A DNA stretch of 64,000 nucleotides from Sanguibacter hominis ATCC BAA-789 (GTDB lineage Bacteria; Actinomycetota; Actinomycetes; Actinomycetales; Cellulomonadaceae), in NCBI RefSeq assembly GCF_012396185.1, contig NZ_JAAXOW010000001.1, positions 868,001 through 932,000 of the forward strand, in the 5' to 3' direction. Below are positions 1-64,000 of the stretch, piece by piece. Below the pieces are notes generated by a model. It worked only from the letters and a program-made list of their open reading frames with translations. It was not told the origin of the DNA and made no database searches. Every line of letters starts with the position of its first letter. Positions within the stretch are counted from its first letter, which is position 1. The position numbers and the translations under genes were made by a program.

Positions 1-332
1 CGACCGGAGGTCACCATCTCGTCGAGCACGGCGAGCTGCACGACCTCCTCGCGGAGCACCGGGTCCCGCCGGCACACGGTGACGAACTCACGCACCGGCT
101 CGAACTGACGGACGTACGCTCCGCCCAGCGCGACGGCCGAGCGCCCGAGGCGCATCCCGCCGTCGGCCCGCTCGATGTAGCCCGCGCCCTCGAGCTCCGC
201 GCACAGCGCAGACGTCGAGGACTTGGGCGCACCCAGCGCCCGGGACAGCTCGCTCAGGGTGCGCGCCTCGCCGCGCGAGGCGGCGAGGATCTCGAGCAGC
301 GCGATCGCACGCGCGACCGCCGGGACGCTCAC
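1..332 (-). CDS. IclR-family transcriptional regulator, 3' part outside the window
   Basis: The first 110 residues are present; the C-terminal effector domain lies beyond the window edge. Residues 1-60 form an IclR-type winged helix: VARAIALLEILAASRG, then LSELSRALGAPKSSTSALC as the recognition helix, then YIERADGGMRLGR as the wing. The GTG start overlaps the TGA stop of the upstream dehydrogenase (GTGA), so the two are translationally coupled. IclR proteins bind small-molecule effectors and usually control neighbouring catabolic genes. Here the likely targets are the flanking 2-hydroxyacid/3-hydroxyacid dehydrogenases, through the palindrome between them. That target assignment is inference. 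Confidence 0.85.
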   Translation of the reverse strand, partial: MSVPAVARAIALLEILAASRGEARTLSELSRALGAPKSSTSALCAELEGAGYIERADGGMRLGRSAVALGGAYVRQFEPVREFVTVCRRDPVLREEVVQLAVLDEMVTSG

Positions 333-1378
333 GCGAGATCCTCAGGACGGATGCGGTTGCGCAGCGGCGCGCCCGCGAGCAGCCGGCGCGCATTGTCGGC
401 GGCGAGCCGCGCTATGCGAGCGTCCTCGGCGTCGCTCAGCGCCGCGGTGTGCGGGCTGAGGAGCACTCGGGGGTGCGCCCAGAGCGGGCTCGTCGGATCG
501 AGCGGCTCGTGCACGACGACGTCCAGCGCCGCGAACCCGACCTGACCGGTCTCGAGCGCGTCGACGAGCGCCCGCTCGTCGATCACGGTCCCGCGACCGA
601 CGTTGACGACCGTCACGCCGCGCCGCGCAGCGCCGAGCAGGTCGTCGTCGACGAGTCCTGTCGTCCCCGGCGCTCCCGGCAGCGTCACGATGATCGCGTC
701 CGCCTCCCCGACGACGTGGACCACCTCGCCGAGCCCGACGACACGCTCGAGGCCGGGCACCTCGACCGGCGACCTGTTCGCGCCGATGACGCGAGCACCG
801 ACGGCGCTCAGCAGGCGCGCACAGTCGCGACCGATGTTCCCGAGCCCGACGACGAGGACCGTCTGCTCGTGGACCTGGCCCATGGCCCAGCGCGGTGCCC
901 ACTCGCGCGCCCTCTGGTGCGCCTGGAGCCTCGGCAGATCCTTCGCCCCGGCGAGGACGCCCAGGAGGGCGAACTCGGCGAGCGTCCCGCCGTGCACCCC
1001 GGCCGAGGTCGTGAACGCGATCCGGTCGAGCGCACCGTCAGGCAGGCGCGCAGCCGCGACCTGCGAAGCTCCGCCCGCGGCCATCGTCTGGACCCAGCGC
1101 AGCCGCGGGTTGGCCGCGACCGTGCGTGCGAGCGCCGCCGGGGACACATCGGGGATGCCGTAGAGCGCCTCGGCTGTGTCGACGAGCGCTTCGAACGCCG
1201 CCTGCTGCTCGGGGGTGCGCCGGAACGCCGGGTCACCGTCGTGGTCGCCCGGGTAGCGCATCGGGGGGAGCAGCGCGTGGTCACGGACGAGCTCGAGGCC
1301 AGGCGCCTCCCTCTCGAGCTGGACGCACAGCTCCTCGGGGAGCGGGGTGGCGAGAACCATGCGGAGCGTGTTCGACAT
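329..1378 (-). CDS. D-2-hydroxyacid dehydrogenase (NAD(P)-dependent)
   Basis: A 349-aa cytosolic oxidoreductase of the D-isomer-specific 2-hydroxyacid dehydrogenase family. The Rossmann dinucleotide motif VVGLGNIGRDCARLL lies near residue 165. VNVGRGTVIDE carries the catalytic Arg region, and LSPHTAALS near the C terminus carries the catalytic His. The family reduces 2-keto acids to D-2-hydroxyacids or the reverse; the exact substrate cannot be read from sequence. The ATG sits inside a shared palindrome with a TACTGT box 5 nt upstream, so the mRNA is probably leaderless. It is co-transcribed with the downstream IclR regulator and divergent from a second dehydrogenase. Confidence 0.88.
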   Translation of the reverse strand: MSNTLRMVLATPLPEELCVQLEREAPGLELVRDHALLPPMRYPGDHDGDPAFRRTPEQQAAFEALVDTAEALYGIPDVSPAALARTVAANPRLRWVQTMAAGGASQVAAARLPDGALDRIAFTTSAGVHGGTLAEFALLGVLAGAKDLPRLQAHQRAREWAPRWAMGQVHEQTVLVVGLGNIGRDCARLLSAVGARVIGANRSPVEVPGLERVVGLGEVVHVVGEADAIIVTLPGAPGTTGLVDDDLLGAARRGVTVVNVGRGTVIDERALVDALETGQVGFAALDVVVHEPLDPTSPLWAHPRVLLSPHTAALSDAEDARIARLAADNARRLLAGAPLRNRIRPEDLA

Positions 1379-1404
1379 GGAGAACAGTATTCACCATGTC
1401 GAAC
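1370..1404. promoter_or_regulatory. Palindromic operator between divergent dehydrogenases, probable IclR site
   Basis: GTTCGACATGG at 1370-1380 is exactly repeated in inverse as CCATGTCGAAC at 1394-1404, with a 13-bp spacer. It can also be read as two adjacent GTTC-N8-GAAC-like sites (1370-1385 exact; 1389-1404 with one mismatch). It covers the start codon of the minus-strand dehydrogenase and the -35 region of the plus-strand promoter, so a bound protein could control both genes. The IclR regulator encoded next door is the natural candidate; that link is inferred. Confidence 0.7.
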
Positions 1405-1418
1405 ATCTCGGCTAGGGT
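1390..1418 (+). promoter_or_regulatory. Leaderless promoter for the 3-hydroxyisobutyrate-dehydrogenase-like gene
   Basis: TTCACC (1390-1395), a 17-bp spacer and TAGGGT (1413-1418), followed after 7 nt by ATG at 1426. This geometry places the transcription start at or next to the ATG and decides the choice of 1426 over the upstream in-frame ATG at 1396. Confidence 0.6.
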
Positions 1419-1425
1419 GGCTCGC

Positions 1426-2343
1426 ATGGACGCACAGGCGATCGAGGGAGATGTCGGTTTCGTGGGGCTCGGGACGATGGGTGCCCCCATGGCCGGGCAC
1501 CTGCTCCGCGCACTCGGCCCCGGGCGGCTGCACGTCACGGCCCGCCGCCGCGACGCCGCCGCCGACCTCGTCGCAAGCGGCGCCGTCTGGCACGCGACAG
1601 CCCGCGAGGTCGCTGCCGCGAGCACGACCGTGGTGCTGATGGTTCCCGACCTCCCCCAGGTCCGGCAGCTGCTCGAAGGTCCGGACGGTCTGCTTGCCGG
1701 CGCAGGCGACGACCTGCTCGTCATCGTGAGCTCGACCTCGTCGCCGCGGGGCGTGCGCGACCTCGACGCCGAGCTCCGCTCGAGGACCGCGAGCGCCGTC
1801 CGGGTCGTCGACGCCCCGGTGTCCGGCGGCGAGGAGGGCGCGCAGGTGGGCTCTCTCGCGATCATGGTCGGCGGCCCCGAGGGCGATGCGGCGCGCGCGT
1901 GCGCCACGCTCGCGCCCTGCGGGCGACCAGAGCACCTTGGCCCGCTCGGCGCAGGACAGGTCGCCAAGGCATGCAACCAGATGATCGTCGCTGCGACCGT
2001 GACGGCCCTCGGTGAGGCGAGCGTCCTCGCCGAGCGCGCGGGGCTCGACGTCGCACGTCTTCTCGCGCTCCTCGGCACCGGGTACGCCGGGTCACGCATC
2101 CTCGACGTCAAGGCACGGCGTTTCGCCGAGCACGACCACTCGCCGTCGGGTGCCGCGAAGTTCATGGTCAAAGACCTCGGCTTCGCGACCGAGGAAGCAG
2201 CCCGCACCGGAACGGGCACCCCGCAGCTCGATGTCTTGAGGTCCGTGTTCGCCGATCTCACGGATGCCGGTCTGGGCGAGCAGGACACCGCAGTCGTGCA
2301 GGCGTGGATCGGGCAGCTCGCACGCAGCACCGCTGTCGCGTGA
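1426..2343 (+). CDS. 3-hydroxyisobutyrate dehydrogenase-family oxidoreductase
   Basis: A 305-aa NAD(P)-dependent beta-hydroxyacid dehydrogenase. The N-terminal motif VGFVGLGTMGAPMAGHLL is the family dinucleotide signature. VDAPVSGGEEGA is the substrate-binding loop, and GQVAKACNQMIVAA holds the catalytic Lys. Substrates in this family include 3-hydroxyisobutyrate, tartronate semialdehyde and 2-hydroxymethylglutarate; which applies here is not visible. The leaderless promoter favours ATG 1426; ATG 1396, with a GGAGAA about 11 nt upstream, would add ten residues. It is divergent from a D-2-hydroxyacid dehydrogenase and an IclR regulator, suggesting one hydroxyacid utilisation locus. Confidence 0.85.
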   Translation: MDAQAIEGDVGFVGLGTMGAPMAGHLLRALGPGRLHVTARRRDAAADLVASGAVWHATAREVAAASTTVVLMVPDLPQVRQLLEGPDGLLAGAGDDLLVIVSSTSSPRGVRDLDAELRSRTASAVRVVDAPVSGGEEGAQVGSLAIMVGGPEGDAARACATLAPCGRPEHLGPLGAGQVAKACNQMIVAATVTALGEASVLAERAGLDVARLLALLGTGYAGSRILDVKARRFAEHDHSPSGAAKFMVKDLGFATEEAARTGTGTPQLDVLRSVFADLTDAGLGEQDTAVVQAWIGQLARSTAVA

Positions 2344-2354
2344 TCTGCATCACA
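2339..2354. promoter_or_regulatory. Candidate Crp/GlxR binding site upstream of nhaA
   Basis: CGTGATCTGCATCACA matches the Crp-type palindrome TGTGA-N6-TCACA at nine of ten arm positions. It spans the stop codon of the preceding gene, about 165 bp before the nhaA start. The Crp orthologue in this window has a conserved recognition helix, and its own upstream region holds a similar sequence starting CGTGATCTG. Confidence 0.5.
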
Positions 2355-2516
2355 TCATCAGCGTGGGGGCCCACCGGTTGTCGAGGGCGCGCGTACGCAC
2401 GCGATATCACCTTGCACGCCTCCGCACCAGACCCTGCGGTCCCTCATCCGGGCTCTCCCCCGTCGGGCGCGGGGTTATCGTTCCCGTGAACCCGTGCCCG
2501 TCGACGAGGACGAACC

Positions 2517-3791
2517 ATGACTGACAAGAACGCGATCCTGGGGAAGCTCACCCCGGGCTCCCGGCGGAACTTCCTGGATACGCTGCGCGCCGAGAACACC
2601 GGCGCGATCCTCCTGCTCCTCGGCGCCGTCGTCGCACTCGTCTGGGCGAACTCACCGTGGGGCGACAGCTACCGCAACCTCTCCTCGCTCCGGTTCGGCC
2701 CGTCCGCGGTGCACCTCGATCTCACCGTCGCGCAGTGGGCGACCGACGGGCTTCTCGCGATCTTCTTCTTCGTCGTCGGCGTGGAGCTCAAGCGTGAGAT
2801 CGTCGACGGCCAGCTGCGGCGCCCCTCGACCGCGATCGTGCCGATCGTCGCAGCCGTCGGCGGCATGGCCGCGCCAGCGCTCCTCTACACCGCCGTCAAC
2901 ACGTTCGGCAACGGCGACCCCCAAGGCTGGGCCGTGCCGGTCGCGACCGACATCGCGTTCGCGGTCGCCGTTCTCGCGATCGCCGGAAGAGGGCTGCCGA
3001 CCGCCCTGCGAGCGTTCCTGCTCACGCTCGCCGTCGTCGACGACCTTCTCGGCATCATCGTCATCGCCGCCTTCTACACCGAGTCTCTCGACTTCCTCGC
3101 GATGGCAGGAGCCGGTCTCGTGATCGCCGCCTTCGCCGCCCTCGTCCGCAAGCACGGCGGCGCGTCGCCCTGGCTGCTGGTCCCCCTCGCTGTCCTCGCA
3201 TGGGCGCTCATGCACGCGTCCGGCATTCACGCCACGATCGCAGGGGTCTTGCTCGGGTTCACCGTTCCCGCCCTTCCCCGCGCCGGCGAGCGGCACAGCC
3301 TCGCCGAGCACTACGAGCACCGGTGGCGGCCCATCTCCGCCGGCTTTGCCGTCCCGGTGTTCGCGCTGTTCGCCGCCGGTGTCACGATGACGCCCGACGC
3401 CCTGCGCGACGCCCTCGGCAACCCGGTCGCGATCGGCGTCGTCCTCGGCCTCGTCGTCGGCAAGCCCCTGGGCATCACCGCCGCCACCTGGCTGCTCGTG
3501 CGCCTCACCCGAGCGACGCTCGACGCGGCGCTGCGCTGGCTCGACGTCATCGCCGTCGCCTGCGTCGGCGGCATCGGCTTCACCGTGGCCCTCTTGATCG
3601 GCGAGCTGTCGTTCGAGCCTGGATCACCGGACAGCGAAGCCGGCAAGGCCGCGATCCTCGTCGGGTCGCTGCTGTCCGCCCTTCTCGGAGGCCTGCTGCT
3701 GGCCTGGCGCTCGCGCGTGCACCGCGCCGCGGCCGTCCGCGCCGACGACGTGCAGGTTCGCACCCAGGAGGATCCGCCGCACAACGGCTAG
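2517..3791 (+). CDS. nhaA: Na+/H+ antiporter NhaA
   Basis: A 424-aa inner-membrane antiporter that exchanges protons for sodium to control internal pH and sodium. The hydrophobic profile fits 11-12 transmembrane helices. Hallmarks are FFFVVGVELKREIVDGQLR, the unwound-helix region VPVATDIAFAVAVLAI with the essential Asp, LTLAVVDDLLGIIVIAAFY with the paired Asp, and the C-terminal CVGGIGFTVALLIGELSF. The start follows a purine-rich GACGAGGACG. It ends with a short charged cytoplasmic tail. It is a stand-alone gene preceded by about 170 bp that includes a candidate Crp site and a possible TATCGT -10 box near 2477. Confidence 0.95.
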   Translation: MTDKNAILGKLTPGSRRNFLDTLRAENTGAILLLLGAVVALVWANSPWGDSYRNLSSLRFGPSAVHLDLTVAQWATDGLLAIFFFVVGVELKREIVDGQLRRPSTAIVPIVAAVGGMAAPALLYTAVNTFGNGDPQGWAVPVATDIAFAVAVLAIAGRGLPTALRAFLLTLAVVDDLLGIIVIAAFYTESLDFLAMAGAGLVIAAFAALVRKHGGASPWLLVPLAVLAWALMHASGIHATIAGVLLGFTVPALPRAGERHSLAEHYEHRWRPISAGFAVPVFALFAAGVTMTPDALRDALGNPVAIGVVLGLVVGKPLGITAATWLLVRLTRATLDAALRWLDVIAVACVGGIGFTVALLIGELSFEPGSPDSEAGKAAILVGSLLSALLGGLLLAWRSRVHRAAAVRADDVQVRTQEDPPHNG

Positions 3792-3842
3792 GATCGTCCA
3801 GGCTGAGCGGGCACCGAGGCAAGGACAGAGGCGACGAGCGAC

Positions 3843-4670
3843 GTGAGCGACCACAGCTATGGGGTCATCGAGGCGGGCTCCGGCCACCTCGGGCACGTCA
3901 CGTGGGCCGCCTTCGGCCCGACCGACTCCCCTCTTCCCCCGGCGGTGCTGGTCCACGGTCTCGGCGACTCGGCCGCGTGCTGGCCCGGCATCGTCGAGCA
4001 CCTCGCCGAGCAGCGCCTCGTCATCGTCTCCGACCTGCGAGGTCACGGCGACTCCCCTCTCCCCGACGGCCCCGTCACGGTGCGCGCGCTCGCGGACGAC
4101 CTCGCCGTCGTCGTGCACCGCGTCGCGCAGCGGCCCGCCGCGCTCATCGGGCACTCGCTCGGCGCGCTCGTCGCACAGGATCTCGCGCTGCGCGGACCGG
4201 CGCTCGTCTCGGCACTCGTGCTCGAGGACCCGGCCTGGACGGCGGACGACACCACCTTCCCCGACGTCGCGCGCATCCTGCGCGAGCTGAACACCACCCC
4301 GTACGCGCGGCTCCTCGCGTCCGTCACCCGCGACCACCCGAGCTGGCCAGCCGCCGAGGCAGCCCCCTGGGCGACGTCGAAGCGTCAGCTGGACCCTCGT
4401 TTCCTCGACCGTGCCACCGGCTTCTCCCAGGACTGGGTCTCACCCCTGGCCACGCTCGCACCCGACGGCGAGTTTGCGACGACCGTCCTGCTCGGCCAGG
4501 AAGAGCTCGGCGGGATGATCCCCGGCGCGATGGCCGTGCGCGCCGAGGAGCTGCTCGAAGGCAAGGGTGAGGTCTTCGTCCTCGCCGCCGGACACGACGT
4601 CCGGCGAGAGCAGCGCGCCACCTACCTCCAGCTGCTCGACGAGGCCCTCGCGGCTCACCCGGCAGGCTGA
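3843..4670 (+). CDS. Alpha/beta-fold hydrolase
   Basis: A 275-aa cytosolic hydrolase without a signal peptide. The oxyanion region VLVHGLGDSAACW comes first. The nucleophile elbow is LIGHSLGALVAQ with Ser intact. The catalytic acid is probably near LLGQEELGG, and the catalytic His is in LAAGHDVRREQR at the C terminus. All three triad members appear present. The substrate is unknown; esterase, lactonase or peptidase activity would all fit. GTG start; a TAGGAT box at 3790 lies about 50 nt upstream. It is convergent with the NagB-like gene. Confidence 0.8.
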   Translation: MSDHSYGVIEAGSGHLGHVTWAAFGPTDSPLPPAVLVHGLGDSAACWPGIVEHLAEQRLVIVSDLRGHGDSPLPDGPVTVRALADDLAVVVHRVAQRPAALIGHSLGALVAQDLALRGPALVSALVLEDPAWTADDTTFPDVARILRELNTTPYARLLASVTRDHPSWPAAEAAPWATSKRQLDPRFLDRATGFSQDWVSPLATLAPDGEFATTVLLGQEELGGMIPGAMAVRAEELLEGKGEVFVLAAGHDVRREQRATYLQLLDEALAAHPAG

Positions 4671-5009
4671 GCCGCGCCGCGCCCTGCCGCGCGCCGCCGG
4701 GCTGCCGCGCGCCCGCCCTGCCGCGTGCCCGCCCTGCCGCGCTATGCCCTGCCGCGTGTTGCCCGCCCCGCGCGGACAATCCGCGTGACGTATGTCGTTC
4801 CTCGCGAGGTAGGGCCTTCCCCGCGTATCAGGGCCCTGCAACGCCCTACCTCGCATGCCGACCCCTACCTCGAGTGCAAGCCCCTGCCTCGCGACGCACC
4901 TCGGCGCCCTCGCGTGGCCGTGGGCCGCGGCACGGGGCGCCGGACCTGTCCCGCGGGGTCGCAAGGCGACGCTCTCGCGGGCCGACGCCGCTGAGCGCCC
5001 GACTACAGG
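4671..5009. repeat. Convergent intergenic region with a 16-bp tandem repeat
   Basis: These 339 bp between two convergent genes hold no credible gene. Positions 4684-4756 contain five copies of CTGCCGCG at 4684, 4702, 4718, 4734 and 4749, spaced 15-18 bp, with the intervening bases also partly repeated. A dispersed palindromic repeat (4804-4876) follows. The tandem array could have arisen by slippage. I see no RNA gene or promoter in it. Confidence 0.6.
4804..4876. repeat. Dispersed palindromic repeat, copy A
   Basis: GCGAGGTAGGGC (4804-4815) and GCCCTACCTCGC (4843-4854) are perfect 12-bp inverted arms around 27 nt. A third arm-like segment, CCCCTACCTCGAG, sits at 4864-4876. The core GAGGTAGGGCCT recurs in copies B (44242-44312) and C (46198-46265). 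It could fold into a strong hairpin and may double as a terminator between the convergent genes. Confidence 0.6.
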
Positions 5010-5771
5010 TCAGCCGGGCGACGGCGCGGTCGACGACTCGGGTTCGAGGAGGAGGACCGCGTCATGGTGGGTCCGCAGCGCGGTTGCCGGGACGGCGGGT
5101 CCGACGGGCGCGGAGAGCGTCGCCGCGATCGCGGCGGCCTTGCGCCGCTCGGGCACGTTGACAATGATCTTCTGGCCTGCGAGCAACCCCGGCACGGTCG
5201 TGGAGATCGCACGGTCGGGCACGTCGTCGATCGACTCGAAGTGGCCTTCACCGACCTCTTGTCGTCGTGACGCCTCCGCGAGTGCGAGGACACGCACCCA
5301 CCGCGGGTCGGAGAACCATGCGGCGTGGGGTTCGTTGAGGCCGATGTGGGCGTTCTCGCCGATGCCGAGGACGACGACGTCGATCGGGTCCTCGCGCAGC
5401 AGCGCCTCGTATCGCTCGGCCTCGGCGAGTGGAGACGTGACGTCGCCGCGGAGCCGGTGAACGATCCCGGGCTGGAACGGTGTGACGAGGTGCTCCTGGA
5501 TCCACGTGCCATATGCGGCTGGGTGGCCGTCGGGCAGGCCGACGTACTCAGCGACCTGGAAGATCGTGACCGCAGCCCATGGGATGTCCTTGCCCGGGAG
5601 GGCGCGGACGAAAGGAAGCTGCGCGTTGCCGGTTCCGATGAGGACGCGCGCCTCACCGTGCTCCCGGACGACGCCGCGGATCGCGTCAGCGAACAGGGTC
5701 GCGGCGCGGTCGCCGAGCGCGTCGGCGTCCTCGTGGACCTCGACGGTGAGGCCGTCGACGGCGAATGTCAT
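5010..5771 (-). CDS. NagB-like sugar-phosphate isomerase/deaminase family protein with altered active site
   Basis: A 253-aa protein of the glucosamine-6-phosphate deaminase/6-phosphogluconolactonase family, taken from the ATG giving MTFAVDGLTVEVHEDADALG. LIGTGNAQLPFV is the phosphate-binding loop. VAEYVGLPDGHPAAYG aligns with the NagB segment DEYVGLP, and GIGENAHIGLNEP with GVGNDGHIAFNEP. In Escherichia coli NagB the aligned catalytic Asp72 and Asp141 are acids; here they are Ala and Asn, while the His and Glu are kept. So deaminase activity is doubtful and another sugar-phosphate role, or a sensor role, is possible. The start codon has no clear ribosome site. Confidence 0.7.
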   Translation of the reverse strand: MTFAVDGLTVEVHEDADALGDRAATLFADAIRGVVREHGEARVLIGTGNAQLPFVRALPGKDIPWAAVTIFQVAEYVGLPDGHPAAYGTWIQEHLVTPFQPGIVHRLRGDVTSPLAEAERYEALLREDPIDVVVLGIGENAHIGLNEPHAAWFSDPRWVRVLALAEASRRQEVGEGHFESIDDVPDRAISTTVPGLLAGQKIIVNVPERRKAAAIAATLSAPVGPAVPATALRTHHDAVLLLEPESSTAPSPG

Positions 5772-5875
5772 AGGGATGTAACTACCAGCCAGACGCCACG
5801 CCGTCGAGGTTATGGTTGACCTTCCCACCGGATCGGGTGTATTTATCCCCATTCGCGCGCTGCGCGTGAGACGAA

Positions 5876-5918
5876 CGACGGAGGTCCCCGGCACTCCTGG
5901 TGCCGGGGACCTCCGTCG
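5876..5918 (-). terminator. Strong hairpin terminator after clpC
   Basis: A perfect 19-bp stem (5876-5894 with 5900-5918) closed by the five-base loop TCCTG lies directly after the clpC stop. There is only a weak T-rich tail on the minus strand, as is usual for high-GC actinobacterial terminators. Confidence 0.8.
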
Positions 5919-5937
5919 CGTCTGTGCTGCTGAGGGC

Positions 5938-8505
5938 TCAGGCGCCTGCGCTGAGCTGCCCCTCGCCGCCGCTCGAGCTTCCCTTCGAACCGGTCGACGC
6001 GGGAACCGCGATCGACTCGATCTCAGGAACCTCCGAGGTCGGTGCACCGGGCTTGCGCGGCTCGCCACGGAAGGTGAACTCCCCGAGCGGGGCCTCACCC
6101 TCGGCGTCGACCACGATGTTCTCGCCGGCTTTGAGGTCTCCGAAGAGGATCTTCTCGGAGAGCACGTCCTCGATCTCTCGCTGGATCGCGCGGCGCAGCG
6201 GGCGCGCGCCGAGCACCGGGTCGTAGCCCTTGTCGGCGAGCAGGCTCTTGGCGGCGGGCGTGAGCTCGACGCTCATGTCCTTGTCCCGGAGCCGCTTGTC
6301 GAGGCGGGCGATCATCAGGTCGACGATCTGGACGATCTCCTCGTGCGTGAGTTGCGGGAACACCACGACGTCGTCGACACGGTTGAGGAACTCAGGCCGG
6401 AAGTGCTGCTTGAGCTCGTCGTTGACCTTGCCCTTCATGCGCTCGTAGTCGGTCGACAGCTCGCCGGACGCCGCGAAGCCGGTCATCACGCCCTTGGCGA
6501 TGTCCCTCGTGCCGAGGTTCGTCGTCATGATGATGATCGTGTTCTTGAAGTCCACGACGCGGCCCTGCGAGTCGGTCAGGCGACCGTCCTCGAGGATCTG
6601 CAGGAGCGAGTTGAAGATGTCGGCGTGCGCCTTCTCCACCTCGTCGAACAGGACCACGGAGAACGGACGGCGGCGCACCTTCTCGGTGAGCTGGCCACCC
6701 TCGTCGTAGCCGACGTAGCCGGGAGGCGAGCCGAACAGGCGCGACACCGTGTGCTTCTCGGAGAACTCCGACATGTCGAGCTGGATGAGCGCGTCCTCGT
6801 CACCGAAGAGGAACTCGGCGAGCGCCTTGGCGAGCTCGGTCTTGCCGACACCAGTCGGCCCGGCGAAGATGAACGAGCCACCGGGACGCTTCGGGTCCTT
6901 GAGCCCGGCGCGCGTGCGGCGGATCGCCTGCGAGATCGACTTGATGGCGGCCTCCTGGCCGATGACCCGCTTGTGCAGCTCGGTCTCCATCTTGAGGAGC
7001 CGCGAGGACTCCTCCTCGGTCAGCTTGAAGACGGGGATGCCCGTGGACTGCGCGAGCACCTCGGCGATCAGGTCCTCGTCCACCTCCGCGACCGAGTCGA
7101 GGTCCCCGGACTTCCAGGCCTTCTCACGGTCGGCGCGCTGGGCGGTGAGCTGCTTCTCCTTGTCGCGCAGGCCGGCGGCCTTCTCGAAGTCCTGCTCGTC
7201 GATCGCGGACTCCTTGTCGCGGCGCGCCTCGGCGATGGCCTCGTCGAGCTCGCGGAGCTCCGGCGGCGCGGTCATGCGGCGGATGCGCAGGCGCGCGCCT
7301 GCCTCGTCGACCAGGTCGATCGCCTTGTCCGGGAGGAAGCGGTCGTTGATGTAGCGGTCCGCGAGGGTTGCCGCAGCGACGAGCGCGCTGTCCGTGATGG
7401 ACACACGGTGGTGCGCCTCGTAGCGGTCGCGCAGGCCCTTGAGGATCTCGATCGCGTGCTCGAGGTTCGGCTCGGCAACCTGGATCGGCTGGAAGCGGCG
7501 CTCGAGAGCGGCGTCCTTCTCGATGTGCTTGCGGTACTCGTCGAGGGTGGTCGCACCGATCGTCTGCAGCTCGCCGCGGGCGAGCATCGGCTTGAGGATC
7601 GACGCCGCGTCGATCGCGCCCTCGGCGGCACCGGCACCGACGAGGGTGTGGATCTCGTCGATGAACAGGATGATGTCGCCGCGGGTGCGGATCTCCTTGA
7701 GGACCTTCTTGAGGCGCTCCTCGAAATCACCGCGGTAGCGCGACCCGGCGACGAGCGCGCCGAGGTCGAGCGTGTACAGCTGCTTGTCCTTCAGCGTCTC
7801 CGGGACGTCGCCACGGACGATGTCCTGGGCGAGGCCCTCGACGACGGCCGTCTTGCCGACGCCGGGCTCACCGATCAGGACAGGGTTGTTCTTGGTGCGG
7901 CGCGACAGGACCTGCATGACGCGCTCGATCTCCTTGGACCGACCGATCACGGGGTCGAGCTTGCCCTCGCGGGCGGCCTGAGTGAGGTTGCGCCCGAACT
8001 GGTCGAGGACGGCCGAGCCGGCCGGCTGCCCCTCGTTCGGGGCGCCCGCAGCGACCGGCTCCTTGCCCTGGTAGCCGGACAGGAGCTGGATGACCTGCTG
8101 GCGCACACGGTTGAGGTCGGCGCCGAGCTTCGTCAGCACCTGGGCGGCGACGCCCTCGCCCTCACGGATGAGGCCGAGCAGGATGTGCTCGGTGCCGATG
8201 TAGTTGTGGCCGAGCTGCAGGGCCTCGCGGAGCGAAAGCTCGAGCACCTTCTTGGCGCGCGGCGTGAACGGGATGTGGCCCGACGGCGCCTGCTGGCCCT
8301 CGCCGATGATCTCCGTGACCTGCTGACGCACGGCGTCCAGCGAGATGTTCAGGGACTCGAGCGCCTTGGCGGCGACCCCCTCACCCTCGTGGATCAGACC
8401 GAGCAGGATGTGCTCGGTGCCGATGTAGTTGTGATTGAGCATCCGTGCCTCTTCTTGGGCAAGGACGACCACCCGACGCGCTCTGTCGGTGAATCTCTCG
8501 AACAT
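5938..8505 (-). CDS. clpC: ATP-dependent Clp protease ATP-binding subunit ClpC
   Basis: An 855-aa Hsp100 unfoldase that feeds substrates to ClpP. In order: a double Clp N-domain ([20 protein letters not shown] and the second [13 protein letters not shown] repeat), AAA module 1 with Walker [14 protein letters not shown] near residue 211, a UVR-like linker ([20 protein letters not shown]) near 430, and AAA module 2 with [14 protein letters not shown] near 550 and Walker [12 protein letters not shown]. The start is set at MFERF because of GAGGAG upstream and family length; an upstream in-frame extension of 56 codons is not family-like. It is monocistronic, ending at a strong hairpin. Confidence 0.97.
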
Positions 8506-8702
8506 CTGCTGCTCCTCACGAGCGGCGTTCACCCGCGCCGGATAGCGCACAGGTCTGACCGCTTCGACTCTAACCAAGCGAGGGGTGCCGTGATGCCCGT
8601 GTTCGCCATGGGCGTGACACCTCGCCGGAGCGGGCGCGGGGGCACCGTGACCGCCCGGCGGGACGTCCGTCACGTTCCGCGTCAGGCGCCGCCACGGTCA
8701 GG

Positions 8703-8708
8703 TACGCT
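8703..8708 (+). promoter_or_regulatory. -10 box of the leaderless cysteine leader
   Basis: TACGCT ends 6 nt before the GTG of the polycysteine leader, placing transcription start at the first codon. No convincing -35 hexamer is visible. Confidence 0.6.
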
Positions 8709-8714
8709 CCCACC

Positions 8715-8816
8715 GTGAACATCCGGCAGAGCGCTCTCCAGCCCGCGTCGACGTCGTCGTCGCTGCGCTGTTGCTGCCTGCCCGCAGGCACCTTCGGGTG
8801 TCCCTGTCAGCGCTGA
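8715..8816 (+). CDS. Polycysteine leader peptide, cysteine-responsive attenuator
   Basis: A 33-codon ORF starting with GTG. Codons 19-21 are TGT TGC TGC (three consecutive Cys), and two more Cys codons follow at 29 and 31. The peptide is serine-rich before the Cys run and ends in QR. TACGCT 6 nt upstream indicates a leaderless mRNA, so it is read as soon as it is made. Leaderless polycysteine short ORFs that sense cysteine by ribosome stalling are known in mycobacteria; this has the same layout. It lies 249 nt before a polar amino acid ABC operon, pointing to cystine/cysteine as that transporter's substrate and to control by Cys-tRNA supply. Confidence 0.8.
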   Translation: MNIRQSALQPASTSSSLRCCCLPAGTFGCPCQR

Positions 8817-8845
8817 GGCGCTGCCCCTGCACCCGGCTCGGGTGC
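8775..8845 (+). promoter_or_regulatory. Mutually exclusive hairpins at and after the Cys codons
   Basis: Hairpin 1 pairs TGCCTG (8775-8780) with CAGGCA (8785-8790) and includes the last Cys codon of the run. Hairpin 2 pairs GGCACC (8787-8792) with GGTGTC (8797-8802) around a TTCG tetraloop and shares bases with hairpin 1. A third, CAGCGC/GCGCTG (8808-8823), covers the leader stop codon. A fourth, GCACCCG/CGGGTGC (8829-8845), follows. A ribosome stalled on the Cys codons would open hairpin 1 and allow hairpin 2. Which form stops the mRNA or hides downstream sites is not resolved by eye. Confidence 0.5.
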
Positions 8846-9065
8846 CCGACGTCGTCGCGACCCCTGGTCGCCGTCGTCCCCTCCCCGTCGCTGACGTGAG
8901 CCTCCCCGCACCGGCCTGAGCGCTGGCGCTGCGAGCACCCGTCCGACACCTCCCCGGCGCTCCGCCCACCCTCAGGCTGCGCCTCCCGAACGGCCGCGAC
9001 ATCCTGGACCTTGCGGACATACGTCCGCCGGTCCGGCGTCGCTGTCACCACCCCTCAGGAGAACC

Positions 9066-9866
9066 ATGAACATCCGTAGGTCTGTCGCCGCCACCGCCGT
9101 CGTCCTGTCTGCGCTCGCACTCGCCGCGTGCTCGTCCGACGGCGACGAGAAGACCGCTGCCGACCCGGTCGCCGCACTCAAGGAGTCCGGCGTCCTCAAG
9201 GTCGGCACGGAGGGCACGTACGCGCCGTTCACCTTCCACGACCCGACGTCGGGCGAGCTGACCGGCTACGACGTCGAGGTCATCACGGCCGTCGCGGAGA
9301 AGCTCGGCGTCAAGCCGGAGTTCTCCGAGACGAAGTGGGACTCCATCTTCGCGGGCCTCGAGGCCAAGCGGTACGACGTCGTCGCGAACGAGGTCACCAT
9401 CAACGACGAGCGCGCCGCGAAGTACGACCTGTCCGACCCGTACTCCGTGTCCGTCCCGGTCGTGATCGTGCCGGCGGACGACACCGAGCTGACGGACCTG
9501 GCCGGCTTCGAGGGCCGCACCGCCGCCCAGACGGCGACGTCCAACTGGGGCGCGCTCGCGCGTGACAACGGCGCGAAGGTCGAGCCGATCGACGGCTTCA
9601 CGGAGGCCGTCACCGCCGTCCGGGACGGCCGCGTCGACTTCACTGTCAACGACAACCTCGCGGCCCTCGAGTACCTCACCTCGACCGGTGACACGAGCGT
9701 GAAGATCGCGTTCGAGATCCCTGAGGAGAAGGTCGTGCAGGCGTTCGCGCTGCGCAAGGACTCGGGTCTCGTCGCGGAGATCAACAAGGCGCTCGGCGAG
9801 CTCGCGGCCGACGGGACTCTCGCCTCGATCGGTGAGAAGTACTTCGGCACCGACATCTCGAAGTGA
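9066..9866 (+). CDS. Polar amino acid (predicted cystine) ABC transporter substrate-binding lipoprotein
   Basis: A 266-aa family 3 solute-binding protein. The signal peptide ends at lipobox LALAACSSD, with Cys near residue 22, so it is lipid-anchored outside the membrane. The domain starts at LKVGTEGTYAPFTFHD and keeps TGYDVEVITAVAEKLG and the hinge segment GRTAAQTATSNWGALAR. The start is fixed by CAGGAG 6 nt before ATG. It is the first gene of a three-gene operon with permease and ATPase. The family covers cystine, glutamine, arginine and similar amino acids; the upstream polycysteine leader favours cystine. The leader and this gene share the first codons VNIR/MNIR. Confidence 0.88.
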   Translation: MNIRRSVAATAVVLSALALAACSSDGDEKTAADPVAALKESGVLKVGTEGTYAPFTFHDPTSGELTGYDVEVITAVAEKLGVKPEFSETKWDSIFAGLEAKRYDVVANEVTINDERAAKYDLSDPYSVSVPVVIVPADDTELTDLAGFEGRTAAQTATSNWGALARDNGAKVEPIDGFTEAVTAVRDGRVDFTVNDNLAALEYLTSTGDTSVKIAFEIPEEKVVQAFALRKDSGLVAEINKALGELAADGTLASIGEKYFGTDISK

Positions 9867-9898
9867 CGGCGACGGCCCTGACGAGCGGAGGTCTCACG

Positions 9899-10576
9899 AT
9901 GTTCGGCATCGACGACCAGCTGCAGCAGCTGCTCCTCGACTCGCTCGTGCCCCTGCTCGTCGGGGCCGTGCGCGGCACGATCCCGCTGACGCTGCTGTCG
10001 TTCACGATCGGCCTCGTCATCGCGCTCGTCGTCGCGCTCGCCCGCATCTCCCGGTGGCGCGTGCTGCGCTGGGTCGCGCGTGCGTTCGTGTCCCTCATCC
10101 GCGGCACACCGCTGCTCGTGCAGCTGTTCATCATCTTCTACGCGCTGCCGTCGCTGGGCATCGTGATCGACCCGTTCCCGTCGGCGATCGTCGCGTTCTC
10201 GCTCAACGTGGGCGGCTACGCGGCCGAGGCGATCCGGGCGGCGATCCTCTCGGTGCCGCGAGGGCAGTGGGAGGCTGCGCAGACGGTCGGCATGTCGTAC
10301 GCGACGACGCTGCGCCGCGTGATCCTGCCGCAGGCTCTTCGCGTCGCGGTCCCGCCGCTGTCCAACACGTTCATCTCGCTCGTGAAGGACACGTCGCTCG
10401 CGTCGTCGATCATGGTGACCGAGCTGTTGCGCAAGGCGCAGGAGATCGCGGCGCCGTCGTACGAGTTCCTTGCGCTGTACTCGCTGGCCGCCGTCTACTA
10501 CTGGCTGATCTGCACCGTGCTCTCGGCGGTGCAGTCGCGGCTCGAGAGCCGCCTGGAGAGGTACGTGACCGTATGA
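9899..10576 (+). CDS. Polar amino acid ABC transporter permease
   Basis: A 225-aa integral membrane permease of the HisM/GlnP type with about five membrane helices. The ATPase-coupling loop reads EAAQTVGMSYATTLRRVILPQALRVAVPP, here cited as segments EAAQTVGMSYATTL and RRVILPQALRVAVPP. RISRWRVLRWVARAFVSLIRG is the typical family segment before GTPLLVQLFIIF. The ATG at 9899 is chosen because GCGGAGG lies 7 nt upstream; a GTG at 9863 overlapping the previous stop would add 12 residues. Stop and next start overlap (ATGA), indicating coupled translation with the ATPase. Confidence 0.9.
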   Translation: MFGIDDQLQQLLLDSLVPLLVGAVRGTIPLTLLSFTIGLVIALVVALARISRWRVLRWVARAFVSLIRGTPLLVQLFIIFYALPSLGIVIDPFPSAIVAFSLNVGGYAAEAIRAAILSVPRGQWEAAQTVGMSYATTLRRVILPQALRVAVPPLSNTFISLVKDTSLASSIMVTELLRKAQEIAAPSYEFLALYSLAAVYYWLICTVLSAVQSRLESRLERYVTV

Positions 10577-11337
10577 CCGCCCCCGCTCTTCTCGAGGTCG
10601 AAGACCTGCACAAGTCGTTCGGCGACAACGAAGTGCTGCGCGGCATCGACCTGCGCGTCGACCGCGGCTCCGTGACGGTGCTGATCGGCCCGTCCGGTTC
10701 CGGCAAGACGACGCTGCTGCGCTGCCTCAACGCGCTCGAGACGCCGCAGCGCGGCGTCGTCCGGGTTGACGACGTCGCCGTGGACTTCGCGACGTCGCCC
10801 ACGCCGGCAGACCTGCGCCGGCTGCGCGCCGGCTCCGGGATGGTGTTCCAGGCGCACCACCTGTTCCCGCACCGCACGGCGCTGCAGAACGTGACCGAGG
10901 GGCCGATCTACGCGCAGAAGGCTCCGCGGGCACAGGCGGAGGCACAGGCTCGCGAGCTGCTCGCGAAGGTCGGGCTCGCCGACAAGGTGGACGCACTGCC
11001 TGCGCAGCTGTCAGGCGGGCAGCAGCAGCGCGTGGGGATCGCGCGGGCGCTCGCGCTGCGTCCGGCTCTGCTCCTCTTCGACGAGCCGACGTCGGCCCTC
11101 GACCCAGAGATCGTCGGCGAGGTGCTCACGGTCATGCGCGACCTCGCTGCCGAGGGCTGGACGATGGTCGTCGTCACGCACGAGATCCGCTTCGCGCAGC
11201 AGGTCGCCGACCACGTCGTGTTCCTGGACGGCGGGGTCGTCGTCGAGGAAGGCCCGCCGTCCGAGGTGCTGACCGCGCCCCGCGAGGAGCGGACGCAGCG
11301 GTTCCTCAAGCGCGTCCTGGACCCGCTCGGAGAGTAG
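10573..11337 (+). CDS. Polar amino acid ABC transporter ATP-binding protein
   Basis: A 254-aa ATPase that powers the uptake system. Walker A is LIGPSGSGKTTLLRCLN near residue 38. The Q-loop region is GMVFQAHHLFPHRTALQNV. The signature is LSGGQQQRVGIARALAL, Walker B is LLLFDEPTSALDPE, and the H-loop is MVVVTHEIRFA. The EAL...P insertions and length fit the HisP/GlnQ subfamily. ATG overlaps the permease stop. It is the last gene of the operon under the cysteine leader. Confidence 0.92.
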   Translation: MTAPALLEVEDLHKSFGDNEVLRGIDLRVDRGSVTVLIGPSGSGKTTLLRCLNALETPQRGVVRVDDVAVDFATSPTPADLRRLRAGSGMVFQAHHLFPHRTALQNVTEGPIYAQKAPRAQAEAQARELLAKVGLADKVDALPAQLSGGQQQRVGIARALALRPALLLFDEPTSALDPEIVGEVLTVMRDLAAEGWTMVVVTHEIRFAQQVADHVVFLDGGVVVEEGPPSEVLTAPREERTQRFLKRVLDPLGE

Positions 11338-11396
11338 GGCGTACCCCTCGGATCCACAGATCCGCGACATGTGTGGCGAGCCGCTCGGCGGATCGC

Positions 11397-11402
11397 TACC
11401 TT
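11397..11402 (+). promoter_or_regulatory. -10 box, leaderless promoter of the DUF6318-like lipoprotein
   Basis: TACCTT, followed after 7 nt by ATG at 11410. It selects this start over an upstream in-frame codon at 11371 that would place 13 residues before the signal peptide. Confidence 0.55.
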
Positions 11403-11409
11403 GCTCACC

Positions 11410-12042
11410 ATGCCCGCAACCCGCTCGTCCGCCCTGCGCTGTGCCTCCGTCTTGCTCGCACTCGCGCTGATCACTGGCTGCACGAGCGAGGCAGCACCCT
11501 CACCGACCGCGACGGCGGCCACCCCGGCAGCGAGCGCGTCACCGACCGCGACGCCGACCGTCTCAGCGACCTCCGATCCGACGATCGAGAAGATCACGAC
11601 ACCTCCGCCTGTGCCTGCAGACCTCACGACGCCCGGAAAGGTCGGGTCGAAGGCAGCGGTCGAGCACTTCGTGGCGCTGTACGGGTACACGCTCAACACC
11701 GGCGACACGTCGCTGCTTCGGGCGGCCTCGACCGAGACGTGCGAGTACTGCCTCGACCTCGCCGAGGGGATCGAGGAGGGCCACGAGTCGGGCTGGGAGT
11801 ATGTCGGCGAGCAACTCAGGATCGAGAGGATCGAGCTATACGAGCCCGAGTCCTCGGAGAACAGGCACCTCTGGGTCGTAGCGGCAGAGGTGGCGCCGTC
11901 ACAGAGAACATCACCTGATGGCGAGCGGGCTACCCAGCCGACGAAGTCTCATACGACGGCACTTCTGGCGGTCTGGACGGGCCACCAGTGGAAGGTCACC
12001 AGTCGTCTGAACGTGCGAGAGGGGACCGGGACAGCGTCATGA
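11410..12042 (+). CDS. DUF6318-like secreted lipoprotein
   Basis: A 210-aa lipoprotein: signal peptide with lipobox ALITGCTSE, then a Thr/Ala/Pro-rich linker of about 45 residues, then a folded domain from about residue 70. That domain begins TPGKVGSKAAVEHFVALYGY and contains a CEYC motif (two Cys two residues apart). The shape resembles DUF6318 lipoproteins of Micrococcales; the family name is from memory and not tested. Its stop overlaps the start of the PKD protein (ATGA), so the two are made together and probably act together at the cell surface. Function unknown. Confidence 0.6.
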   Translation: MPATRSSALRCASVLLALALITGCTSEAAPSPTATAATPAASASPTATPTVSATSDPTIEKITTPPPVPADLTTPGKVGSKAAVEHFVALYGYTLNTGDTSLLRAASTETCEYCLDLAEGIEEGHESGWEYVGEQLRIERIELYEPESSENRHLWVVAAEVAPSQRTSPDGERATQPTKSHTTALLAVWTGHQWKVTSRLNVREGTGTAS

Positions 12043-12923
12043 GTCGTCCCTTCTGGACCGTCGCTGTCGCCGCCGCCGTCGCGTTCACAGCGCCGTTGCC
12101 GACGCTGAGAGCTTCAGACCTTCTTGGTGACGACCCCGTGGAGGCGTGGGACTCGAACGCTGAGAGAGAGACCATCGAGCTCGGCGCCCGGAGAAGCGAT
12201 GAGAGAGGCACGAAGACGAAGCCCCGAACTCGCCCGATCGGGGGCCCGCCTCTCGTCGAGTCTCGGGTGATTGATCCGGCGATGTGTCAGCCTGGCTCGT
12301 CGGTCACCTACGACCCGGCGTACTCCTACCGGTGCGACGGGTTCGATCTCGAGTGTGCGGAAGGGGAGATCCTCCAGCCGCCGCGTGAGACGCGTAGCCG
12401 CCTCACCGGCACCGCGGAATGGGGTCCGTGGACCGCCCTGTCTTCGTGGCAGTGCGTGACCCCGGAGGAAGGCGACCTGATCGGCGACGTACGTTCCGCA
12501 TTCGCCGAGATGACGCTGACGCCCTCGCCGATCACGGTGATCGACGGGCGAGGCTGGACGTTCGTGCAGATCGATACCGTCATCTACTCCGACGCCGAAC
12601 CCCAGACCCTCGCCACCACCGTGGGCGGCACGCCTGTCGAGCTGCGGGCCACCCCCGTCGAGTGGCACTGGGACTTCGGCGACAAGTCCAAGCCTCTGAC
12701 GACCACCACGCCCGGTGGCCCCTACCCGGACAAGAGCGTCTCGCACGTCTACACGCGACTCGACACCTACCAGGTCACGCTCACCACCACCTGGCAGGGC
12801 CAGTGGCGTCTCGTCGGTGAGACCACCTGGCGCGACGTGGACGGGCAGAACGTCACCACCAGCACCTCCGAGCCCTTCACCACCCACGAGATCCGCACCC
12901 GCCTCGTCACACCACCCAGCTGA
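12039..12923 (+). CDS. Secreted protein with a PKD-like domain
   Basis: A 294-aa protein. The N-terminal hydrophobic stretch FWTVAVAAAVAFTAPLP looks like a signal peptide or anchor. The middle has paired Cys (AMCQPG, YRCDGFDLECAEGE, SSWQCVTPEEG). The C-terminal third holds a PKD fold signature, WHWDFGD, a long insert, then VSHVYTRLDTYQVTLTTTW. PKD domains mediate protein or polysaccharide contacts outside the cell. The upstream lipoprotein gene overlaps by four bases. No enzyme motif is seen. The start is set by the overlap. Confidence 0.65.
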   Translation: MSRPFWTVAVAAAVAFTAPLPTLRASDLLGDDPVEAWDSNAERETIELGARRSDERGTKTKPRTRPIGGPPLVESRVIDPAMCQPGSSVTYDPAYSYRCDGFDLECAEGEILQPPRETRSRLTGTAEWGPWTALSSWQCVTPEEGDLIGDVRSAFAEMTLTPSPITVIDGRGWTFVQIDTVIYSDAEPQTLATTVGGTPVELRATPVEWHWDFGDKSKPLTTTTPGGPYPDKSVSHVYTRLDTYQVTLTTTWQGQWRLVGETTWRDVDGQNVTTSTSEPFTTHEIRTRLVTPPS

Positions 12924-13040
12924 GCGGCGCGGGGGAGGCATCCTTCCCGCGAGCGCCGGGAGCACAAGGAGCGTCGGGGAACCCGCTCGAGGACGCGTCG
13001 CCGCCCACAGCCAGCCACGAACAGGGCCTCGTCGCGCGCG

Positions 13041-14456
13041 TCACTCGACGTCGGCGACCGCAGTCCGAGGGAGCAGCGGCACCGCGACGAGGCACAGTGC
13101 GATCAGAGCGAGCAGCGCGAGGAGCGTCGTGGTGACGGCCGCGACGTCACCACGGGGCAGCAGCGTCAGGAAGACACTGGTGACCAGGGCGGAGCCGATC
13201 CCGTTGGCCACCTGCTGCACGGCGCTGAGCGAACCGCTGGCCGAGCCCGCTTCCTCGGGGGCGACGTCGCCGAGGGCGGTGTTGAAGACAGAGCTGAAGC
13301 AGATGCCCGCTCCTAGCCCCATGAGGAGCGTCGCGGTCCCGGTCTGCCACCACTGCGGGTCGAGCCCTCGCGCCTGGACGACGACGAGGAGGACGCCGAT
13401 GCCCGCCATGATGACCCCGAGCCCGAGGGCGACAAGCCGGCGGGCGAGCTTCACGACCAGCGCGGCCGCCACGCCGGATCCGGCCATGATGCCCAGGGTC
13501 AAGGGGACGAGCTGGACGGCCGTCTGCGTCGGGGTGTATCCGAGGCTGTACTGGAAGAACAGGGAGAGGACGTACATCAGTCCGCCGAAGCCTGCGAAGA
13601 CCAGCAGGCCGACCACCATGCCGGCGGTGAAGCCTCGGTTGGTGAGCAGCGTGCGAGGGAGCAGCGGTGCGGCGGTGCGGGTCTGACGCCGCGCGAACCC
13701 AGCAAGGAGGAACACGCCGACGACGAGCGCCCCGACGGAGACGCTGGTCCATCCGCTGCTCGACCCGTCGATGAGCCCGAAGAGGACTCCGAAGAGGGCG
13801 ATCGTGAGCAGGGCGCTGCCGAGCGTGTCGATAGGTGTCTGCTGATGGCGCGGGACCGTGGGGAGGAACCGGAGGGCCAGGACGAACGCGACGCCACCCA
13901 GCAGGAGGTTGATGAGGAAGATCGGGCGCCAGTGCAGCCCGAAGAGGTTGGCGTCGATGAGCACGCCGCCGAGGATGGGGCCGGCTATCGCGAACACTCC
14001 GAGCATCGGCGCGAAGACGCTGAACGCCTTCCGGAGGACGGGCTTGGGGAAGGTGGCGGCCATGATCGCCATCCCTTGCGGGATGAGGAGCGCGCCGAAG
14101 ATCCCCTGGCCGGCCCGGGCTCCGATCAGCATCGCTGGGGAGGTCGCCAGTCCCGCTGCCACGGATGCGAGCACGAATCCGCCCATGCCGACGAGGAAGG
14201 TGCCCTTCTGGCCGAACTTGTCCCCGAGACGCCCGCCGAGCACGAGCAGCGACCCGAGGGCGAGGGCGTAGGCGGCGCCGAGCCACTTGATCAGGCTGTC
14301 GTCCGCGCCGAGGTCGGCGACGATCGACGGTGCGGCGATGTTCGTGATGGCGGCGTCCATGAGATCCATGGCGTCTGCGAGGAGCACGACGATCAGGGTG
14401 AGCCATACCCCTCGTGTCGTGAGTTCGGGTGAGTGCGTGGTGGTCGTGGTGGACAT
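13041..14456 (-). CDS. MFS drug efflux transporter, DHA2 (14-helix) family
   Basis: A 471-aa proton-coupled exporter. LADAMDLMDAAITNIAAPSI is the motif-C-like start of helix 1 in the DHA2 group. LGGRLGDKFGQKGTFLVG is motif A after helix 2. The hydrophobic pattern fits 14 helices. AAGG-like purine tract AAGGGG lies before ATG. It is divergent from a TetR regulator with a near-perfect 28-bp palindrome between them, the classic layout of an inducible drug-efflux pair. The substrate is unknown. Confidence 0.88.
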   Translation of the reverse strand: MSTTTTTHSPELTTRGVWLTLIVVLLADAMDLMDAAITNIAAPSIVADLGADDSLIKWLGAAYALALGSLLVLGGRLGDKFGQKGTFLVGMGGFVLASVAAGLATSPAMLIGARAGQGIFGALLIPQGMAIMAATFPKPVLRKAFSVFAPMLGVFAIAGPILGGVLIDANLFGLHWRPIFLINLLLGGVAFVLALRFLPTVPRHQQTPIDTLGSALLTIALFGVLFGLIDGSSSGWTSVSVGALVVGVFLLAGFARRQTRTAAPLLPRTLLTNRGFTAGMVVGLLVFAGFGGLMYVLSLFFQYSLGYTPTQTAVQLVPLTLGIMAGSGVAAALVVKLARRLVALGLGVIMAGIGVLLVVVQARGLDPQWWQTGTATLLMGLGAGICFSSVFNTALGDVAPEEAGSASGSLSAVQQVANGIGSALVTSVFLTLLPRGDVAAVTTTLLALLALIALCLVAVPLLPRTAVADVE

Positions 14457-14498
14457 GAGAACCCCTTCCGGGGCGGCGTCCGTCGTCGTCCCGAACGC

Positions 14499-14526
14499 GA
14501 TCGTAACGAACATGTTCGTCACGATC
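14499..14526. promoter_or_regulatory. TetR operator, 28-bp palindrome
   Basis: The 28 bp are a palindrome with one mismatched pair; the core ACGAACATGTTCGT (14506-14519) is perfect. It lies between the divergent MFS and TetR genes, just upstream of the TetR -10 box, so the regulator probably represses both genes. Confidence 0.75.
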
Positions 14527-14531
14527 AATCG

Positions 14532-14537
14532 TACGAT
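14532..14537 (+). promoter_or_regulatory. -10 box, leaderless promoter of the TetR gene
   Basis: TACGAT lies 6 nt before ATG 14544 and within a second short palindrome ATCGTACGAT. It fixes the start codon. Confidence 0.55.
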
Positions 14538-14543
14538 GACTGC

Positions 14544-15236
14544 ATGGCCCGTCCTGAACCCGTCAGCCGCCGCGAACGCCCTGCCAAGCCGGCCCTCTCC
14601 CGTGCGGCGATCATCGACGCCGCGATGAGGCTCCTCCGCGAGGAGGGTGCGCGCGCCCTGACGATGCGCCGCCTCGCCGCGCAGCTCGACACCGGGCCTG
14701 CATCGCTTTACGTGTACGTGCGCAACACGACCGAGCTCAACGCCCTGCTCATCGACCGGCACCTCGCAGAGCTCGACCTGAGGTGGGACCGCACCGAGGA
14801 CCCCCGCGCGCGGATCCACCGGGCGCTGCTCGACTACACGCACCTGCTCGCCAGCCAGCCCGCTCTCGCCCAGGCGGCTCAGGTGACCTGGCCAGAGGGG
14901 ACCCACTACCTCGACCTGCTCGAGCTCCTCCTCCAGGCGCTGCACGCGCTCGGGCTCGACACCGCGACGGCCGCCCGTGCCGTCGACCTGCTCCTGCAGC
15001 TCGCTACCGCATCGGCGACGGAGTGGGCGGCACGCTCGGCCACCGACGCCCAGCAGCTCGCCGACCTGGAGTCCACCCTCGCGTCCGCCGACCCGGCCCG
15101 GCATCCCGCGCTCGTCAGCGCCGGGGCACCCGCGTTCACGGCGGGCACACCCCACGAGCGCAACACGTGGGCCATCGACGTGCTGCTCGACGGCCTGCTC
15201 CAGTCCGCATCCCCCCACCGCTGGTCAGGAACGTGA
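14544..15236 (+). CDS. TetR-family repressor of the divergent MFS exporter
   Basis: A 230-aa regulator. The N-terminal HTH reads SRAAIIDAAMRLLREEGARA then LTMRRLAAQLDTGPASLYVY, with recognition helix TGPASLYVYV. The C-terminal ligand domain is alpha-helical and variable, as in the TetR_C class. Start by leaderless promoter. It probably binds the 28-bp palindrome and releases when a pump substrate binds; this is inferred from gene order. Confidence 0.85.
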   Translation: MARPEPVSRRERPAKPALSRAAIIDAAMRLLREEGARALTMRRLAAQLDTGPASLYVYVRNTTELNALLIDRHLAELDLRWDRTEDPRARIHRALLDYTHLLASQPALAQAAQVTWPEGTHYLDLLELLLQALHALGLDTATAARAVDLLLQLATASATEWAARSATDAQQLADLESTLASADPARHPALVSAGAPAFTAGTPHERNTWAIDVLLDGLLQSASPHRWSGT

Positions 15237-15281
15237 ACAGCGCGTCCTGAAGAGCCGCCCCAGCACCATGGATCCGCGCTC

Positions 15282-15297
15282 ATCGAAACGTTACGAT
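15282..15297. promoter_or_regulatory. Imperfect palindrome and -10 box upstream of the MATE gene
   Basis: ATCGAAACGTTACGAT is palindromic at 14 of 16 positions and ends in TACGAT, a possible -10 box, 55 nt before the MATE start. It may be an operator; the regulator is unknown. Confidence 0.35.
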
Positions 15298-15351
15298 GGC
15301 GTAGCGGAAGAATGATCGCCCCGCATCCCCCGAGCTCGGAGCCCGACCCCC

Positions 15352-16803
15352 ATGGCGAGGAACCTCACCACCGGCACGCCCTGGCGCGTCATCGGCGTCT
15401 TCATGGTGCCCTTGCTCATCGGCAACGTCGTCCAGCAGCTCTACCAGGTCACCGACGCGATGGTCGTCGGTCGCACGCTCGGTGTCGACGCGCTCGCTGC
15501 GGTCGGGGCGACCGGCTCGCTCCTGTTCCTGCTGCTCGGCTTCGCCTTCGGGATGACGTCCGGCTTCGCGATCCCGACGGCGCAGGCGTTCGGTGCCGGT
15601 GACCTCGCCGCGGTCCGCCGATCGGTCGCCGCGGGGACGCTGCTCACCGGGGCTGCGAGCATCGTCGTGACGGTGGGCGGCCCGCTCCTCGCGGGCACGG
15701 CGCTGCGCCTGCTCGGCACGCCGGAGGAGCTGGTCCCGCAGGCGACGACGTTCGCGGTCGTCACGTTCGCCGGCGCCGCCACGACGATGTACTTCAACTT
15801 CCTCGCGGCGATCATCCGCGCGATCGGCGACTCCCGCACCCCGCTGCTCTTCCTCGTCGTGTCGTGCCTGCTCAACATCGGGCTCGTCCTCGCGATCGTG
15901 CGCGGCGCAGGCTACGGCGTCGGCGGTGCGGCGCTCGCGACCGTGGTCGCGCAGCTCGTCTCGGTCGTCCTGTGCCTCCTCTACGTCCGCAGCCGCGTGC
16001 CCGTCCTGCACGTGCACCGCGCCGACTGGCGCGTCCCCCGCGCCGACCTGCGCGAGCACCTGCGCATCGGCCTGCCGATGGGCTTCCAGATGTCGATCAT
16101 CGCGATCGGCGCGGTCGCGGTGCAGGTCCGGCTCAACACGCTCGGTGCGGACGCCGTCGCGGCCTACACGACGGCGCTGCGCGTCGACGGCATCTCGATG
16201 GCCGTCATGTCCTCACTCGGCATCGCCGCCTCGACGTACACCGCGCAGAACTACGGCGCCGGCCGCTACGACCGCATCCGCAGCGGCATCAGGCAGGCGA
16301 TCGTCATGGCGGTCGTCGCAGCGCTCACGATCGGCGCGGCCCTCGCGCTCTGGGGCGGGCAGATCGTGCAGCTCTTCGTCGGCAGCAGCGAGGAGCAGGT
16401 GGTCGACATGGCTGCGCTGTTCCTCCTCGTCAACGGCTCCTTGTACTGGGTGCTCGCGGTGCTGTTCGTGGTGCGCGGGGCGCTCCAGGCGCTCGGCCGC
16501 ACGTTCGCGCCGACGGCGAGCGGCGTCGTCGAGCTCGGCATGCGCATCGGCGCGGCCATGATCCTGGGCGCGGCGTACGGCTTCCCGGGCGTCGTGTGGG
16601 CCAACCCGCTCGCATGGGCAGGCTCGGTCGCGGTGCTGCTGCCCGGGTACGTGCTCGCGCGCCGTGCACTCCAGCCGGGCTCCCCCGGCCGCCCCATCAC
16701 GACGCCGGAGCTCGCCGCCGCGGAGCCCGTCGCACTCGGCGCGGCAGCGCCCGGGGCCTCGACCCCGGACGCACGCCCCGCCTCGGTCCCGCCCGCGCAG
16801 TGA
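15352..16803 (+). CDS. MATE-family multidrug/metabolite exporter
   Basis: A 483-aa cation-coupled exporter with about 12 membrane helices arranged as two repeats. Family features are VPLLIGNVVQQLYQVTDAMV with the conserved Gln-Tyr-Asp pattern in helix 1, GFAFGMTSGFAIPTAQAFGA, and the second-half counterpart RIGLPMGFQMSIIAIGAVAV followed by YTAQNYGAGRYDRIR. The C-terminal 40 residues are Ala/Pro-rich and cytoplasmic. No ribosome site precedes the ATG and no in-frame start lies upstream, so initiation is unclear. Substrate unknown. Confidence 0.85.
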   Translation: MARNLTTGTPWRVIGVFMVPLLIGNVVQQLYQVTDAMVVGRTLGVDALAAVGATGSLLFLLLGFAFGMTSGFAIPTAQAFGAGDLAAVRRSVAAGTLLTGAASIVVTVGGPLLAGTALRLLGTPEELVPQATTFAVVTFAGAATTMYFNFLAAIIRAIGDSRTPLLFLVVSCLLNIGLVLAIVRGAGYGVGGAALATVVAQLVSVVLCLLYVRSRVPVLHVHRADWRVPRADLREHLRIGLPMGFQMSIIAIGAVAVQVRLNTLGADAVAAYTTALRVDGISMAVMSSLGIAASTYTAQNYGAGRYDRIRSGIRQAIVMAVVAALTIGAALALWGGQIVQLFVGSSEEQVVDMAALFLLVNGSLYWVLAVLFVVRGALQALGRTFAPTASGVVELGMRIGAAMILGAAYGFPGVVWANPLAWAGSVAVLLPGYVLARRALQPGSPGRPITTPELAAAEPVALGAAAPGASTPDARPASVPPAQ

Positions 16804-16821
16804 GCCCGCGCAGCGAGCCGG

Positions 16822-17637
16822 TCAGGCTCGACGGCGCAGCGCGAGCGCGGCGCCCGTGACCGTCGCGAGGCACCACGCACCGAGCACGACGACCGACCTC
16901 GCAGGCATGTCGAACGTGTCGCTCACGAGCCCGGCGCGGACGAGCTGTGCCATGGGTTCGAACGGGAGCCACTCGTGCGCGTCCTGCGCCCACTGTGGCA
17001 TCCGCTCGCGCGGGTAGCTGACGGGTGCGAAGAGCAGGACGACGAAGACGAGCACCTGGCTCATGAGCATCGCGATGGCAGGCGGCATGAGCACCGCGAT
17101 CGAGTAGCCGATGGCGGCCGCCGTCATGGACACGGCCACGACGCCGGGCAGGAGCCAGGGCGCGAGCGACAGCTCGACGTCGAACCGGAGAGCTCCGGCG
17201 ACGACGCCGAGGACCATGCCAGGGAGAGCGAGCGCAGACCACATCGCGAGGTCGGCGACGAGGAACACGCCTCGCGGCACGGGCAGGGTGCGCATCCAGT
17301 CGTACGAGCCCTCGGTCCGTGCCGTCGCGACCATCTGGGGTGTCATGACGAGCCCCACGGTGATGAGGGTGATGGTCGGGGCGCCCGTCGCGAGGTAGAG
17401 GGCGGTCTCGGACGGCGGGTCGCCCACGAGCATCCCGTACCCGACCACGGTCGTGACGGCGAGGAACACCTGCACGAGGACGAGGAGGGGCAGGTACATC
17501 GACTGGCGGCGCAGCTGCCAGACGAGCAGGAGCAGCGTCTGGCGGGTCATGCCGGCGAGGCGGGGGCGGTGGGCGGGGAGGGGCGGGTGCACGGCGGGGA
17601 CGGTGGTCGTGCGCGTGGCGGCGCTGGTGCGGTTCAT
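16822..17637 (-). CDS. ABC-2 type exporter permease
   Basis: A 271-aa membrane protein with six predicted helices, e.g. LLVLVQVFLAVTTVVGYGML, ITLITVGLVMTPQMVATART, MVLGVVAGALRF and MLMSQVLVFVVLLFAPVSY. MTPQMVATARTEGSYDWMRT is the short coupling helix region. An N-terminal 30-residue cytoplasmic tail precedes MTRQTLLLLVW; the internal ATG there is an alternative start. The annotated ATG overlaps the stop of the ATPase (ATGA). With the ATPase it forms an exporter under TetR control; the substrate is unknown. Confidence 0.75.
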   Translation of the reverse strand: MNRTSAATRTTTVPAVHPPLPAHRPRLAGMTRQTLLLLVWQLRRQSMYLPLLVLVQVFLAVTTVVGYGMLVGDPPSETALYLATGAPTITLITVGLVMTPQMVATARTEGSYDWMRTLPVPRGVFLVADLAMWSALALPGMVLGVVAGALRFDVELSLAPWLLPGVVAVSMTAAAIGYSIAVLMPPAIAMLMSQVLVFVVLLFAPVSYPRERMPQWAQDAHEWLPFEPMAQLVRAGLVSDTFDMPARSVVVLGAWCLATVTGAALALRRRA

Positions 17638-18599
17638 GCTGCTGCCTCCTCAGTGAGGGTGCCGCCGTCGCTGGCGCCGACGAGCTGGACGTAGACGTCC
17701 TCGAGGGACGCGGGCGTGAGCGCGTAGCGCTCGACGCGTCCGGCGTCGACCTGGGCCTGAGCCCAGCGCACGACGTCGGTCGCGTCCTGGGCGGGCACGG
17801 TCCCGCTCACGCGCCCGTGCCCGGAAGCGGTCGCCGTGACGGCCGGGTGCAGCGCGACGTCGTCTGCCGTGTCGAGCTCGATGGTCAGGGAGCCGCGGAG
17901 CGCGGCGGTGAGTCCCGCCGGCGTGTCTGCGGCGAGGACGACGCCGCGGTCGAGGATCGCGAGATGGTCGACGACGCGTTCGGCCTCGCGGACGTTGTGC
18001 GTGACGAGGAGGACGCCCGCTCCGCCGTCGGCGAGCCGCCTGATCGCCTGCCACAGGAGACGACGACGCACGGGGTCGACGTCGTTGGTCGGTTCGTCGA
18101 GGACGACGAGGCGTCCGGGCACGACGGTCGTCATGCCGAACGCGGTGAGGCGGGCGACTCCTCCGGAGACCTTCTCGGCGGGGGTGTCGGCCCACGGTTC
18201 GAGGGCGAGCTCCTCGATGAGGCGTGCCGTGCGGGCGCGGACCGCGTCCCGCTCTCCCCCGCGGATGCGGCCGACGAGCTCGATCGCACGCCGGGGGGTG
18301 AGTCCGGTGATGGGCACGTTCGCCTGGGCCTGGACCGAGGCCCAGGCGCGGGCGAGGTCGGGGCGCTCGACGGCGTCGATCGCGGTGGTGCGGTCGCCGA
18401 GGCGGATGCTGCCGCTGTCGGGGCGGACGAGGCCGACGACCTGGTTGACGAGCGTCGTCTTGCCCGCGCCGTTGTGGCCGAGCAGGCCGACGACCTGGCC
18501 GGCGGCGACGTCGAGGTCGATCCCGTCGTTGGCTTGTGCGCCCTTGCGACCGCGGTATCGCTTCCGCAGGTCGCGGACTGTGAGGACTGGGTCGTTCAC
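17634..18599 (-). CDS. ABC exporter ATP-binding protein
   Basis: A 321-aa ATPase. Walker A is LLGHNGAGKTTLVNQVVGL. The signature is a divergent VSGGVARLTAFGM in place of LSGGQ, Walker B is LVVLDEPTNDVDPVRRR, and the H-loop is LLVTHNVREAE. A C-terminal 80-residue domain follows, as in DrrA-like exporters. The GTG start has AAAGGAG 6 nt upstream; longer upstream extensions are not family-like. The gene sits behind the ATACCGGTCGGTAT operator and is divergent from a TetR gene, suggesting induced export of a toxic compound. Confidence 0.82.
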   Translation of the reverse strand: MNDPVLTVRDLRKRYRGRKGAQANDGIDLDVAAGQVVGLLGHNGAGKTTLVNQVVGLVRPDSGSIRLGDRTTAIDAVERPDLARAWASVQAQANVPITGLTPRRAIELVGRIRGGERDAVRARTARLIEELALEPWADTPAEKVSGGVARLTAFGMTTVVPGRLVVLDEPTNDVDPVRRRLLWQAIRRLADGGAGVLLVTHNVREAERVVDHLAILDRGVVLAADTPAGLTAALRGSLTIELDTADDVALHPAVTATASGHGRVSGTVPAQDATDVVRWAQAQVDAGRVERYALTPASLEDVYVQLVGASDGGTLTEEAAA

Positions 18600-18617
18600 G
18601 ATCACTCCTTTCGGTTC

Positions 18618-18669
18618 CATACCGGTCGGTATGTGCGAGACGGTAGCAAACCTCTGTACCGATCGGTAC
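18618..18669. promoter_or_regulatory. Two TetR operators between the ABC exporter and its regulator
   Basis: CATACCGGTCGGTATG (18618-18633, central two bases unpaired) and GTACCGATCGGTAC (18656-18669, perfect) share the core ACCGNTCGGT. One lies next to the exporter start, the other just before the TACGGT -10 box of the regulator. Confidence 0.75.
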
Positions 18670-18677
18670 CCCTGAGG

Positions 18678-18683
18678 TACGGT
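18678..18683 (+). promoter_or_regulatory. -10 box, leaderless promoter of the long TetR gene
   Basis: TACGGT, 6 nt before ATG 18690. It supports the start that includes the unusual N-terminal extension. Confidence 0.55.
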
Positions 18684-18689
18684 GACGTC

Positions 18690-19553
18690 ATGAGCGGAAC
18701 CGACAGCACCCCCGGACCCGATGACCGGAGCCCCCGCGACGAGAGCCTCGGCGCCGCGACCCGCGCGCTGCGCGACGCGACCGTCGCCCTCACGCGGCTC
18801 ATCCGCGACGAGGTCGCCGCCGTCGGACCCGACGTCAACGAGGCGGTCAACTCCGCACTTCGCGAGGCAGCGCGCGGCCTCACCGACGTCTCCGAGAAGG
18901 TCGCGCGCAACGCCGCCACCTCCGACCGCCGCCGCAACCGTGCCGAGCAGACCCGCACCGACCTGCTCGACGCCGCCGAGCGCGTCATCGCACGCAAGGG
19001 CTATGAGGGCGCGTCCGTCGAAGACATCGCATCGGACGCCGGCTACACGAAGGGGGCGCTCTACTCGAACTTCGGGTCCAAGAGCGGCCTGTTCATCGCG
19101 CTCGCCCACCGCTGGTTCGACGCCCCCGACGCCGGGCCGGGCGCGCGAGGCGCGCGCATCGACGGACTCTTCACCGCCGTCCGCGACCATGACGCGGGCG
19201 ACGCGGCCGCGCTGCGCCGCTGGCTCACCACCGCCCAAGAAGACCCCCAGCTCCTCCTGCCGATCGAGTTCGCCGCGTTCGCCCTGCGTCACCCCGGCTC
19301 ACGCGACGAGCTCGGCGGCCTCCTCACTGCCGCGCTCGACCGCGTCGCCCAGCAGATCGCGGCACTGCGCACCGGCGCGGACCCCACGGCTACCCCCGAG
19401 CAGGCACCGACCGAGCACGACCACGACACCGCGCTCGCCGTCGTGAGCGTCTACCTCACCGCCAACCTCCTCGGCGCGGCGACCGGCTCACCGACCAGCT
19501 CGCCCGCCGCCGTCGCGCGGGTCGTCGAGCGCCTCCTCGTCGACCGCCGCTGA
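18690..19553 (+). CDS. TetR-family regulator with an N-terminal helical extension
   Basis: A 287-aa protein, long for a TetR. The HTH only begins near residue 88: RTDLLDAAERVIARKGYEGA, then SVEDIASDAGYTKGALYSNF. Before it lies an extension of about 85 residues; its part from residue 18 looks helical with heptad-like spacing (LGAATRALRDATVALTRLI, LREAARGLTDVSEKVARNAA). The leaderless promoter and the ACCG operators support the long start. The C terminus resembles the ligand domain of TetR regulators of exporters. The extension may add an oligomerisation or sensing module; its role is unknown. Confidence 0.8.
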   Translation: MSGTDSTPGPDDRSPRDESLGAATRALRDATVALTRLIRDEVAAVGPDVNEAVNSALREAARGLTDVSEKVARNAATSDRRRNRAEQTRTDLLDAAERVIARKGYEGASVEDIASDAGYTKGALYSNFGSKSGLFIALAHRWFDAPDAGPGARGARIDGLFTAVRDHDAGDAAALRRWLTTAQEDPQLLLPIEFAAFALRHPGSRDELGGLLTAALDRVAQQIAALRTGADPTATPEQAPTEHDHDTALAVVSVYLTANLLGAATGSPTSSPAAVARVVERLLVDRR

Positions 19554-19601
19554 GACGCGCACCTCCCCCGGGAGCGATCCGGGCCTCTCGTGCGTTAGAG
19601 G

Positions 19602-19655
19602 TTGAGGCACCCGATGGAGCACGATAGAGCCGTGCCCGGCGACCACGCCGGGCAC
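19602..19655 (+). promoter_or_regulatory. Promoter and 5' hairpin of the orphan ABC ATPase
   Basis: TTGAGG (19602-19607), 17 bp, TAGAGC (19625-19630). The hairpin GTGCCCGGC (19632-19640)/GCCGGGCAC (19647-19655) would form at the very 5' end of the mRNA, ahead of GAGGAGAG and the ATG at 19679. It may stabilise the transcript. Confidence 0.45.
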
Positions 19656-19678
19656 AGCCACGAGGAGAGAACGACACG

Positions 19679-20464
19679 ATGGCCGGTCCCAAGTCCGCGA
19701 AGCCGCTGCACGCCCAGGACCTCTGGGCTGGCTACCCGGGAGTCGAGCCGCTGCGCGGCGTGACGCTCGACGTCGTCCCCGGCGAGGCTCCGATCGGCGT
19801 CGTCGGCGAGTCCGGCGTCGGCAAGTCGACTCTCCTGCGCGCGCTCGCCGGCAAGATCAAGCCCCTCTCCGGCTCAGTCACCTGGGGCAAGCGCCCCGTG
19901 CACCGCATCGGCCCGCGCGACAAGCGCGAGTTCCGCGCCGCCGTGAGCCACGTCGGGCAGCAGGAGCTCGTCAACAACGTGGACCAGCGCAAGACGGTCG
20001 ACGCCGTCGTCAAGGCCGGCCTCGCCGAGGCCCGCAAGGCGGGCCGCACCGTGAGCCTCACGGTCGGCGACCTGCTCGAGTCGCTCGCGCTGCCCGCGTC
20101 GTTCGGCAGCCGGCAGATGTACACGATCTCCGGCGGCGAACGTCAGCGCGTCGCGCTCGCCCGCGCGATCGCGTCGCGCCCCGACATCCTGCTCCTCGAC
20201 GAGCCGCTCACCGCGCTCGACCCGGCCACGCGCCTCGAGGTCGCGACGGCGATCAAGGACGTGCTCGCGACGCTCGGCACCGGCATGCTGCTCGTCACGC
20301 ACGACCTCGAGCTCATGGCCCGCATGACGTCGACCGTGCACTTCCTGGCCGACGGCGTCTTCGTCGCGGACGGCCCGCTCGACCGCGTGCTCGCCGAGAG
20401 CGAGCACCCGTCTGTGCGCGGGCTCGCGGAGGCCGCGCCGCTCGCCGTCCAACGCATGCGCTGA
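19679..20464 (+). CDS. Orphan ABC transporter ATP-binding protein
   Basis: A 261-aa single-domain ATPase of the general importer type. Walker A is VVGESGVGKSTLLRALAG, the Q-loop VSHVGQQELVNNVD, the signature ISGGERQRVALARAIASR, Walker B ILLLDEPLTALDPATR, and the H-loop LLVTHDLELMARM. It resembles DppD/DppF-like or SsuB-like ATPases in part. No permease or binding protein lies next to it: upstream is a TetR gene, downstream the convergent dtd. It may serve a transporter elsewhere, or act outside transport. Confidence 0.8.
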   Translation: MAGPKSAKPLHAQDLWAGYPGVEPLRGVTLDVVPGEAPIGVVGESGVGKSTLLRALAGKIKPLSGSVTWGKRPVHRIGPRDKREFRAAVSHVGQQELVNNVDQRKTVDAVVKAGLAEARKAGRTVSLTVGDLLESLALPASFGSRQMYTISGGERQRVALARAIASRPDILLLDEPLTALDPATRLEVATAIKDVLATLGTGMLLVTHDLELMARMTSTVHFLADGVFVADGPLDRVLAESEHPSVRGLAEAAPLAVQRMR

Positions 20465-20490
20465 GCTACCCCGGACGGCGCCGCGGCCAG

Positions 20491-20925
20491 CTACGCCGCT
20501 GAGGTCTCGTAGACGATCGTCACAGGGCCGTCGTTGACGAGCTCGACCGCCATGTCGGCGCCGAAACGCCCCGTCCCGACCCGCAGCCCCATCCCGCGCA
20601 GCGTCTCGACGACCGCGTCGACGAGCGGCTCCGCGACCGGGCCGGGCGCCGCCGCGTTCCACGTGGGGCGGCGTCCCTTGCGCACATCGCCGTAGAGCGT
20701 GAACTGGGAGACGACGAGCACGGGCGCACCGGCGTCCAGCGCTGAGCGCTCGTCGCGCAGGATGCGCAGGTTCGCGACCTTGCTCGCGACGGTCGCGACC
20801 TGGTCGGGTCCGTCGTCGTGCGTCACGCCGACGAGGACGACGAGGCACGGCTCGTCGAACGCCGCCAGAACCTCGCCCGCGACCGTCACCGAGGCGCGCG
20901 CGGCACGCTGCACGACGACGCGCAC
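20491..20925 (-). CDS. dtd: D-aminoacyl-tRNA deacylase
   Basis: A 144-aa cytosolic enzyme that removes D-amino acids (and glycine mischarged on tRNA-Ala) from tRNA. It begins [15 protein letters not shown]. It has the conserved SQFTLYGD motif near residue 78 and the C-terminal cis-Gly-Pro loop NDGPVTI (family NxGPVT). Length matches the family. GTG start one base after the stop of the DUF2516 gene, so they form an operon. Confidence 0.95.
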
Positions 20926-20926
20926 G

Positions 20927-21265
20927 TCACCACCCGCCGCGGTTGCCGGTGCCGCGCGAGCCGCCCTTGCCCTTGCCGTAGGACGCGATCGCGGGCTTCA
21001 CGTCGACGAAGTAGACGATCGGCGGGACCGCGGAGATCACGACGAGGAACGAGAGCCCACCGATGCCGACGGGGTACGGCAGGCTGATGAAGCCGAAGAG
21101 CGCGGAGACGCCGAGGATCAGCAGCCACTTGGTCTTGGTCAGCTTGCCTTCCGCGGTGAAGCCGCGCGCGGAGCGCGGGGCGGCGTCGACGAGAGCCCAC
21201 ACCTGGCTCGCGAAGACGGCGACACACAGGATGAGCTCGATGGACAGCTGCGCAAGGGTGAACAC
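20927..21265 (-). CDS. DUF2516 family membrane protein
   Basis: A 112-aa protein with three predicted membrane segments: [37 protein letters not shown] and [19 protein letters not shown]. It matches the general pattern of actinobacterial DUF2516 and ends in a Gly/Lys-rich tail. GTG start preceded by TAGCAT 6 nt upstream, so the mRNA is leaderless. It shares an operon with dtd. Function unknown. Confidence 0.75.
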
Positions 21266-21305
21266 CCGCCGATGCTAACCCGGCCACCTGGCCACCACGC
21301 GAGCG

Positions 21306-22397
21306 TCAGATCGCTGGGAGCGCCGCGCGCGCCTCTTCAGGGCTGGCGCCCGTCGCCTCGAGCAGGTCCACGATCGGGCTGCGCATGAGGACGACGAGGG
21401 ACTGCACGTACCAGTCCGTCTCGCCGAGCTGCCCGGGGTCCGCGAGCGCCGCGGCGGCCTCGAGGGCGCGGCGCGGGCCGCCGAGGTCGGTCCCGTTGAG
21501 GAGCGCGCCCGCGAGCTCTTGGACGGCCTGAGCGGTCTCCCCGACGACCGGTGCGACGATCGACAGGTCCCGTCCGGCGTCGGGGCCGAGCCCTTCGACC
21601 CTGCGGGCGAGGACGCGCACCGAGCGCACGGCCCGGTCGATGAGCACGGCCTGCCGCTCGAGCAGGACGAAGTCCTCGCGGTAGCGGCGGGTGCTCGCGT
21701 CGATCCGCGTGTTCTCGTAGCCGGCTCGTGCGGAGGCGAGCCACTCCTCGAGGAGCGGCTGGGTCGTGCGGCCGCGGGCGAGGGCGTCGCGCAGGTCTTC
21801 GTGGTCGCCCGTGCGCAGGCCGCGCGCGAGGACGCGCATCGCCTCGGCGAGGACGCGCGTCGACTCTCCGGCGAGACGGCGGGCGTACCGTCGCGGGTCG
21901 CCCGGTGTCAGGATCGCGACGAGGAGCGCCATGGCGCCGCCGATGAGGGCGTCGGTCCACCGGCCGACGGGCCCGGCGCTGATCTGGGGCATGCCGATGA
22001 TGACGATCGCCTGGACACCGGCTTGCGTCGTGAGCATCTGGCCGCGGTCGAGGAACCGGGCGAGCAGTGCGGCGGCGGCGAGCGTCAGGCCGATCTGCCA
22101 GGGTCCGGAGCCGATGAGGTGCGCGACGAGGTCACCGAAGCCCACACCCACCGCGACGCCGACCGCGAGCTCGGCGACGCGCCGCAGCTCGCGCTCGTGC
22201 TGGAACCCGAGGCACACCCACGCGGCGATCGGCGCGAAGACGGGCATCGCGTGGCCGAGCCCGTAGTGCGCGATCGCATACGCGAGCCCGGCGGCGACAG
22301 CCGCGACGAGGACTGGGACGGCAGCGTTGCGGACGCGGTCGCGCCCTTGACGCAGGCGGATGCTCACGAGCCGACGGCGCGCGACAGGATCCCCCAA
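21306..22397 (-). CDS. FUSC-family (aromatic-acid exporter-like) membrane protein
   Basis: About 363 aa. The N-terminal half has roughly six membrane helices (VPVLVAAVAAGLAYAIAHYG, FAPIAAWVCLGFQHEREL, LAVGVAVGVGFGDLVAHLIG, LIGGAMALLVAILTPGDPR). The C-terminal half is soluble and helical. The order fits the fusaric-acid-resistance/ArAE group. The start is uncertain: a TTG at 22397 with GAGG eight bases upstream, or a GTG at 22367 giving MSIRLRQGRDR. It lies just downstream of ygfZ on the same strand. Substrate unknown. Confidence 0.7.
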   Translation of the reverse strand: MGDPVARRRLVSIRLRQGRDRVRNAAVPVLVAAVAAGLAYAIAHYGLGHAMPVFAPIAAWVCLGFQHERELRRVAELAVGVAVGVGFGDLVAHLIGSGPWQIGLTLAAAALLARFLDRGQMLTTQAGVQAIVIIGMPQISAGPVGRWTDALIGGAMALLVAILTPGDPRRYARRLAGESTRVLAEAMRVLARGLRTGDHEDLRDALARGRTTQPLLEEWLASARAGYENTRIDASTRRYREDFVLLERQAVLIDRAVRSVRVLARRVEGLGPDAGRDLSIVAPVVGETAQAVQELAGALLNGTDLGGPRRALEAAAALADPGQLGETDWYVQSLVVLMRSPIVDLLEATGASPEEARAALPAI

Positions 22398-22401
22398 CGC
22401 G

Positions 22402-23568
22402 TCAGCCTCGCGGCGCGCGGGGCGCGAGGCCCCGGGCGACAGGGCCGCGCGGGGCGGGGCGGTCCGTCGAGACGCCCTCGGCGCTCACGACGACCTCCTG
22501 CCCGGCGGCGACGGCACCCCCGTCGCAGTCGACGAGGAGGTCGGCGTCCGGGTCGACCGACCGTTTGAGGACGACGAGCGCGACCGGGCCGAGCTCGTGG
22601 TGCCGAGCGACCGACGTCGCGCGTCCGACCTCGCGCTCGCCGTGCCGGACGGCGGCACCGGGCTCGGGGAGCAGGTGGCCGGAGCCGTCGAGGTGCCCGA
22701 GGGCGAGCCGCCGCGGCGGGCGCCCGAGGTTGTGGACGCGCGCGATCGTCTCCTGCCCGCGGTAGCAGCCCTTGTTGAGGTGGACGGCGGTGCGGAGCCA
22801 GTCGAGCTCGTGCGGGATGGTGCGGTCGTCGACCTCGCGGTCGAGGCGAGGGCGCAGGGCCTCGACGCGCAGCGCCTCGGTCGCCCAGGTCCCTGCGAGC
22901 CGCCAGCCGGTCGCCTCGCGGGCGCGGACGGCGTCGTCCAGCTCGGCGCGGGGGACGAGCACGAGCCGCCACGCACGGTCCTGGCCGGGGTGCTCGTCGT
23001 CGGCCGGGCCGTAGCGGGTCGAGCCGGGCGCGGTGCGCGGCCACGGGTCGACCCAGGTGACGGGCTCGTCGGCCGTGCCCTCGGCGCGGACGGCCTCACC
23101 GACCGCAGCCCACTGCTCGGTGACATCGGCGACCTCGACGCGCAGCATGAAACGCATGCGGTCGAGCCACGCGGCGAGCGGCGCGGCGTGGTCGCCCTCG
23201 GTGAGGAGCCAGGTCGTCGTGCCATCGTCGACCACGCCCACAGCGTGCTCGACGTGCCCGTGCGGGTCGAGGACGAGCGTCTCGGTCGAGGTGCGGGGCG
23301 CGAGCGTCGCAAGGTCCTGCGACGTGATCGAGTGCAGCCAGGTGAGCCGGTCCGGTCCCGTGATCGTGACGACGCCCGTGTGTGACATGTCGACGACGCC
23401 AGCACCGCGGGCGAGCGCGCGCTGCTCAGCGACGGGGTCGCCGTAGTGCCAGGCGACTCCAGCGTCCGGACCGGACGCGGCGACGGCGCCAGACCGCATC
23501 AGGAGCTGGCTCGAGCGCACCGCGCGCTCGTCCGACGCGGTCGCGTCCTCGGGCACCGCGGGGGCCAT
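22402..23568 (-). CDS. ygfZ: Folate-binding protein YgfZ
   Basis: A 388-aa tetrahydrofolate-dependent protein that helps keep certain iron-sulphur enzymes active. It has the GcvT-like fold, seen in VVDMSHTGVVTITGPDRL. The diagnostic motif is LNKGCYRGQETIARVHNLGR, matching the family K-G-C-Y-x-G-Q-E with its reactive Cys. AGGAGG lies just before the ATG, two bases past the stop of the nitrobindin-like gene. Length is within the actinobacterial range. Confidence 0.92.
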   Translation of the reverse strand: MAPAVPEDATASDERAVRSSQLLMRSGAVAASGPDAGVAWHYGDPVAEQRALARGAGVVDMSHTGVVTITGPDRLTWLHSITSQDLATLAPRTSTETLVLDPHGHVEHAVGVVDDGTTTWLLTEGDHAAPLAAWLDRMRFMLRVEVADVTEQWAAVGEAVRAEGTADEPVTWVDPWPRTAPGSTRYGPADDEHPGQDRAWRLVLVPRAELDDAVRAREATGWRLAGTWATEALRVEALRPRLDREVDDRTIPHELDWLRTAVHLNKGCYRGQETIARVHNLGRPPRRLALGHLDGSGHLLPEPGAAVRHGEREVGRATSVARHHELGPVALVVLKRSVDPDADLLVDCDGGAVAAGQEVVVSAEGVSTDRPAPRGPVARGLAPRAPRG

Positions 23569-23569
23569 G

Positions 23570-24115
23570 TCAGGCCTCCTGGCGGAAGAGCTGCGCGGAG
23601 GCGTAGGACTGCAGCGGCTTGCCGAACGCGGCGAGGTCCCACGCCCACATGAGGCTGCCTTCGACGAGGCCGTACATCCGCTTGGACGCGGTGACGTCCG
23701 CGCCCGTCGAGGTGCGCGCGATGAGGTCGGAGACGAGGTCGATGCGGCCGTTGCCTGCGACTCCGAGGTAGACGCTCACGCGGCCGGCCGGGTCCGCGAG
23801 CAGCACCTCGAGGGATGCCTGGTCCTCGCGCGCACCCTCGTGCGGCTCGGGCGAGACGCGCCAGTAGCCGGTCTCGGTGGACCAGACGGTCTCCTCGCCG
23901 TCGGGGCCGTCAGCCCCGGGCTCGACCGCGGGCAGGCGCGTCGTCGCCTCGTAGCGGAGGTACGGTCCGCCGTCGTGGTCGAACACGACGTCCTGGACGA
24001 ACGTCGTCTCGGGGATGTCCGGGTAGGAGATGACGCCCTCGCCACGCCAGTGGCCCACGAGCCAGGCGAGTGGGTACGCCTCAGGGGCGAGTCCGTCCGG
24101 GAAGGTGAAGGGCAT
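23570..24115 (-). CDS. Nitrobindin-like/FABP-family beta-barrel protein without the axial His
   Basis: A 181-aa small beta-barrel. The N-terminal signature GHWRGEG matches the nitrobindin GxWxGxG motif. The body follows the family: VFDHDGGPYLRYEATTRLP, ETGYWRV, and the end segment GKPLQSYASAQLFRQ. Nitrobindins bind ferric haem through a His near this C-terminal strand, but the last 40 residues here contain no His. It may therefore bind another hydrophobic ligand, or none. It is in an operon with ygfZ. Confidence 0.75.
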   Translation of the reverse strand: MPFTFPDGLAPEAYPLAWLVGHWRGEGVISYPDIPETTFVQDVVFDHDGGPYLRYEATTRLPAVEPGADGPDGEETVWSTETGYWRVSPEPHEGAREDQASLEVLLADPAGRVSVYLGVAGNGRIDLVSDLIARTSTGADVTASKRMYGLVEGSLMWAWDLAAFGKPLQSYASAQLFRQEA

Positions 24116-24182
24116 GGGGAGCTCCGCTCGGGGGTGGTGCGTGGTGGTCGCGGGCGTGTCAGGCCCGCGTGAGAGCGCTGCG

Positions 24183-24214
24183 CGCGGCCGGGATCGTCTC
24201 TGATCCCGGCCGCG
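24183..24214 (-). terminator. Hairpin terminator after the 39-aa membrane protein
   Basis: CGCGGCCGGGATC (24183-24195) pairs with GATCCCGGCCGCG (24202-24214) around GTCTCT, a 13-bp perfect stem seven bases after the stop codon at 24221. Confidence 0.75.
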
Positions 24215-24220
24215 GCCGTG

Positions 24221-24340
24221 TCAGCGCTGGGCCTGGCCCTTGAACAGCTTGACGACGACGAGACCGGCGAACCAGGTGATCGTCAGCGTCGCTACCACGA
24301 GCAGGCCGATGAATACTGCCTCGAGTGCGTCGATTCCCAT
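24221..24340 (-). CDS. Small single-span membrane protein (39 aa)
   Basis: A short gene with complete signals: TAGGAT 6 nt before ATG (leaderless), one hydrophobic helix (AVFIGLLVVATLTITWFAGL), a positively charged end (VVKLFKGQAQR), and a strong hairpin after the stop. The charge pattern predicts the C terminus inside. Similar 35-45-aa membrane proteins occur in actinobacteria; no function is known to me. It is too short for most gene callers. Confidence 0.7.
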   Translation of the reverse strand: MGIDALEAVFIGLLVVATLTITWFAGLVVVKLFKGQAQR

Positions 24341-24404
24341 GGCCCGATCCTAGCGTCGGGAGCGCGGCCCCACGCGTGATGCGGGTCTCGCTGTGCGCCG
24401 CGGC

Positions 24405-24788
24405 TCAGTAGACGAGGGAGCGGGCGCCCGGCGCCATGACCTCTTCGACGAACGCGGGGGCGCCCGCGATGCGGATGCCGCGCAGGAGGTCGGCAGGCGT
24501 GAGGTCGCGGCGAGCCGCGCACTGCGTGCACAGGGTCACGGTGCCGGCCTCGAGGACGCTCGCGAGGAGCGCGTCGAGCGGGGCGGCGTGCTCGAGGTCG
24601 AACTCGGCGGCCTTCCCCGGGACGGCGAACCAGGCGGCCTCACCCGTGAGCCACAGGCTCACGCGGACTCCGGCGGCGACGGCGGCGGCAGCGACGGTGA
24701 ACGCCTGGTTGCAGGCCTCGGCGCGCTCGGCTCCGGCAGTCACCTTGACGACGAGCGAGGGCGTGGCGGCGGGCTCTTCGGTAGGCAT
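24405..24788 (-). CDS. DsrE/DsrF-like family protein
   Basis: A 127-aa cytosolic protein with the DsrE fold: SLVVKVTAGAERAEACNQAF opens the first beta-alpha unit, followed by GVRVSLWLTGEAAW and VTLCTQCAARR, which holds two Cys at the position where DsrE-type sulphur carriers have a reactive Cys. ATG 6 nt after TAGGGT, so leaderless. A role in sulphur-relay chemistry is possible but not shown; no other Dsr or Tus gene is nearby. Confidence 0.7.
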   Translation of the reverse strand: MPTEEPAATPSLVVKVTAGAERAEACNQAFTVAAAAVAAGVRVSLWLTGEAAWFAVPGKAAEFDLEHAAPLDALLASVLEAGTVTLCTQCAARRDLTPADLLRGIRIAGAPAFVEEVMAPGARSLVY

Positions 24789-24841
24789 GCGGCCACCCTA
24801 GCCCCGCCCGGCGCGTCCCTCCCGGAGACGTCGGACCCGTC

Positions 24842-25558
24842 TCAGACGACGATCGACGCGACGACGTGGACGAGCATCCCGCCGACGAGCACCGGCACGA
24901 GCGCGGCAGCCAGGCCGCCGGTCCGCGTCTGCGACTGCGGCAGACGCTCGAACATCACGTGGAAAGAAGCGGCGAGGATGCCGGCCGTCGCGCCGAGCCA
25001 GAGCCCCTGCGCGACGTCGACCTGCGGGAGGACCGTGCCGAGGGCCCCGCCCACGCCGACCGCGACCCCCACGGTGAGTCCGACGTTCGCCCACCCGCGC
25101 CACGGCAGCGCGGCCGCGACCGCTGAGGCGGCCGCGAGGGTCGCGGCAGCGCACACGACGATGCCCTCGCCCGAGTAGACGGCGACCCAGCCGGACGCGC
25201 TCAGCACGACGAAGACGCCGCCGACGGTCCCGGACAGCGACTCGACGAGCCGCATGCGGCCGTCACGACGGAGCATCTCGCGGACGAACGACAAGATGAG
25301 GCCGCCGGCCGCGACGAACGGGAGGAAGGCGAGACCCTGGTCGCCGAGCACGGCGGCGACGGAGCCGAGGCCGACGATGGCGAGCACCGCGGTCGCACCG
25401 GCGGGCCAGGGCAGCTCGACGAGGGAGGGCCAGCCCGCGGCGAAGGCCAGGGCGAGGACGGCGGACGTGGCGACCAGCGGAACCTCGCCGAGGTACGCCG
25501 CCACGGCGACGAGCGCGGCCAGCGCGGCCGTCACGACGGCGCGGGTCGATCTGCTCAC
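24842..25558 (-). CDS. Conserved membrane protein of unknown function
   Basis: A 238-aa, Ala/Val-rich protein with about seven to eight predicted membrane helices, e.g. AVVTAALAALVAVAAYLGEV, AVLAIVGLGSVAAVLGDQGL, GTVGGVFVVLSASGWVAVY and GLAAALVPVLVGGMLVHVVA. A basic loop FVREMLRRDGRMRLVESL lies in the middle. GTG start. No family is recognised; a phosphatidate-cytidylyltransferase-like look is possible but not supported by a motif. It is divergent from glnR. Confidence 0.6.
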   Translation of the reverse strand: MSRSTRAVVTAALAALVAVAAYLGEVPLVATSAVLALAFAAGWPSLVELPWPAGATAVLAIVGLGSVAAVLGDQGLAFLPFVAAGGLILSFVREMLRRDGRMRLVESLSGTVGGVFVVLSASGWVAVYSGEGIVVCAAATLAAASAVAAALPWRGWANVGLTVGVAVGVGGALGTVLPQVDVAQGLWLGATAGILAASFHVMFERLPQSQTRTGGLAAALVPVLVGGMLVHVVASIVV

Positions 25559-25723
25559 TGTGTACGCACGTCCAGGGCGTCGGAGGGCTGGGAGTCACTC
25601 GATTCTCCCAGATGTTGGCGCCGTCCACGACCATCGGCTCCGTCGGACGATAATGTCGGCACGTCACCGGCATCCCCGCTGCGTCGACCACCGTGATGCG
25701 TTCGAGAGAAGGAGGTGAGGCGT

Positions 25724-26479
25724 GTGGCCGAGCTCCTGCTCCTGACACCCGCAGCCGGCGCCTCCGCCCAGGTGCTGCCCGCACTAGGACTCCTGGCGCA
25801 CCGCGTGCGCGTCCTGCCCATGGAGCCCTCCGCGTTGGTCGACGCCCCCGACTCCGACGTCCTGCTCCTCGACGCCCGGCACGACCTGGCGGGCGCCCGC
25901 ACGACGTGCCGCGTGCTCCAGGCCGCTGGCCTGGACGTGCCCCTCGTGCTGATCCTCACCGAGGGCGGCCTGACCGTCGTCACCGGCGAGTGGGGCGCGA
26001 GCGACCTCCTCCTCGAGACGGCGTCGCCCGCCGAGGTCGAGGCGCGCCTGCGGCTCGCGATCGAGCGCGGCTCCGGCGCCCGCGGTGACGACGCGCCCGA
26101 GGAGATCTCCTCGGGCGACCTCGTGATCGACGCGAGCGGCTACACGGTCCGTGTGCGCGGCGTGCCGATCGACCTGACCTACAAGGAGTTCGAGCTGCTC
26201 AAGTGCCTGGGCCAGCACCCGGGCCGCGTGTTCACGCGGGCCCAGCTCCTCCAGGAGGTCTGGGGCTACGACTACTACGGAGGCACCCGGACGGTCGACG
26301 TGCACGTGCGTCGGCTGCGCGCGAAGCTCGGCCCTGAGCACGAGCAGCTCATCGGCACGGTGCGCAACGTCGGCTACCGGTTCGACCCGCCGTCGTCCCG
26401 ACGTCCGGGCGGGGAGCCGCCGACCGCAGTCTCGGCGCCCGAGCCTGCGACCGCCGACCTCGAGACGGGTGACATGTGA
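25724..26479 (+). CDS. glnR: GlnR-type orphan response regulator
   Basis: A 251-aa DNA-binding regulator of nitrogen metabolism. The receiver-like N-terminal domain begins [12 protein letters not shown] and keeps the phospho-site-equivalent Asp in [15 protein letters not shown]. The OmpR-type winged helix is very conserved with mycobacterial Gln[72 protein letters not shown]. No partner kinase gene is present, as expected for GlnR. AAGGAGG 8 nt before GTG 25724 sets the start. TAATGT at 25651 is a possible -10 box. Its stop overlaps the start of a hydrolase-like gene. Confidence 0.9.
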
Positions 26480-27384
26480 GCGCCGACTTCAGCTCGGTCC
26501 TGATCGACGGACCGTGGAAGCACGAGCTGGTGCCGGCGAACGGGGCGCGGTTCCACGTCGCGATCGCCGGCCCGGTCGACGCACCCGGCCCGCTCGTCGT
26601 CCTGCTCCACTCGTTCCCGCAGTTCTGGTGGGCGTGGCGCTTCCAGATCGAGGCGCTCGCCGCGGCCGGGCACCGCGTCGCGGCGATGGACCTGCGTGGC
26701 GTCGGCGCGTCGGACAAGCCGCCGTCGGGCTACGACGTCGCGACGCGCTCGCGGGACGTCGCGGGAGTGGTCCGCAGCCTCGGCGCGGACTCGGCCGTGA
26801 TCGTGGGTCACGGCCTGGGCGGTGTCGTCGCGTGGGCGATGGCGTCGCTCCAGCCGTCGGTGACGGACGGCGTCGTCGCGCTCAGCGCACCGCACCCCGC
26901 CCGCCTGCACCGCACGGCCCGCGCGGCGCTCACGCCGACCGCGCTCAAGCACCTCGCGTTCCTGCAGCTGCCCGTCCTGCCCGAGCGTGCGTTCGCGAAC
27001 CGGTCGCTGACGACGCAGCTGCTCGTCGAGGGCTCGTACGAGCGCCGGAGCTCGAGCGAGCTCGCGACCTACGAGACGGCGATGGCCGTGCCCTTCGCCG
27101 CGCACAACTCGATCGAGGCGGTGCGCTGGCTCATGCGGTCGACGCCGCGACTCGACGGTCGCAGGTTCTTGTCGGTCGTGCGACGCCCGATCGCCGTGCC
27201 GGCGATGCAGGTGCACGGCGCGCACGACGCGTTCTTGCGCCCCGAAGGGGTCGAGCTCGACGCGGCCGCGCTCACCCGCGACCTGCGCTTCGAGATGCTC
27301 GACGACGCGGGGCACTTCCTGCACGAGGAGCGACCCGAGCAGGTCGACCGGCTGCTGCTCGACTTCCTCGCACGCTGGCGCTGA
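26476..27384 (+). CDS. Alpha/beta-hydrolase-fold protein lacking the nucleophile
   Basis: A 302-aa protein of the epoxide-hydrolase/haloalkane-dehalogenase branch: [34 protein letters not shown], and the C-terminal [20 protein letters not shown] with the catalytic His. The nucleophile elbow reads [13 protein letters not shown], with Gly where Asp or Ser should be, so classical hydrolysis is unlikely. GTG start overlaps the glnR stop (GTGA), coupling the two. It may be a binding protein or use unusual chemistry. Confidence 0.75.
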
Positions 27385-27390
27385 CGGGCG

Positions 27391-28119
27391 TCAGTACGGC
27401 CTGACGAGCGCGGCCGCCGCGGCCGGGTCGTTCTCACCGATGCCCGCCGACGGGCAGAGCTGCGCGATCGCGCACGCCCCGCACGCTGGGCGGCGCGAGT
27501 GGCACACGCGACGCCCGTGGAAGATCAGCCGGTGCGACAGGAGCGTCCACTCGCTCTTCTCGATGAGCCCGCCGACGGCCGTCTCGACCTTGACCGGGTC
27601 CTCCTCGGCCGTCCAGCCGAGCCTCCGGACGAGCCGCCCGAAGTGCGTGTCGACCGTCAGGCCAGGTACGCCGAACGCGTCGCCCAGCACGACGTTGGCC
27701 GTCTTGCGCCCCACGCCCGGCAGCGCGACGAGCGCGTCGAGGTCGGCCGGCACCTCGCCGTCGTGCCGCTCGACGAGCGCGCGGCCGAGCCCCACGAGGG
27801 ACTTCGCCTTCGCCCGGAAGAAGCCCGTCGACCGGATGATCTGCTCGATGTCCTCGACGTCGGCCGCCGCGTAGTGCGCCGCGGTCGGGTACGCCGCGAA
27901 CAGTGCGGGCGTCACCTGGTTCACCCGCACGTCCGTCGTCTGGGCGGAGAGCACGGTCGCGACGAGCAGCTCGAGCGGCGTCGTGAAGTCCAGCTCGCAG
28001 TGCGCGTCCGGGTGCGCGACGGCGAGCGCACGGTTGGTCCGCCGGGCGCGTCTGAGCAGGGCGAGAGGCGTCTCCCCCGCGACCGTCGGACGCGCTGCGG
28101 GGGCATCGTTCCTGGGCAC
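27391..28119 (-). CDS. nth: Endonuclease III
   Basis: A 242-aa DNA glycosylase/AP lyase that removes oxidised pyrimidines. The helix-hairpin-helix [18 protein letters not shown] holds the catalytic Lys, [14 protein letters not shown] the catalytic Asp, and the C-terminal cluster loop [17 protein letters not shown] carries the four Cys (C-x6-C-x2-C-x5-C) for 4Fe-4S. GTG start with TAGGCT 6 nt upstream, so leaderless. It is convergent with the glnR unit. The nth-crp neighbourhood is common in actinobacteria. Confidence 0.95.
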
Positions 28120-28233
28120 GCGCCCAGCCTAGGACGCGCTCGGGCTCAAGGTCGCAGGCCGGGACGCCGATCTACAGGGCAGCAGCACGCGCCGAGCGTC
28201 GCTGCAACACGGCTTCGGGGCGGAAGGAGCGGC

Positions 28234-28632
28234 ATGACCATGCAGATCGGCACGACAGCCGCTCTCGACGACCTCCGCCTGCGGCGCCGGGCGCTGCGCT
28301 CAGAGGTGAACCGCGTCCTCCACTGGCGCCGCCTCATCAAGGCGCGCATCGACCTGTCTGTCGCGGGGGCGCTCCTGCCCGACCGCCTCGGCATCGATGC
28401 CTGGGACGTCCTGCGGCCTGCCGACTCCGTCCTTCCCGACCACGTGCGGATGGCGCAGCTCGTCCGCGGCTCCGGCTCGGCGTCGGCCGTGCTCGACCTG
28501 CCCGAGCTGCGCGACATCGACCGGCATCTCGCCGCGTACGGAGCGCACGCCAGGTCCGAGCTCGAGCGCGTCACGTCGCTGCTCGTCGAGCTCCTGTCGC
28601 AAGACCTCACCGAGGAGCACGCGGGCCTCTAA
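28234..28632 (+). CDS. Helical RsiG-like protein (tentative)
   Basis: A 132-aa, largely alpha-helical cytosolic protein with GGAAGGAGC before ATG. Helix one, LDDLRLRRRALRSEVNRVLH then WRRLIKARIDLS, resembles the c-di-GMP-binding coiled coil of actinobacterial RsiG anti-sigma factors, which read E-x3-S-x2-R-x3-Q-x3-D. Here the E and S positions do not align and the Q aligns with Lys, so ligand binding is doubtful. A second helix pair ends LERVTSLLVELLSQDL. No WhiG-like sigma gene is nearby. Low-confidence assignment. Confidence 0.4.
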   Translation: MTMQIGTTAALDDLRLRRRALRSEVNRVLHWRRLIKARIDLSVAGALLPDRLGIDAWDVLRPADSVLPDHVRMAQLVRGSGSASAVLDLPELRDIDRHLAAYGAHARSELERVTSLLVELLSQDLTEEHAGL

Positions 28633-28646
28633 TCCGGTGCTCACAG

Positions 28647-28662
28647 CGTGATCTGGTGCACA
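28647..28662. promoter_or_regulatory. Candidate Crp autoregulatory site
   Basis: CGTGATCTGGTGCACA matches TGTGA-N6-TCACA at eight of ten arm positions and lies 44 bp before the crp start. It shares CGTGATCTG with the site upstream of nhaA. Confidence 0.45.
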
Positions 28663-28705
28663 ATGTGAGTGAGCCTTCGGGACCGGATCGACAAAGGAAT
28701 GACAC

Positions 28706-29383
28706 GTGGACGACTCAGTGGTCCTTGCAGCCCCGCTCTTCGCAGGCCTCGACCCCGAGGAAGCCCGCCCCCTGCTCGCGTCGATGGCCACGGTTCGTCT
28801 GACGCGCGGTGACGTGCTGTTCAACGAGGGTGAGCGCGGCGACCGCCTGTTCATCATCTCCGAGGGAAAGATCAAGCTCGGTCGGCGTTCCTCGGACGGC
28901 CGCGAGAACTTGATGGCGATCCTCGGTCCGGGCGAGATGTTCGGCGAGCTGTCGCTCTTCGACCCGGGGCCCCGCACGCTGACGGCGAGCGCCGTCGCGG
29001 ACACGACCCTCCAGGAGCTGTCGCACGCCGAGCTCGTCGCCTGGCTGCAGGCGCACCCTGGCATGTCCAAGTTCCTGCTCGGCGCGCTCGCACGCCGCCT
29101 CCGTCGGACGAACGAGAACCTCGCCGACCTCGTCTTCTCGGACGTTCCCGGCCGCGTCGCCAAGGCGCTCCTCGACCTGTCCACGCGCTTCGGTCAGAAG
29201 ACCGACGAGGGCATCCGTGTCGCGCACGACCTCACGCAGGAGGAGCTCGCTCAGCTCGTCGGCGCGTCGCGTGAGACGGTCAACAAGGCGCTCGCCGACT
29301 TCGCGGCACGCGGCTGGGTGCGTCGCGAGGGCCGCGCCGTCGTCCTCCTCGACATCCCGCGCCTGGAGCGCCGCGCCCGCTGA
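28706..29383 (+). CDS. crp: cAMP receptor-type regulator (Crp/GlxR)
   Basis: A 225-aa global regulator, clearly orthologous to mycobacterial Crp. The cyclic-nucleotide domain includes RGDVLFNEGERGDRLFIISE and GEMFGELSLFDPGPRTLTA with the phosphate-binding Arg. The hinge reads RRLRRTNENLADLVFSDVPG. The HTH is LTQEELAQLVGASRETVNKA. GTG start with AAAGGA upstream. It sits between the RsiG-like gene and a bidirectional terminator and has a candidate binding site of its own. Target prediction rests on family knowledge. Confidence 0.95.
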   Translation: MDDSVVLAAPLFAGLDPEEARPLLASMATVRLTRGDVLFNEGERGDRLFIISEGKIKLGRRSSDGRENLMAILGPGEMFGELSLFDPGPRTLTASAVADTTLQELSHAELVAWLQAHPGMSKFLLGALARRLRRTNENLADLVFSDVPGRVAKALLDLSTRFGQKTDEGIRVAHDLTQEELAQLVGASRETVNKALADFAARGWVRREGRAVVLLDIPRLERRAR

Positions 29384-29400
29384 CACGGCCCCTGACGCAG

Positions 29401-29437
29401 CGATGCGCCCGTGACGCTCAGCGTCACGGGCGCATCG
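29401..29437. terminator. Bidirectional hairpin terminator between crp and ridA
   Basis: CGATGCGCCCGTGACGC (29401-29417) pairs perfectly with 29421-29437 over the three-base loop TCA, a 17-bp stem between convergent genes. There are no long T tracts. Confidence 0.8.
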
Positions 29438-29453
29438 TCGTTGCGGGGCCTGG

Positions 29454-29927
29454 TCAGGCGACCTCGACCATGATCTCGACCTCGACCGGCGAGTCGAGCG
29501 GCAGGACCGCGACGCCGACGGCGGACCGGGCGTGCACGCCAGCCTCGCCGAAGATCTCGCCGAGGACGGTGCTCGCGCCGTTGATGACTCCCGGCTGGCC
29601 CGTGAACCCCGGCTGGCTCGCGACGAACCCGACGACCTTGACGACGCGCACCACCGTGTCGAGGTCGCCGACGAGCGCGCGGACCGCCGCGACGGCGTTG
29701 AGCGCCGCCACGCGCGCGAGCTCGGCCGCACGCTCGGGGCTCACGTCCTGGGGACCCGTGCCGACCTTGCCCGTCGCGGGGAGCGCGCCGTCGACGAACG
29801 GCAGCTGGCCGGACGTCAGGACGTGGATCCCGGACCGCACGGCGGGGACGTACGCCGCGACGGGTGCCGCGACGTCGGGCAGCGTGATGCCGAGCTCCGC
29901 GAGACGCGCGGCGACGCGGCCGCTCAC
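29454..29927 (-). CDS. RidA-family protein (enamine/imine deaminase type)
   Basis: A 157-aa protein of the YjgF/YER057c/UK114 group that clears reactive enamine and imine intermediates. VRSGIHVLTSGQLPFVDGAL and VVKVVGFVASQPGF are family strands. The active-site Arg of classical RidA, in the C-terminal R-x-A-V segment, is seen in HARSAVGVAVLPLDSPVEVE. GTG start overlaps the DUF4177 stop (GTGA), so they are co-translated. Confidence 0.85.
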   Translation of the reverse strand: MSGRVAARLAELGITLPDVAAPVAAYVPAVRSGIHVLTSGQLPFVDGALPATGKVGTGPQDVSPERAAELARVAALNAVAAVRALVGDLDTVVRVVKVVGFVASQPGFTGQPGVINGASTVLGEIFGEAGVHARSAVGVAVLPLDSPVEVEIMVEVA

Positions 29928-30091
29928 TTCTCGCCCGTCGGGCGCTTGAGGTACGCCACGAGGTTCGTCGAGCCCTCGGGGCCGGGGACGACCTGGACGA
30001 GCTCCCACCCGTCCGCGCCCCACTGGTCGAGGATCGCCTTCGTGGCATGGATCAGAAGCGGAACGGTTGCGTACTCCCACGTGGTTGCCAT
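29924..30091 (-). CDS. DUF4177-like small protein (55 aa)
   Basis: MATTWEYATVPLLIHATKAI, then LDQWGADGWELVQVVPG and NLVAYLKRP fit the DUF4177 pattern (WEY, then an L-x-x-W/G-x-x-GWELV core). ATG is 7 nt after TACGCT (30104-30099), so leaderless. It is the first gene of a two-gene unit with ridA and divergent from the penicillin-binding protein. Function unknown. Confidence 0.75.
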   Translation of the reverse strand: MATTWEYATVPLLIHATKAILDQWGADGWELVQVVPGPEGSTNLVAYLKRPTGEK

Positions 30092-30220
30092 GTGCCCGAG
30101 CGTAGTGCGTGCCCGACGGGGCGGGCAGGGGGCAACCTTCCAGCGACTCCTTCCCGCCCCGGGGACGTGACACTCACACAACCTGCACACCCCCACCGAG
30201 GCCCTCTCAGGAGGTCCGAC

Positions 30221-30226
30221 TACCCT
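30221..30226 (+). promoter_or_regulatory. -10 box, leaderless promoter of the penicillin-binding protein
   Basis: TACCCT, 6 nt before ATG 30233. It selects this start over the long in-frame upstream extension to 30047. Confidence 0.55.
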
Positions 30227-30232
30227 GGATCC

Positions 30233-32674
30233 ATGCCTCATCCCTCCACCCGGTCGACCCGTCAGGTCAACGTCTTCCAAGCCCTCGCGCTCCTGGTCAC
30301 GTTCCTCCTCCTCGCCGGCGTCGGTGGAGTGCTCACCGCCGGCCTCGTGCTGCCCCTCGCGGCCGGCGCGAGCACGGTCACCGACGAGAGCGCCGAGGTG
30401 TTCGAGGCGCTGCCCGACGAGCTCGTCCCTGGGCCGCTCTCGCAGAAGTCGACGATCGTCGACCGTGACGGCAAGCTGCTCGCGACGTTCTACATCCAGA
30501 ACCGCGTGGTGGTCCCGCTCAACGAGATCTCCCTCGCGATGCAGAACGCGATGGTCGCGATCGAGGACAAGCGCTTCTTCGGCCACGGCGGGGTCGACGT
30601 CGAGGGCATGGCGCGCGCCGTCGTCGTCAACCTCGCGTCGAAGAGCCGTCAGGGCGCGTCGACGCTCACGCAGCAGTACGTCAAGAACGTCCTCATCGAG
30701 GAGGCGTCCCGCGCAGGCGACAAGCTCGCCGTCGAGGCAGCGCGCGACGACACGATCGAGCGCAAGCTCCGCGAGGCCAAGCTGGCGATCGCGATCGAGA
30801 AGAAGATGTCGAAGCTCGAGATCCTTGAGCGCTACCTCAACATCGCGCAGTTCGGCTCGTCGGTGTGGGGTGTCGAGAGCGCCGCGCGGTACTACTTCAA
30901 CAAGTCCGCGAAGGACCTGAACATCACCGAGGCCGCGACGATCGCAGGCATCACGAAGGCCCCCACGAAGTACGACCCGGCGCTCAACCCGAAGAACGCC
31001 ACGGACCGCCGCAACCTCGTGCTGAACAACATGTTCGCGCAGGGCTACATCACCAAGGCGGAGCTCGACGACGCGCGCGCGGTCAAGCTCGAGGACATCC
31101 TCGACATCACGCCCGTCGAGAACAGCTGCGAAGGCGCTGGTGGGGCCGCGTACTTCTGCGACTACGTCACCAAGGTCATCCTCAGCGACCCGGTCTTCGG
31201 CAAGACGAAGGGGGACCGCTACGACCTGCTGACCCGCGGCGGGCTGACGATCCGCACGACGCTCGACTCGAAGGCCCAGAAGGCCGCGAACAAGGAGCTG
31301 CGCGCGTCGATCCCCGCGAAGGACCCCTCGGGCATCGCTACCGCTCTCACGTCCGTCGAGCCCGGTACGGGCGAGATCCTCGTCATGGCCCAGAACCGGA
31401 AGTTCGTCGCTAACGCCGACGACGTCAAGGTAGGCCAGACGACGGTCAACTACTCGGCGGACCAGGCGCACGGCGGCTCCCGCGGCTTCCAGCCGGGCTC
31501 GTCGTTCAAGCCGTTCGTGCTCGCCGAGTGGCTCAAGTCCGGGCACTCGCTCAACCAGATGGTCAACGCGAGCTCCACGGCGTGGAAGGGCGACTCGTGG
31601 ACCGCGAGCTGCATCGACAACTTCGGGGCTGGTCGCGGCGAGTACAAGCCCCGCAACTCCGACGGCGCGGGCAGCGGTATGAAGTCCGTCCTCCAGGCGA
31701 CCGCCTTCTCGATCAACACGGCGTACGTCGCGATGGAGAACCAGCTCGACCTGTGCGCGGTCGCCGACACGGCCTACCTGGCTGGCTTCCGGCCCTCGCT
31801 CTCCGAGGCGCCCGACAGCTCGACGAACGCTGATGGCATCCAGGTCGAGCCGTCGATGGTCCTCGGCATCCAGAACACGTCGCCGCTCGCGATGGCGTCC
31901 GCGTACGCGACGTTCGCGTCGGGCGGCAAGTACTGCGAGCCGGTCGCGATCACGTCGGTCCTCGACGCCGAGGGCAAGGAGCTCGAGGTCCCGTCCGCGA
32001 ACTGCCGCACCGTCATCGACTCCTCGGTCGCCGCGGGTGTCAACCACGCGCTCAAGGGCGTGCTCGACAACGGCGGCGCGAAGGCCTCACGACTCTCGGG
32101 CCGCACGGCCGCGGGCAAGACCGGAACGGCACAGATGAGCTACCACACGTGGTTCGTCGGCTACACCCCGCAGCTGTCCACCGCCGTGTGGGTGGGCCAC
32201 CCCGACCGCAACATCTCGATGCAGAACATCGTGATCAACGGGATCCGCCGCCCGATCGTCTACGGCTCGACGATCGCCGCCCCGACGTGGAAGCGGTTCA
32301 TGGACACCGCCCTCAAGGGGCAGCCGAACAAGGAGTTCCCCGAGGTCAGCACCAAGGTCCTGCACGGCGAGAAGGTCGCCGTGCCGCGCGTGTGGGGCCA
32401 GTCGGTCGACGCCGCGAAGAAGCTCCTCGAAGAGGCAGGCTTCTCCGTGACGGTGCGCGAGCAGAAGGTCTACTCGAGCGCGCCTGACGGTGCCGTCGCC
32501 TACACGTCGCCGTCAGGTACCGCGACGAAGGGCACGCTCATCTCGATCTACGTGTCCAACGGGCAGCCCGAGCCGCCGAAGAGCGACGACAACAAGGACA
32601 ACGCGGGCGACAAGGGTAAGGACAACAAGAAGGACAACAAGAAGGGCCGCGGCGGGGCGCGGGGCAACGACTGA
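30233..32674 (+). CDS. Class A penicillin-binding protein (transglycosylase/transpeptidase) with PASTA domain
   Basis: An 813-aa bifunctional peptidoglycan synthase. There is a short cytoplasmic N terminus, one membrane anchor (ALALLVTFLLLAGVGGVLTA), and a GT51 domain with MVAIEDKRFFGHGGVD (catalytic Glu near residue 111) and GASTLTQQYVKN. The transpeptidase domain has Ser in GSSFKPF near 423 and the KTGTA motif near 628. One PASTA domain, VPRVWGQSVDAAKKLLEEAG, follows. The final 35 residues are Lys/Asp/Gly-rich. The metallophosphoesterase gene starts one base after the stop. Confidence 0.95.
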   Translation: MPHPSTRSTRQVNVFQALALLVTFLLLAGVGGVLTAGLVLPLAAGASTVTDESAEVFEALPDELVPGPLSQKSTIVDRDGKLLATFYIQNRVVVPLNEISLAMQNAMVAIEDKRFFGHGGVDVEGMARAVVVNLASKSRQGASTLTQQYVKNVLIEEASRAGDKLAVEAARDDTIERKLREAKLAIAIEKKMSKLEILERYLNIAQFGSSVWGVESAARYYFNKSAKDLNITEAATIAGITKAPTKYDPALNPKNATDRRNLVLNNMFAQGYITKAELDDARAVKLEDILDITPVENSCEGAGGAAYFCDYVTKVILSDPVFGKTKGDRYDLLTRGGLTIRTTLDSKAQKAANKELRASIPAKDPSGIATALTSVEPGTGEILVMAQNRKFVANADDVKVGQTTVNYSADQAHGGSRGFQPGSSFKPFVLAEWLKSGHSLNQMVNASSTAWKGDSWTASCIDNFGAGRGEYKPRNSDGAGSGMKSVLQATAFSINTAYVAMENQLDLCAVADTAYLAGFRPSLSEAPDSSTNADGIQVEPSMVLGIQNTSPLAMASAYATFASGGKYCEPVAITSVLDAEGKELEVPSANCRTVIDSSVAAGVNHALKGVLDNGGAKASRLSGRTAAGKTGTAQMSYHTWFVGYTPQLSTAVWVGHPDRNISMQNIVINGIRRPIVYGSTIAAPTWKRFMDTALKGQPNKEFPEVSTKVLHGEKVAVPRVWGQSVDAAKKLLEEAGFSVTVREQKVYSSAPDGAVAYTSPSGTATKGTLISIYVSNGQPEPPKSDDNKDNAGDKGKDNKKDNKKGRGGARGND

Positions 32675-32675
32675 C

Positions 32676-33605
32676 GTGGCCGAGGTCTGGAAGACGCTCC
32701 GACGCACGCTCGGAGCGGGTCTGGTGGCGGGCGTCGCGGGCGTCGCCTACGCGCGCTGCGAGGCTGAGATGTTCACGCTGCGCCGGGTCACCGTTCCCGT
32801 GCTCCCCTCCGGCGCCGCTGACCTGACCGTCCTGCACCTGTCCGACCTGCATCTCACACCGAGCCAGACCCGGAAGATCGCCTGGGTCCGGGAGCTCGCC
32901 GACCTCGAGCCCGACTTCGTCGTCGACACGGGCGACAACATGGCGCACGTCGACGTGCTGCCGCACCTGTTGCACGCGCTCGAGCCGCTCCTCGCATTCC
33001 CCGGTGCGTTCGTCATGGGCTCGAACGACTACTTCTCGCCCCACGCCAAGAATCCTGCGCGCTATCTCTTACCTGACGCCCGCACACCACGCGTGCCGCG
33101 CAAGCCTGACCTCCCGGTCCATGAGCTCGCGATCGCCCTGTCCGCGGCCGGCTGGGTCGACCTCGACAACAGCAGGGCACGGACGACGATCGCCGGCCTC
33201 GACGTGGCGCTCGCCGGTCTGGACGACCCGCACATCGACCGGGACAAGATGCCCGCTCCTGACCAGACGACGGCGGGCGCGGACCTGCGCCTCGGCGTCG
33301 TGCACGCCCCGTACGTCCGGGCGCTCGACGCGCTGCAGCGCGACGGCGCGGAGCTCATCATCGCGGGGCACACGCACGGCGGGCAGCTCTGCCTGCCGGG
33401 CCTCGGTGCGCTCGTGACGAACTGTGACCTCGACCGAGGGCGCGCCCAGGGGCTGCACGGTTGGCCAGGCGCGCGGCCGGACGAGTTCAGCGGTCACGAC
33501 TCCACGTGGCTGCACGTCTCCGGTGGGCTCGGCACGTCCCCGTACACGCCGGTGCGCTTCGCGTGCCGCCCGTCCGCGACGCTCCTCACCCTCACCGCCC
33601 GCTGA
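32676..33605 (+). CDS. Metallophosphoesterase next to the penicillin-binding protein
   Basis: A 309-aa calcineurin-like phosphoesterase of the YkuE-type group. An N-terminal hydrophobic segment (LGAGLVAGVAGVAYARC) may anchor it. Metal motifs in order: LHLSDLHL (DxH), DFVVDTGDN (GDN), VMGSNDY in place of the usual GNHD, LGVVHAPY, and IIAGHTHGGQLCLPG (GHTHGG). GTG start one base after the PBP stop. Pairing with a class A PBP is common in actinobacteria and suggests a cell-wall or lipid-carrier substrate; this is inferred. Confidence 0.85.
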   Translation: MAEVWKTLRRTLGAGLVAGVAGVAYARCEAEMFTLRRVTVPVLPSGAADLTVLHLSDLHLTPSQTRKIAWVRELADLEPDFVVDTGDNMAHVDVLPHLLHALEPLLAFPGAFVMGSNDYFSPHAKNPARYLLPDARTPRVPRKPDLPVHELAIALSAAGWVDLDNSRARTTIAGLDVALAGLDDPHIDRDKMPAPDQTTAGADLRLGVVHAPYVRALDALQRDGAELIIAGHTHGGQLCLPGLGALVTNCDLDRGRAQGLHGWPGARPDEFSGHDSTWLHVSGGLGTSPYTPVRFACRPSATLLTLTAR

Positions 33606-33626
33606 GAACCGCGAGACTCCGCCGGT

Positions 33627-33656
33627 TTCGTGAAGTAGCCCCCTGTCGGCTATCCT
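33627..33656 (+). promoter_or_regulatory. Probable tRNA-Pro promoter
   Basis: TTCGTG (33627-33632), an 18-bp spacer and TATCCT (33651-33656), about 50 bp before the tRNA. An 18-bp perfect palindrome (33671-33688, TCGAGGTGATCACCTCGA) lies between the start site and the tRNA, within the precursor. Confidence 0.45.
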
Positions 33657-33705
33657 GAGCGAGGCCGTTTTCGAGGTGATCACCTCGAGGGCAGCCGCTA
33701 GACCT

Positions 33706-33783
<78 letters not shown>

Positions 33784-33786
33784 CCG

Positions 33787-33830
33787 AGAGGCCCTCCAGC
33801 CAGCAGAGATGCGGGCAGGAGGGCCTCTTT
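33787..33830 (+). terminator. Terminator after tRNA-Pro
   Basis: AGAGGCCCTCC (33787-33797) pairs with GGAGGGCCTCT (33818-33828), an 11-bp stem with a 20-nt loop, followed by TT. It lies five bases after the tRNA end. Confidence 0.75.
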
Positions 33831-33875
33831 CGTCACGCTGAGCGCGAGCCTCACGACCGACGAGGCCGCACGGTC

Positions 33876-36110
33876 CTAATGCACCGTGAAGCCAGCACGC
33901 AGAAGCGCCTCGTCGCGCGAGGACGGCCCGACGATCAGCTCGAACGCGCCCGGCTCGACACCCCGGCGACCTGCCGCGTCGACGATCGTGCACGACGACG
34001 CCGGAACGTCGAGGTCCACCACGACCGTCTCGCCGGCGGCGACAGGAACCTGGCGGTAGCCCTTGAGCTCCTTGTCGGCCCAGCTCACCGAGGACACGAC
34101 GTCGGACACGTAGACCTGGACCGTCTCGAGCGCCGGCCGCGACCCGGTGTTGGTGAGCGTGACGCGGGCGCGCACGTCCTCGTCCGCGGACACCTCGGGC
34201 GTCTGGACGACGAGGTCGGAGTACTCGATCGTCGTGTAGGAGCGACCCTCCCCGAAAGCCCATGCGGGTGACTGCGTGAGGTCGGCGTAGCGGTCACCGT
34301 GCTGGCCACGGATCTGGTTGTAGTACGTCGGCTGCTGACCGACATGACGGGCGAACGAGATCGGAAGTCGGCCCGACGGCTCGGATAGCCCGAAGAAGAT
34401 CTCGGCCAGAGCACGTCCTCCCTGCATACCGGGGCTCGCCGCCCAGATGACGGCAGCCGCATCCGCGACCGACGGCGGCAGGACGAGCGGCTTGCTCGCC
34501 AGGAGAACGACGACGACGGGCGTGCCCGTCGCGACGACCGCGTCGAGCAGAGCGACCTGACCACCGAGCAGCTCGAGCGTGGCCGTCGAACGTCCCTCGC
34601 CCACGAGCTCCATCCGGTCACCGACGACGGCGACGACGACGTCGGACGCCTCTGCCGCAGCAACAGCCTCGGCGAGCTGCACCTCGTCGACCGGCGCGGG
34701 GACGACGACTGGCGGCCGAGGCTGCCCGTCCGGGAAGGTCTCTCCAGCGGGGCTCGGGAGCAGATCAAGGATGTTCGCCCCCCGGGCGAAGACGACCTCG
34801 GAACCCCGAGGAGCGAGCGCGCGCAGGCCGTCGAGCACGGTCGTGATCATCTCGCGCGGGTGGCCGTCGGGCAGCCAGTCAATCTGCCCGGACGACCCGG
34901 CCCAGTCGCCGAGCTGCGTCTGCGCGTCGTCGGCGAGCGGCCCGACGACTGCGATGCGCGCTGGCTTGTCCGTGGTGAACGGAAGCACGCCGCCGTTCTC
35001 GAGGAGGACGAGCGACCTGCGAGCGACCTCGAGGTTGAGGTCGACGTGCGAGCCGATGACCGCAGAGATGCGCTCGTCTGACGGACGGCGCGGATTCTCG
35101 AACAGCCCCAGCTCGAACTTCAGGGTGAGGATGCGGCTGACTGCGGCGTCGAGCTCCTCCTCACCGAGCATCCCCTGCGCGATGGCGTCGAGCGCACCCT
35201 CGTAGAAGCCCGGGGTCGTCATGATCATGTCGTTGCCGGCCTTGACGGCGGCGGCCGCCGCGTGAGCGAGGTCGGGCTGGACCTTCTGCTCCCACACCAT
35301 GCGGCCGACGTTGTCCCAGTCGGTGACGAGGATGCCCGTGTAGCCCCACTCGCCCCGCAGCACGTCGGTGAGGAGCCAGTCGTTGATCGTGATCGGCACG
35401 CCGTCGGTCGTCTGGTAACCGAGCATGAAAGATCGGCATCCCTCACGGGCCACCCGCTCGAACGGCGGAAGGAACCACGAGCGGAGCTTGCGGCGGGAGA
35501 TGTCAGCCTCGGACGCGTCACGTCCGCCCTGGGTCTCCGAGTACCCGGCGAAGTGCTTCGCGGTCGCGAGGATCGCGGTCTCGTCGGCGAGGCCAGAGCC
35601 CTGATACCCGCGCACCATCGCCGACGCGAGCTCGCCGATGAGGAACGGGTCCTCGCCGAAGGTCTCGTTGATGCGTCCCCACCGCAGGTCGCGCGCGATG
35701 CACAGCACGGGTGAGAAGGTCCAGTGCATGCCGGTCGCTGACGCCTCGATGGCCGTCGCACGTGCCATGCGTTCGATGAGCTCCGGGTCCCAGGAGGCGG
35801 CCATGCCGAGCTGGGTGGGGAAGATGGTCGCGCCCTCGTAGAACGAGTGCCCGTGGATGACGTCCTCCCCGACGAGCAGCGGGATCCTCAGGCGTGTCTG
35901 CGCGGTCAGGTCGTGCGCCTCCCGCACGCGTTCGGGCGACGTGTGGAGGATCGACCCGGCGTGCATGTCGCAGATGTGCCCCCGAACGCCCTCGCGGGCG
36001 TCGAGCTGCATCATCTGGCCGACCTTCTCCTCGACGGTCATGCGTGCGAGGAGGTCGGCGACACGGTCGGCGACCGTGAGCTCGGGGTTGAGGTAGGGGT
36101 GGATGGTCAC
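33876..36110 (-). CDS. Glycoside hydrolase family 3 beta-glucosidase/beta-xylosidase
   Basis: A 744-aa intracellular enzyme (no signal peptide). N-terminal (beta/alpha)8 domain: LARMTVEEKVGQMMQLDARE, PLLVGEDVIHGHSFYEGATI, ATAKHFAGYSETQGGRDASE, and the nucleophile Asp264 in GILVTDWDNVGRM. The second alpha/beta domain follows (IAVVGPLADDAQTQLGDWAG), then a fibronectin-III-like end (RARVTLTNTGSRPALETVQV). GTG start overlaps the stop of the permease gene. It would cleave beta-linked oligosaccharides imported by the five upstream genes; exact sugar specificity is not visible. Confidence 0.93.
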   Translation of the reverse strand: MTIHPYLNPELTVADRVADLLARMTVEEKVGQMMQLDAREGVRGHICDMHAGSILHTSPERVREAHDLTAQTRLRIPLLVGEDVIHGHSFYEGATIFPTQLGMAASWDPELIERMARATAIEASATGMHWTFSPVLCIARDLRWGRINETFGEDPFLIGELASAMVRGYQGSGLADETAILATAKHFAGYSETQGGRDASEADISRRKLRSWFLPPFERVAREGCRSFMLGYQTTDGVPITINDWLLTDVLRGEWGYTGILVTDWDNVGRMVWEQKVQPDLAHAAAAAVKAGNDMIMTTPGFYEGALDAIAQGMLGEEELDAAVSRILTLKFELGLFENPRRPSDERISAVIGSHVDLNLEVARRSLVLLENGGVLPFTTDKPARIAVVGPLADDAQTQLGDWAGSSGQIDWLPDGHPREMITTVLDGLRALAPRGSEVVFARGANILDLLPSPAGETFPDGQPRPPVVVPAPVDEVQLAEAVAAAEASDVVVAVVGDRMELVGEGRSTATLELLGGQVALLDAVVATGTPVVVVLLASKPLVLPPSVADAAAVIWAASPGMQGGRALAEIFFGLSEPSGRLPISFARHVGQQPTYYNQIRGQHGDRYADLTQSPAWAFGEGRSYTTIEYSDLVVQTPEVSADEDVRARVTLTNTGSRPALETVQVYVSDVVSSVSWADKELKGYRQVPVAAGETVVVDLDVPASSCTIVDAAGRRGVEPGAFELIVGPSSRDEALLRAGFTVH

Positions 36111-37081
36111 TGCTTCTCCGTCGTGGTCTGGTGGGCGCGGACGACGGTCACTGCGTTCGTCACGTCGAGCCCCTTCTTCTTCATGGCGCGGGCACGCTCG
36201 CCCGCCGAGCGCAGGCGCGGGTTGATGTACTCGTCGATGCCGAAGTTCAGCAGCGCGAGCGCAACCCCGATCGCGGCGATGCACAGCCCCGGGGGCAGGA
36301 ACCACCACCACTGGTTCTGGACGAACGCACCCTGGGCGGAGGCCCAGTTGAGGATCGTTCCCCAGTTGTAGGCGTTGACCGGAATGACGCCGATGTACGA
36401 GAGGGTTGTGAGTCCGAGGATCGCAGCGGTGACCGAGCCGACGAACGACGAGGCGATGATCGCCATGAGGTTGGGCAGCATCTCGACGCCGATGATCCGG
36501 TGCAGCCGCTCACCGTTGAGCTTCGCCGCCTGGACGAAGTCCCGGTTGCGCAGCGACATCGTCTGCGCACGCAGGACGCGGGCGCCCCATCCCCAGCCGA
36601 GGAGGCCGAGTACCCCGGCGATGAGCCACAGCGGCGGGTTGGTGAACCGCGAGGCGATGATGATGAGCAGGGGGATTCCAGGGATGACGAGGAAGATGTT
36701 CGCGAGGGCGGAGAGCCCCTCGGAGCGCCAGCCCGAGAGGTAGCCGGCGAGGACCCCCACGACGATGGCGATCGTCATCGAGATGACCGCGGTGAGTGCG
36801 CCGACGACGACGACGCCACGCGTGCCGTAGATGACCTGGCTGAGGACGTCCTCCCCCAGGTGTGTCGTGCCGAGCCAGTGGGTCGCCGACGGCGGCTGGA
36901 GCCGCGCCCTCGGGTTGATCTGCGTCGGCGAGAACGGCGCGATCTGCTCGGCGAAGATCGCGACGAGGACGAAGAGCGTGAGGATCGAGAGTCCCGCGAC
37001 CGACTTGGCGTTGCGGAACATCGCGAACGCGGCGCCGAGCTTCGTGGCGCGCTGGCGAAGGATGAGGTGCGTGCTGGACAT
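36107..37081 (-). CDS. Opp/Dpp-type ABC transporter permease, C component
   Basis: A 324-aa membrane protein with about six helices, opening with an N-terminal OppC segment (AGLSILTLFVLVAIFAEQIA). PSATHWLGTTHLGEDVLSQV is the family signature before the transport domain. The coupling loop is FVQAAKLNGERLHRIIGVEM then LPNLMAIIASS. It ends with a charged tail. ATG is three bases after the partner permease. It forms the membrane channel with the B component. Confidence 0.9.
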   Translation of the reverse strand: MSSTHLILRQRATKLGAAFAMFRNAKSVAGLSILTLFVLVAIFAEQIAPFSPTQINPRARLQPPSATHWLGTTHLGEDVLSQVIYGTRGVVVVGALTAVISMTIAIVVGVLAGYLSGWRSEGLSALANIFLVIPGIPLLIIIASRFTNPPLWLIAGVLGLLGWGWGARVLRAQTMSLRNRDFVQAAKLNGERLHRIIGVEMLPNLMAIIASSFVGSVTAAILGLTTLSYIGVIPVNAYNWGTILNWASAQGAFVQNQWWWFLPPGLCIAAIGVALALLNFGIDEYINPRLRSAGERARAMKKKGLDVTNAVTVVRAHQTTTEKQ

Positions 37082-37084
37082 CGG

Positions 37085-38158
37085 TCAGCCCTCCGACTGG
37101 CGGGTACGTGGGTCGAGGACCGCATAGACGAGGTCCGCGACGATGTTCGCGGCAAGGACGGCGAGCACGATGACGAGGAATCCGCCCTGCATGAGGGCGT
37201 AGTCCTTCGCATTCGTCGCGTCGAGGAGCATCTTGCCGACGCCGGGGTAGGAGAAGACCTGCTCGACGATGATCGCGCCTCCGACGATGAAGGCGATCGA
37301 CAGGGCGAACGACTGGATCTGCGGGAGGACGGCGTTCCGTGCCGCGTAGCGCCACAGGACTCGACGGGTCGGCATGCCCTTGGCCTGCGCCACGGTGATG
37401 TAGTCCTCGTCGAGGACGGTGAGCATCATGTTGCGCATGCCGAGCATCCAGCCGCCGAGCGAGGCGATGACGATCGTCGCGACCGGGAGGGTGCCGTGCT
37501 TGATGACGTTCCCGATGAACTCGAGGGTGAAGCCCGGTGCCTGCCCGACGCCGTAAGCCTTGCCGATGGGGAACCAGCCGAGACCCACGGAGAAGAACGA
37601 GATCGCCATGAGGCCGATCCAGAAGTACGGGACGGTCGACAGGAAGGTCGTGATCGGGATGAGGACGTCGAGACGAGAGCCGCGCCTCCACCCGACGAAC
37701 GCTCCGCCGACGGTGCCGATCGCAACCGCGACCAGGGTCGCGAGGCCGATGAGACCGATGGTCCAGGGCAGTGCGGTGGCGATGACGTCACCCACCGGCT
37801 GGAGCCCGTGGGTGATGGCCACCCCGAGGTCACCGCGCAGGAGCATCCCGAAGTAGTCGATGTACTGCTCCCACATCGACTTGCCGGAGTCGAGGCCGAG
37901 AAGCGCGCGCAGGGCCTCTACGGCCTCGGGAGAGATCTCTCGGTTGCGGGCAAGATAGTTGTCGACGGCGTCGCCCTTCATCATGCGCGGCACGAAGAAG
38001 TTGATGGTGAGCGCAGCCCACAGGGTGACGAGGTAGAACACAGCGCGCTGACCCAGGAAGCGCCACGGGACCCTCACGCGCGCCTTGGTTGCCCGGGTGG
38101 CCGTGGTGCCCTCCGCGACGACCTCGACGGTGACGTCCTGGCGGTCGGTCGTGGTCAT
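37085..38158 (-). CDS. Opp/Dpp-type ABC transporter permease, B component
   Basis: A 357-aa membrane protein with about six helices. It has a hydrophilic 40-residue N terminus, then FYLVTLWAALTINFFVPRMM. The periplasmic loop resembles other DppB proteins in sugar-type systems. The coupling segment is YITVAQAKGMPTRRVLWRYA then ARNAVLPQIQ. ATG overlaps the stop of the ATPase (ATGA). Confidence 0.9.
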   Translation of the reverse strand: MTTTDRQDVTVEVVAEGTTATRATKARVRVPWRFLGQRAVFYLVTLWAALTINFFVPRMMKGDAVDNYLARNREISPEAVEALRALLGLDSGKSMWEQYIDYFGMLLRGDLGVAITHGLQPVGDVIATALPWTIGLIGLATLVAVAIGTVGGAFVGWRRGSRLDVLIPITTFLSTVPYFWIGLMAISFFSVGLGWFPIGKAYGVGQAPGFTLEFIGNVIKHGTLPVATIVIASLGGWMLGMRNMMLTVLDEDYITVAQAKGMPTRRVLWRYAARNAVLPQIQSFALSIAFIVGGAIIVEQVFSYPGVGKMLLDATNAKDYALMQGGFLVIVLAVLAANIVADLVYAVLDPRTRQSEG

Positions 38159-38955
38159 GACGCACCTCCTGCTCGTGCGGCGAAGAATCGCTCGGGGTCG
38201 GGTGAGGCGCCACGAAGGGCCCGCGTGTACGCGTCCTGCGGGCGCAGGATGACGTCGTCGGCCGGGCCGTGCTCGACGATGCGCCCCTGGTTGAGGACGA
38301 TGATCTCGTCGGAGAAGTACCGCGCCGTAGCGAGGTCGTGGGTGATGTAGAGGACTCCGAGGCCGTCGTGGCGTCTGATCTCGGCGAGCAGGTTGAGCAC
38401 ACCCATGCGCAGCGAGACGTCGAGCATCGAGACGGGCTCGTCCGCGACGAGGAGGGTCGGGCGCGGGGCGAGCGCACGGGCGATGGCGACGCGCTGACGC
38501 TGGCCGCCCGACAGCTCGTGCGGTCGTCGGTCGATGACCACCTGGGGATCGAGGTGGACCTTCTCCAGCAGGCGGTGGACCTCCGCCTCGATCTCGTCGG
38601 ACGGGACGACACCGGACAACGCCAGGGGGCGCTCCACGTGGTGCCGGATCGAGTGGTAGGGGTTGAGGGAGGCGAACGGGTCCTGGAAGACCATCCGCAG
38701 CCGCTGTCGGTAGGCGCGTAGCGCCTTCCCGCGCGTGGGGACGGGCACACCGTCGAGAAGCACCGCGCCCTGGGTGGGCTTCTCCATCTGGGTGAGGATC
38801 TTCGCCACGGTGGACTTGCCGGAGCCCGACTGTCCGACCATGCCGACGCACCGGCCGGTCGTGAGCGTGAACGAGACGTCGGACAGGGCGTTGATCGCCC
38901 CGGCGCCACGCACGCGGTACGTCTTGGTGACGTTGCGGACCTCGAGGGTAGTCAT
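38155..38955 (-). CDS. Opp/Dpp-type ABC transporter ATPase, F component
   Basis: A 266-aa ATPase: Walker A MVGQSGSGKSTVAKILTQME, Q-loop RMVFQDPFASLNPYHS, signature LSGGQRQRVAIARALAP, Walker B LLVADEPVSMLDVSLRM, H-loop VLYITHDLATARY. This is the DppF pattern (VFQDP...LNP). Its start overlaps the D-component stop. It works as half of a heterodimer with that protein. Confidence 0.92.
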   Translation of the reverse strand: MTTLEVRNVTKTYRVRGAGAINALSDVSFTLTTGRCVGMVGQSGSGKSTVAKILTQMEKPTQGAVLLDGVPVPTRGKALRAYRQRLRMVFQDPFASLNPYHSIRHHVERPLALSGVVPSDEIEAEVHRLLEKVHLDPQVVIDRRPHELSGGQRQRVAIARALAPRPTLLVADEPVSMLDVSLRMGVLNLLAEIRRHDGLGVLYITHDLATARYFSDEIIVLNQGRIVEHGPADDVILRPQDAYTRALRGASPDPERFFAARAGGAS

Positions 38956-39773
38956 GGGGTCACCTGTGTCTCGGCCGTCAGTCTGGGGAAGGACGACAGC
39001 AGCTTCGTCGTGTAGTCGTGCTGGGGCCGGAACCAGATGTTCTCAGCGGTGTTCTGCTCGACGATCTCGCCGTCCTTCATGATGGCGATCCGGTCGGTGA
39101 TCTCGAGGAGCAGGGGAAGGTCGTGGGTGATGAAGACGACCGAGAACCCGAAGGCTTCACGCAGGTTGGTGATCTCACGGAGGATCTCGCGCTGGACGAG
39201 CACGTCGAGCGCCGTGGTCGGTTCGTCCATGACGACGAGCTGGGGGCGCAGCGCGAGCGCCATCGCGATCATGATGCGTTGCCGCATGCCTCCGGAGAGC
39301 TCGTGCGGGTAGCTCTTGATGCGCTCGCCGCCGACCTTGACGATCTCGAGCAGCTCGACGACGGCTGCGATGCGCTGCTTCTTCGACATCTGAGGTCGGT
39401 GCACCTCGAAGACGTCGGCGAGCTGGGCCCCGATGGTGGCGACCGGGTTGAGCGCGTTCATCGCACCCTGGAACACCATCGACACCTTGTCCCAGCGAAA
39501 CCTCATCATCGCGTCGGCCGAGAGGCCGAGGATGTCGACCTCCGTGCCGTCCGCGTCGTGCCAGACGACGGACCCGCCGGGGATCGTGGCCGGTGGCCGC
39601 AGGAGCCGCTGGATGCCGTAGGCGAGCGTCGTCTTACCGCACCCGGACTCGCCGGCGAGCCCGAGGATCTCCCCACGGTGGAGGGTGAGGGAGACGTTCT
39701 TCACCGCCTCGACGGGCGGGTCGACCTCGTACACGACGGAGAAGTCGCGTATCGAGAGCAGTGGTTCGTTCAC
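38952..39773 (-). CDS. Opp/Dpp-type ABC transporter ATPase, D component
   Basis: A 273-aa ATPase: Walker A LAGESGCGKTTLAYGIQRLL, Q-loop SMVFQGAMNALNPVATIGAQ, signature LSGGMRQRIMIAMALALR, Walker B LVVMDEPTTALDVLVQ, H-loop VVFITHDLPLLLEITD. The fuller GGMRQRIMIAMAL signature and the VFQGAMNALNP box are typical of DppD-type partners. GTG start with GGAAGGTG upstream. Confidence 0.92.
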   Translation of the reverse strand: MNEPLLSIRDFSVVYEVDPPVEAVKNVSLTLHRGEILGLAGESGCGKTTLAYGIQRLLRPPATIPGGSVVWHDADGTEVDILGLSADAMMRFRWDKVSMVFQGAMNALNPVATIGAQLADVFEVHRPQMSKKQRIAAVVELLEIVKVGGERIKSYPHELSGGMRQRIMIAMALALRPQLVVMDEPTTALDVLVQREILREITNLREAFGFSVVFITHDLPLLLEITDRIAIMKDGEIVEQNTAENIWFRPQHDYTTKLLSSFPRLTAETQVTP

Positions 39774-39865
39774 GAGGGTCACCTTCCGGGGATCGTCGCC
39801 CGCGCGACGGGCAGCGGGCCGGTGCGGCCGAGGGGCCACGCCGACCCGCTGCGTGTCGTGGACCG

Positions 39866-41563
39866 TCAGGAGACGGGCTTGAGGTTCTGCAGGACCATGG
39901 TGATCTCGGCCTGGGTCGGGTCGGCCGAGGCGTACATGTTGTCCTCGGTCGGCCAGCCCGTGTAGCTGCGCTCGTTGAAGAGACCGATGAGCGGGTGCGC
40001 ACCGAGCGGGATCGCGGGGACGTCCTTGACGAACGCCTTCTGGACCGTCGTCAGAGCCGCGAGCCGGGCCTCGTCGCTGTCGGCGGAGGCGTAGGCCGCC
40101 AGCGCCTCGTCGACCGCCGGGTTGTCGTACCGGCCGAAGTTGAACTGGGCGGTGTTCTTGTCCTTGTCGATCCACCGGGTGCTCATGATCGAGTCGTAGA
40201 CGCCCCAGGCGCCCTCACCGTCGAGCCAGTGGATGATCGCGTCGAACGTGGCGGTCTGACGCGCCTCGTCCCAGCCGCCCCAGTCGGGCTGCTCGATGGT
40301 GACCTCGATGCCGAGCTGCTTGAGCTCCTCGGCGAGGAGCGCCTGCTCCGTGTTCCAGTCGGACCAGCCGGCAGGGACGGAGACGGAGAAGGTCACCTTC
40401 TCGCCGTCGGGGTCGACGAGCGCCGTGCCGACGCCGGTGTACCCGGCGTCCGTGAGGATCGTCTTGGCCTTCTCGACGTCGACCGTGTAGACCTGCCCGG
40501 CGAACTCGTCGATGACGTCGTTCTGGAGCGACGGGCCGAGGCCCGTGACGGAGTCGACGACGGCGGACGCGCCCTCACGGGCGATCTCGACGTACGCGGA
40601 CCGGTCGATCGTCCACGCCAGGGCCTGGCGGAGCGCCGGGTTGTTGAACGGCTTGCGGGTCATGTTGAGGAAGAGCGTGCCGGCACCCGCCGTGGGGGTG
40701 ATGAGCTGGCGGTTCGCGTCGTCGACGCCGAGGAACGACGCCTGGATCTGCGGGAGGAAGGCCTGGGCCCAGTCGGCCTCACCGGTGGCGAGGGCGGTCG
40801 TCAGGGCCGCGTTGTCGCCGTAGGAGACGTAGTGGAGCTCGGGGACGGCAAGCTCGCCGCCCCACCAGTCGGGGTTCGCCTTGAGGGTGACCGCCTGCGT
40901 GGTCCACGAGTCGAGCATGTACGGGCCGGTGCCGATGGCCTCGCCCTCGCCGGTGAGCGGGGTCGTTGACGGGTCGTCGATGTTGTCCCAGATGTGCTTG
41001 GGAACGATCGGGACGTGGAGGACGGAGCCGCGCTTGACGAACTTCGAGTCCTTGAACTTCAGGGTCGCGGTGTCACCGTCGACGTCGGCGCCGAGGTAGT
41101 TGAGCGCAGCGGAGTCGGTGAGGCGACCGTCGAGGTACATGTCGAACGTGCCGACGATGTCCGCGATGGTGAACGGCTTGCCGTCCTGCCACGTGACGCC
41201 CTCGCGCGCGGTGACCGTGAGCTCGGTGTAGTCGGCGTTCCACTCGACCTTCGAGGCGAGGCGCGGGGTGACGACCGTGTTGTCGGCCGTGTTGACGAGC
41301 GCCATCGTCTCGAACATCACCTGGCGGTAGCCGTACATCGAGGCCGAGGTGTCGCCGAGGTAGGGGTTGTGGGACTCGGTGGTGATGGCGCCGTCGGGCT
41401 TGGCGATGGTCAGCGCCGCTCCGGTGGCGGCGCCCCCGGTGCCTGTGCCGCCTGTGCTTGTGCCACCGGTAGCCGTGTTGCTGGTGTCCCCACCACCACA
41501 GCCGGTGAGGAGTAGAACTGCTGCCGTGGCGAGGGCCGCCACGGCTTTGATGGATGACTTCAT
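39866..41563 (-). CDS. Opp-type oligosaccharide-binding lipoprotein
   Basis: A 565-aa solute-binding protein, family 5. The signal ends at lipobox VLLLTGCGGGD (Cys near residue 22), followed by a Gly/Thr linker. Family segments are VEWNADYTELTVTAREGVTW, QDGKPFTIADIVGTF, and ALRQALAWTIDRSAYVEIAR. TCAGGAGC before ATG. As first gene of a six-gene operon ending in a GH3 beta-glycosidase, it probably binds beta-linked oligosaccharides rather than peptides; several family 5 proteins of this kind bind cello- or xylo-oligosaccharides. Confidence 0.9.
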   Translation of the reverse strand: MKSSIKAVAALATAAVLLLTGCGGGDTSNTATGGTSTGGTGTGGAATGAALTIAKPDGAITTESHNPYLGDTSASMYGYRQVMFETMALVNTADNTVVTPRLASKVEWNADYTELTVTAREGVTWQDGKPFTIADIVGTFDMYLDGRLTDSAALNYLGADVDGDTATLKFKDSKFVKRGSVLHVPIVPKHIWDNIDDPSTTPLTGEGEAIGTGPYMLDSWTTQAVTLKANPDWWGGELAVPELHYVSYGDNAALTTALATGEADWAQAFLPQIQASFLGVDDANRQLITPTAGAGTLFLNMTRKPFNNPALRQALAWTIDRSAYVEIAREGASAVVDSVTGLGPSLQNDVIDEFAGQVYTVDVEKAKTILTDAGYTGVGTALVDPDGEKVTFSVSVPAGWSDWNTEQALLAEELKQLGIEVTIEQPDWGGWDEARQTATFDAIIHWLDGEGAWGVYDSIMSTRWIDKDKNTAQFNFGRYDNPAVDEALAAYASADSDEARLAALTTVQKAFVKDVPAIPLGAHPLIGLFNERSYTGWPTEDNMYASADPTQAEITMVLQNLKPVS

Positions 41564-41625
41564 CGTCGCTCCTGAAGTGGGCCAAGCCCCTTCGTCGGGG
41601 CCGTCGCCAGGTTGGCTGGCCCCAA

Positions 41626-41661
41626 CTTACTGTCGAGAAAGTAAGATGGGAAGTCGACAGT
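41626..41661. promoter_or_regulatory. Operator region between the sugar operon and its TetR gene
   Basis: Two overlapping inverted repeats: CTTACT (41626-41631)/AGTAAG (41640-41645) with an 8-bp spacer, and ACTGTCGA (41629-41636)/TCGACAGT (41654-41661) with a 17-bp spacer. Both lie in an otherwise ordinary 195-bp divergent gap and are AT-richer than the surroundings, so one is probably the TetR operator. Confidence 0.55.
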
Positions 41662-41758
41662 GTCACAGTTCCGCAACGACAATGGACGCCGCCGACCGCA
41701 ACAACCCCGTGGCGCGTGCCCCACCACCCGCTACACGACGACGAGATGAGTTCTCACC

Positions 41759-42421
41759 ATGGTCTCCCCGACCGCTCGCAGGACGCTCCAACCCCGCCCC
41801 GAGACGGCACGGCGCCGTGAAGAGATCCTCCGCGCGGCCATCTCGACGTTCGCAGCCAAGGGGTACAAGGGCCCGCTCAGCGACATCGCCGAGCAGGTCG
41901 GCATGACGCACGCCGGCGTGCTCCACTACTTCGGCTCGAAGAGCGCTCTCCTCCTCGAGGTCCTGAAGTTCCGCGACGAAGAAGACGTCGAGGATCTCCC
42001 CACCCAGCACATACCTGGCGGCGCCGAGCTCTTCCGTCACCTCGTCAAGACGGCGTTCCTCAACGCACGGCGCGCCGGAATCGTCCAGGCCTTCACCGTC
42101 CTGTCCAGCGAGGCCGTCACGGACGGCCACCCGGCCCGGCGCTTCTTCGAGGAGCGCTACGTCAACCTGCGCAAGGAGGTCGCCGAGGCATTCCGAACGA
42201 TGTGCGCCGACGAGGGCGTGACCGCGCCCGAGACCGTCGACCGCGCCGCGGCCTCGATCCTCGCCGTCATGGACGGCCTCCAGATCCAGTGGCTCCTCGA
42301 CCCAGCAGCCGTCGAGCTCGGCGAGGCAACCCAGTTCGCCGTCGAGGCGATCGTCGCGCAGGTGCTCGATCCGCGTTCGACGCCCGGGTCGACCACCACG
42401 ACGGGCAACGACGCGGGCTGA
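41759..42421 (+). CDS. TetR-family regulator of the oligosaccharide operon
   Basis: A 220-aa regulator. HTH: TARRREEILRAAISTFAAKG, then PLSDIAEQVGMTHAGVLHYF with recognition helix THAGVLHYFGSK. The C-terminal domain resembles that of TetR proteins paired with sugar or glycoside genes. It is divergent from the transporter operon. Glucosidase transport units usually use LacI regulators, so a TetR here is slightly unusual. It likely releases on binding of a sugar or a hydrolysis product (inferred). Confidence 0.85.
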   Translation: MVSPTARRTLQPRPETARRREEILRAAISTFAAKGYKGPLSDIAEQVGMTHAGVLHYFGSKSALLLEVLKFRDEEDVEDLPTQHIPGGAELFRHLVKTAFLNARRAGIVQAFTVLSSEAVTDGHPARRFFEERYVNLRKEVAEAFRTMCADEGVTAPETVDRAAASILAVMDGLQIQWLLDPAAVELGEATQFAVEAIVAQVLDPRSTPGSTTTTGNDAG

Positions 42422-42491
42422 TCCTTGCTGCCGCCGCGGCTCCCGCGGCCGGTAGTGACAGACGTCCTACGAATCTGCAGTGCTCCCGCCT

Positions 42492-42510
42492 TAGGGTTTG
42501 CTGGAAGGAG
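42492..42510 (+). promoter_or_regulatory. -10 box and ribosome site before the sulP leader
   Basis: TAGGGT (42492-42497) is a -10 box. GGAAGGAG (42503-42510) is a strong ribosome site that serves a short leader ORF and not sulP itself. Confidence 0.6.
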
Positions 42511-42517
42511 TGCAGCC

Positions 42518-42553
42518 GTGCGTCCCGAGTCCCGCACGACGCCCGCCCCATGA
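42518..42553 (+). CDS. 11-aa leader ORF coupled to sulP
   Basis: GTG at 42518, eight bases after GGAAGGAG, opens MRPESRTTPAP and stops with TGA at 42551-42553, which overlaps the sulP ATG (ATGA). sulP has no ribosome site of its own, so its translation probably depends on this ORF. It has no run of a single amino acid that would suggest attenuation. Confidence 0.55.
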   Translation: MRPESRTTPAP

Positions 42554-44199
42554 CGCCCACCTCCGCGCCCAAGCGCGCCCCCCGTCCCTTCGCCATGCCG
42601 CGCCTCACGAGTGTCCGCAGCGACGTCCTCGCCGGCGTCACCGTCGGGGTCGTCGCGCTCCCCCTCGCTCTCGCGTTCGGCATGAGCTCGGGTGTGGGCC
42701 CGGCCGCCGGTCTCGTCACGGCCGTCGTCGCCGGCGTCGTTGCCGCAGTGTTCGGCGGCTCCCGCGTGCAGGTCTCGGGCCCGACGGGCGCCATGGCAGT
42801 CGTCCTTGCGCCGCTGGTCGCCGTCCACGGCGCGGGCTCCGTCCCGCTCGTCGCCATCATGGCGGGCGTCATCGTCCTGGCGGCAGGCGTTGCGCGCCTC
42901 GGCCGGGTCGTCACCTTCATCCCGTGGCCCGTCGTCGAGGGTTTCACTCTCGGCATCGCGACGATCATCTTCCTGCAGCAAGTGCCCGCCACCGTCGGCG
43001 TTGTGGCGAAGGCCGGGGAGAACCCGCTGCTCACCGCGATCGACGTCATCCCGCGCGCAGGATCGACCGCCGCGTGGACGCTCGGAGCCGTCGCTGCGGT
43101 CGTCGCGATCATGCTCGTGCTGCCGCGCGTGTGGGCGGCGCTCCCCGCTTCGCTCATCGCGATCATCCTCGTCACGGTTGCCGCAGAGCTTCTCGACGCT
43201 CCGATCGCGCGCATCGGCGCGCTTCCCGACGCGCTGCCCGCCCCCTCGATCCCGGACGTCACGCCCGCGCTCCTCAGCGAGCTCCTCGGCCCCGCGTTCG
43301 CAGTCGCGGCGCTCGCGGCGATCGAGTCGCTCCTGTCGGCGCGCGTGGCCGCGACCATGCCGTCCGAGACGCTTCCCGAAGACGCCCGCCGCTACGACCC
43401 AGACCGGGAGCTCGTCGGCCAGGGCCTTGCGAGCGTCGCCGCTGGCCTCTTCGGCGGCATGCCGGCGACCGGTGCGATCGCACGGACAGCCGTCAACGTG
43501 CGCGCCGGCGCGCAGACGCGGCTCGCCGCCGTCGTTCACGGTCTCGTCATCCTCGTCCTCATCTACGCGGCGACCGCGCCCGTCGGGCGCATCCCGCTCG
43601 CTGCGCTCTCGGGCGTCCTCATCGTGACGGCGTTCCGCATGGTCGACATCCGCGCGGTGCGCACGGTGCTGCGTTCGACGCGGGGCAGCGCGCTCGTGCT
43701 CGTCGTGACCGCCATCGTGACGATCGCGGTCGATCTGGTGCAGGCGATCATCGTTGGCCTGGCGGCTGCGGCGCTGCTCGCGCTGCGCGCGATCTCGCGC
43801 GCGTCGGTCGTGCACCGTCAACCCTTGCCCGGCCCCGCAACCCACGGTGACGAGCACATCGCCCTGTTCCGGCTCGACGGATCTATGTTCTTCGGCGCGG
43901 CCGACCGCATCGCTGAGACCGTGCTGCGCGACCACGGTGCGCGCGTTGTCGTGCTGCGGCTCTCAGGCCTGAGGCTCGTCGACGCGACGGGAGCGCACGC
44001 GCTGGCCGAGCTCGTGGGGACGCTCGAGCGGACGGGCGTCACAGTTCTGGTCAAGGGTGTCCAGGAGCAGCACCGTCCCGTGCTCACGCGCGTGGGCGTC
44101 CTCGACGAGCTTGCGAGCGAGCACCACCTCTTTGACGACCTCGACGCCGCGATCGCGCACGCGCGCGACCACATCGCCCGCGAGACGTCGCCGAGGTAG
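42550..44199 (+). CDS. SulP-family anion transporter with STAS domain
   Basis: A 549-aa transporter of sulphate, bicarbonate or organic anions. The N-terminal SLC26-like domain has LAGVTVGVVALPLALAFGMS then GVGPAAGLVTAVVAG and the core SRVQVSGPTGAMAVVLAPLV. About 11-14 helices. The STAS domain at 440-540 has VVVLRLSGLRLVDATGAHAL with the regulatory D-x-T-G. ATG set by the overlap with the leader ORF. No carbonic anhydrase or cys gene is adjacent, so the substrate is open. Confidence 0.9.
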   Translation: MTPTSAPKRAPRPFAMPRLTSVRSDVLAGVTVGVVALPLALAFGMSSGVGPAAGLVTAVVAGVVAAVFGGSRVQVSGPTGAMAVVLAPLVAVHGAGSVPLVAIMAGVIVLAAGVARLGRVVTFIPWPVVEGFTLGIATIIFLQQVPATVGVVAKAGENPLLTAIDVIPRAGSTAAWTLGAVAAVVAIMLVLPRVWAALPASLIAIILVTVAAELLDAPIARIGALPDALPAPSIPDVTPALLSELLGPAFAVAALAAIESLLSARVAATMPSETLPEDARRYDPDRELVGQGLASVAAGLFGGMPATGAIARTAVNVRAGAQTRLAAVVHGLVILVLIYAATAPVGRIPLAALSGVLIVTAFRMVDIRAVRTVLRSTRGSALVLVVTAIVTIAVDLVQAIIVGLAAAALLALRAISRASVVHRQPLPGPATHGDEHIALFRLDGSMFFGAADRIAETVLRDHGARVVVLRLSGLRLVDATGAHALAELVGTLERTGVTVLVKGVQEQHRPVLTRVGVLDELASEHHLFDDLDAAIAHARDHIARETSPR

Positions 44200-44241
44200 G
44201 CGGCGGGCGGGCCCCGGCTGCCACGGCGCCCGAAGAACTCC

Positions 44242-44312
44242 GCCGAGGTAGGGCCTCCCATTCGAGATCGGGCGTTGTAGGGCCCGATCTCGCGTGCAGA
44301 CACCCACCTCAG
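44242..44312. repeat. Dispersed palindromic repeat, copy B
   Basis: GCCGAGGTAGGGC begins at 44242. Inner arms CGAGATCGGGC (44263-44273) and GCCCGATCTCG (44282-44292) are a perfect 11-bp hairpin. The outer arm CCCACCTC (44303-44310) pairs with GAGGTAGGG with one bulge. It lies between convergent sulP and the secreted protein and may act as terminator. Its inner hairpin and flank match copy C closely. Confidence 0.65.
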
Positions 44313-44369
44313 CGCCTGGGCGGCGGGTCCGGCAGCGCCTGGGCGGGCCGCCCGCGGACGACGCCGTGG

Positions 44370-46121
44370 CTAGCTGAAGGAGATCGTCGCCAGGCGGGTC
44401 GTCTTGCCCTTCTTCACCGTGATGACTCGCGACTTCTTGAGCGTCTTGCCCTGGTAGTACGCGTCGCGGAACCCTCCGACGGTGAAGGTGGCGCCCATGC
44501 GCGATGCGTCGCGCACGATGACGCGGTAGCGCCCCGGAGCGATCTCACCCAGCACGAAGCGCCCGGAGTCCTTCGCCTTGCGCTCGTAGCGCGCTGACGT
44601 GCCGACGCCCTTGAGGATGACCGTGCCGGGGTAGCCCTTCCCGCCCGCCTTGATCCGGCCCGCGACCTGACCGCCGGCAGGGTTGATGACGACCGTCGTC
44701 GTCCGGCCTGCGCGCACGGTGACCTTCCTGACGTACTCGCGCTCCGAGGCTCGGAGCCGGAGCGTGTACGTGCCTGCACGCATGTCGTAGAACTTCAGGC
44801 CGTTCGCCCGCGCGATCCGGACGTTCGACGAGTTCCACAGCTCCGTGTCGAGGAAGTGCTTGTCCTTGAGGTGCCGGCCAATCTTGATCTTGAGGTCACC
44901 CCGCTTGGCGGGCATCGTGAGCGTGAGCTTCGTGTTGACCGTCTCGCCAGCACCGACCGCGACCTCGAGAGACTGACGGGTTGATGGTACGTAGACCTCG
45001 TAGGTGCCGGCGGCGAGGAATCGGAAGACGGCCTCGTCCGCCCCCGGGTCTTCCCAGATCTGCTGCTCCTCGAGGAAGTTGCCGCGAGAATCCAACAGGT
45101 AGACCGGCGTCGTGTAGCTGTCCTGGCCCATGGGGCCTGAGAACGCGATGTACAGGGTCGACGTCCCAGACCCTGCCGGGCGGTCGATCGTCACGTCTCC
45201 CAGGTCGAGCGTCTTGCCCTTCCGCACCTTCGCGGTCTTGACCGTGGTCGTGTAGTTCCCCTGGTCGGGGCCGCGGAAGGAGAGCTCGTACGCGCCCAGC
45301 CCCTTGACCCCGAGCGTGAACCGGCCGTTCGCGTCCGACCGCCACCGTGCCTGGTTGTCGCCGATGATCGCGCGGCCGTGGACATCCACCCTCCCGAGCG
45401 GGCGGCCGGCACGGTCGACGACGCGGCCCGTGATCTTCGCTGGCGGCACGACCCGCACGGCGGGGACGTTCTCGGTCACGTGGCCGCCAGGGGCGACGAC
45501 GAAGCTCTTCGCGGCCGCTTCGGACGTCACACCGCCGGAGTACGTCGTCTTGGTCGCTTCCTGACCGACGACACCCTTGGCGATCCTGAGGACAAACGTG
45601 CCGGGGCTGACGACGAGCGCGTACCGTCCGTCGGCGTCGGTCTTCGTTCGCGCGCCGTTCAGGTACCCCTTCCCGAACCTGCTCCGGGCTGTGACGGCGA
45701 CACCCGCCACCGGCTTCGAGCCGAGCGTGACGCGTCCCGAGATCGTCTGGGCGGCGGTGATCCGCATCGTGACCTTCACCGACTCGCCTGCGGCGACAGT
45801 GACGAGCGCGGTGCGCTCCGCTTCTGTCCCGAGGAGGTCGCGGATGACCAGCCGGTACGAGCCGGGCGCGATGCCGGTGTATCGGGTCCACCCGCCGCTA
45901 CCGACAGGAGTCACGACGAGGAGATCGCCGCTGCCGGCATCTTCCCTTTCGAGGCTCTCGAGGTCGACGCGAGACTGCCTGATCACCTGGTCGTCCTGGG
46001 TACGCACCTGTACGGCGATCGAGGCAGTCGCCTCGGCAGAGTACGCGGGGGCGGTTCCCGCCACGAGCCCGGCAAGTGTGAGCAGCCCGGCGAGCAATGC
46101 GGCGATGAGACGTCTGAACAT
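44370..46121 (-). CDS. Secreted multi-domain carboxypeptidase-regulatory-like/Cna-B-like protein
   Basis: A 583-aa exported protein: signal peptide MFRRLIAALLAGLLTLAGL ending near AYSAEA. Then come about six repeated beta-sandwich units with the pattern ITGRVVDRAGRPLGRVDVHG, TDADGRYALVVSPGTFVLRI, SDANGRFTLGVKGLGAYELS and SGRFVLGEIAPGRYRVIVRD. This G-R-F/Y...PG-Y-x-L/V pattern is typical of CarboxypepD_reg/Cna-B folds. No LPXTG anchor or enzyme motif. It is Lys-rich near the end. Copies B and C of the palindromic repeat bracket the gene. It is likely an adhesin or wall-associated scaffold. Confidence 0.75.
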   Translation of the reverse strand: MFRRLIAALLAGLLTLAGLVAGTAPAYSAEATASIAVQVRTQDDQVIRQSRVDLESLEREDAGSGDLLVVTPVGSGGWTRYTGIAPGSYRLVIRDLLGTEAERTALVTVAAGESVKVTMRITAAQTISGRVTLGSKPVAGVAVTARSRFGKGYLNGARTKTDADGRYALVVSPGTFVLRIAKGVVGQEATKTTYSGGVTSEAAAKSFVVAPGGHVTENVPAVRVVPPAKITGRVVDRAGRPLGRVDVHGRAIIGDNQARWRSDANGRFTLGVKGLGAYELSFRGPDQGNYTTTVKTAKVRKGKTLDLGDVTIDRPAGSGTSTLYIAFSGPMGQDSYTTPVYLLDSRGNFLEEQQIWEDPGADEAVFRFLAAGTYEVYVPSTRQSLEVAVGAGETVNTKLTLTMPAKRGDLKIKIGRHLKDKHFLDTELWNSSNVRIARANGLKFYDMRAGTYTLRLRASEREYVRKVTVRAGRTTTVVINPAGGQVAGRIKAGGKGYPGTVILKGVGTSARYERKAKDSGRFVLGEIAPGRYRVIVRDASRMGATFTVGGFRDAYYQGKTLKKSRVITVKKGKTTRLATISFS

Positions 46122-46197
46122 GAGAGCCCCCTACGCTGCGAACCGCACCCGAATCGGCCATAGCGCCCAGGGAGCACGCGCCGCCAGGGCGGTTCGT

Positions 46198-46265
46198 CGA
46201 GGTAGGCGGCCCCTCGCCAGATCGGGGACTACAGGGCCCGATCTCGCGTGGGAGCGCCTACCTCG
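46198..46265. repeat. Dispersed palindromic repeat, copy C
   Basis: Outer arms CGAGGTAGGCG (46198-46208) and CGCCTACCTCG (46255-46265) are a perfect 11-bp inverted repeat. Inner arms AGATCGGG (46219-46226) and CCCGATCT (46237-46244) form a nested hairpin. Read in reverse complement it aligns with copy B, including the GAACTCC flank. Confidence 0.65.
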
Positions 46266-46278
46266 GCGGAAGGGGAGT

Positions 46279-47355
46279 TCAGGCGGTGCGGCGTGCGCGG
46301 ACGTCGGCGGCGAGCTCGCGCAGGAGCGTCGCGGTCGTCTCCCAGTCGATGCACGCGTCGGTGACGGACTGACCGTAGGTCAGGCCGCTCGGCGCGGGCT
46401 TCTGCGCGCCGGCGACGATGAAGCTCTCCATCATGATCCCCGCGATGCCAGCGTTGCCTGCAGCGATCGACGCGCCGATCTCGCGGACGACCTCCGCCTG
46501 ACGGACGTGGGACTTCCCGGAGTTGCCGTGGGACGCGTCGATCATGAGGCGAGGCTCGAGGCCTGCCGTGGTCACGACGTCGAGCGCGGCTGCGACGGAC
46601 GCGTCGTCGTAGTTGGGGCCGCCGCGGCCGCCGCGGAGGATGACGTGGCAGTCCGGGTTGCCGGCCGTCGCGACGGCCGCAGCGCGGCCGGCGGAGTCGA
46701 CGCCGAAGAACGTGTGCTCGGCGGCGGCGGTGATGCAGCCGTCGACGGCGATCTGGACGTCGCCGTCGGTCGCGTTCTTGAAGCCGACCGGCATGGACAG
46801 GCCGGACGCGAGCTGGCGGTGCACCTGCGACTCGGCGTTGCGGGCGCCGATCGCTCCCCACGAGACGGCGTCGGCGATGAACTGCGGGCTCGTGGGCTCG
46901 AGGAACTCGCACGCCGCCGGGACACCCTCGTCGAGCACGCCGAGCAGGACCTCCCGGGCGAGGCGCAGGCCGCGCTGGATGTCGTGGCTGCCGTCGAGGC
47001 CGGGGTCGTTGATGAGGCCCTTCCAGCCGACGGTCGTGCGCGGCTTCTCGAAGTAGACGCGCATGACCACGCACAGGTCCTCGGCCAGCTCAGGAACGAG
47101 GGCTGCGAGGCGGCGCGCGTAGTCGAGCGCCGCGTCGGCGTCGTGCACGGAGCAGGGGCCGACGACGACGAGCAGACGGTCGTCGATGCCGCTCAGCACG
47201 GCGCGGACCTCGTCGCGCGAGCGCGCCACCAGGTCGGCGTTGGCGCCGGTCAGCGGGAGGTCGGCGAGCATCTCCGCGGGGGTGGGCAGCGGTGCGAGCT
47301 CGCGGACGCGAAGGTCGCTGGTGCTGGGTGCCGCGAGAGGCGCGGTGGCGGTCAT
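46279..47355 (-). CDS. aroG: 3-deoxy-7-phosphoheptulonate (DAHP) synthase, class I
   Basis: A 358-aa enzyme that joins phosphoenolpyruvate and erythrose 4-phosphate in the first step of aromatic amino acid synthesis. Type I motifs: LLVVVGPCSVHDADAALDYA, VMRVYFEKPRTTVGWKGLIN, GARNAESQVHRQLASGLSMP, VGFKNATDGDVQIA, LRGGRGGPNYD and LMIDASHGNSGK. It lies 151 bp after an aromatic leader peptide and an attenuator hairpin, so it is controlled by Trp/Tyr/Phe supply. Which aromatic amino acid inhibits the enzyme cannot be read here. Confidence 0.95.
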   Translation of the reverse strand: MTATAPLAAPSTSDLRVRELAPLPTPAEMLADLPLTGANADLVARSRDEVRAVLSGIDDRLLVVVGPCSVHDADAALDYARRLAALVPELAEDLCVVMRVYFEKPRTTVGWKGLINDPGLDGSHDIQRGLRLAREVLLGVLDEGVPAACEFLEPTSPQFIADAVSWGAIGARNAESQVHRQLASGLSMPVGFKNATDGDVQIAVDGCITAAAEHTFFGVDSAGRAAAVATAGNPDCHVILRGGRGGPNYDDASVAAALDVVTTAGLEPRLMIDASHGNSGKSHVRQAEVVREIGASIAAGNAGIAGIMMESFIVAGAQKPAPSGLTYGQSVTDACIDWETTATLLRELAADVRARRTA

Positions 47356-47454
47356 GGTCGAGCTCCGATTCCTTGGTTCTGGTCAGGTACGGCCTGCTCA
47401 GACGGAGCCTCGGCGGCCGTCCCGCACGCGGAGTCGGCCCGTCTGAACGACGAA

Positions 47455-47481
47455 GGGCCGAGACGTCGCGCGTCTCAGCCC
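47455..47481 (-). terminator. Attenuator terminator upstream of aroG
   Basis: An 11-bp stem with one G-T pair: CGTCTCAGCCC (47471-47481) with GGGCCGAGACG (47455-47465), loop TCGCG. On the minus strand it is followed by TTCGTCGTT. It lies between the leader stop and aroG. An 8-bp competitor pairing, CTGGCTCC (47486-47493) with GGAGCCAG (47535-47542), joins leader codons 11-13 to the stretch just before the terminator. Confidence 0.7.
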
Positions 47482-47506
47482 TGTGCTGGCTCCGGGTGGA
47501 TGTTGG

Positions 47507-47572
47507 TCAGGCAGCAGCCCGCTCGGCCCCACCAGGAGCCAGCGTAAAGCGCCAATACCAACGGTTGTTCAT
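47507..47572 (-). CDS. Aromatic leader peptide of aroG (Trp-Tyr-Trp-Arg-Phe)
   Basis: A 21-codon ORF, MNNRWYWRFTLAPGGAERAA plus a final A, whose codons 5-9 read Trp-Tyr-Trp-Arg-Phe. TAGCCT (47585-47580) lies 7 nt before ATG, so the mRNA is leaderless. With the downstream hairpins this is a classical amino acid attenuator: ribosome stalling at Trp/Tyr/Phe codons would favour read-through into aroG. Similar aromatic leaders are known before DAHP synthase genes in actinobacteria. Confidence 0.8.
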   Translation of the reverse strand: MNNRWYWRFTLAPGGAERAAA

Positions 47573-47713
47573 GACGGGGAGGCTAGCACAGGGCGTCTTG
47601 CCTGCCGAGTAGTGCGTCCGCCTGCTGGTCAGGCGTGGCCGCCCGGGGAGACGCGGGGTGTGCGGAAAAGCAGGTCGCCTGCATGGTGGGTCGAAAGTCC
47701 CACCCCGCGGAGA

Positions 47714-47761
47714 CCACTACATCTAGTCTACTTACACGAACGTAGGCACAAGATGTAGTGG
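47714..47761. promoter_or_regulatory. Paired NrdR boxes upstream of nrdDG
   Basis: CCACTACATCTAGTCT (47714-47729) and GCACAAGATGTAGTGG (47746-47761) each fit the NrdR box acaCwAtATaTwGtgt at about 12 of 16 positions. They are 32 bp apart, three helical turns, the usual spacing. Their outer parts, CCACTACATCT and AGATGTAGTGG, are exact inverted repeats. TAGTCT at 47724 may be the -10 box, so NrdR binding would block transcription. Confidence 0.75.
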
Positions 47762-47786
47762 CGACAGGGACTGGGGCGGACAAGAG

Positions 47787-50024
47787 ATGACCATCATCGC
47801 GGACGGGACAGAACGAGCAGAGGCCCCCACACCCGACCGCGAGGACCCCAGCGGCCCCGCCCTCAGCGTCCGCAAGCGCGACGGACGCACCCTCCCGTTC
47901 GACTCGACCCGCATCCGGGCCGCCATCACCAAGGCGTTCCTCGAGGTCCACGGCGAGGTCAGCCCGCTGCACGACCTCACGATCACCGACCTCGTCGAGC
48001 GCACGCTCGACGAGCTCCGCACCCGCTACGCCGGCGAGGTGCAGATCTACGAGATCCAGAACGTCGTCGAGCACACGCTGCTCTCCTCGCACGAGTACGA
48101 CGTCGCGAAGGTCTACATCGACTACCGCGTGCAGCGCGACCTCGCGCGCTCGCAGTCCGTCGACGTCAACCACTCGATCGGGCAGCTCATCGGCAAGGAC
48201 TCGTCCGTCGTCCACGAGAACGCCAACAAGGACGCCGACGTCTTCAACACGCAGCGCGACCTCACGGCCGGCGCCGTCGGCAAGGCCATCGGCCTGCGCA
48301 TGCTGCCCGACCACGTCGCCAACGCGCACACCAAGGGCGACATCCACTACCACGACCTCGACTACCACCCCTACGCGCCGATGACGAACTGCTGCCTCAT
48401 CGACTTCCACGCGATGCTCTCCGAGGGCTTCCGCATCGGGAACGCGCAGGTGTCCCCGCCGCGCTCCATCCAGACGGCGACGGCACAGATCACGCAGATC
48501 ATCGCCAACGTCTCCTCGAGCCAGTACGGCGGCTGCTCGGTCAACCGCATCGACGAGCTCCTCGCCCCGTACGCGGAACGCAACTTCGCAAAGCACCTCG
48601 CCGACGCCGAACGCTGGATCGAGGACGAGTCGCGCCGCGACGAGTACGCCCGGGAGAAGACCCGCAAGGACATCTACGACTCGATGCAGTCCCTCGAGTA
48701 CGAGATCAACACCCTGTTCACGTCCAACGGGCAGACGCCGTTCACGTCCGTGGGCTTCGGCCTCGGGACCGGGTGGTTCGAGCGTGAGATCCAGCGCGCG
48801 ATCCTCGAGGTGCGCATCCTCGGCCTCGGCAAGGAGCGCCGCACGGCGATCTTCCCGAAGCTCATCTTCACGCTGCGCCGCGGGGTCAACCTCGAGCAGG
48901 GCGACCCGAGCTACGACATCAAGCAGCTCGCGGTCGAGTGCGCGACCAAGCGCATGTACCCCGACATCCTCAGCTACGACAAGATCGTCGAGATCACGGG
49001 CTCGTTCAAGGTGCCGATGGGTTGCCGCTCCTTCCTCCAGGGCTGGAGCGACGCCGCGGGCCGCGACGTCGTCGAGGGCCGCATGAACCTCGGCGTCGTG
49101 ACGCTCAACGTCCCGCGCATCGCTCTCGAGACGCGCGGCGACATCGAGGGGTTCTGGGCGCTGCTCGAGCAGCGCCTCGAGATCGTCCACGACGCGCTCC
49201 TCTACCGCGTCGAACGGTGCAAGGAAGCGGTGCCCGCGAACGCGCCCATCCTGTACCGGCACGGTGCGTTCGGCGAGCGCCTCGCCCCGGACGACGACGT
49301 CGACTCGCTGTTCCGCGGCGGCCGCGCGACCGTGTCGCTCGGGTACATCGGCCTCTACGAGGCCGCGGCCGCGTTCTTCGGCGGCGAGTGGGAGTCCGAC
49401 CCAGAGGCGAAGGAGTTCACTCTCCGTGTCCTGCGGACCTTGTCGGAGCGCGCCCGTGCGTGGACCGCGGAGCACGGTTACCAGTTCTCCGTCTACGCGA
49501 CGCCGAGCGAGAGCCTGACGGACCGCTTCGCGCGGCTCGACGCGAAGAAGTTCGGGGACGTCGAGAACATCACCGACAAGGGCTACTACACGAACTCGTT
49601 CCACTACGACGTCCGCAAGGACCCGACGCCGTTCGAGAAGCTCGACTTCGAGAAGGTCTACGCACCCCTGACGTCGGGCGGGTTCATCCACTACTGCGAG
49701 TACCCGGTCCTGCAGCAGAACCCCAAGGCCCTCGAGGCAGTCTGGGACTACGCGTACGACCGCGTCGGCTACCTCGGCACGAACACGCCGATCGACCACT
49801 GCCTCGAGTGCGACTTCCACGGCGACTTCACGCCCACCGCGCGCGGCTTTGCGTGCCCGGCGTGCGGCAACGACGACCCGCGCACGTGCGACGTCGTCAA
49901 GCGCACCTGCGGCTACCTCGGCAACCCGCAGCAGCGGCCCATGGTCCGCGGCCGCCACATCGAGATCTCCTCGCGCGTCAAGCACATGGCGGGCAGCACG
50001 GGGTCGCTTCCTGATGGCGCGTGA
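47787..50024 (+). CDS. nrdD: Anaerobic (class III) ribonucleoside-triphosphate reductase
   Basis: A 745-aa glycyl-radical enzyme that makes deoxyribonucleotides without oxygen. N-terminal ATP cone: LSVRKRDGRTLPFDSTRIRA. The catalytic barrel follows, with GGCSVNRIDELLAPYAERNF. The zinc site is C-x2-C twice, in DHCLECDFHGDF and FACPACGNDDPR. Glycyl radical motif KRTCGYLGNP has Gly709. It is in an operon with the activase NrdG, overlapping by 11 bp. Presence implies growth at low oxygen. Paired NrdR boxes lie upstream. Confidence 0.97.
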   Translation: MTIIADGTERAEAPTPDREDPSGPALSVRKRDGRTLPFDSTRIRAAITKAFLEVHGEVSPLHDLTITDLVERTLDELRTRYAGEVQIYEIQNVVEHTLLSSHEYDVAKVYIDYRVQRDLARSQSVDVNHSIGQLIGKDSSVVHENANKDADVFNTQRDLTAGAVGKAIGLRMLPDHVANAHTKGDIHYHDLDYHPYAPMTNCCLIDFHAMLSEGFRIGNAQVSPPRSIQTATAQITQIIANVSSSQYGGCSVNRIDELLAPYAERNFAKHLADAERWIEDESRRDEYAREKTRKDIYDSMQSLEYEINTLFTSNGQTPFTSVGFGLGTGWFEREIQRAILEVRILGLGKERRTAIFPKLIFTLRRGVNLEQGDPSYDIKQLAVECATKRMYPDILSYDKIVEITGSFKVPMGCRSFLQGWSDAAGRDVVEGRMNLGVVTLNVPRIALETRGDIEGFWALLEQRLEIVHDALLYRVERCKEAVPANAPILYRHGAFGERLAPDDDVDSLFRGGRATVSLGYIGLYEAAAAFFGGEWESDPEAKEFTLRVLRTLSERARAWTAEHGYQFSVYATPSESLTDRFARLDAKKFGDVENITDKGYYTNSFHYDVRKDPTPFEKLDFEKVYAPLTSGGFIHYCEYPVLQQNPKALEAVWDYAYDRVGYLGTNTPIDHCLECDFHGDFTPTARGFACPACGNDDPRTCDVVKRTCGYLGNPQQRPMVRGRHIEISSRVKHMAGSTGSLPDGA

Positions 50025-50628
50025 GCCGCTCCCGGACTGGAGGTCCGACCGCCTCAGCCAGGGGCGTGTCGCGGACTACAAGCCGTTCGTCATGGTCGAC
50101 GGCGAGGGCGTGCGCTGCTCGCTGTACGTGAGCGGCTGCCCGTTCGCGTGCGAGGGCTGCTTCAACGAAGCAGCCTGGTCGTTCCGGTACGGGCAGGTGT
50201 TCGACGACGCGCTCGGCGACCGCATCGCCGCGGACCTCGCGCACGAGGCCGTGCAGGGCCTGACCCTGCTCGGCGGCGAGCCGTTCCTCAACACGGGCGT
50301 GTGCCTCGCCGTCGTGCGGCGGCTGCGTGCGACGCACGGCCGCGCGAAGGACGTGTGGGCGTGGAGCGGCTACACGTTCGAGGAGCTGCTCGCGTGGGCC
50401 GAGGCCGGGCACGACGACAAGGCCGAGCTCCTCGCCGAGGTGGACGTGCTCGTCGACGGGCGGTTCGACGTCACGCAGAAGGACCTGCGGCTCGCGTTCC
50501 GCGGGTCGCGCAACCAGCGCGTCATCGACGTGCCGGCTTCGCTCGCTGCGGGCCGCGCCGTCGCGTGGAGCGGCGTGCAGGACGCCTCCGCGACGTTCGA
50601 GCAGGTGGACCGGCGGGCGCTTGTCTGA
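50014..50628 (+). CDS. nrdG: Anaerobic ribonucleotide reductase activating protein
   Basis: A 204-aa radical SAM enzyme that puts the glycyl radical on NrdD. The cluster motif C-x3-C-x2-C is in VSGCPFACEGCFNEAAW. GLTLLGGEPFLNTG is the SAM-binding GGEP motif. DVWAWSGYTFEELL follows the family. ATG at 50014 is upstream of and overlaps the nrdD stop, so the two are coupled. Confidence 0.95.
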   Translation: MAREPLPDWRSDRLSQGRVADYKPFVMVDGEGVRCSLYVSGCPFACEGCFNEAAWSFRYGQVFDDALGDRIAADLAHEAVQGLTLLGGEPFLNTGVCLAVVRRLRATHGRAKDVWAWSGYTFEELLAWAEAGHDDKAELLAEVDVLVDGRFDVTQKDLRLAFRGSRNQRVIDVPASLAAGRAVAWSGVQDASATFEQVDRRALV

Positions 50629-50794
50629 TCGCGGTGCCGGGACGCCGGTGCACTCAGCCCCCCGACGGCCGGGACTCGCTGCCCACAGACGGGCGGCTGC
50701 AAGCAACTCCCCACAACGTTGGGCTGCGCCGTCCGCAGGACCGCGGCTCCCATCACCGGTCGCGCGGCCCTTGCGGCGTGACGATGATGAGGGC

Positions 50795-51382
50795 ATGGAC
50801 CTCAAGGACCACCTGCACGGATACCTGCGGAACCGGCGCTCTGACCTGCTGTCGAAGCTTGACGGGCTGAGCGAGCACGACGCGCGCCGCCCCATGACGG
50901 CCACCGGCACGAACCTTGCCGGGATCGTCAAGCACGTCGCGAGCGTCGAGGTGGGGTACTTCGGCGAGGTCTTCGAGCGCCCGTTCCCGACCCCGCTCCC
51001 GTGGTTCGACGACGACGCCGAGCCCGACGCGGACTTCTGGCTGCCCGAGGGGCAGACGGTGGCCGACGTCGTCGCGCTCCACCACGCGTGCGCCGCGCAC
51101 AGCGACGCGACGATCGAGGCGCTGCCGCTCGACGCCCCGGGCGTCGTTCCCTGGTGGGCTCCCGACCGTCGCGAGGTCACCCTCGGGCAGGTGCTCGTGC
51201 ACATGCTCGCGGAGACCGCCCGTCACGCGGGCCACGCGGACATCGTCCGCGAGACCCTCGACGGGACGGCGGGGATGGCCCCCGGCGACGGGATGGTGAC
51301 GCGACGCACGCCCGAGGAGTGGGCGACGCACCGGTCGCGGATCGAGGCAGCCGCCAGGGCGACGGTCATCGGCGCGGGCTGA
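50795..51382 (+). CDS. DinB/DUF664-family protein
   Basis: A 195-aa four-helix protein: MDLKDHLHGYLRNRRSDLLS, then TNLAGIVKHVASVEVGYFGE, a middle HHACAAHSDATIEAL, and VLVHMLAETARHAGHADIVR. The His residues in KHVA and the AETARHAGHAD motif fit the three-His metal site of DinB/YfiT proteins. Bacillithiol or mycothiol S-transferase activity is known in relatives; here untested. Monocistronic. Confidence 0.75.
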   Translation: MDLKDHLHGYLRNRRSDLLSKLDGLSEHDARRPMTATGTNLAGIVKHVASVEVGYFGEVFERPFPTPLPWFDDDAEPDADFWLPEGQTVADVVALHHACAAHSDATIEALPLDAPGVVPWWAPDRREVTLGQVLVHMLAETARHAGHADIVRETLDGTAGMAPGDGMVTRRTPEEWATHRSRIEAAARATVIGAG

Positions 51383-51442
51383 GGCTCCGCTCACCACACG
51401 AGCGCTCGGAACACCGGAGACGCCACCGCGGTTGTACCGACC

Positions 51443-52438
51443 ATGCCCGTCACTCTCTCCATGCTCGACCTTGCCCCGATCGTCCCCGGCGAGACCGCGT
51501 CCGACAGCTTCGCAGCGTCGGTCGCTCTCGCCCAGCAGGCCGAGAAGAGCGGCTACGCGCGCGTCTGGTACGCCGAGCACCACAACATGCCGTCCATCGC
51601 ATCGAGCGCCACCTCCGTGCTCATCGCGCACGTCGCTTCGCAGACGTCGACGATCCGCCTCGGCGCGGGCGGCATCATGCTGCCCAACCACTCCCCGCTC
51701 GTCATCGCCGAGCAGTTCGGCACCCTCGAGGCCCTCCACCCCGGACGCATCGACCTCGGCCTCGGACGCGCCCCGGGCGGCGACCACTCCACCTTCCGCG
51801 CCCTGCGCCGCGACCCCGCCGCGTCCGACCGCTTCCCGCAGGACGTCGTCGAGCTGCAGGCGTACCTCGCCGGACGGTCCCGCGTCCCCGGCGTCACCGC
51901 CACCCCAGGAGCCGGCTCGCACGTTCCGCTGTACATCCTCGGATCGTCCCTGTTCGGCGCACACCTCGCTGCGACGCTCGGCCTGCCGTACGCGTTCGCG
52001 TCGCACTTCGCGCCCGCAGCCCTGCACGACGCCGTCGCGACCTACCGGCGTGAGTTCCAGCCGTCCGACCAGCTCGCCGAGCCGTACGTCATCGCCGGCG
52101 TCAACGCGATCGCGTCCGACGACCACGACGACGCTCTCGAGCAGCTCATGCAGGTCAAGCGGGCGCGCGTGCTGATGCTCCTGCGGCAGAGCGGGCAGGT
52201 CCCCCTCGACCGCACGTTCACCGACGACGAGCTCGACATGCTGCTCGACTCCCCCGTCGGCGCGCAGGTCGCGTCCATGACCCACTACACGGGTGTCGGC
52301 ACCGGCGCGGAGGTCTCCGAGTACATCTCGACCTTCGCAGAGCGTGCCAGTGCCGACGAGGTGATCGTCGCCCACTCGTCGCTCGACGTGGCCGCCCGCC
52401 TGAGGTCCGTCGAGCTCCTCGCTGCCGCCCACCACTGA
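51443..52438 (+). CDS. LLM-class flavin-dependent oxidoreductase
   Basis: A 331-aa luciferase-like (beta/alpha)8 enzyme of the MsnO8-type group. [20 protein letters not shown] is the typical N terminus, [20 protein letters not shown] the family motif, and [20 protein letters not shown] and [16 protein letters not shown] follow. It uses FMN or F420; substrate unknown. It stands alone between DinB and the coiled-coil gene. Confidence 0.85.
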
Positions 52439-52518
52439 CCGCGACGGCGCTCCTCGCGGTCAGCCCATCGGGGAGCGCCTCGCTCCAGACCTGGGAGCGC
52501 TTCAGACCCCGGAGCGCT

Positions 52519-53499
52519 TCAGACCTCGAGGATCGCCTCGCGCTCGGCCGACAGACGGGCTACCTCGTCCGCGGCCACGCCCGAACGCTCACCGAGCAGA
52601 CGCTCGACCCGCTGGACCGCTTCACGAGCGCGCCTGCAGCGCGCTCGCGCGTCCTGCACCGACCGACGCACGGACATCGCCGAGAAGATGTCGTCGAAGA
52701 ACATGTCCATCAGCTTGGTCCCCTCGGTCACGCCGACCGAGTCGACTCCGACGACGAGGTCCACGTCGGCAAGCTCACGCTGCAGGCGCCGCACGGCGTC
52801 GTCGGCCTGACGCATGAGAGCCTGCGCCTCGTCGATCTTCGAGTGCTTGACCATGTCGGTGACGAAGCCGCCGCCGAACAGGTCGAACGTCGCCCAGGAC
52901 TCGGCGCTGTCGAGCACCCGGAGCACCTCGTCGAAACGGTCACGCGCTCTGCGCGCTGCGATCAGTGCCTCGTCGAGCTCGCGGCTCACCTCCCGCGCGG
53001 CCCCCATCTCGGTCGCGAGCGTCTCGAGCCGGACCCCGTCCGGGTGCCCGCTCGCACGCAGCCACTCGCCGCGCGCCGTGAGCACCGAACGCCGCCACGT
53101 CTCGAGGTCACCGAGCTCCTCGATGCGCGCGGACAGGTTCTCGACGTCGGCGCGGGCCGCGCCCGCCCGTGCGACCGCAGTCGCGTGGGCCGCCTCCGCG
53201 CGAGCTTCCTCGGCGCGCTCGCGCATCAGGTCGTCGGCGCGTGTGCCGCGGAAGGTCGCGGCGAGCCGCTCGAACGAGAAGCCCTCGAGACGCACGACGT
53301 CAGCGCGCTCGGCATCGAGCATCCTGCGCGTCTCGGACACCTGCTGCTCCGCCTGGGAGAGCTCACGACGGGCCACGTCACGAGCGCGCAGCAGCGCAGC
53401 CCGCTCCTCGAACGCCCGCGCGACCTCCTCGAGCCGTGCGTGGATCGCCGCGCCGTCGAGGCGGGCGGCTTCCGCGCGCCCGTCGGCTGGCTCGCTCAC
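52519..53499 (-). CDS. Coiled-coil protein of unknown function
   Basis: A 326-aa cytosolic protein. Residues about 18-125 and 150-190 are Ala/Glu/Arg-rich with long heptad-like helices (EVARAFEERAALLRARDVAR, AEEARAEAAHATAVARAGAA). A short conserved-looking non-coiled part, AESWATFDLFGGGFVTDMVK, precedes further helices. The GTG start overlaps the stop of the upstream membrane protein (GTGA). No family recognised. The pair may form a membrane-linked assembly. Confidence 0.6.
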   Translation of the reverse strand: MSEPADGRAEAARLDGAAIHARLEEVARAFEERAALLRARDVARRELSQAEQQVSETRRMLDAERADVVRLEGFSFERLAATFRGTRADDLMRERAEEARAEAAHATAVARAGAARADVENLSARIEELGDLETWRRSVLTARGEWLRASGHPDGVRLETLATEMGAAREVSRELDEALIAARRARDRFDEVLRVLDSAESWATFDLFGGGFVTDMVKHSKIDEAQALMRQADDAVRRLQRELADVDLVVGVDSVGVTEGTKLMDMFFDDIFSAMSVRRSVQDARARCRRAREAVQRVERLLGERSGVAADEVARLSAEREAILEV

Positions 53500-54119
53500 G
53501 GGCAGGGGACGGTCAACGGGGCCGTCGTACGGATCCCCACGATCTCCTCGAGCGGCACCGACACGTTCGTGCTCAGTCCGAGCGTCGAGACCCGGACGCC
53601 GACGACGCCCGTCGCGACCTCCGTGCTCGCCGCATGCGTGCCGCACCCGAAGCCCATCGTCACGACGGCTTCCACGACACCGTCGGGCTGGACCTTGATG
53701 GAACGGTCGCCCGGCACGGCGGTCGGGTCCTGCACCGGGTCCGTGACGGGACGGAAGGTGATGGTGAGCTGCGACGACGCGTCGGCCTCGGGCGCCGAGA
53801 GCACCACGGGTGTCAGCGACGCGTTGCGGATCTCGACGGCGAACGTCGTCGTCCCGCCTGCCGGGTCCGCGAGGACCCGCCCGTCGCCAGCGTCCACCTG
53901 AGCCAGGTCGAAGAGATGCGTGCGGTCGCCACGCTCGATCGACGGCGTCAGCGCCAGGAACAGCCACGCGCCCACGAGCACAAGGACCGCGAGCACGGCG
54001 ATGCCGGCCTTGCCGAACCTTCGCCACGGGATCAACGGAGCGGGCTTGGGCCCGGTGTCCATGACCGACGTGAGCCATGCGCTGCGAGCGACGGGCGAGG
54101 CGTCGCGCATCGCCATCAT
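53496..54119 (-). CDS. Single-span membrane protein with an exported domain
   Basis: A 207-aa protein from the ATG giving MMAMRDASPVARSAWLTSVM, with CAGGA five bases before it. One helix (KAGIAVLAVLVLVGAWLFLA) near residues 40-60 anchors an outside domain of about 145 residues that looks like beta sandwich (TTFAVEIRNASLTPVVLSAP). It has two Cys (GFGCGTHA and the end TVPCP). A TTG at 54197 would add 26 residues. A 9-aa ORF overlaps the start (ATGATG). Function unknown; paired with the coiled-coil gene. Confidence 0.55.
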   Translation of the reverse strand: MMAMRDASPVARSAWLTSVMDTGPKPAPLIPWRRFGKAGIAVLAVLVLVGAWLFLALTPSIERGDRTHLFDLAQVDAGDGRVLADPAGGTTTFAVEIRNASLTPVVLSAPEADASSQLTITFRPVTDPVQDPTAVPGDRSIKVQPDGVVEAVVTMGFGCGTHAASTEVATGVVGVRVSTLGLSTNVSVPLEEIVGIRTTAPLTVPCP

Positions 54120-54145
54120 CGGATCCTGCTTGCGGTCGTGCTCAT
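54116..54145 (-). CDS. 9-aa leader ORF before the membrane protein
   Basis: ATG at 54145, after GGGGGCG, reads MSTTASRIR and stops on TGA overlapping the next gene's ATG. TACGAT (54175-54170) is a likely -10 box 24 nt upstream of the ORF. It may couple translation of the next gene. Confidence 0.4.
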   Translation of the reverse strand: MSTTASRIR

Positions 54146-54297
54146 GAGCGCCCCCTGGTGTTTTCGCAGATCGTAGCGGAGATGCGCCTCCCGACAACAG
54201 ACCATGCGGGGGCCCCGGGAAGCCCCCTCACGGCCGGTCGCCCGGACCCGCACGTCACGTGCAGGTCCGGGCGACCGGTCAAGCCCAGCGGACGAGG

Positions 54298-56660
<2,363 letters not shown>

Positions 56661-56728
56661 ACGTTGCTCTCTTCTGTCACTGGTCCCGTCGATCTAAACG
56701 TCCACCAGGTGTTGTGTGAGTCGTGGCG

Positions 56729-56734
56729 ATCATA
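56729..56734 (-). promoter_or_regulatory. -10 box of lysC-asd
   Basis: TATGAT on the minus strand, 68 bp before the lysC start. No good -35 hexamer is visible. Confidence 0.5.
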
Positions 56735-56840
56735 GCCACGGCGCCGCGCGGGCCGCGACGGCCCTTCGTCATGCGGACGCGACGACGCCGCGGCCTCCGT
56801 CGTCGGAGTGCCGCGGCGTCGCGTGGTCAGCGTGCGTGGA

Positions 56841-57026
56841 TCAGTTCTTCTGCTGCTTGGCGATGTAGTCCTGAGCGGAGTCCACGGCCTTGTCGACGTG
56901 CCCGTCGACCTTGTCGGGAGTCTTGCTCTTGACGAAGTCGCCCGCCTTCTCGAGGCCGTCGGAGACCTTGTCCCCATGCTGCTCGAGGGCGTCCTTCGCC
57001 TTGCCGACCAAGTCACCGAGTCCCAT
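56841..57026 (-). CDS. MT0933/Rv0909-like small helical protein
   Basis: A 61-aa hydrophilic protein: MGLGDLVGKAKDALEQHGDK, then VSDGLEKAGDFVKSKTPDKV and DGHVDKAVDSAQDYIAKQ. This Lys/Asp repeat with GKAKD...GLEKAGDFV fits the MT0933 antitoxin-type family of actinobacteria. GAGAGGA precedes the ATG. No SRPBCC toxin partner (Rv0910-like) is adjacent, so a toxin-antitoxin role is doubtful. Confidence 0.65.
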   Translation of the reverse strand: MGLGDLVGKAKDALEQHGDKVSDGLEKAGDFVKSKTPDKVDGHVDKAVDSAQDYIAKQQKN

Positions 57027-57142
57027 GCGCTTTTCCTCTCCTCGAGCGCGCCGACGCAGCCCGTCCGCGCATCCGTTGCTCACGCTAACCCGCGCCCCGC
57101 GTCCTTGCCAGGGTGCCCGCCCGCGGCACGCGGCGGCGCCGG

Positions 57143-57916
57143 TCAGGCAGCGAGGACCTGCCACCCGAGCCGGACGATGAGTGCGCCGACGACGAGCACG
57201 AACACGACACGCACGAACGTCGACCCCTTCGACACGGCCATGCGCGCGCCGATGTACCCGCCGACGAGGTTGGCCACGCCGACGGTCAGCCCGAGGCTCC
57301 ACAGCACGGCGCCGTACGGCACGAAGAAGATCAGGGCGCCCGCGTTGGTCGCGAAGTTGACGATCTTCGCGAGGGCTGACGCCGGGAGGAACGCGTAGCC
57401 GAGCACGCTCACGAGGCCGATGACGAGGAACGTCCCCGTGCCGGGGCCGAGCAGGCCGTCGTACGCACCGATGACGAGCCCGAGCCCCGCGGCGGTCCAG
57501 CGGTGGGTGGCCGTGCCCTCCCAGCGGAGGCTGGACGTCCTGCCGAGCTGCGGCTTGAGCAGCGTGTACGCGGCGACGGCGACCAGGACGACGAGGATGA
57601 TCGGCGTGAACAGCCCGGCGGGGATGCGCGAGGCGAGCGCTGCTCCGCCGACGGCGCCAGCGAGGGCTGCGAGGGCCATCGGCAGCGCGGTGCGCAGGTC
57701 GGGTCCGACGCGCCGGTAGTACGTGATCGCCGAGACCGAGGTGCCCATGATCCCGGCGAGCTTGTTCGTGGCGAGCGCCTGCACGGGGCTGATCCCGGGG
57801 ACGAGCAGGAGCGCGGGAAGCTGGACGAGCCCGCCACCGCCGACCACGGCGTCGATCCAGCCCGCTGCGAAGCCGGCCACGACCAGCAGCAGGATCGTGG
57901 TGCCGGGGATGTCCAT
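57143..57916 (-). CDS. TSUP-family (TauE/SafE) membrane permease
   Basis: A 257-aa protein with about eight membrane helices. VAGFAAGWIDAVVGGGGLVQ is the family motif in helix 1, followed by QALATNKLAGIMGTSVSAIT. The second-half repeat is LGLVIGAYDGLLGPGTGTFL. TSUP proteins move sulphite, sulphonates and related anions; the substrate is unknown here. Monocistronic downstream of the DUF5063/recR group. Confidence 0.88.
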   Translation of the reverse strand: MDIPGTTILLLVVAGFAAGWIDAVVGGGGLVQLPALLLVPGISPVQALATNKLAGIMGTSVSAITYYRRVGPDLRTALPMALAALAGAVGGAALASRIPAGLFTPIILVVLVAVAAYTLLKPQLGRTSSLRWEGTATHRWTAAGLGLVIGAYDGLLGPGTGTFLVIGLVSVLGYAFLPASALAKIVNFATNAGALIFFVPYGAVLWSLGLTVGVANLVGGYIGARMAVSKGSTFVRVVFVLVVGALIVRLGWQVLAA

Positions 57917-57931
57917 GCGTCGGTGCGCGGG

Positions 57932-58546
57932 TCAGCGCGCGGCGTCGGCCGGGGCGTCTGCCCCGCCCTGGAGAGCCTCGTACTCCGCCTCCGCTGCGAC
58001 GTCGTCGTCCACGTCGAGGCGCAGGTGCGCGAGGATCATCTGCAGCACGCGCGCAGCCGAGGCGGCGCGCTCGGCCCAGCTCGAGAGCGCGGAGAACTGC
58101 CACCACCAGAGCGCCTCGACGACGTGCCCGGCCTCGTGGTGCGCGAGGCCCTGCATGAGGGCCGCGGCGATCGCTGCGACGTCGTCGGAGAGGCTCGCGT
58201 CGCCGGTCTCGCCGCCGAGCACGGGGTCGACGACCTCGGGGTAGGCGTCGAGCCCGTCGAGGACGCGGGCGAGCGCGACGCGCAGCGGCTCGACGTCCGT
58301 GTCTGGTCCGGAGTCGGGTTCGAAGCGCTCGTCGGGGACGACGTCGACCATCGCGCCGAGCCGTGCGCCGGCGGCGAGGATGTCGGTCGTCGCGAGGAGC
58401 AGCAGCGGGATCGCGGCCTCGGGTGCGGCGCCTGAGGCGACCTGGGTGCTCGTCTCGAGGAAGCGGGTGGCCTGGACGGCGAAGGACTCGGCGACCTCCG
58501 CGAGGCTCGCCGGGGTGGGCGCGGGTGCGACCGCGTGCTCAGCCAT
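57932..58546 (-). CDS. DUF5063 family protein
   Basis: A 204-aa helical cytosolic protein ([54 protein letters not shown]). This Trp-rich [16 protein letters not shown] region is characteristic of DUF5063, usually found beside recR in actinobacteria. Start overlaps the recR stop by 8 bp. Function unknown. Confidence 0.75.
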
Positions 58547-59138
58547 GAACGACTCTCCGTCCTTCGAACGCCCGGCCGAGGGTGACCTCGTCGGCGTACT
58601 CCAAGTCTCCCCCGACCGGCAGGCCGGAGGCGAGTCGCGTGACGCGGAGCCCCATGGGGACGAGCAGGCGCGAGAGGTAGGTGGCGGTGGCCTCACCCTC
58701 GACGTTCGGGTCCATGGCGAGGATGACCTCGGCGACGGTGCCGTCGGCGAGGCGCGTCATGAGCTCCTTGATGCGCAGGTTGTCGGGCCCGACGTTGTCG
58801 ATCGGGTTGATGGCGCCGCCGAGCACGTGGTACGTCCCGCGGAACTCGCGGGTGCGCTCGATCGCGACGACGTCCTTGGGCTCTTCGACGACGCAGATGA
58901 CGGTCGTGCTGCGGCGCGGGTCGCGGCACACCTGGCAGCGCTCCTCCTCGGCGACGTTGCCGCACACCTCGCAGAAGCGGACCTTGTTCTTCACCTCGAT
59001 CAGGGCGTCGGCGAGCCGCCGGACGTCTTCCGTGTCGGCTGCGAGCAGGTGGAACGCGATGCGCTGCGCGCTCTTGGGCCCGACGCCGGGGAGACGGCCG
59101 AGCTCGTCGATCAGGTCTTGGACTGCGCCTTCGTACAC
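58539..59138 (-). CDS. recR: Recombination protein RecR
   Basis: A 199-aa component of RecFOR gap repair. N-terminal Hh[21 protein letters not shown]. The zinc finger is [18 protein letters not shown] (four Cys). The Toprim domain includes [16 protein letters not shown] and [21 protein letters not shown] start with TAGGCT 6 nt upstream, so leaderless. Confidence 0.97.
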
Positions 59139-59173
59139 GCGTTCAGCCTAGTTCCTCGCCGGGAACCTGGGCG

Positions 59174-62110
59174 TCACGCCTGGCCCTCGACGATCTCGGT
59201 GATGACCTTGGCGCCGAGGAGCTGCGCCACGAGCGGGACTCCCATGAGGGTGGTCTCGGAGAAGTCGACGGAGTCCTCCGCGTACGGGGGCTCCTCGTCG
59301 TAGTCCGGGGGGACCTCGGCGTCGGGGATCGCGTCGTCCACCGGGGCGGCGGGCGACGACGGGCGCGTGCTCGCGCCGGCCTGCCGCGCGGCGAGCGCAG
59401 CCTTGGCGGCCTGAGCGCCGGTGAGGTGCTGGCCGGGCAGGTCGCCCGTCGGGACAGGGGCGAGGTCGGGTGACGGGACCGTCGCCGAACGCGGCATCGC
59501 GGCCGGGCTCTGCGCGTCTGCCGACGGCGCGGCGGGCGCAGGCGTGACGGGCGCCAGCGTGACGGCCGGTGCGTGCGGGGCGGCAGGCGCGGACGCGTGG
59601 GAGGCCGTCGACGTGGGTGCCGGATCGGGGACGTACGTGCCGACCGGGACGACCTCCCAGTCGGTCACCGGTCCCTCGGGCTCGGGCGACCGTGCCGGTG
59701 CGGAGGCGGCCGCGGCCACCGCAGCGGCCGGCGCGGCTGCGGGGGCGGGTTCGGGGGCCGGCGCGGGCACGGCTGCGGCAGCCGGTTCGGCGACCGGTGC
59801 GACGACGGAGATGGTCGAGTCGACGACCGTTGCGGCTGACGGCCCGGCACGGTGCGGTTCGGCCTCGTGCGCGGCGGCGGACGTTCCGGTCGCGCTCGCG
59901 AACGGGTCGTTCTCGGTGGCAAAGGAGTCGGTCTCAGGTGCGAACGGGTCGGCCGGGTGGCCGCGCCCCGGGTCGGGCTCCTCGGGCGGGGCGCTCGCGG
60001 ACTCGCGCGCCGACGGGCGGGCCTCGTCGATGCCGCCCTCGACCTTGACCTCGAAGCCGAGCGTCTCGTGGACGGCCTGCTGAACGAGCTGCGCGTGCGG
60101 ACCGTTGCGGAACGTCGTCGCGAGGCCGGCCGAGCCGAACGTGAGCCGCAGCGTCGTCGAGGTGAGCTCGGCGACCTGGGCGTTGTCCTTCACGAGCACC
60201 CACGTCGCGCGCTTGAGGTTGGACAAGGTCTCGAGAACCTCGGGCCAGCGACGGCGCAGCATCTCCGAGTCTTGCGATGCGGCGGCGTCCGCAGCCGGGG
60301 CGGGCGCGGAGGCTGGCTCGACGGCGGTCGACTCAACGGTGGACGCGGTGGTCGGCTCGACCGCGGTCGCGGTGGCCGGTTCGACCGCGGGCGTGGACAC
60401 AGGCGCGGGGGCCGGCGCGGGCTCCTGCGCGACAGCGGGCGCTGGCTCAGGCGCGGTTGCATCGACGCTCGGCGTGAGCTCCTCGGCGCGAGGGGCCGGG
60501 ACGTCCCAGGGCGGCGCGGGCTCGACGGCCGCCTCGGGAGCGACGGGTTGCGCGACCTGCGGGTCGGGGCGCACCTCGTCCTGACTGTGCGCCGGTCGCT
60601 CGTCGTCGTGCGGAGGCTCGAGGTCCCACGGCGGGAGGTCCTCGCCGACCGGCGCCGGACGCACGGCAGGTGCCGGGGCACCCGCGTCCGCAGCCACGTC
60701 GTCCGTCGGGGCCAGCGAGACGGGCGCCGCGGCAACCAGGCCCTCGGCGGCAGGCTCGTCAGCCGATCGCCCGGTAGCTGCCGGGCCACGGCCGGTCGCG
60801 GCCGCGAGAGCCTGACGGGCGGCGGCCGCGCCGCGACCTGGCGCGGCGGGTGCTGCGCTCGGCTGGGGCGCCGCGACGGGGGCGGCGGGACCTGATGCGG
60901 CCAGCTCCTGCACGTCGGCGGGCCGCGCCACGGGCGCACCGCCCAGACCGCGCTCGAGCCGGTCGAGGCGCGCGGCCACGCCGACCATCGCGTCGTCGGC
61001 CGCAGGCAGCAGAAGACGCGCGCACAACAGCTCGAGGTGCAGACGCGGCGAGGTCGCGCCGCTCATCTCGGTGAGCGCAGCGTTCGCCAGGTCGGCCGCC
61101 CGCGACAGCTCAGAGATGCCGAGGTTCGTCGCCTGCAGACGCATGCGCTCCATCTGGTCCGCGGGCAGTCCGCGCAGCACCGACTCGGCGCTCTCCCCGC
61201 TCACGGAGATGACGATGAGGTCGCGCAGACGCTCGAGCAGGTCCTCGACGAACCGCCGCGGCTCGTGGCCCGAGTCGATCACCCGGTCGATGACACGGAA
61301 GATGCTCGCGCCGTCGCGCGCCGCGAGGCCGTCCACGACGTCGTCGAGCAGCGTCGCGTGCGTGTAGCCGAGCAGCGCGACCGCGAGCTCGTAGTCGACC
61401 GTGCCGCCGTTCGACCCCGCGATGAGCTGGTCCATGACGGACAGCGTGTCTCGAGCCGAGCCGCCACCCGCGCGCACGACGAGCGGCATGACGCCGCCGC
61501 CCACCTGGACGCCCTCCTGCTGGCACAACGTCTCGACGTAGGGAGCGAGCACGTCCGGCGGGATCAACCGGAACGGGTAGTGGTGCGTGCGCGAGCGGAT
61601 CGTGCCGATGACCTTGTCCGGCTCGGTCGTCGCGAAGATGAACTTCAGGTACTCCGGCGGCTCCTCGACGATCTTCAGCAGGGCGTTGAAGCCCTGCGGC
61701 GTGACCATGTGCGCCTCGTCGAGGATGAAGATCTTGAACCGGTCGCGCGACGGCGAGAACGTCGCGCGCTCCCGCAGCTCGCGCGCGTCGTCGACACCAC
61801 CGTGGCTCGCCGCGTCGATCTCGACGACGTCGAGGCTGCCCGCCCCTCCCGTCGCGAGGTCGAGGCACGACGGGCATGTCCCGCACGGGGTGTCCCGCGG
61901 CGTCTGCTCCGTGTTCTCGTGGCAGTTGAGGATGCGCGCGAGGATGCGCGCCGACGTCGTCTTCCCGCAGCCGCGCGGGCCCGAGAACAGGTACGCGTGG
62001 TTGACACGGTTCGAGCGCAGCGCCTGCATGAGCGGGCCCGTGACGTGCTCCTGCCCGATGACGTCGGCAAAGGAGTCCGGGCGGTATCGGCGGTACAGGG
62101 CTGTGCTCAC
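59174..62110 (-). CDS. dnaX: DNA polymerase III subunits gamma and tau
   Basis: A 978-aa clamp-loader ATPase. N-terminal AAA+: RYRPDSFADVIGQEHVTGPL, Walker A SGPRGCGKTTSARILARIL, a zinc module with Cys in CHENTEQ and DTPCGTCPSCLD, Walker B FILDEAHM and the FATTEPDKVIGTIRSRTHHY sensor. A Pro/Ala/Glu-rich linker of about 500 residues, long for the family but normal in GC-rich actinobacteria, is interrupted by a tau-type domain (RRRWPEVLETLSNLKRATWV). GTG start after TAGGGT (6 nt), so leaderless. Confidence 0.95.
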   Translation of the reverse strand: MSTALYRRYRPDSFADVIGQEHVTGPLMQALRSNRVNHAYLFSGPRGCGKTTSARILARILNCHENTEQTPRDTPCGTCPSCLDLATGGAGSLDVVEIDAASHGGVDDARELRERATFSPSRDRFKIFILDEAHMVTPQGFNALLKIVEEPPEYLKFIFATTEPDKVIGTIRSRTHHYPFRLIPPDVLAPYVETLCQQEGVQVGGGVMPLVVRAGGGSARDTLSVMDQLIAGSNGGTVDYELAVALLGYTHATLLDDVVDGLAARDGASIFRVIDRVIDSGHEPRRFVEDLLERLRDLIVISVSGESAESVLRGLPADQMERMRLQATNLGISELSRAADLANAALTEMSGATSPRLHLELLCARLLLPAADDAMVGVAARLDRLERGLGGAPVARPADVQELAASGPAAPVAAPQPSAAPAAPGRGAAAARQALAAATGRGPAATGRSADEPAAEGLVAAAPVSLAPTDDVAADAGAPAPAVRPAPVGEDLPPWDLEPPHDDERPAHSQDEVRPDPQVAQPVAPEAAVEPAPPWDVPAPRAEELTPSVDATAPEPAPAVAQEPAPAPAPVSTPAVEPATATAVEPTTASTVESTAVEPASAPAPAADAAASQDSEMLRRRWPEVLETLSNLKRATWVLVKDNAQVAELTSTTLRLTFGSAGLATTFRNGPHAQLVQQAVHETLGFEVKVEGGIDEARPSARESASAPPEEPDPGRGHPADPFAPETDSFATENDPFASATGTSAAAHEAEPHRAGPSAATVVDSTISVVAPVAEPAAAAVPAPAPEPAPAAAPAAAVAAAASAPARSPEPEGPVTDWEVVPVGTYVPDPAPTSTASHASAPAAPHAPAVTLAPVTPAPAAPSADAQSPAAMPRSATVPSPDLAPVPTGDLPGQHLTGAQAAKAALAARQAGASTRPSSPAAPVDDAIPDAEVPPDYDEEPPYAEDSVDFSETTLMGVPLVAQLLGAKVITEIVEGQA

Positions 62111-62154
62111 GGAGCAACCCTAGACGGTCCCGCTGACACGCTCGCGGGCGTCCG

Positions 62155-62868
62155 TCAGCGGCGCAGCATCTTCCGCGCGAGCCCGTTGCCGATCGCCTGG
62201 ACCACCTGCACGATCACCACGATCACCGCCACGGAGACGAGCGTGATCTCCCAGTTGAAGCGCTGGTAGCCGTAACGGATCGCGAAGTCACCGATGCCAC
62301 CACCGCCGATCAGGCCAGCCATCGCGGACATGTCGATCACACCGACGAACAGGAACGTGTAGCCCAGGATGAGCGGGCTCAGCGCCTCCGGGATGAGCAC
62401 GGTGCGCACCACGCGCATGCGGGACGCGCCCATCGAGCGCGCCGCCTCGACGACCCCCGGGTCGATCGACACGAGGTTCTGCTCGACGAGCCGCGAGAAC
62501 GCGAACGACGCCATGATCGTCATCGGGAAGATGACCGCCTCGGTACCGATCGTCTTGCCGACGACCTGCATCGTGAGGGGCCCGATCGCCGTGATGAAGA
62601 TGATGAACGGGATGGGTCGCACGAGGTTCACGAGCATGTTGAGCACCGTGAACACGACGCGGTTCTCGAAGAGGTTCCCCGCGCGCGTGCCGTACAGGGT
62701 CAGGCCCATGATGAGGCCGAAGAACCCGCCGACGACGAGCGTGATGCCGACCATGTAGAGCGTCTGCACGATCGAGTCGAGCAGGACCGGGAGCATCTGG
62801 TCCCAGTCCGTCGGGCGCGCGGCGCCCGGGAGGAGCGTCGGGAGCGCGAGGGCGAAGGACGCGGTCAT
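62155..62868 (-). CDS. metI: Methionine ABC transporter permease MetI
   Basis: A 237-aa membrane protein with five helices: LYMVGITLVVGGFFGLIMGL, VLNMLVNLVRPIPFIIFITA, and the coupling loop EAARSMGASRMRVVRTVLIP. It forms the D/L-methionine uptake channel with MetN. ATG overlaps the metN stop (ATGA). The usual binding protein MetQ is not between metI and dnaX; it may lie beyond the window on the other side of metN. Confidence 0.92.
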   Translation of the reverse strand: MTASFALALPTLLPGAARPTDWDQMLPVLLDSIVQTLYMVGITLVVGGFFGLIMGLTLYGTRAGNLFENRVVFTVLNMLVNLVRPIPFIIFITAIGPLTMQVVGKTIGTEAVIFPMTIMASFAFSRLVEQNLVSIDPGVVEAARSMGASRMRVVRTVLIPEALSPLILGYTFLFVGVIDMSAMAGLIGGGGIGDFAIRYGYQRFNWEITLVSVAVIVVIVQVVQAIGNGLARKMLRR

Positions 62869-64000
62869 GACTGGGGCCCCTTCCGCCGGAACGGCGCTAG
62901 CGGGTCGAAGGACGGCGCGCCGCCGGGCGCCGCGTCGAGGTTCGTGGGCAGAGCGTCGCGGTCCGACGGGACCGACAGCGGCGTCGTCGACGCGCGCGGC
63001 CCGACGGCGTCCGGGTCCTCGATCGGGGCCGCGGCGGTGCCGAGGTCGAGGACCGTCGTCGAGCGTGACAGGTCCGCGATGAACGCGTCGATCGCGGCGG
63101 TGTCCCCCTCGACCTCGAGGGTGAGCGAGCCGTAGGGCCGCTCGGAGATCTCGGTGATGCCGCCGTAGACGATCGTGCCGTCCACGGGGTGCTCGCGCAG
63201 CGCGCGCGTCAGGTCGGTCGACGACGCACCGTCCTCGCGGATGCCGATCGTCACGATGCGGCCCGGGTGCCGGCGGCGCAGGCGCTCGAGCGCGGCAGGG
63301 CTCGGGCGGTCGCGCAGCGCAGTGCCGACGAAGCGGCGCGTCGCGGGGTGCTTGGGCCGCGCGAACACGTCGTAGACGTCGCCGTGCTCGACGACCTTGC
63401 CGCCCTCCATGACCGCGACGCGGTCGCACACGTACTTCACGACGTCCATCTCGTGCGTGATCACGACGACGGTCACACCCAGCTCGACGTTGACGCGCTT
63501 GAGGAGATTGAGCACGTCCTGCGTGGTCTCGGGGTCGAGCGCGCTCGTCGACTCGTCCGCGAGGAGGATCTTCGGGTTCGTGGCGAGGGCGCGGGCGATG
63601 CCGACGCGCTGCTTCTGCCCGCCGGACAGCTGAGACGGGTACTGGCGCGCCTTGTCGCTCAGCCCGACGAACTCGAGCAGCTCGGCGACGCGCGCGGCGC
63701 GTCGGGGCTTGGACCAGCCGGCGACCTCGAGCGGGTACGCGACGTTCCCCGCGACGGTGCGGGAAGACAGCAGGTTGAACTGCTGGAAGATCATGCCGAT
63801 CCCGCTGCGGGCGACGCGCAGCTCGGACTCCTTGAGCGCGTGGATGTCCTGCCCGTCGACGACGACGGTGCCGCTCGTGACCGGCTCGAGCGCGTTGATG
63901 AGGCGCACGAGCGTGGACTTGCCGGCGCCCGAGTACCCGATGACGCCGTAGACCTCACCTGCCTCGATCCGCAGGTCGACGCCGTCGACGGCTCTCACCT
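62865..64000 (-). CDS. metN: Methionine ABC transporter ATPase MetN, N terminus outside the window
   Basis: At least 378 residues are visible. The real N terminus probably lies past the edge, since the family begins some 15 residues before VRAVDGVDLRIEAGEV. Walker A VIGYSGAGKSTLVRLINALE, signature LSGGQKQRVGIARALATN, Walker B ILLADESTSALDPE, H-loop VVVITHEMDVVKYV. The C-terminal NIL/ACT-like domain (TIGIREDGASSTDLTRALRE) senses methionine in this family. A Pro/Asp-rich tail of about 60 residues follows. Confidence 0.93.
   Translation of the reverse strand, partial: VRAVDGVDLRIEAGEVYGVIGYSGAGKSTLVRLINALEPVTSGTVVVDGQDIHALKESELRVARSGIGMIFQQFNLLSSRTVAGNVAYPLEVAGWSKPRRAARVAELLEFVGLSDKARQYPSQLSGGQKQRVGIARALATNPKILLADESTSALDPETTQDVLNLLKRVNVELGVTVVVITHEMDVVKYVCDRVAVMEGGKVVEHGDVYDVFARPKHPATRRFVGTALRDRPSPAALERLRRRHPGRIVTIGIREDGASSTDLTRALREHPVDGTIVYGGITEISERPYGSLTLEVEGDTAAIDAFIADLSRSTTVLDLGTAAAPIEDPDAVGPRASTTPLSVPSDRDALPTNLDAAPGGAPSFDPLAPFRRKGPQS

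Follow-up and report, generated by a model that had tools for sequence, protein, structure and literature searches.

The ribosome stalled on the tnaC leader peptide of E. coli governs the access of Rho just after the leader stop codon. In mycobacteria, leaderless polycysteine ORFs are reportedly cysteine-responsive attenuators, as laid out by Canestrari et al. 2020 (Mol Microbiol 114:93). Passages of Shell et al. 2015 (PMC4633059) describe Cys-rich uORFs of leaderless transcripts before cysteine genes. The part of Seliverstov et al. 2005 (PMC1262725) that deals with cys leaders gives candidate leader peptides in Mycobacterium, in Propionibacterium acnes and before cbs of Bifidobacterium longum, and suggests pyrimidine-rich motifs and an involvement of Rho. 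A sequence-only reading of the DNA studied here had invoked the mycobacterial precedent for leaderless polycysteine ORFs, and the principle is indeed already published.

The window, by which we mean the whole stretch of 64,000 nucleotides analysed here, belongs to a genome of 2.98 Mb in 8 contigs and contains a short Cys-rich ORF followed by the genes of an ABC importer:

8703..8708, + strand: TACGCT, the -10-like box of the presumed leaderless promoter, ending six bases before GTG 8715
8715..8816, + strand: leaderless-type cysteine leader ORF, GTG plus 32 codons, then TGA (VNIRQSALQPASTSSSLRCCCLPAGTFGCPCQR)
8769..8777, + strand: Cys codons 19-21 (TGT TGC TGC), consecutive and the same in L002, the locus of the closest relative
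8799..8807, + strand: Cys codons 29 (8799) and 31 (8805), near the stop
8787..8846, + strand: predicted long hairpin, containing the arms of the second small hairpin described below and carrying the leader stop codon in its apical loop
8817..9050, + strand: C-rich, G-poor untranslated stretch between the leader stop and the binding-protein gene, a candidate Rho-loading region
9057..9061, + strand: AGGAG, Shine-Dalgarno sequence of the binding-protein gene, by sequence reading
9066..9866, + strand: cystine-type ABC substrate-binding protein, TcyJ/FliY-like (PF00497; PRK11260; 2yln)
9899..10576, + strand: cystine-type ABC permease, TcyL-like (PF00528; PRK15100)
10573..11337, + strand: cystine-type ABC ATP-binding protein, TcyN-like (PF00005; PRK11264)

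The leader ORF has 33 codons, with its TGA stop at 8814-8816, and its peptide has five Cys in 33 residues, including a CPC close to the end. This confirms the GTG ORF with Cys at 19-21 and two more that the sequence-only reading had picked out, and the TACGCT box that it placed 6 nt before the start is likewise there, at 8703-8708 and followed by GTG 8715. No Shine-Dalgarno sequence is present before this GTG. In L002 TACGCT is unchanged in surroundings (8680-8714) that are only 71% identical overall. A consensus scan of 8500-9200 for a sigma-70-type promoter found none, and it carries little weight on the promoter because its shuffles also give none; TACGCT is called a -10-like box on position and conservation. 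A leaderless start, with the transcript start that it presumes, would fit both the box position and the absent Shine-Dalgarno sequence. We propose, with a probability of roughly 0.8, that the ORF at 8715-8816 is the leaderless first cistron of the cystine-importer transcript and a cysteine-sensing leader.

Upstream of the locus lies a divergent gene, presumably clpC, with its frame at 5938-8673 on the - strand. The opening codons of the leader (8715-8726, GTG AAC ATC CGG) and of the binding-protein gene (9066-9077, ATG AAC ATC CGT) are near-identical, through chance or partial duplication. An Rfam search of the window matched a tRNA gene alone, at 33706-33779.

A gap of 249 bases separates the leader stop from the binding-protein ATG at 9066. 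The permease frame opens at GTG 9863, and ATG 9899 is preceded by GGAGG. Cystine models score best among NCBIfam models for all three subunits, though none reaches its curated cut-off: PRK11260 cystine SBP for the binding protein (178.8 bits, cut-off 312), PRK15100 cystine permease for the permease (255.6 bits, cut-off 300) and PRK11264 TcyN for the ATPase (326.2 bits, cut-off 406). Among PDB chains, 2yln matches the binding protein best (E 3.1e-61). Passages of PMC7170509 identify it as the L-cystine binding protein of N. gonorrhoeae and describe Glu-48 of FliY as pivotal for, and in contact with, L-cystine. The window protein has E49 in its TEGTYAPF motif, which is identical in 2yln; all 27 binding proteins that were aligned have this Glu, and we infer, by reasoning rather than by alignment, that it corresponds to FliY Glu-48. 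On the strength of these matches, to cystine models for every subunit and to 2YLN for the binding protein, cystine appears to be the likeliest substrate, independently of the leader. The cystine uptake that the sequence-only reading had deduced from the leader alone is thus supported by the transporter proteins themselves.

We surveyed the regions upstream of orthologous operons with a fixed rule: an ORF of 8-45 codons, containing either three Cys within five codons or a minimum of two within five and three overall, located within 450 nt of the binding-protein match and with its stop at least 50 nt before it. In the family survey, 87 of 221 genomes gave a binding-protein match with an E value of at most 1e-45; within the window's genus, G001 and G005 had no match at this threshold. 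We took 92 upstream regions, 89 of them in the window's family and three in other families of its order, and set aside two family matches that lie at contig ends (L031 and one in G196). The rule was passed at 40/92 loci, compared with 4/92 reverse strands and a shuffle expectation of 7.25/92. Every locus of the window's genus passed (g1, 4/4; shuffle expectation 0.065 per locus), followed by 21/24 in g21, 10/15 in g9, 2/2 in g14, 1/3 in g6 and 1/1 in g5. The six genera combined thus have a Cys-clustered short ORF before the operon in 39/49 loci, one of them (L155) implausible as a leader, and in 0/49 on reverse strands. Seven sister genera (g3, g7, g10, g15, g17, g19, g22) yielded no rule-positive leader in 40 loci, and the other families of the order one in three.

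These counts bear on the reading of ORF 8715-8816 as a chance ORF without function. The split by genus (39/49 vs 0/40), together with the low counts on reverse strands and in shuffles, makes chance an extremely improbable account, as do the position of the box, the absent Shine-Dalgarno sequence and the further Cys-rich leaders of this genome, upstream of cysK and of a reductase gene, that are described below. In its favour, the window and L002 are about as similar in the leader DNA (identity 0.892) as in the gap (0.889) and the upstream intergenic DNA (0.877), so that no extra constraint is visible there, and the rule, being loose, is also passed by 16/64 regions from non-actinobacterial named relatives. 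The regions in question come from 80 named relatives, 78 of them with enough upstream sequence (L057 and L093 lacked it); 4/14 actinobacterial regions also pass, which makes the rule by itself weak outside the window's family. Only one of the five mycobacterial relatives among the 14 passes, and it does so with an implausible ORF. Since this adds to 0/40 in the sister genera, the link between leader and importer is lineage-bound, and the seven leader-less genera argue against a universal link. Within those bounds, the sequence-only reading had looked to related genomes for the same ORF: Cys-clustered ORFs, mostly of leaderless layout, precede the orthologs in the window's genus and five others, and none of the four loci of the window's genus is without one.

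Several loci outside this pattern were recorded. In Achromobacter (L106, L114, L118, L128), a short ORF with RLFHCCCTPVS stands about 240 bases before a cystine-type binding-protein match; it occurs at 4/7 loci looked at, and L130 has HCCST. This ORF may be off-transcript, because a highly conserved AT-rich block, possibly the promoter, stands downstream of it. Upstream of paralogous binding-protein genes, the rule is passed at 1/12 loci. The passing locus (L027, from G005 of the same genus) carries MFLDTQHRMCDLGRHVRLAVECRRPGRCCRSTR, starting 6 nt after TATGGT, and is plausibly a cysteine leader before a different importer; a scan found no leader before the paralogous binding-protein gene of the window's genome (L226). 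At L017 (G021), also without a leader, the binding-protein ATG sits 6 nt after TCGAAT in the same promoter type, as if the gene itself had become leaderless.

For the shape of the leaders we used a curated list of 43, which adds five with fewer Cys (L048, L052, L140, L163, L185) and omits the rule-positive L155 and L008. The last Cys lies 0-7 residues before the stop in 43/43, and Cys makes up 159 of 1075 residues. A Shine-Dalgarno-like 4-mer precedes 0/43 of these leaders vs 41/43 of the binding-protein genes. A T....T hexamer ends 6-7 nt before the start in 42/43 leaders vs 36/1162 other start codons, a count that is partly circular because the box decided the choice of start in ORFs with several. 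Between the window and the closest relative (L002, MNIRQSALQPASTSSSTRCCCLPAAVVGCTCQR), nine of 34 codons differ and five change the residue, yet no Cys is lost; Cys codons 29 and 31 are retained, the latter as a synonymous TGT/TGC change. Leaders at more distant loci include L005 (MSGHDHTPARTALAVRASRVSCCPACCLRCC), L034 (MTTTSRDALVVACRGCRCCR) and L139 (MLRTTASCTPAPRARVQRCCCCPSRSC). Across genera they have only their design in common, a Cys cluster near the stop, while the spacing of the Cys varies. The drift expected by the sequence-only reading, a conserved Cys run in an otherwise changing peptide, is therefore what the relatives display.

Five Cys in 33 residues and a CPC near the end could also suit a Cys-rich small protein that acts as a protein, e.g. 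in metal or thiol handling. Such a role is very unlikely here: counterparts keep little but the Cys cluster near the stop, with variable Cys spacing, and the ORF has no match in Pfam or NCBIfam at E 0.001.

In a quick tree of 42 binding proteins, leaders occur in both of the groups that a deep split (support 99) separates. The window lineage joins g21, and L005/L006 of the same genus fall across the split, so that one genus contains two importer lineages that branch separately and each have a leader. Fifteen leader-free proteins form one group (support 98).

How a cysteine-sensing leader would act on the importer genes is less clear-cut, and two alternative output steps were weighed. In translational attenuation, as in M. 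smegmatis, a stalled ribosome would prevent the formation of a structure that hides the ribosome-binding site of the binding-protein gene; passages of PMC13236596 provide the precedent, for several cysteine biosynthetic genes. Taken as a whole, the 351-nt leader RNA has a somewhat better fold than its shuffles (z = -2.49; 3/100 shuffles as good), a point in favour of this output step. Constrained folding of 32 loci, however, predicted alike accessibilities with the ribosome on the Cys codons (0.534) and on the stop (0.537), the accessibility of Shine-Dalgarno and start rising by more than 0.05 in 6 loci and falling in 6. In the window, the predicted accessibility of AGGAG (9057-9061) is nearly constant whatever the ribosome position on the leader. 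For GC-rich RNA, folding at equilibrium tests such a switch only weakly, and we regard translational attenuation as a tentative possibility.

The sequence-only reading had also drawn attention to overlapping hairpins at the Cys codons. Both are present, with arms TGCCTG (8775-8780) and CAGGCA (8785-8790) in one and GGCACC (8787-8792) and GGTGTC (8797-8802), separated by TTCG, in the other, and they overlap so as to be mutually exclusive. They are neither unusually stable (z = -0.62 for 8760-8850 and 0.03 for 8715-8820) nor conserved. The predicted fold absorbs them into the longer hairpin at 8787-8846, while the same stretch of L002 folds differently and lacks that hairpin in its minimum-energy fold; its role is unproven, given the z of -0.62 and its absence from L002. 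In the folding of 8715-9065 that had been suggested, the leader RNA as a whole does somewhat better than shuffles, and neither the small hairpins nor a switch found support. We rejected the Cys-codon hairpins as a switch on three grounds, namely their z of -0.62, the different fold of L002 and the null result of constrained folding.

A strict consensus scan of 8500-9200 found no intrinsic terminator with a U-run, and its shuffles give none either. A classical trp-type attenuator was set aside, as the scan shows no terminator-like site in 8500-9200. With no switch from folding and no terminator from the scan, the output step is without structural support.

Rho prefers C-rich, G-poor RNA, and the gap after the leader has this composition (C 0.46 and G 0.30 at 8817-9045). 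For composition statistics we dropped L185, L045 and near-duplicates (31 loci left), and then L148 (30 left). In 30/30 of these non-redundant leader-positive loci C exceeds G in the gap between leader and gene, with a mean difference of 0.198. The difference is -0.025 upstream of the promoter (paired Wilcoxon vs gap, 1.9e-9) and 0.0 at the corresponding position of 40 orthologs without a leader. Across the leader stop the mean C content climbs, being 0.36 over the final 20 nt of the leader and 0.52 over the 20 nt that follow the stop. C also exceeds G in the gaps before cysK (6/6 genus members) and before the reductase gene (2/2 with a leader).

This composition is consistent with Rho-dependent transcription attenuation, in which Rho, once leader translation has ended normally, would load on the C-rich stretch and stop transcription ahead of the importer genes, and stalling close to the leader stop would block Rho or alter the structure of the gap. 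For mycobacterial cys leaders, Seliverstov et al. put Rho forward in 2005 as a weak prediction, in the relevant passages of PMC1262725. The controls are possibly untranscribed, however, in which case the bias could be a general mark of untranslated leaders. A weaker excess of C over G also occurs in the leader ORFs (0.121, 30/30 loci) and over the gene's first 50 codons (0.088, 27/30 loci); for 12 regions upstream of paralogs the values span -0.14 to 0.20, with 3/12 at 0.10 to 0.20. Moreover, the bias extends up to the gene and is mostly uncovered by a stalled ribosome, and a rut region located past the stall would not on its own account for the relief of termination. Because of the possibly untranscribed controls and the largely uncovered gap, the C-rich gap is a weak hint at Rho, a lead rather than a finding. 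We consider Rho-dependent attenuation a real contender that falls somewhat short of even odds, and slightly prefer early Rho-dependent termination within the C-rich gap to a hidden ribosome-binding site as the output step.

In the mechanism that we infer for the cysteine-sensing leader, from transcript start through stalling to the sign of the response and its output step, a 70S ribosome would start at the 5' GTG of 8715-8816. With ample Cys-tRNA it would pass the Cys codons and end at 8816, leaving the 249-nt C-rich gap bare and the importer genes little expressed. With scarce Cys-tRNA it would stall on Cys codons 19-21 or on 29/31, and the importer genes downstream would be expressed more.

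Cys-rich leaders also stand before other genes of the same genome:

L188:1219-1293: cysK leader of the window's genome, a Cys-rich ORF with a Shine-Dalgarno-like sequence
L225:2682-2771: leader before a nitrite/sulfite-reductase-family gene of the window's genome (MARLDTTLPRPTATPRLVMPGRPRTCRCC, ending RTCRCC*)

The cysK leader (VHTCAAAPVLCCQPCCCAAPCRCL, before cysK at G000:C1:219448) has eight Cys in 24 codons and lies 183 bases before the ATG. It does not look leaderless, because GGGAGG directly precedes its start. Cys-clustered leaders precede cysK in 6/6 genus members (L188; L227-L231), and none is visible by eye before a second cysK-like gene (L189). The reductase leader has the layout TTGACG-17-TACGTT-7-ATG, with good -35 and -10 elements. 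The first protein of the operon behind it has ferredoxin-nitrite reductase as its best model, below the cut-off, and the operon continues with PAPS-reductase-family genes. This leader is rule-positive in 2/6 genus members; in the other four (L234-L237), no leader was found by the rule before the reductase gene.

The cysK leader was found through a TGYTGYTGY place just upstream of the gene. This motif occurs at 140 forward and 127 reverse places in the window's genome, 30 of which were taken as loci. A scan of these 30 loci and L186-L194 for boxed Cys ORFs returned one ORF only, on the reverse strand inside L186/L187, which we take for chance; the scan misses the cysK leader because that leader has no such box.

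Taken together, the cysteine leaders of these actinobacteria, whether leaderless or with a Shine-Dalgarno sequence, might jointly coordinate cystine uptake, cysteine synthase and the operon headed by the reductase gene, with Rho working on the C-rich untranslated gap behind each leader stop, with an output different from that of the mycobacterial regulon and with other control in the sister genera. We regard this wider scheme as speculative and rather unlikely to hold in full. At the level of the locus, the results would show cysteine-sensing leader ORFs outside mycobacteria, and in uptake as well as in synthesis. They also suggest that a substrate is predictable from a regulatory peptide, here with a prediction that the sequence of the transporter itself bears out. 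The sharp division of genera into those with and those without the leader, and the C-rich gap, make the choice between ribosome-binding site and Rho testable by comparison.

Unlike the leader proposed here, tnaC senses tryptophan, does so via the nascent peptide and not through a shortage of charged tRNA, and serves a catabolic operon. Our literature search found no cysteine leader before a cystine importer; it did not cover the loci of Canestrari et al. 2020, and absence is therefore unproven. The cys leaders of Seliverstov et al. resemble the window's in having Cys runs near the stop and no conserved terminator hairpin; in contrast, they precede biosynthetic operons, and the passages of PMC1262725 that describe them mention no leaderless start and no importer. 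In Streptomyces lividans, according to the sections of PMC8079986 on metL, this gene encodes a leaderless leader peptide before an amino-acid ABC importer, metNIQ, and the sequence printed there ends CMCRRMCAF, so that it has clustered Cys like the window's leader. Its authors assign metL to methionine, and the transporter is another one; its resemblance to the cysteine leaders described here suggests that it may sense cysteine instead. As far as the available descriptions of the mycobacterial leaderless polycysteine ORFs go, the window leader shares with them the presumably leaderless first cistron, the Cys cluster near the end and the cysteine-related operon downstream, and differs from them in its lineage, its cystine importer, its C-rich gap and the lack of a predicted ribosome-binding-site switch. 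The window leader would thus follow a principle known from mycobacteria, with a plausible difference in the output step.
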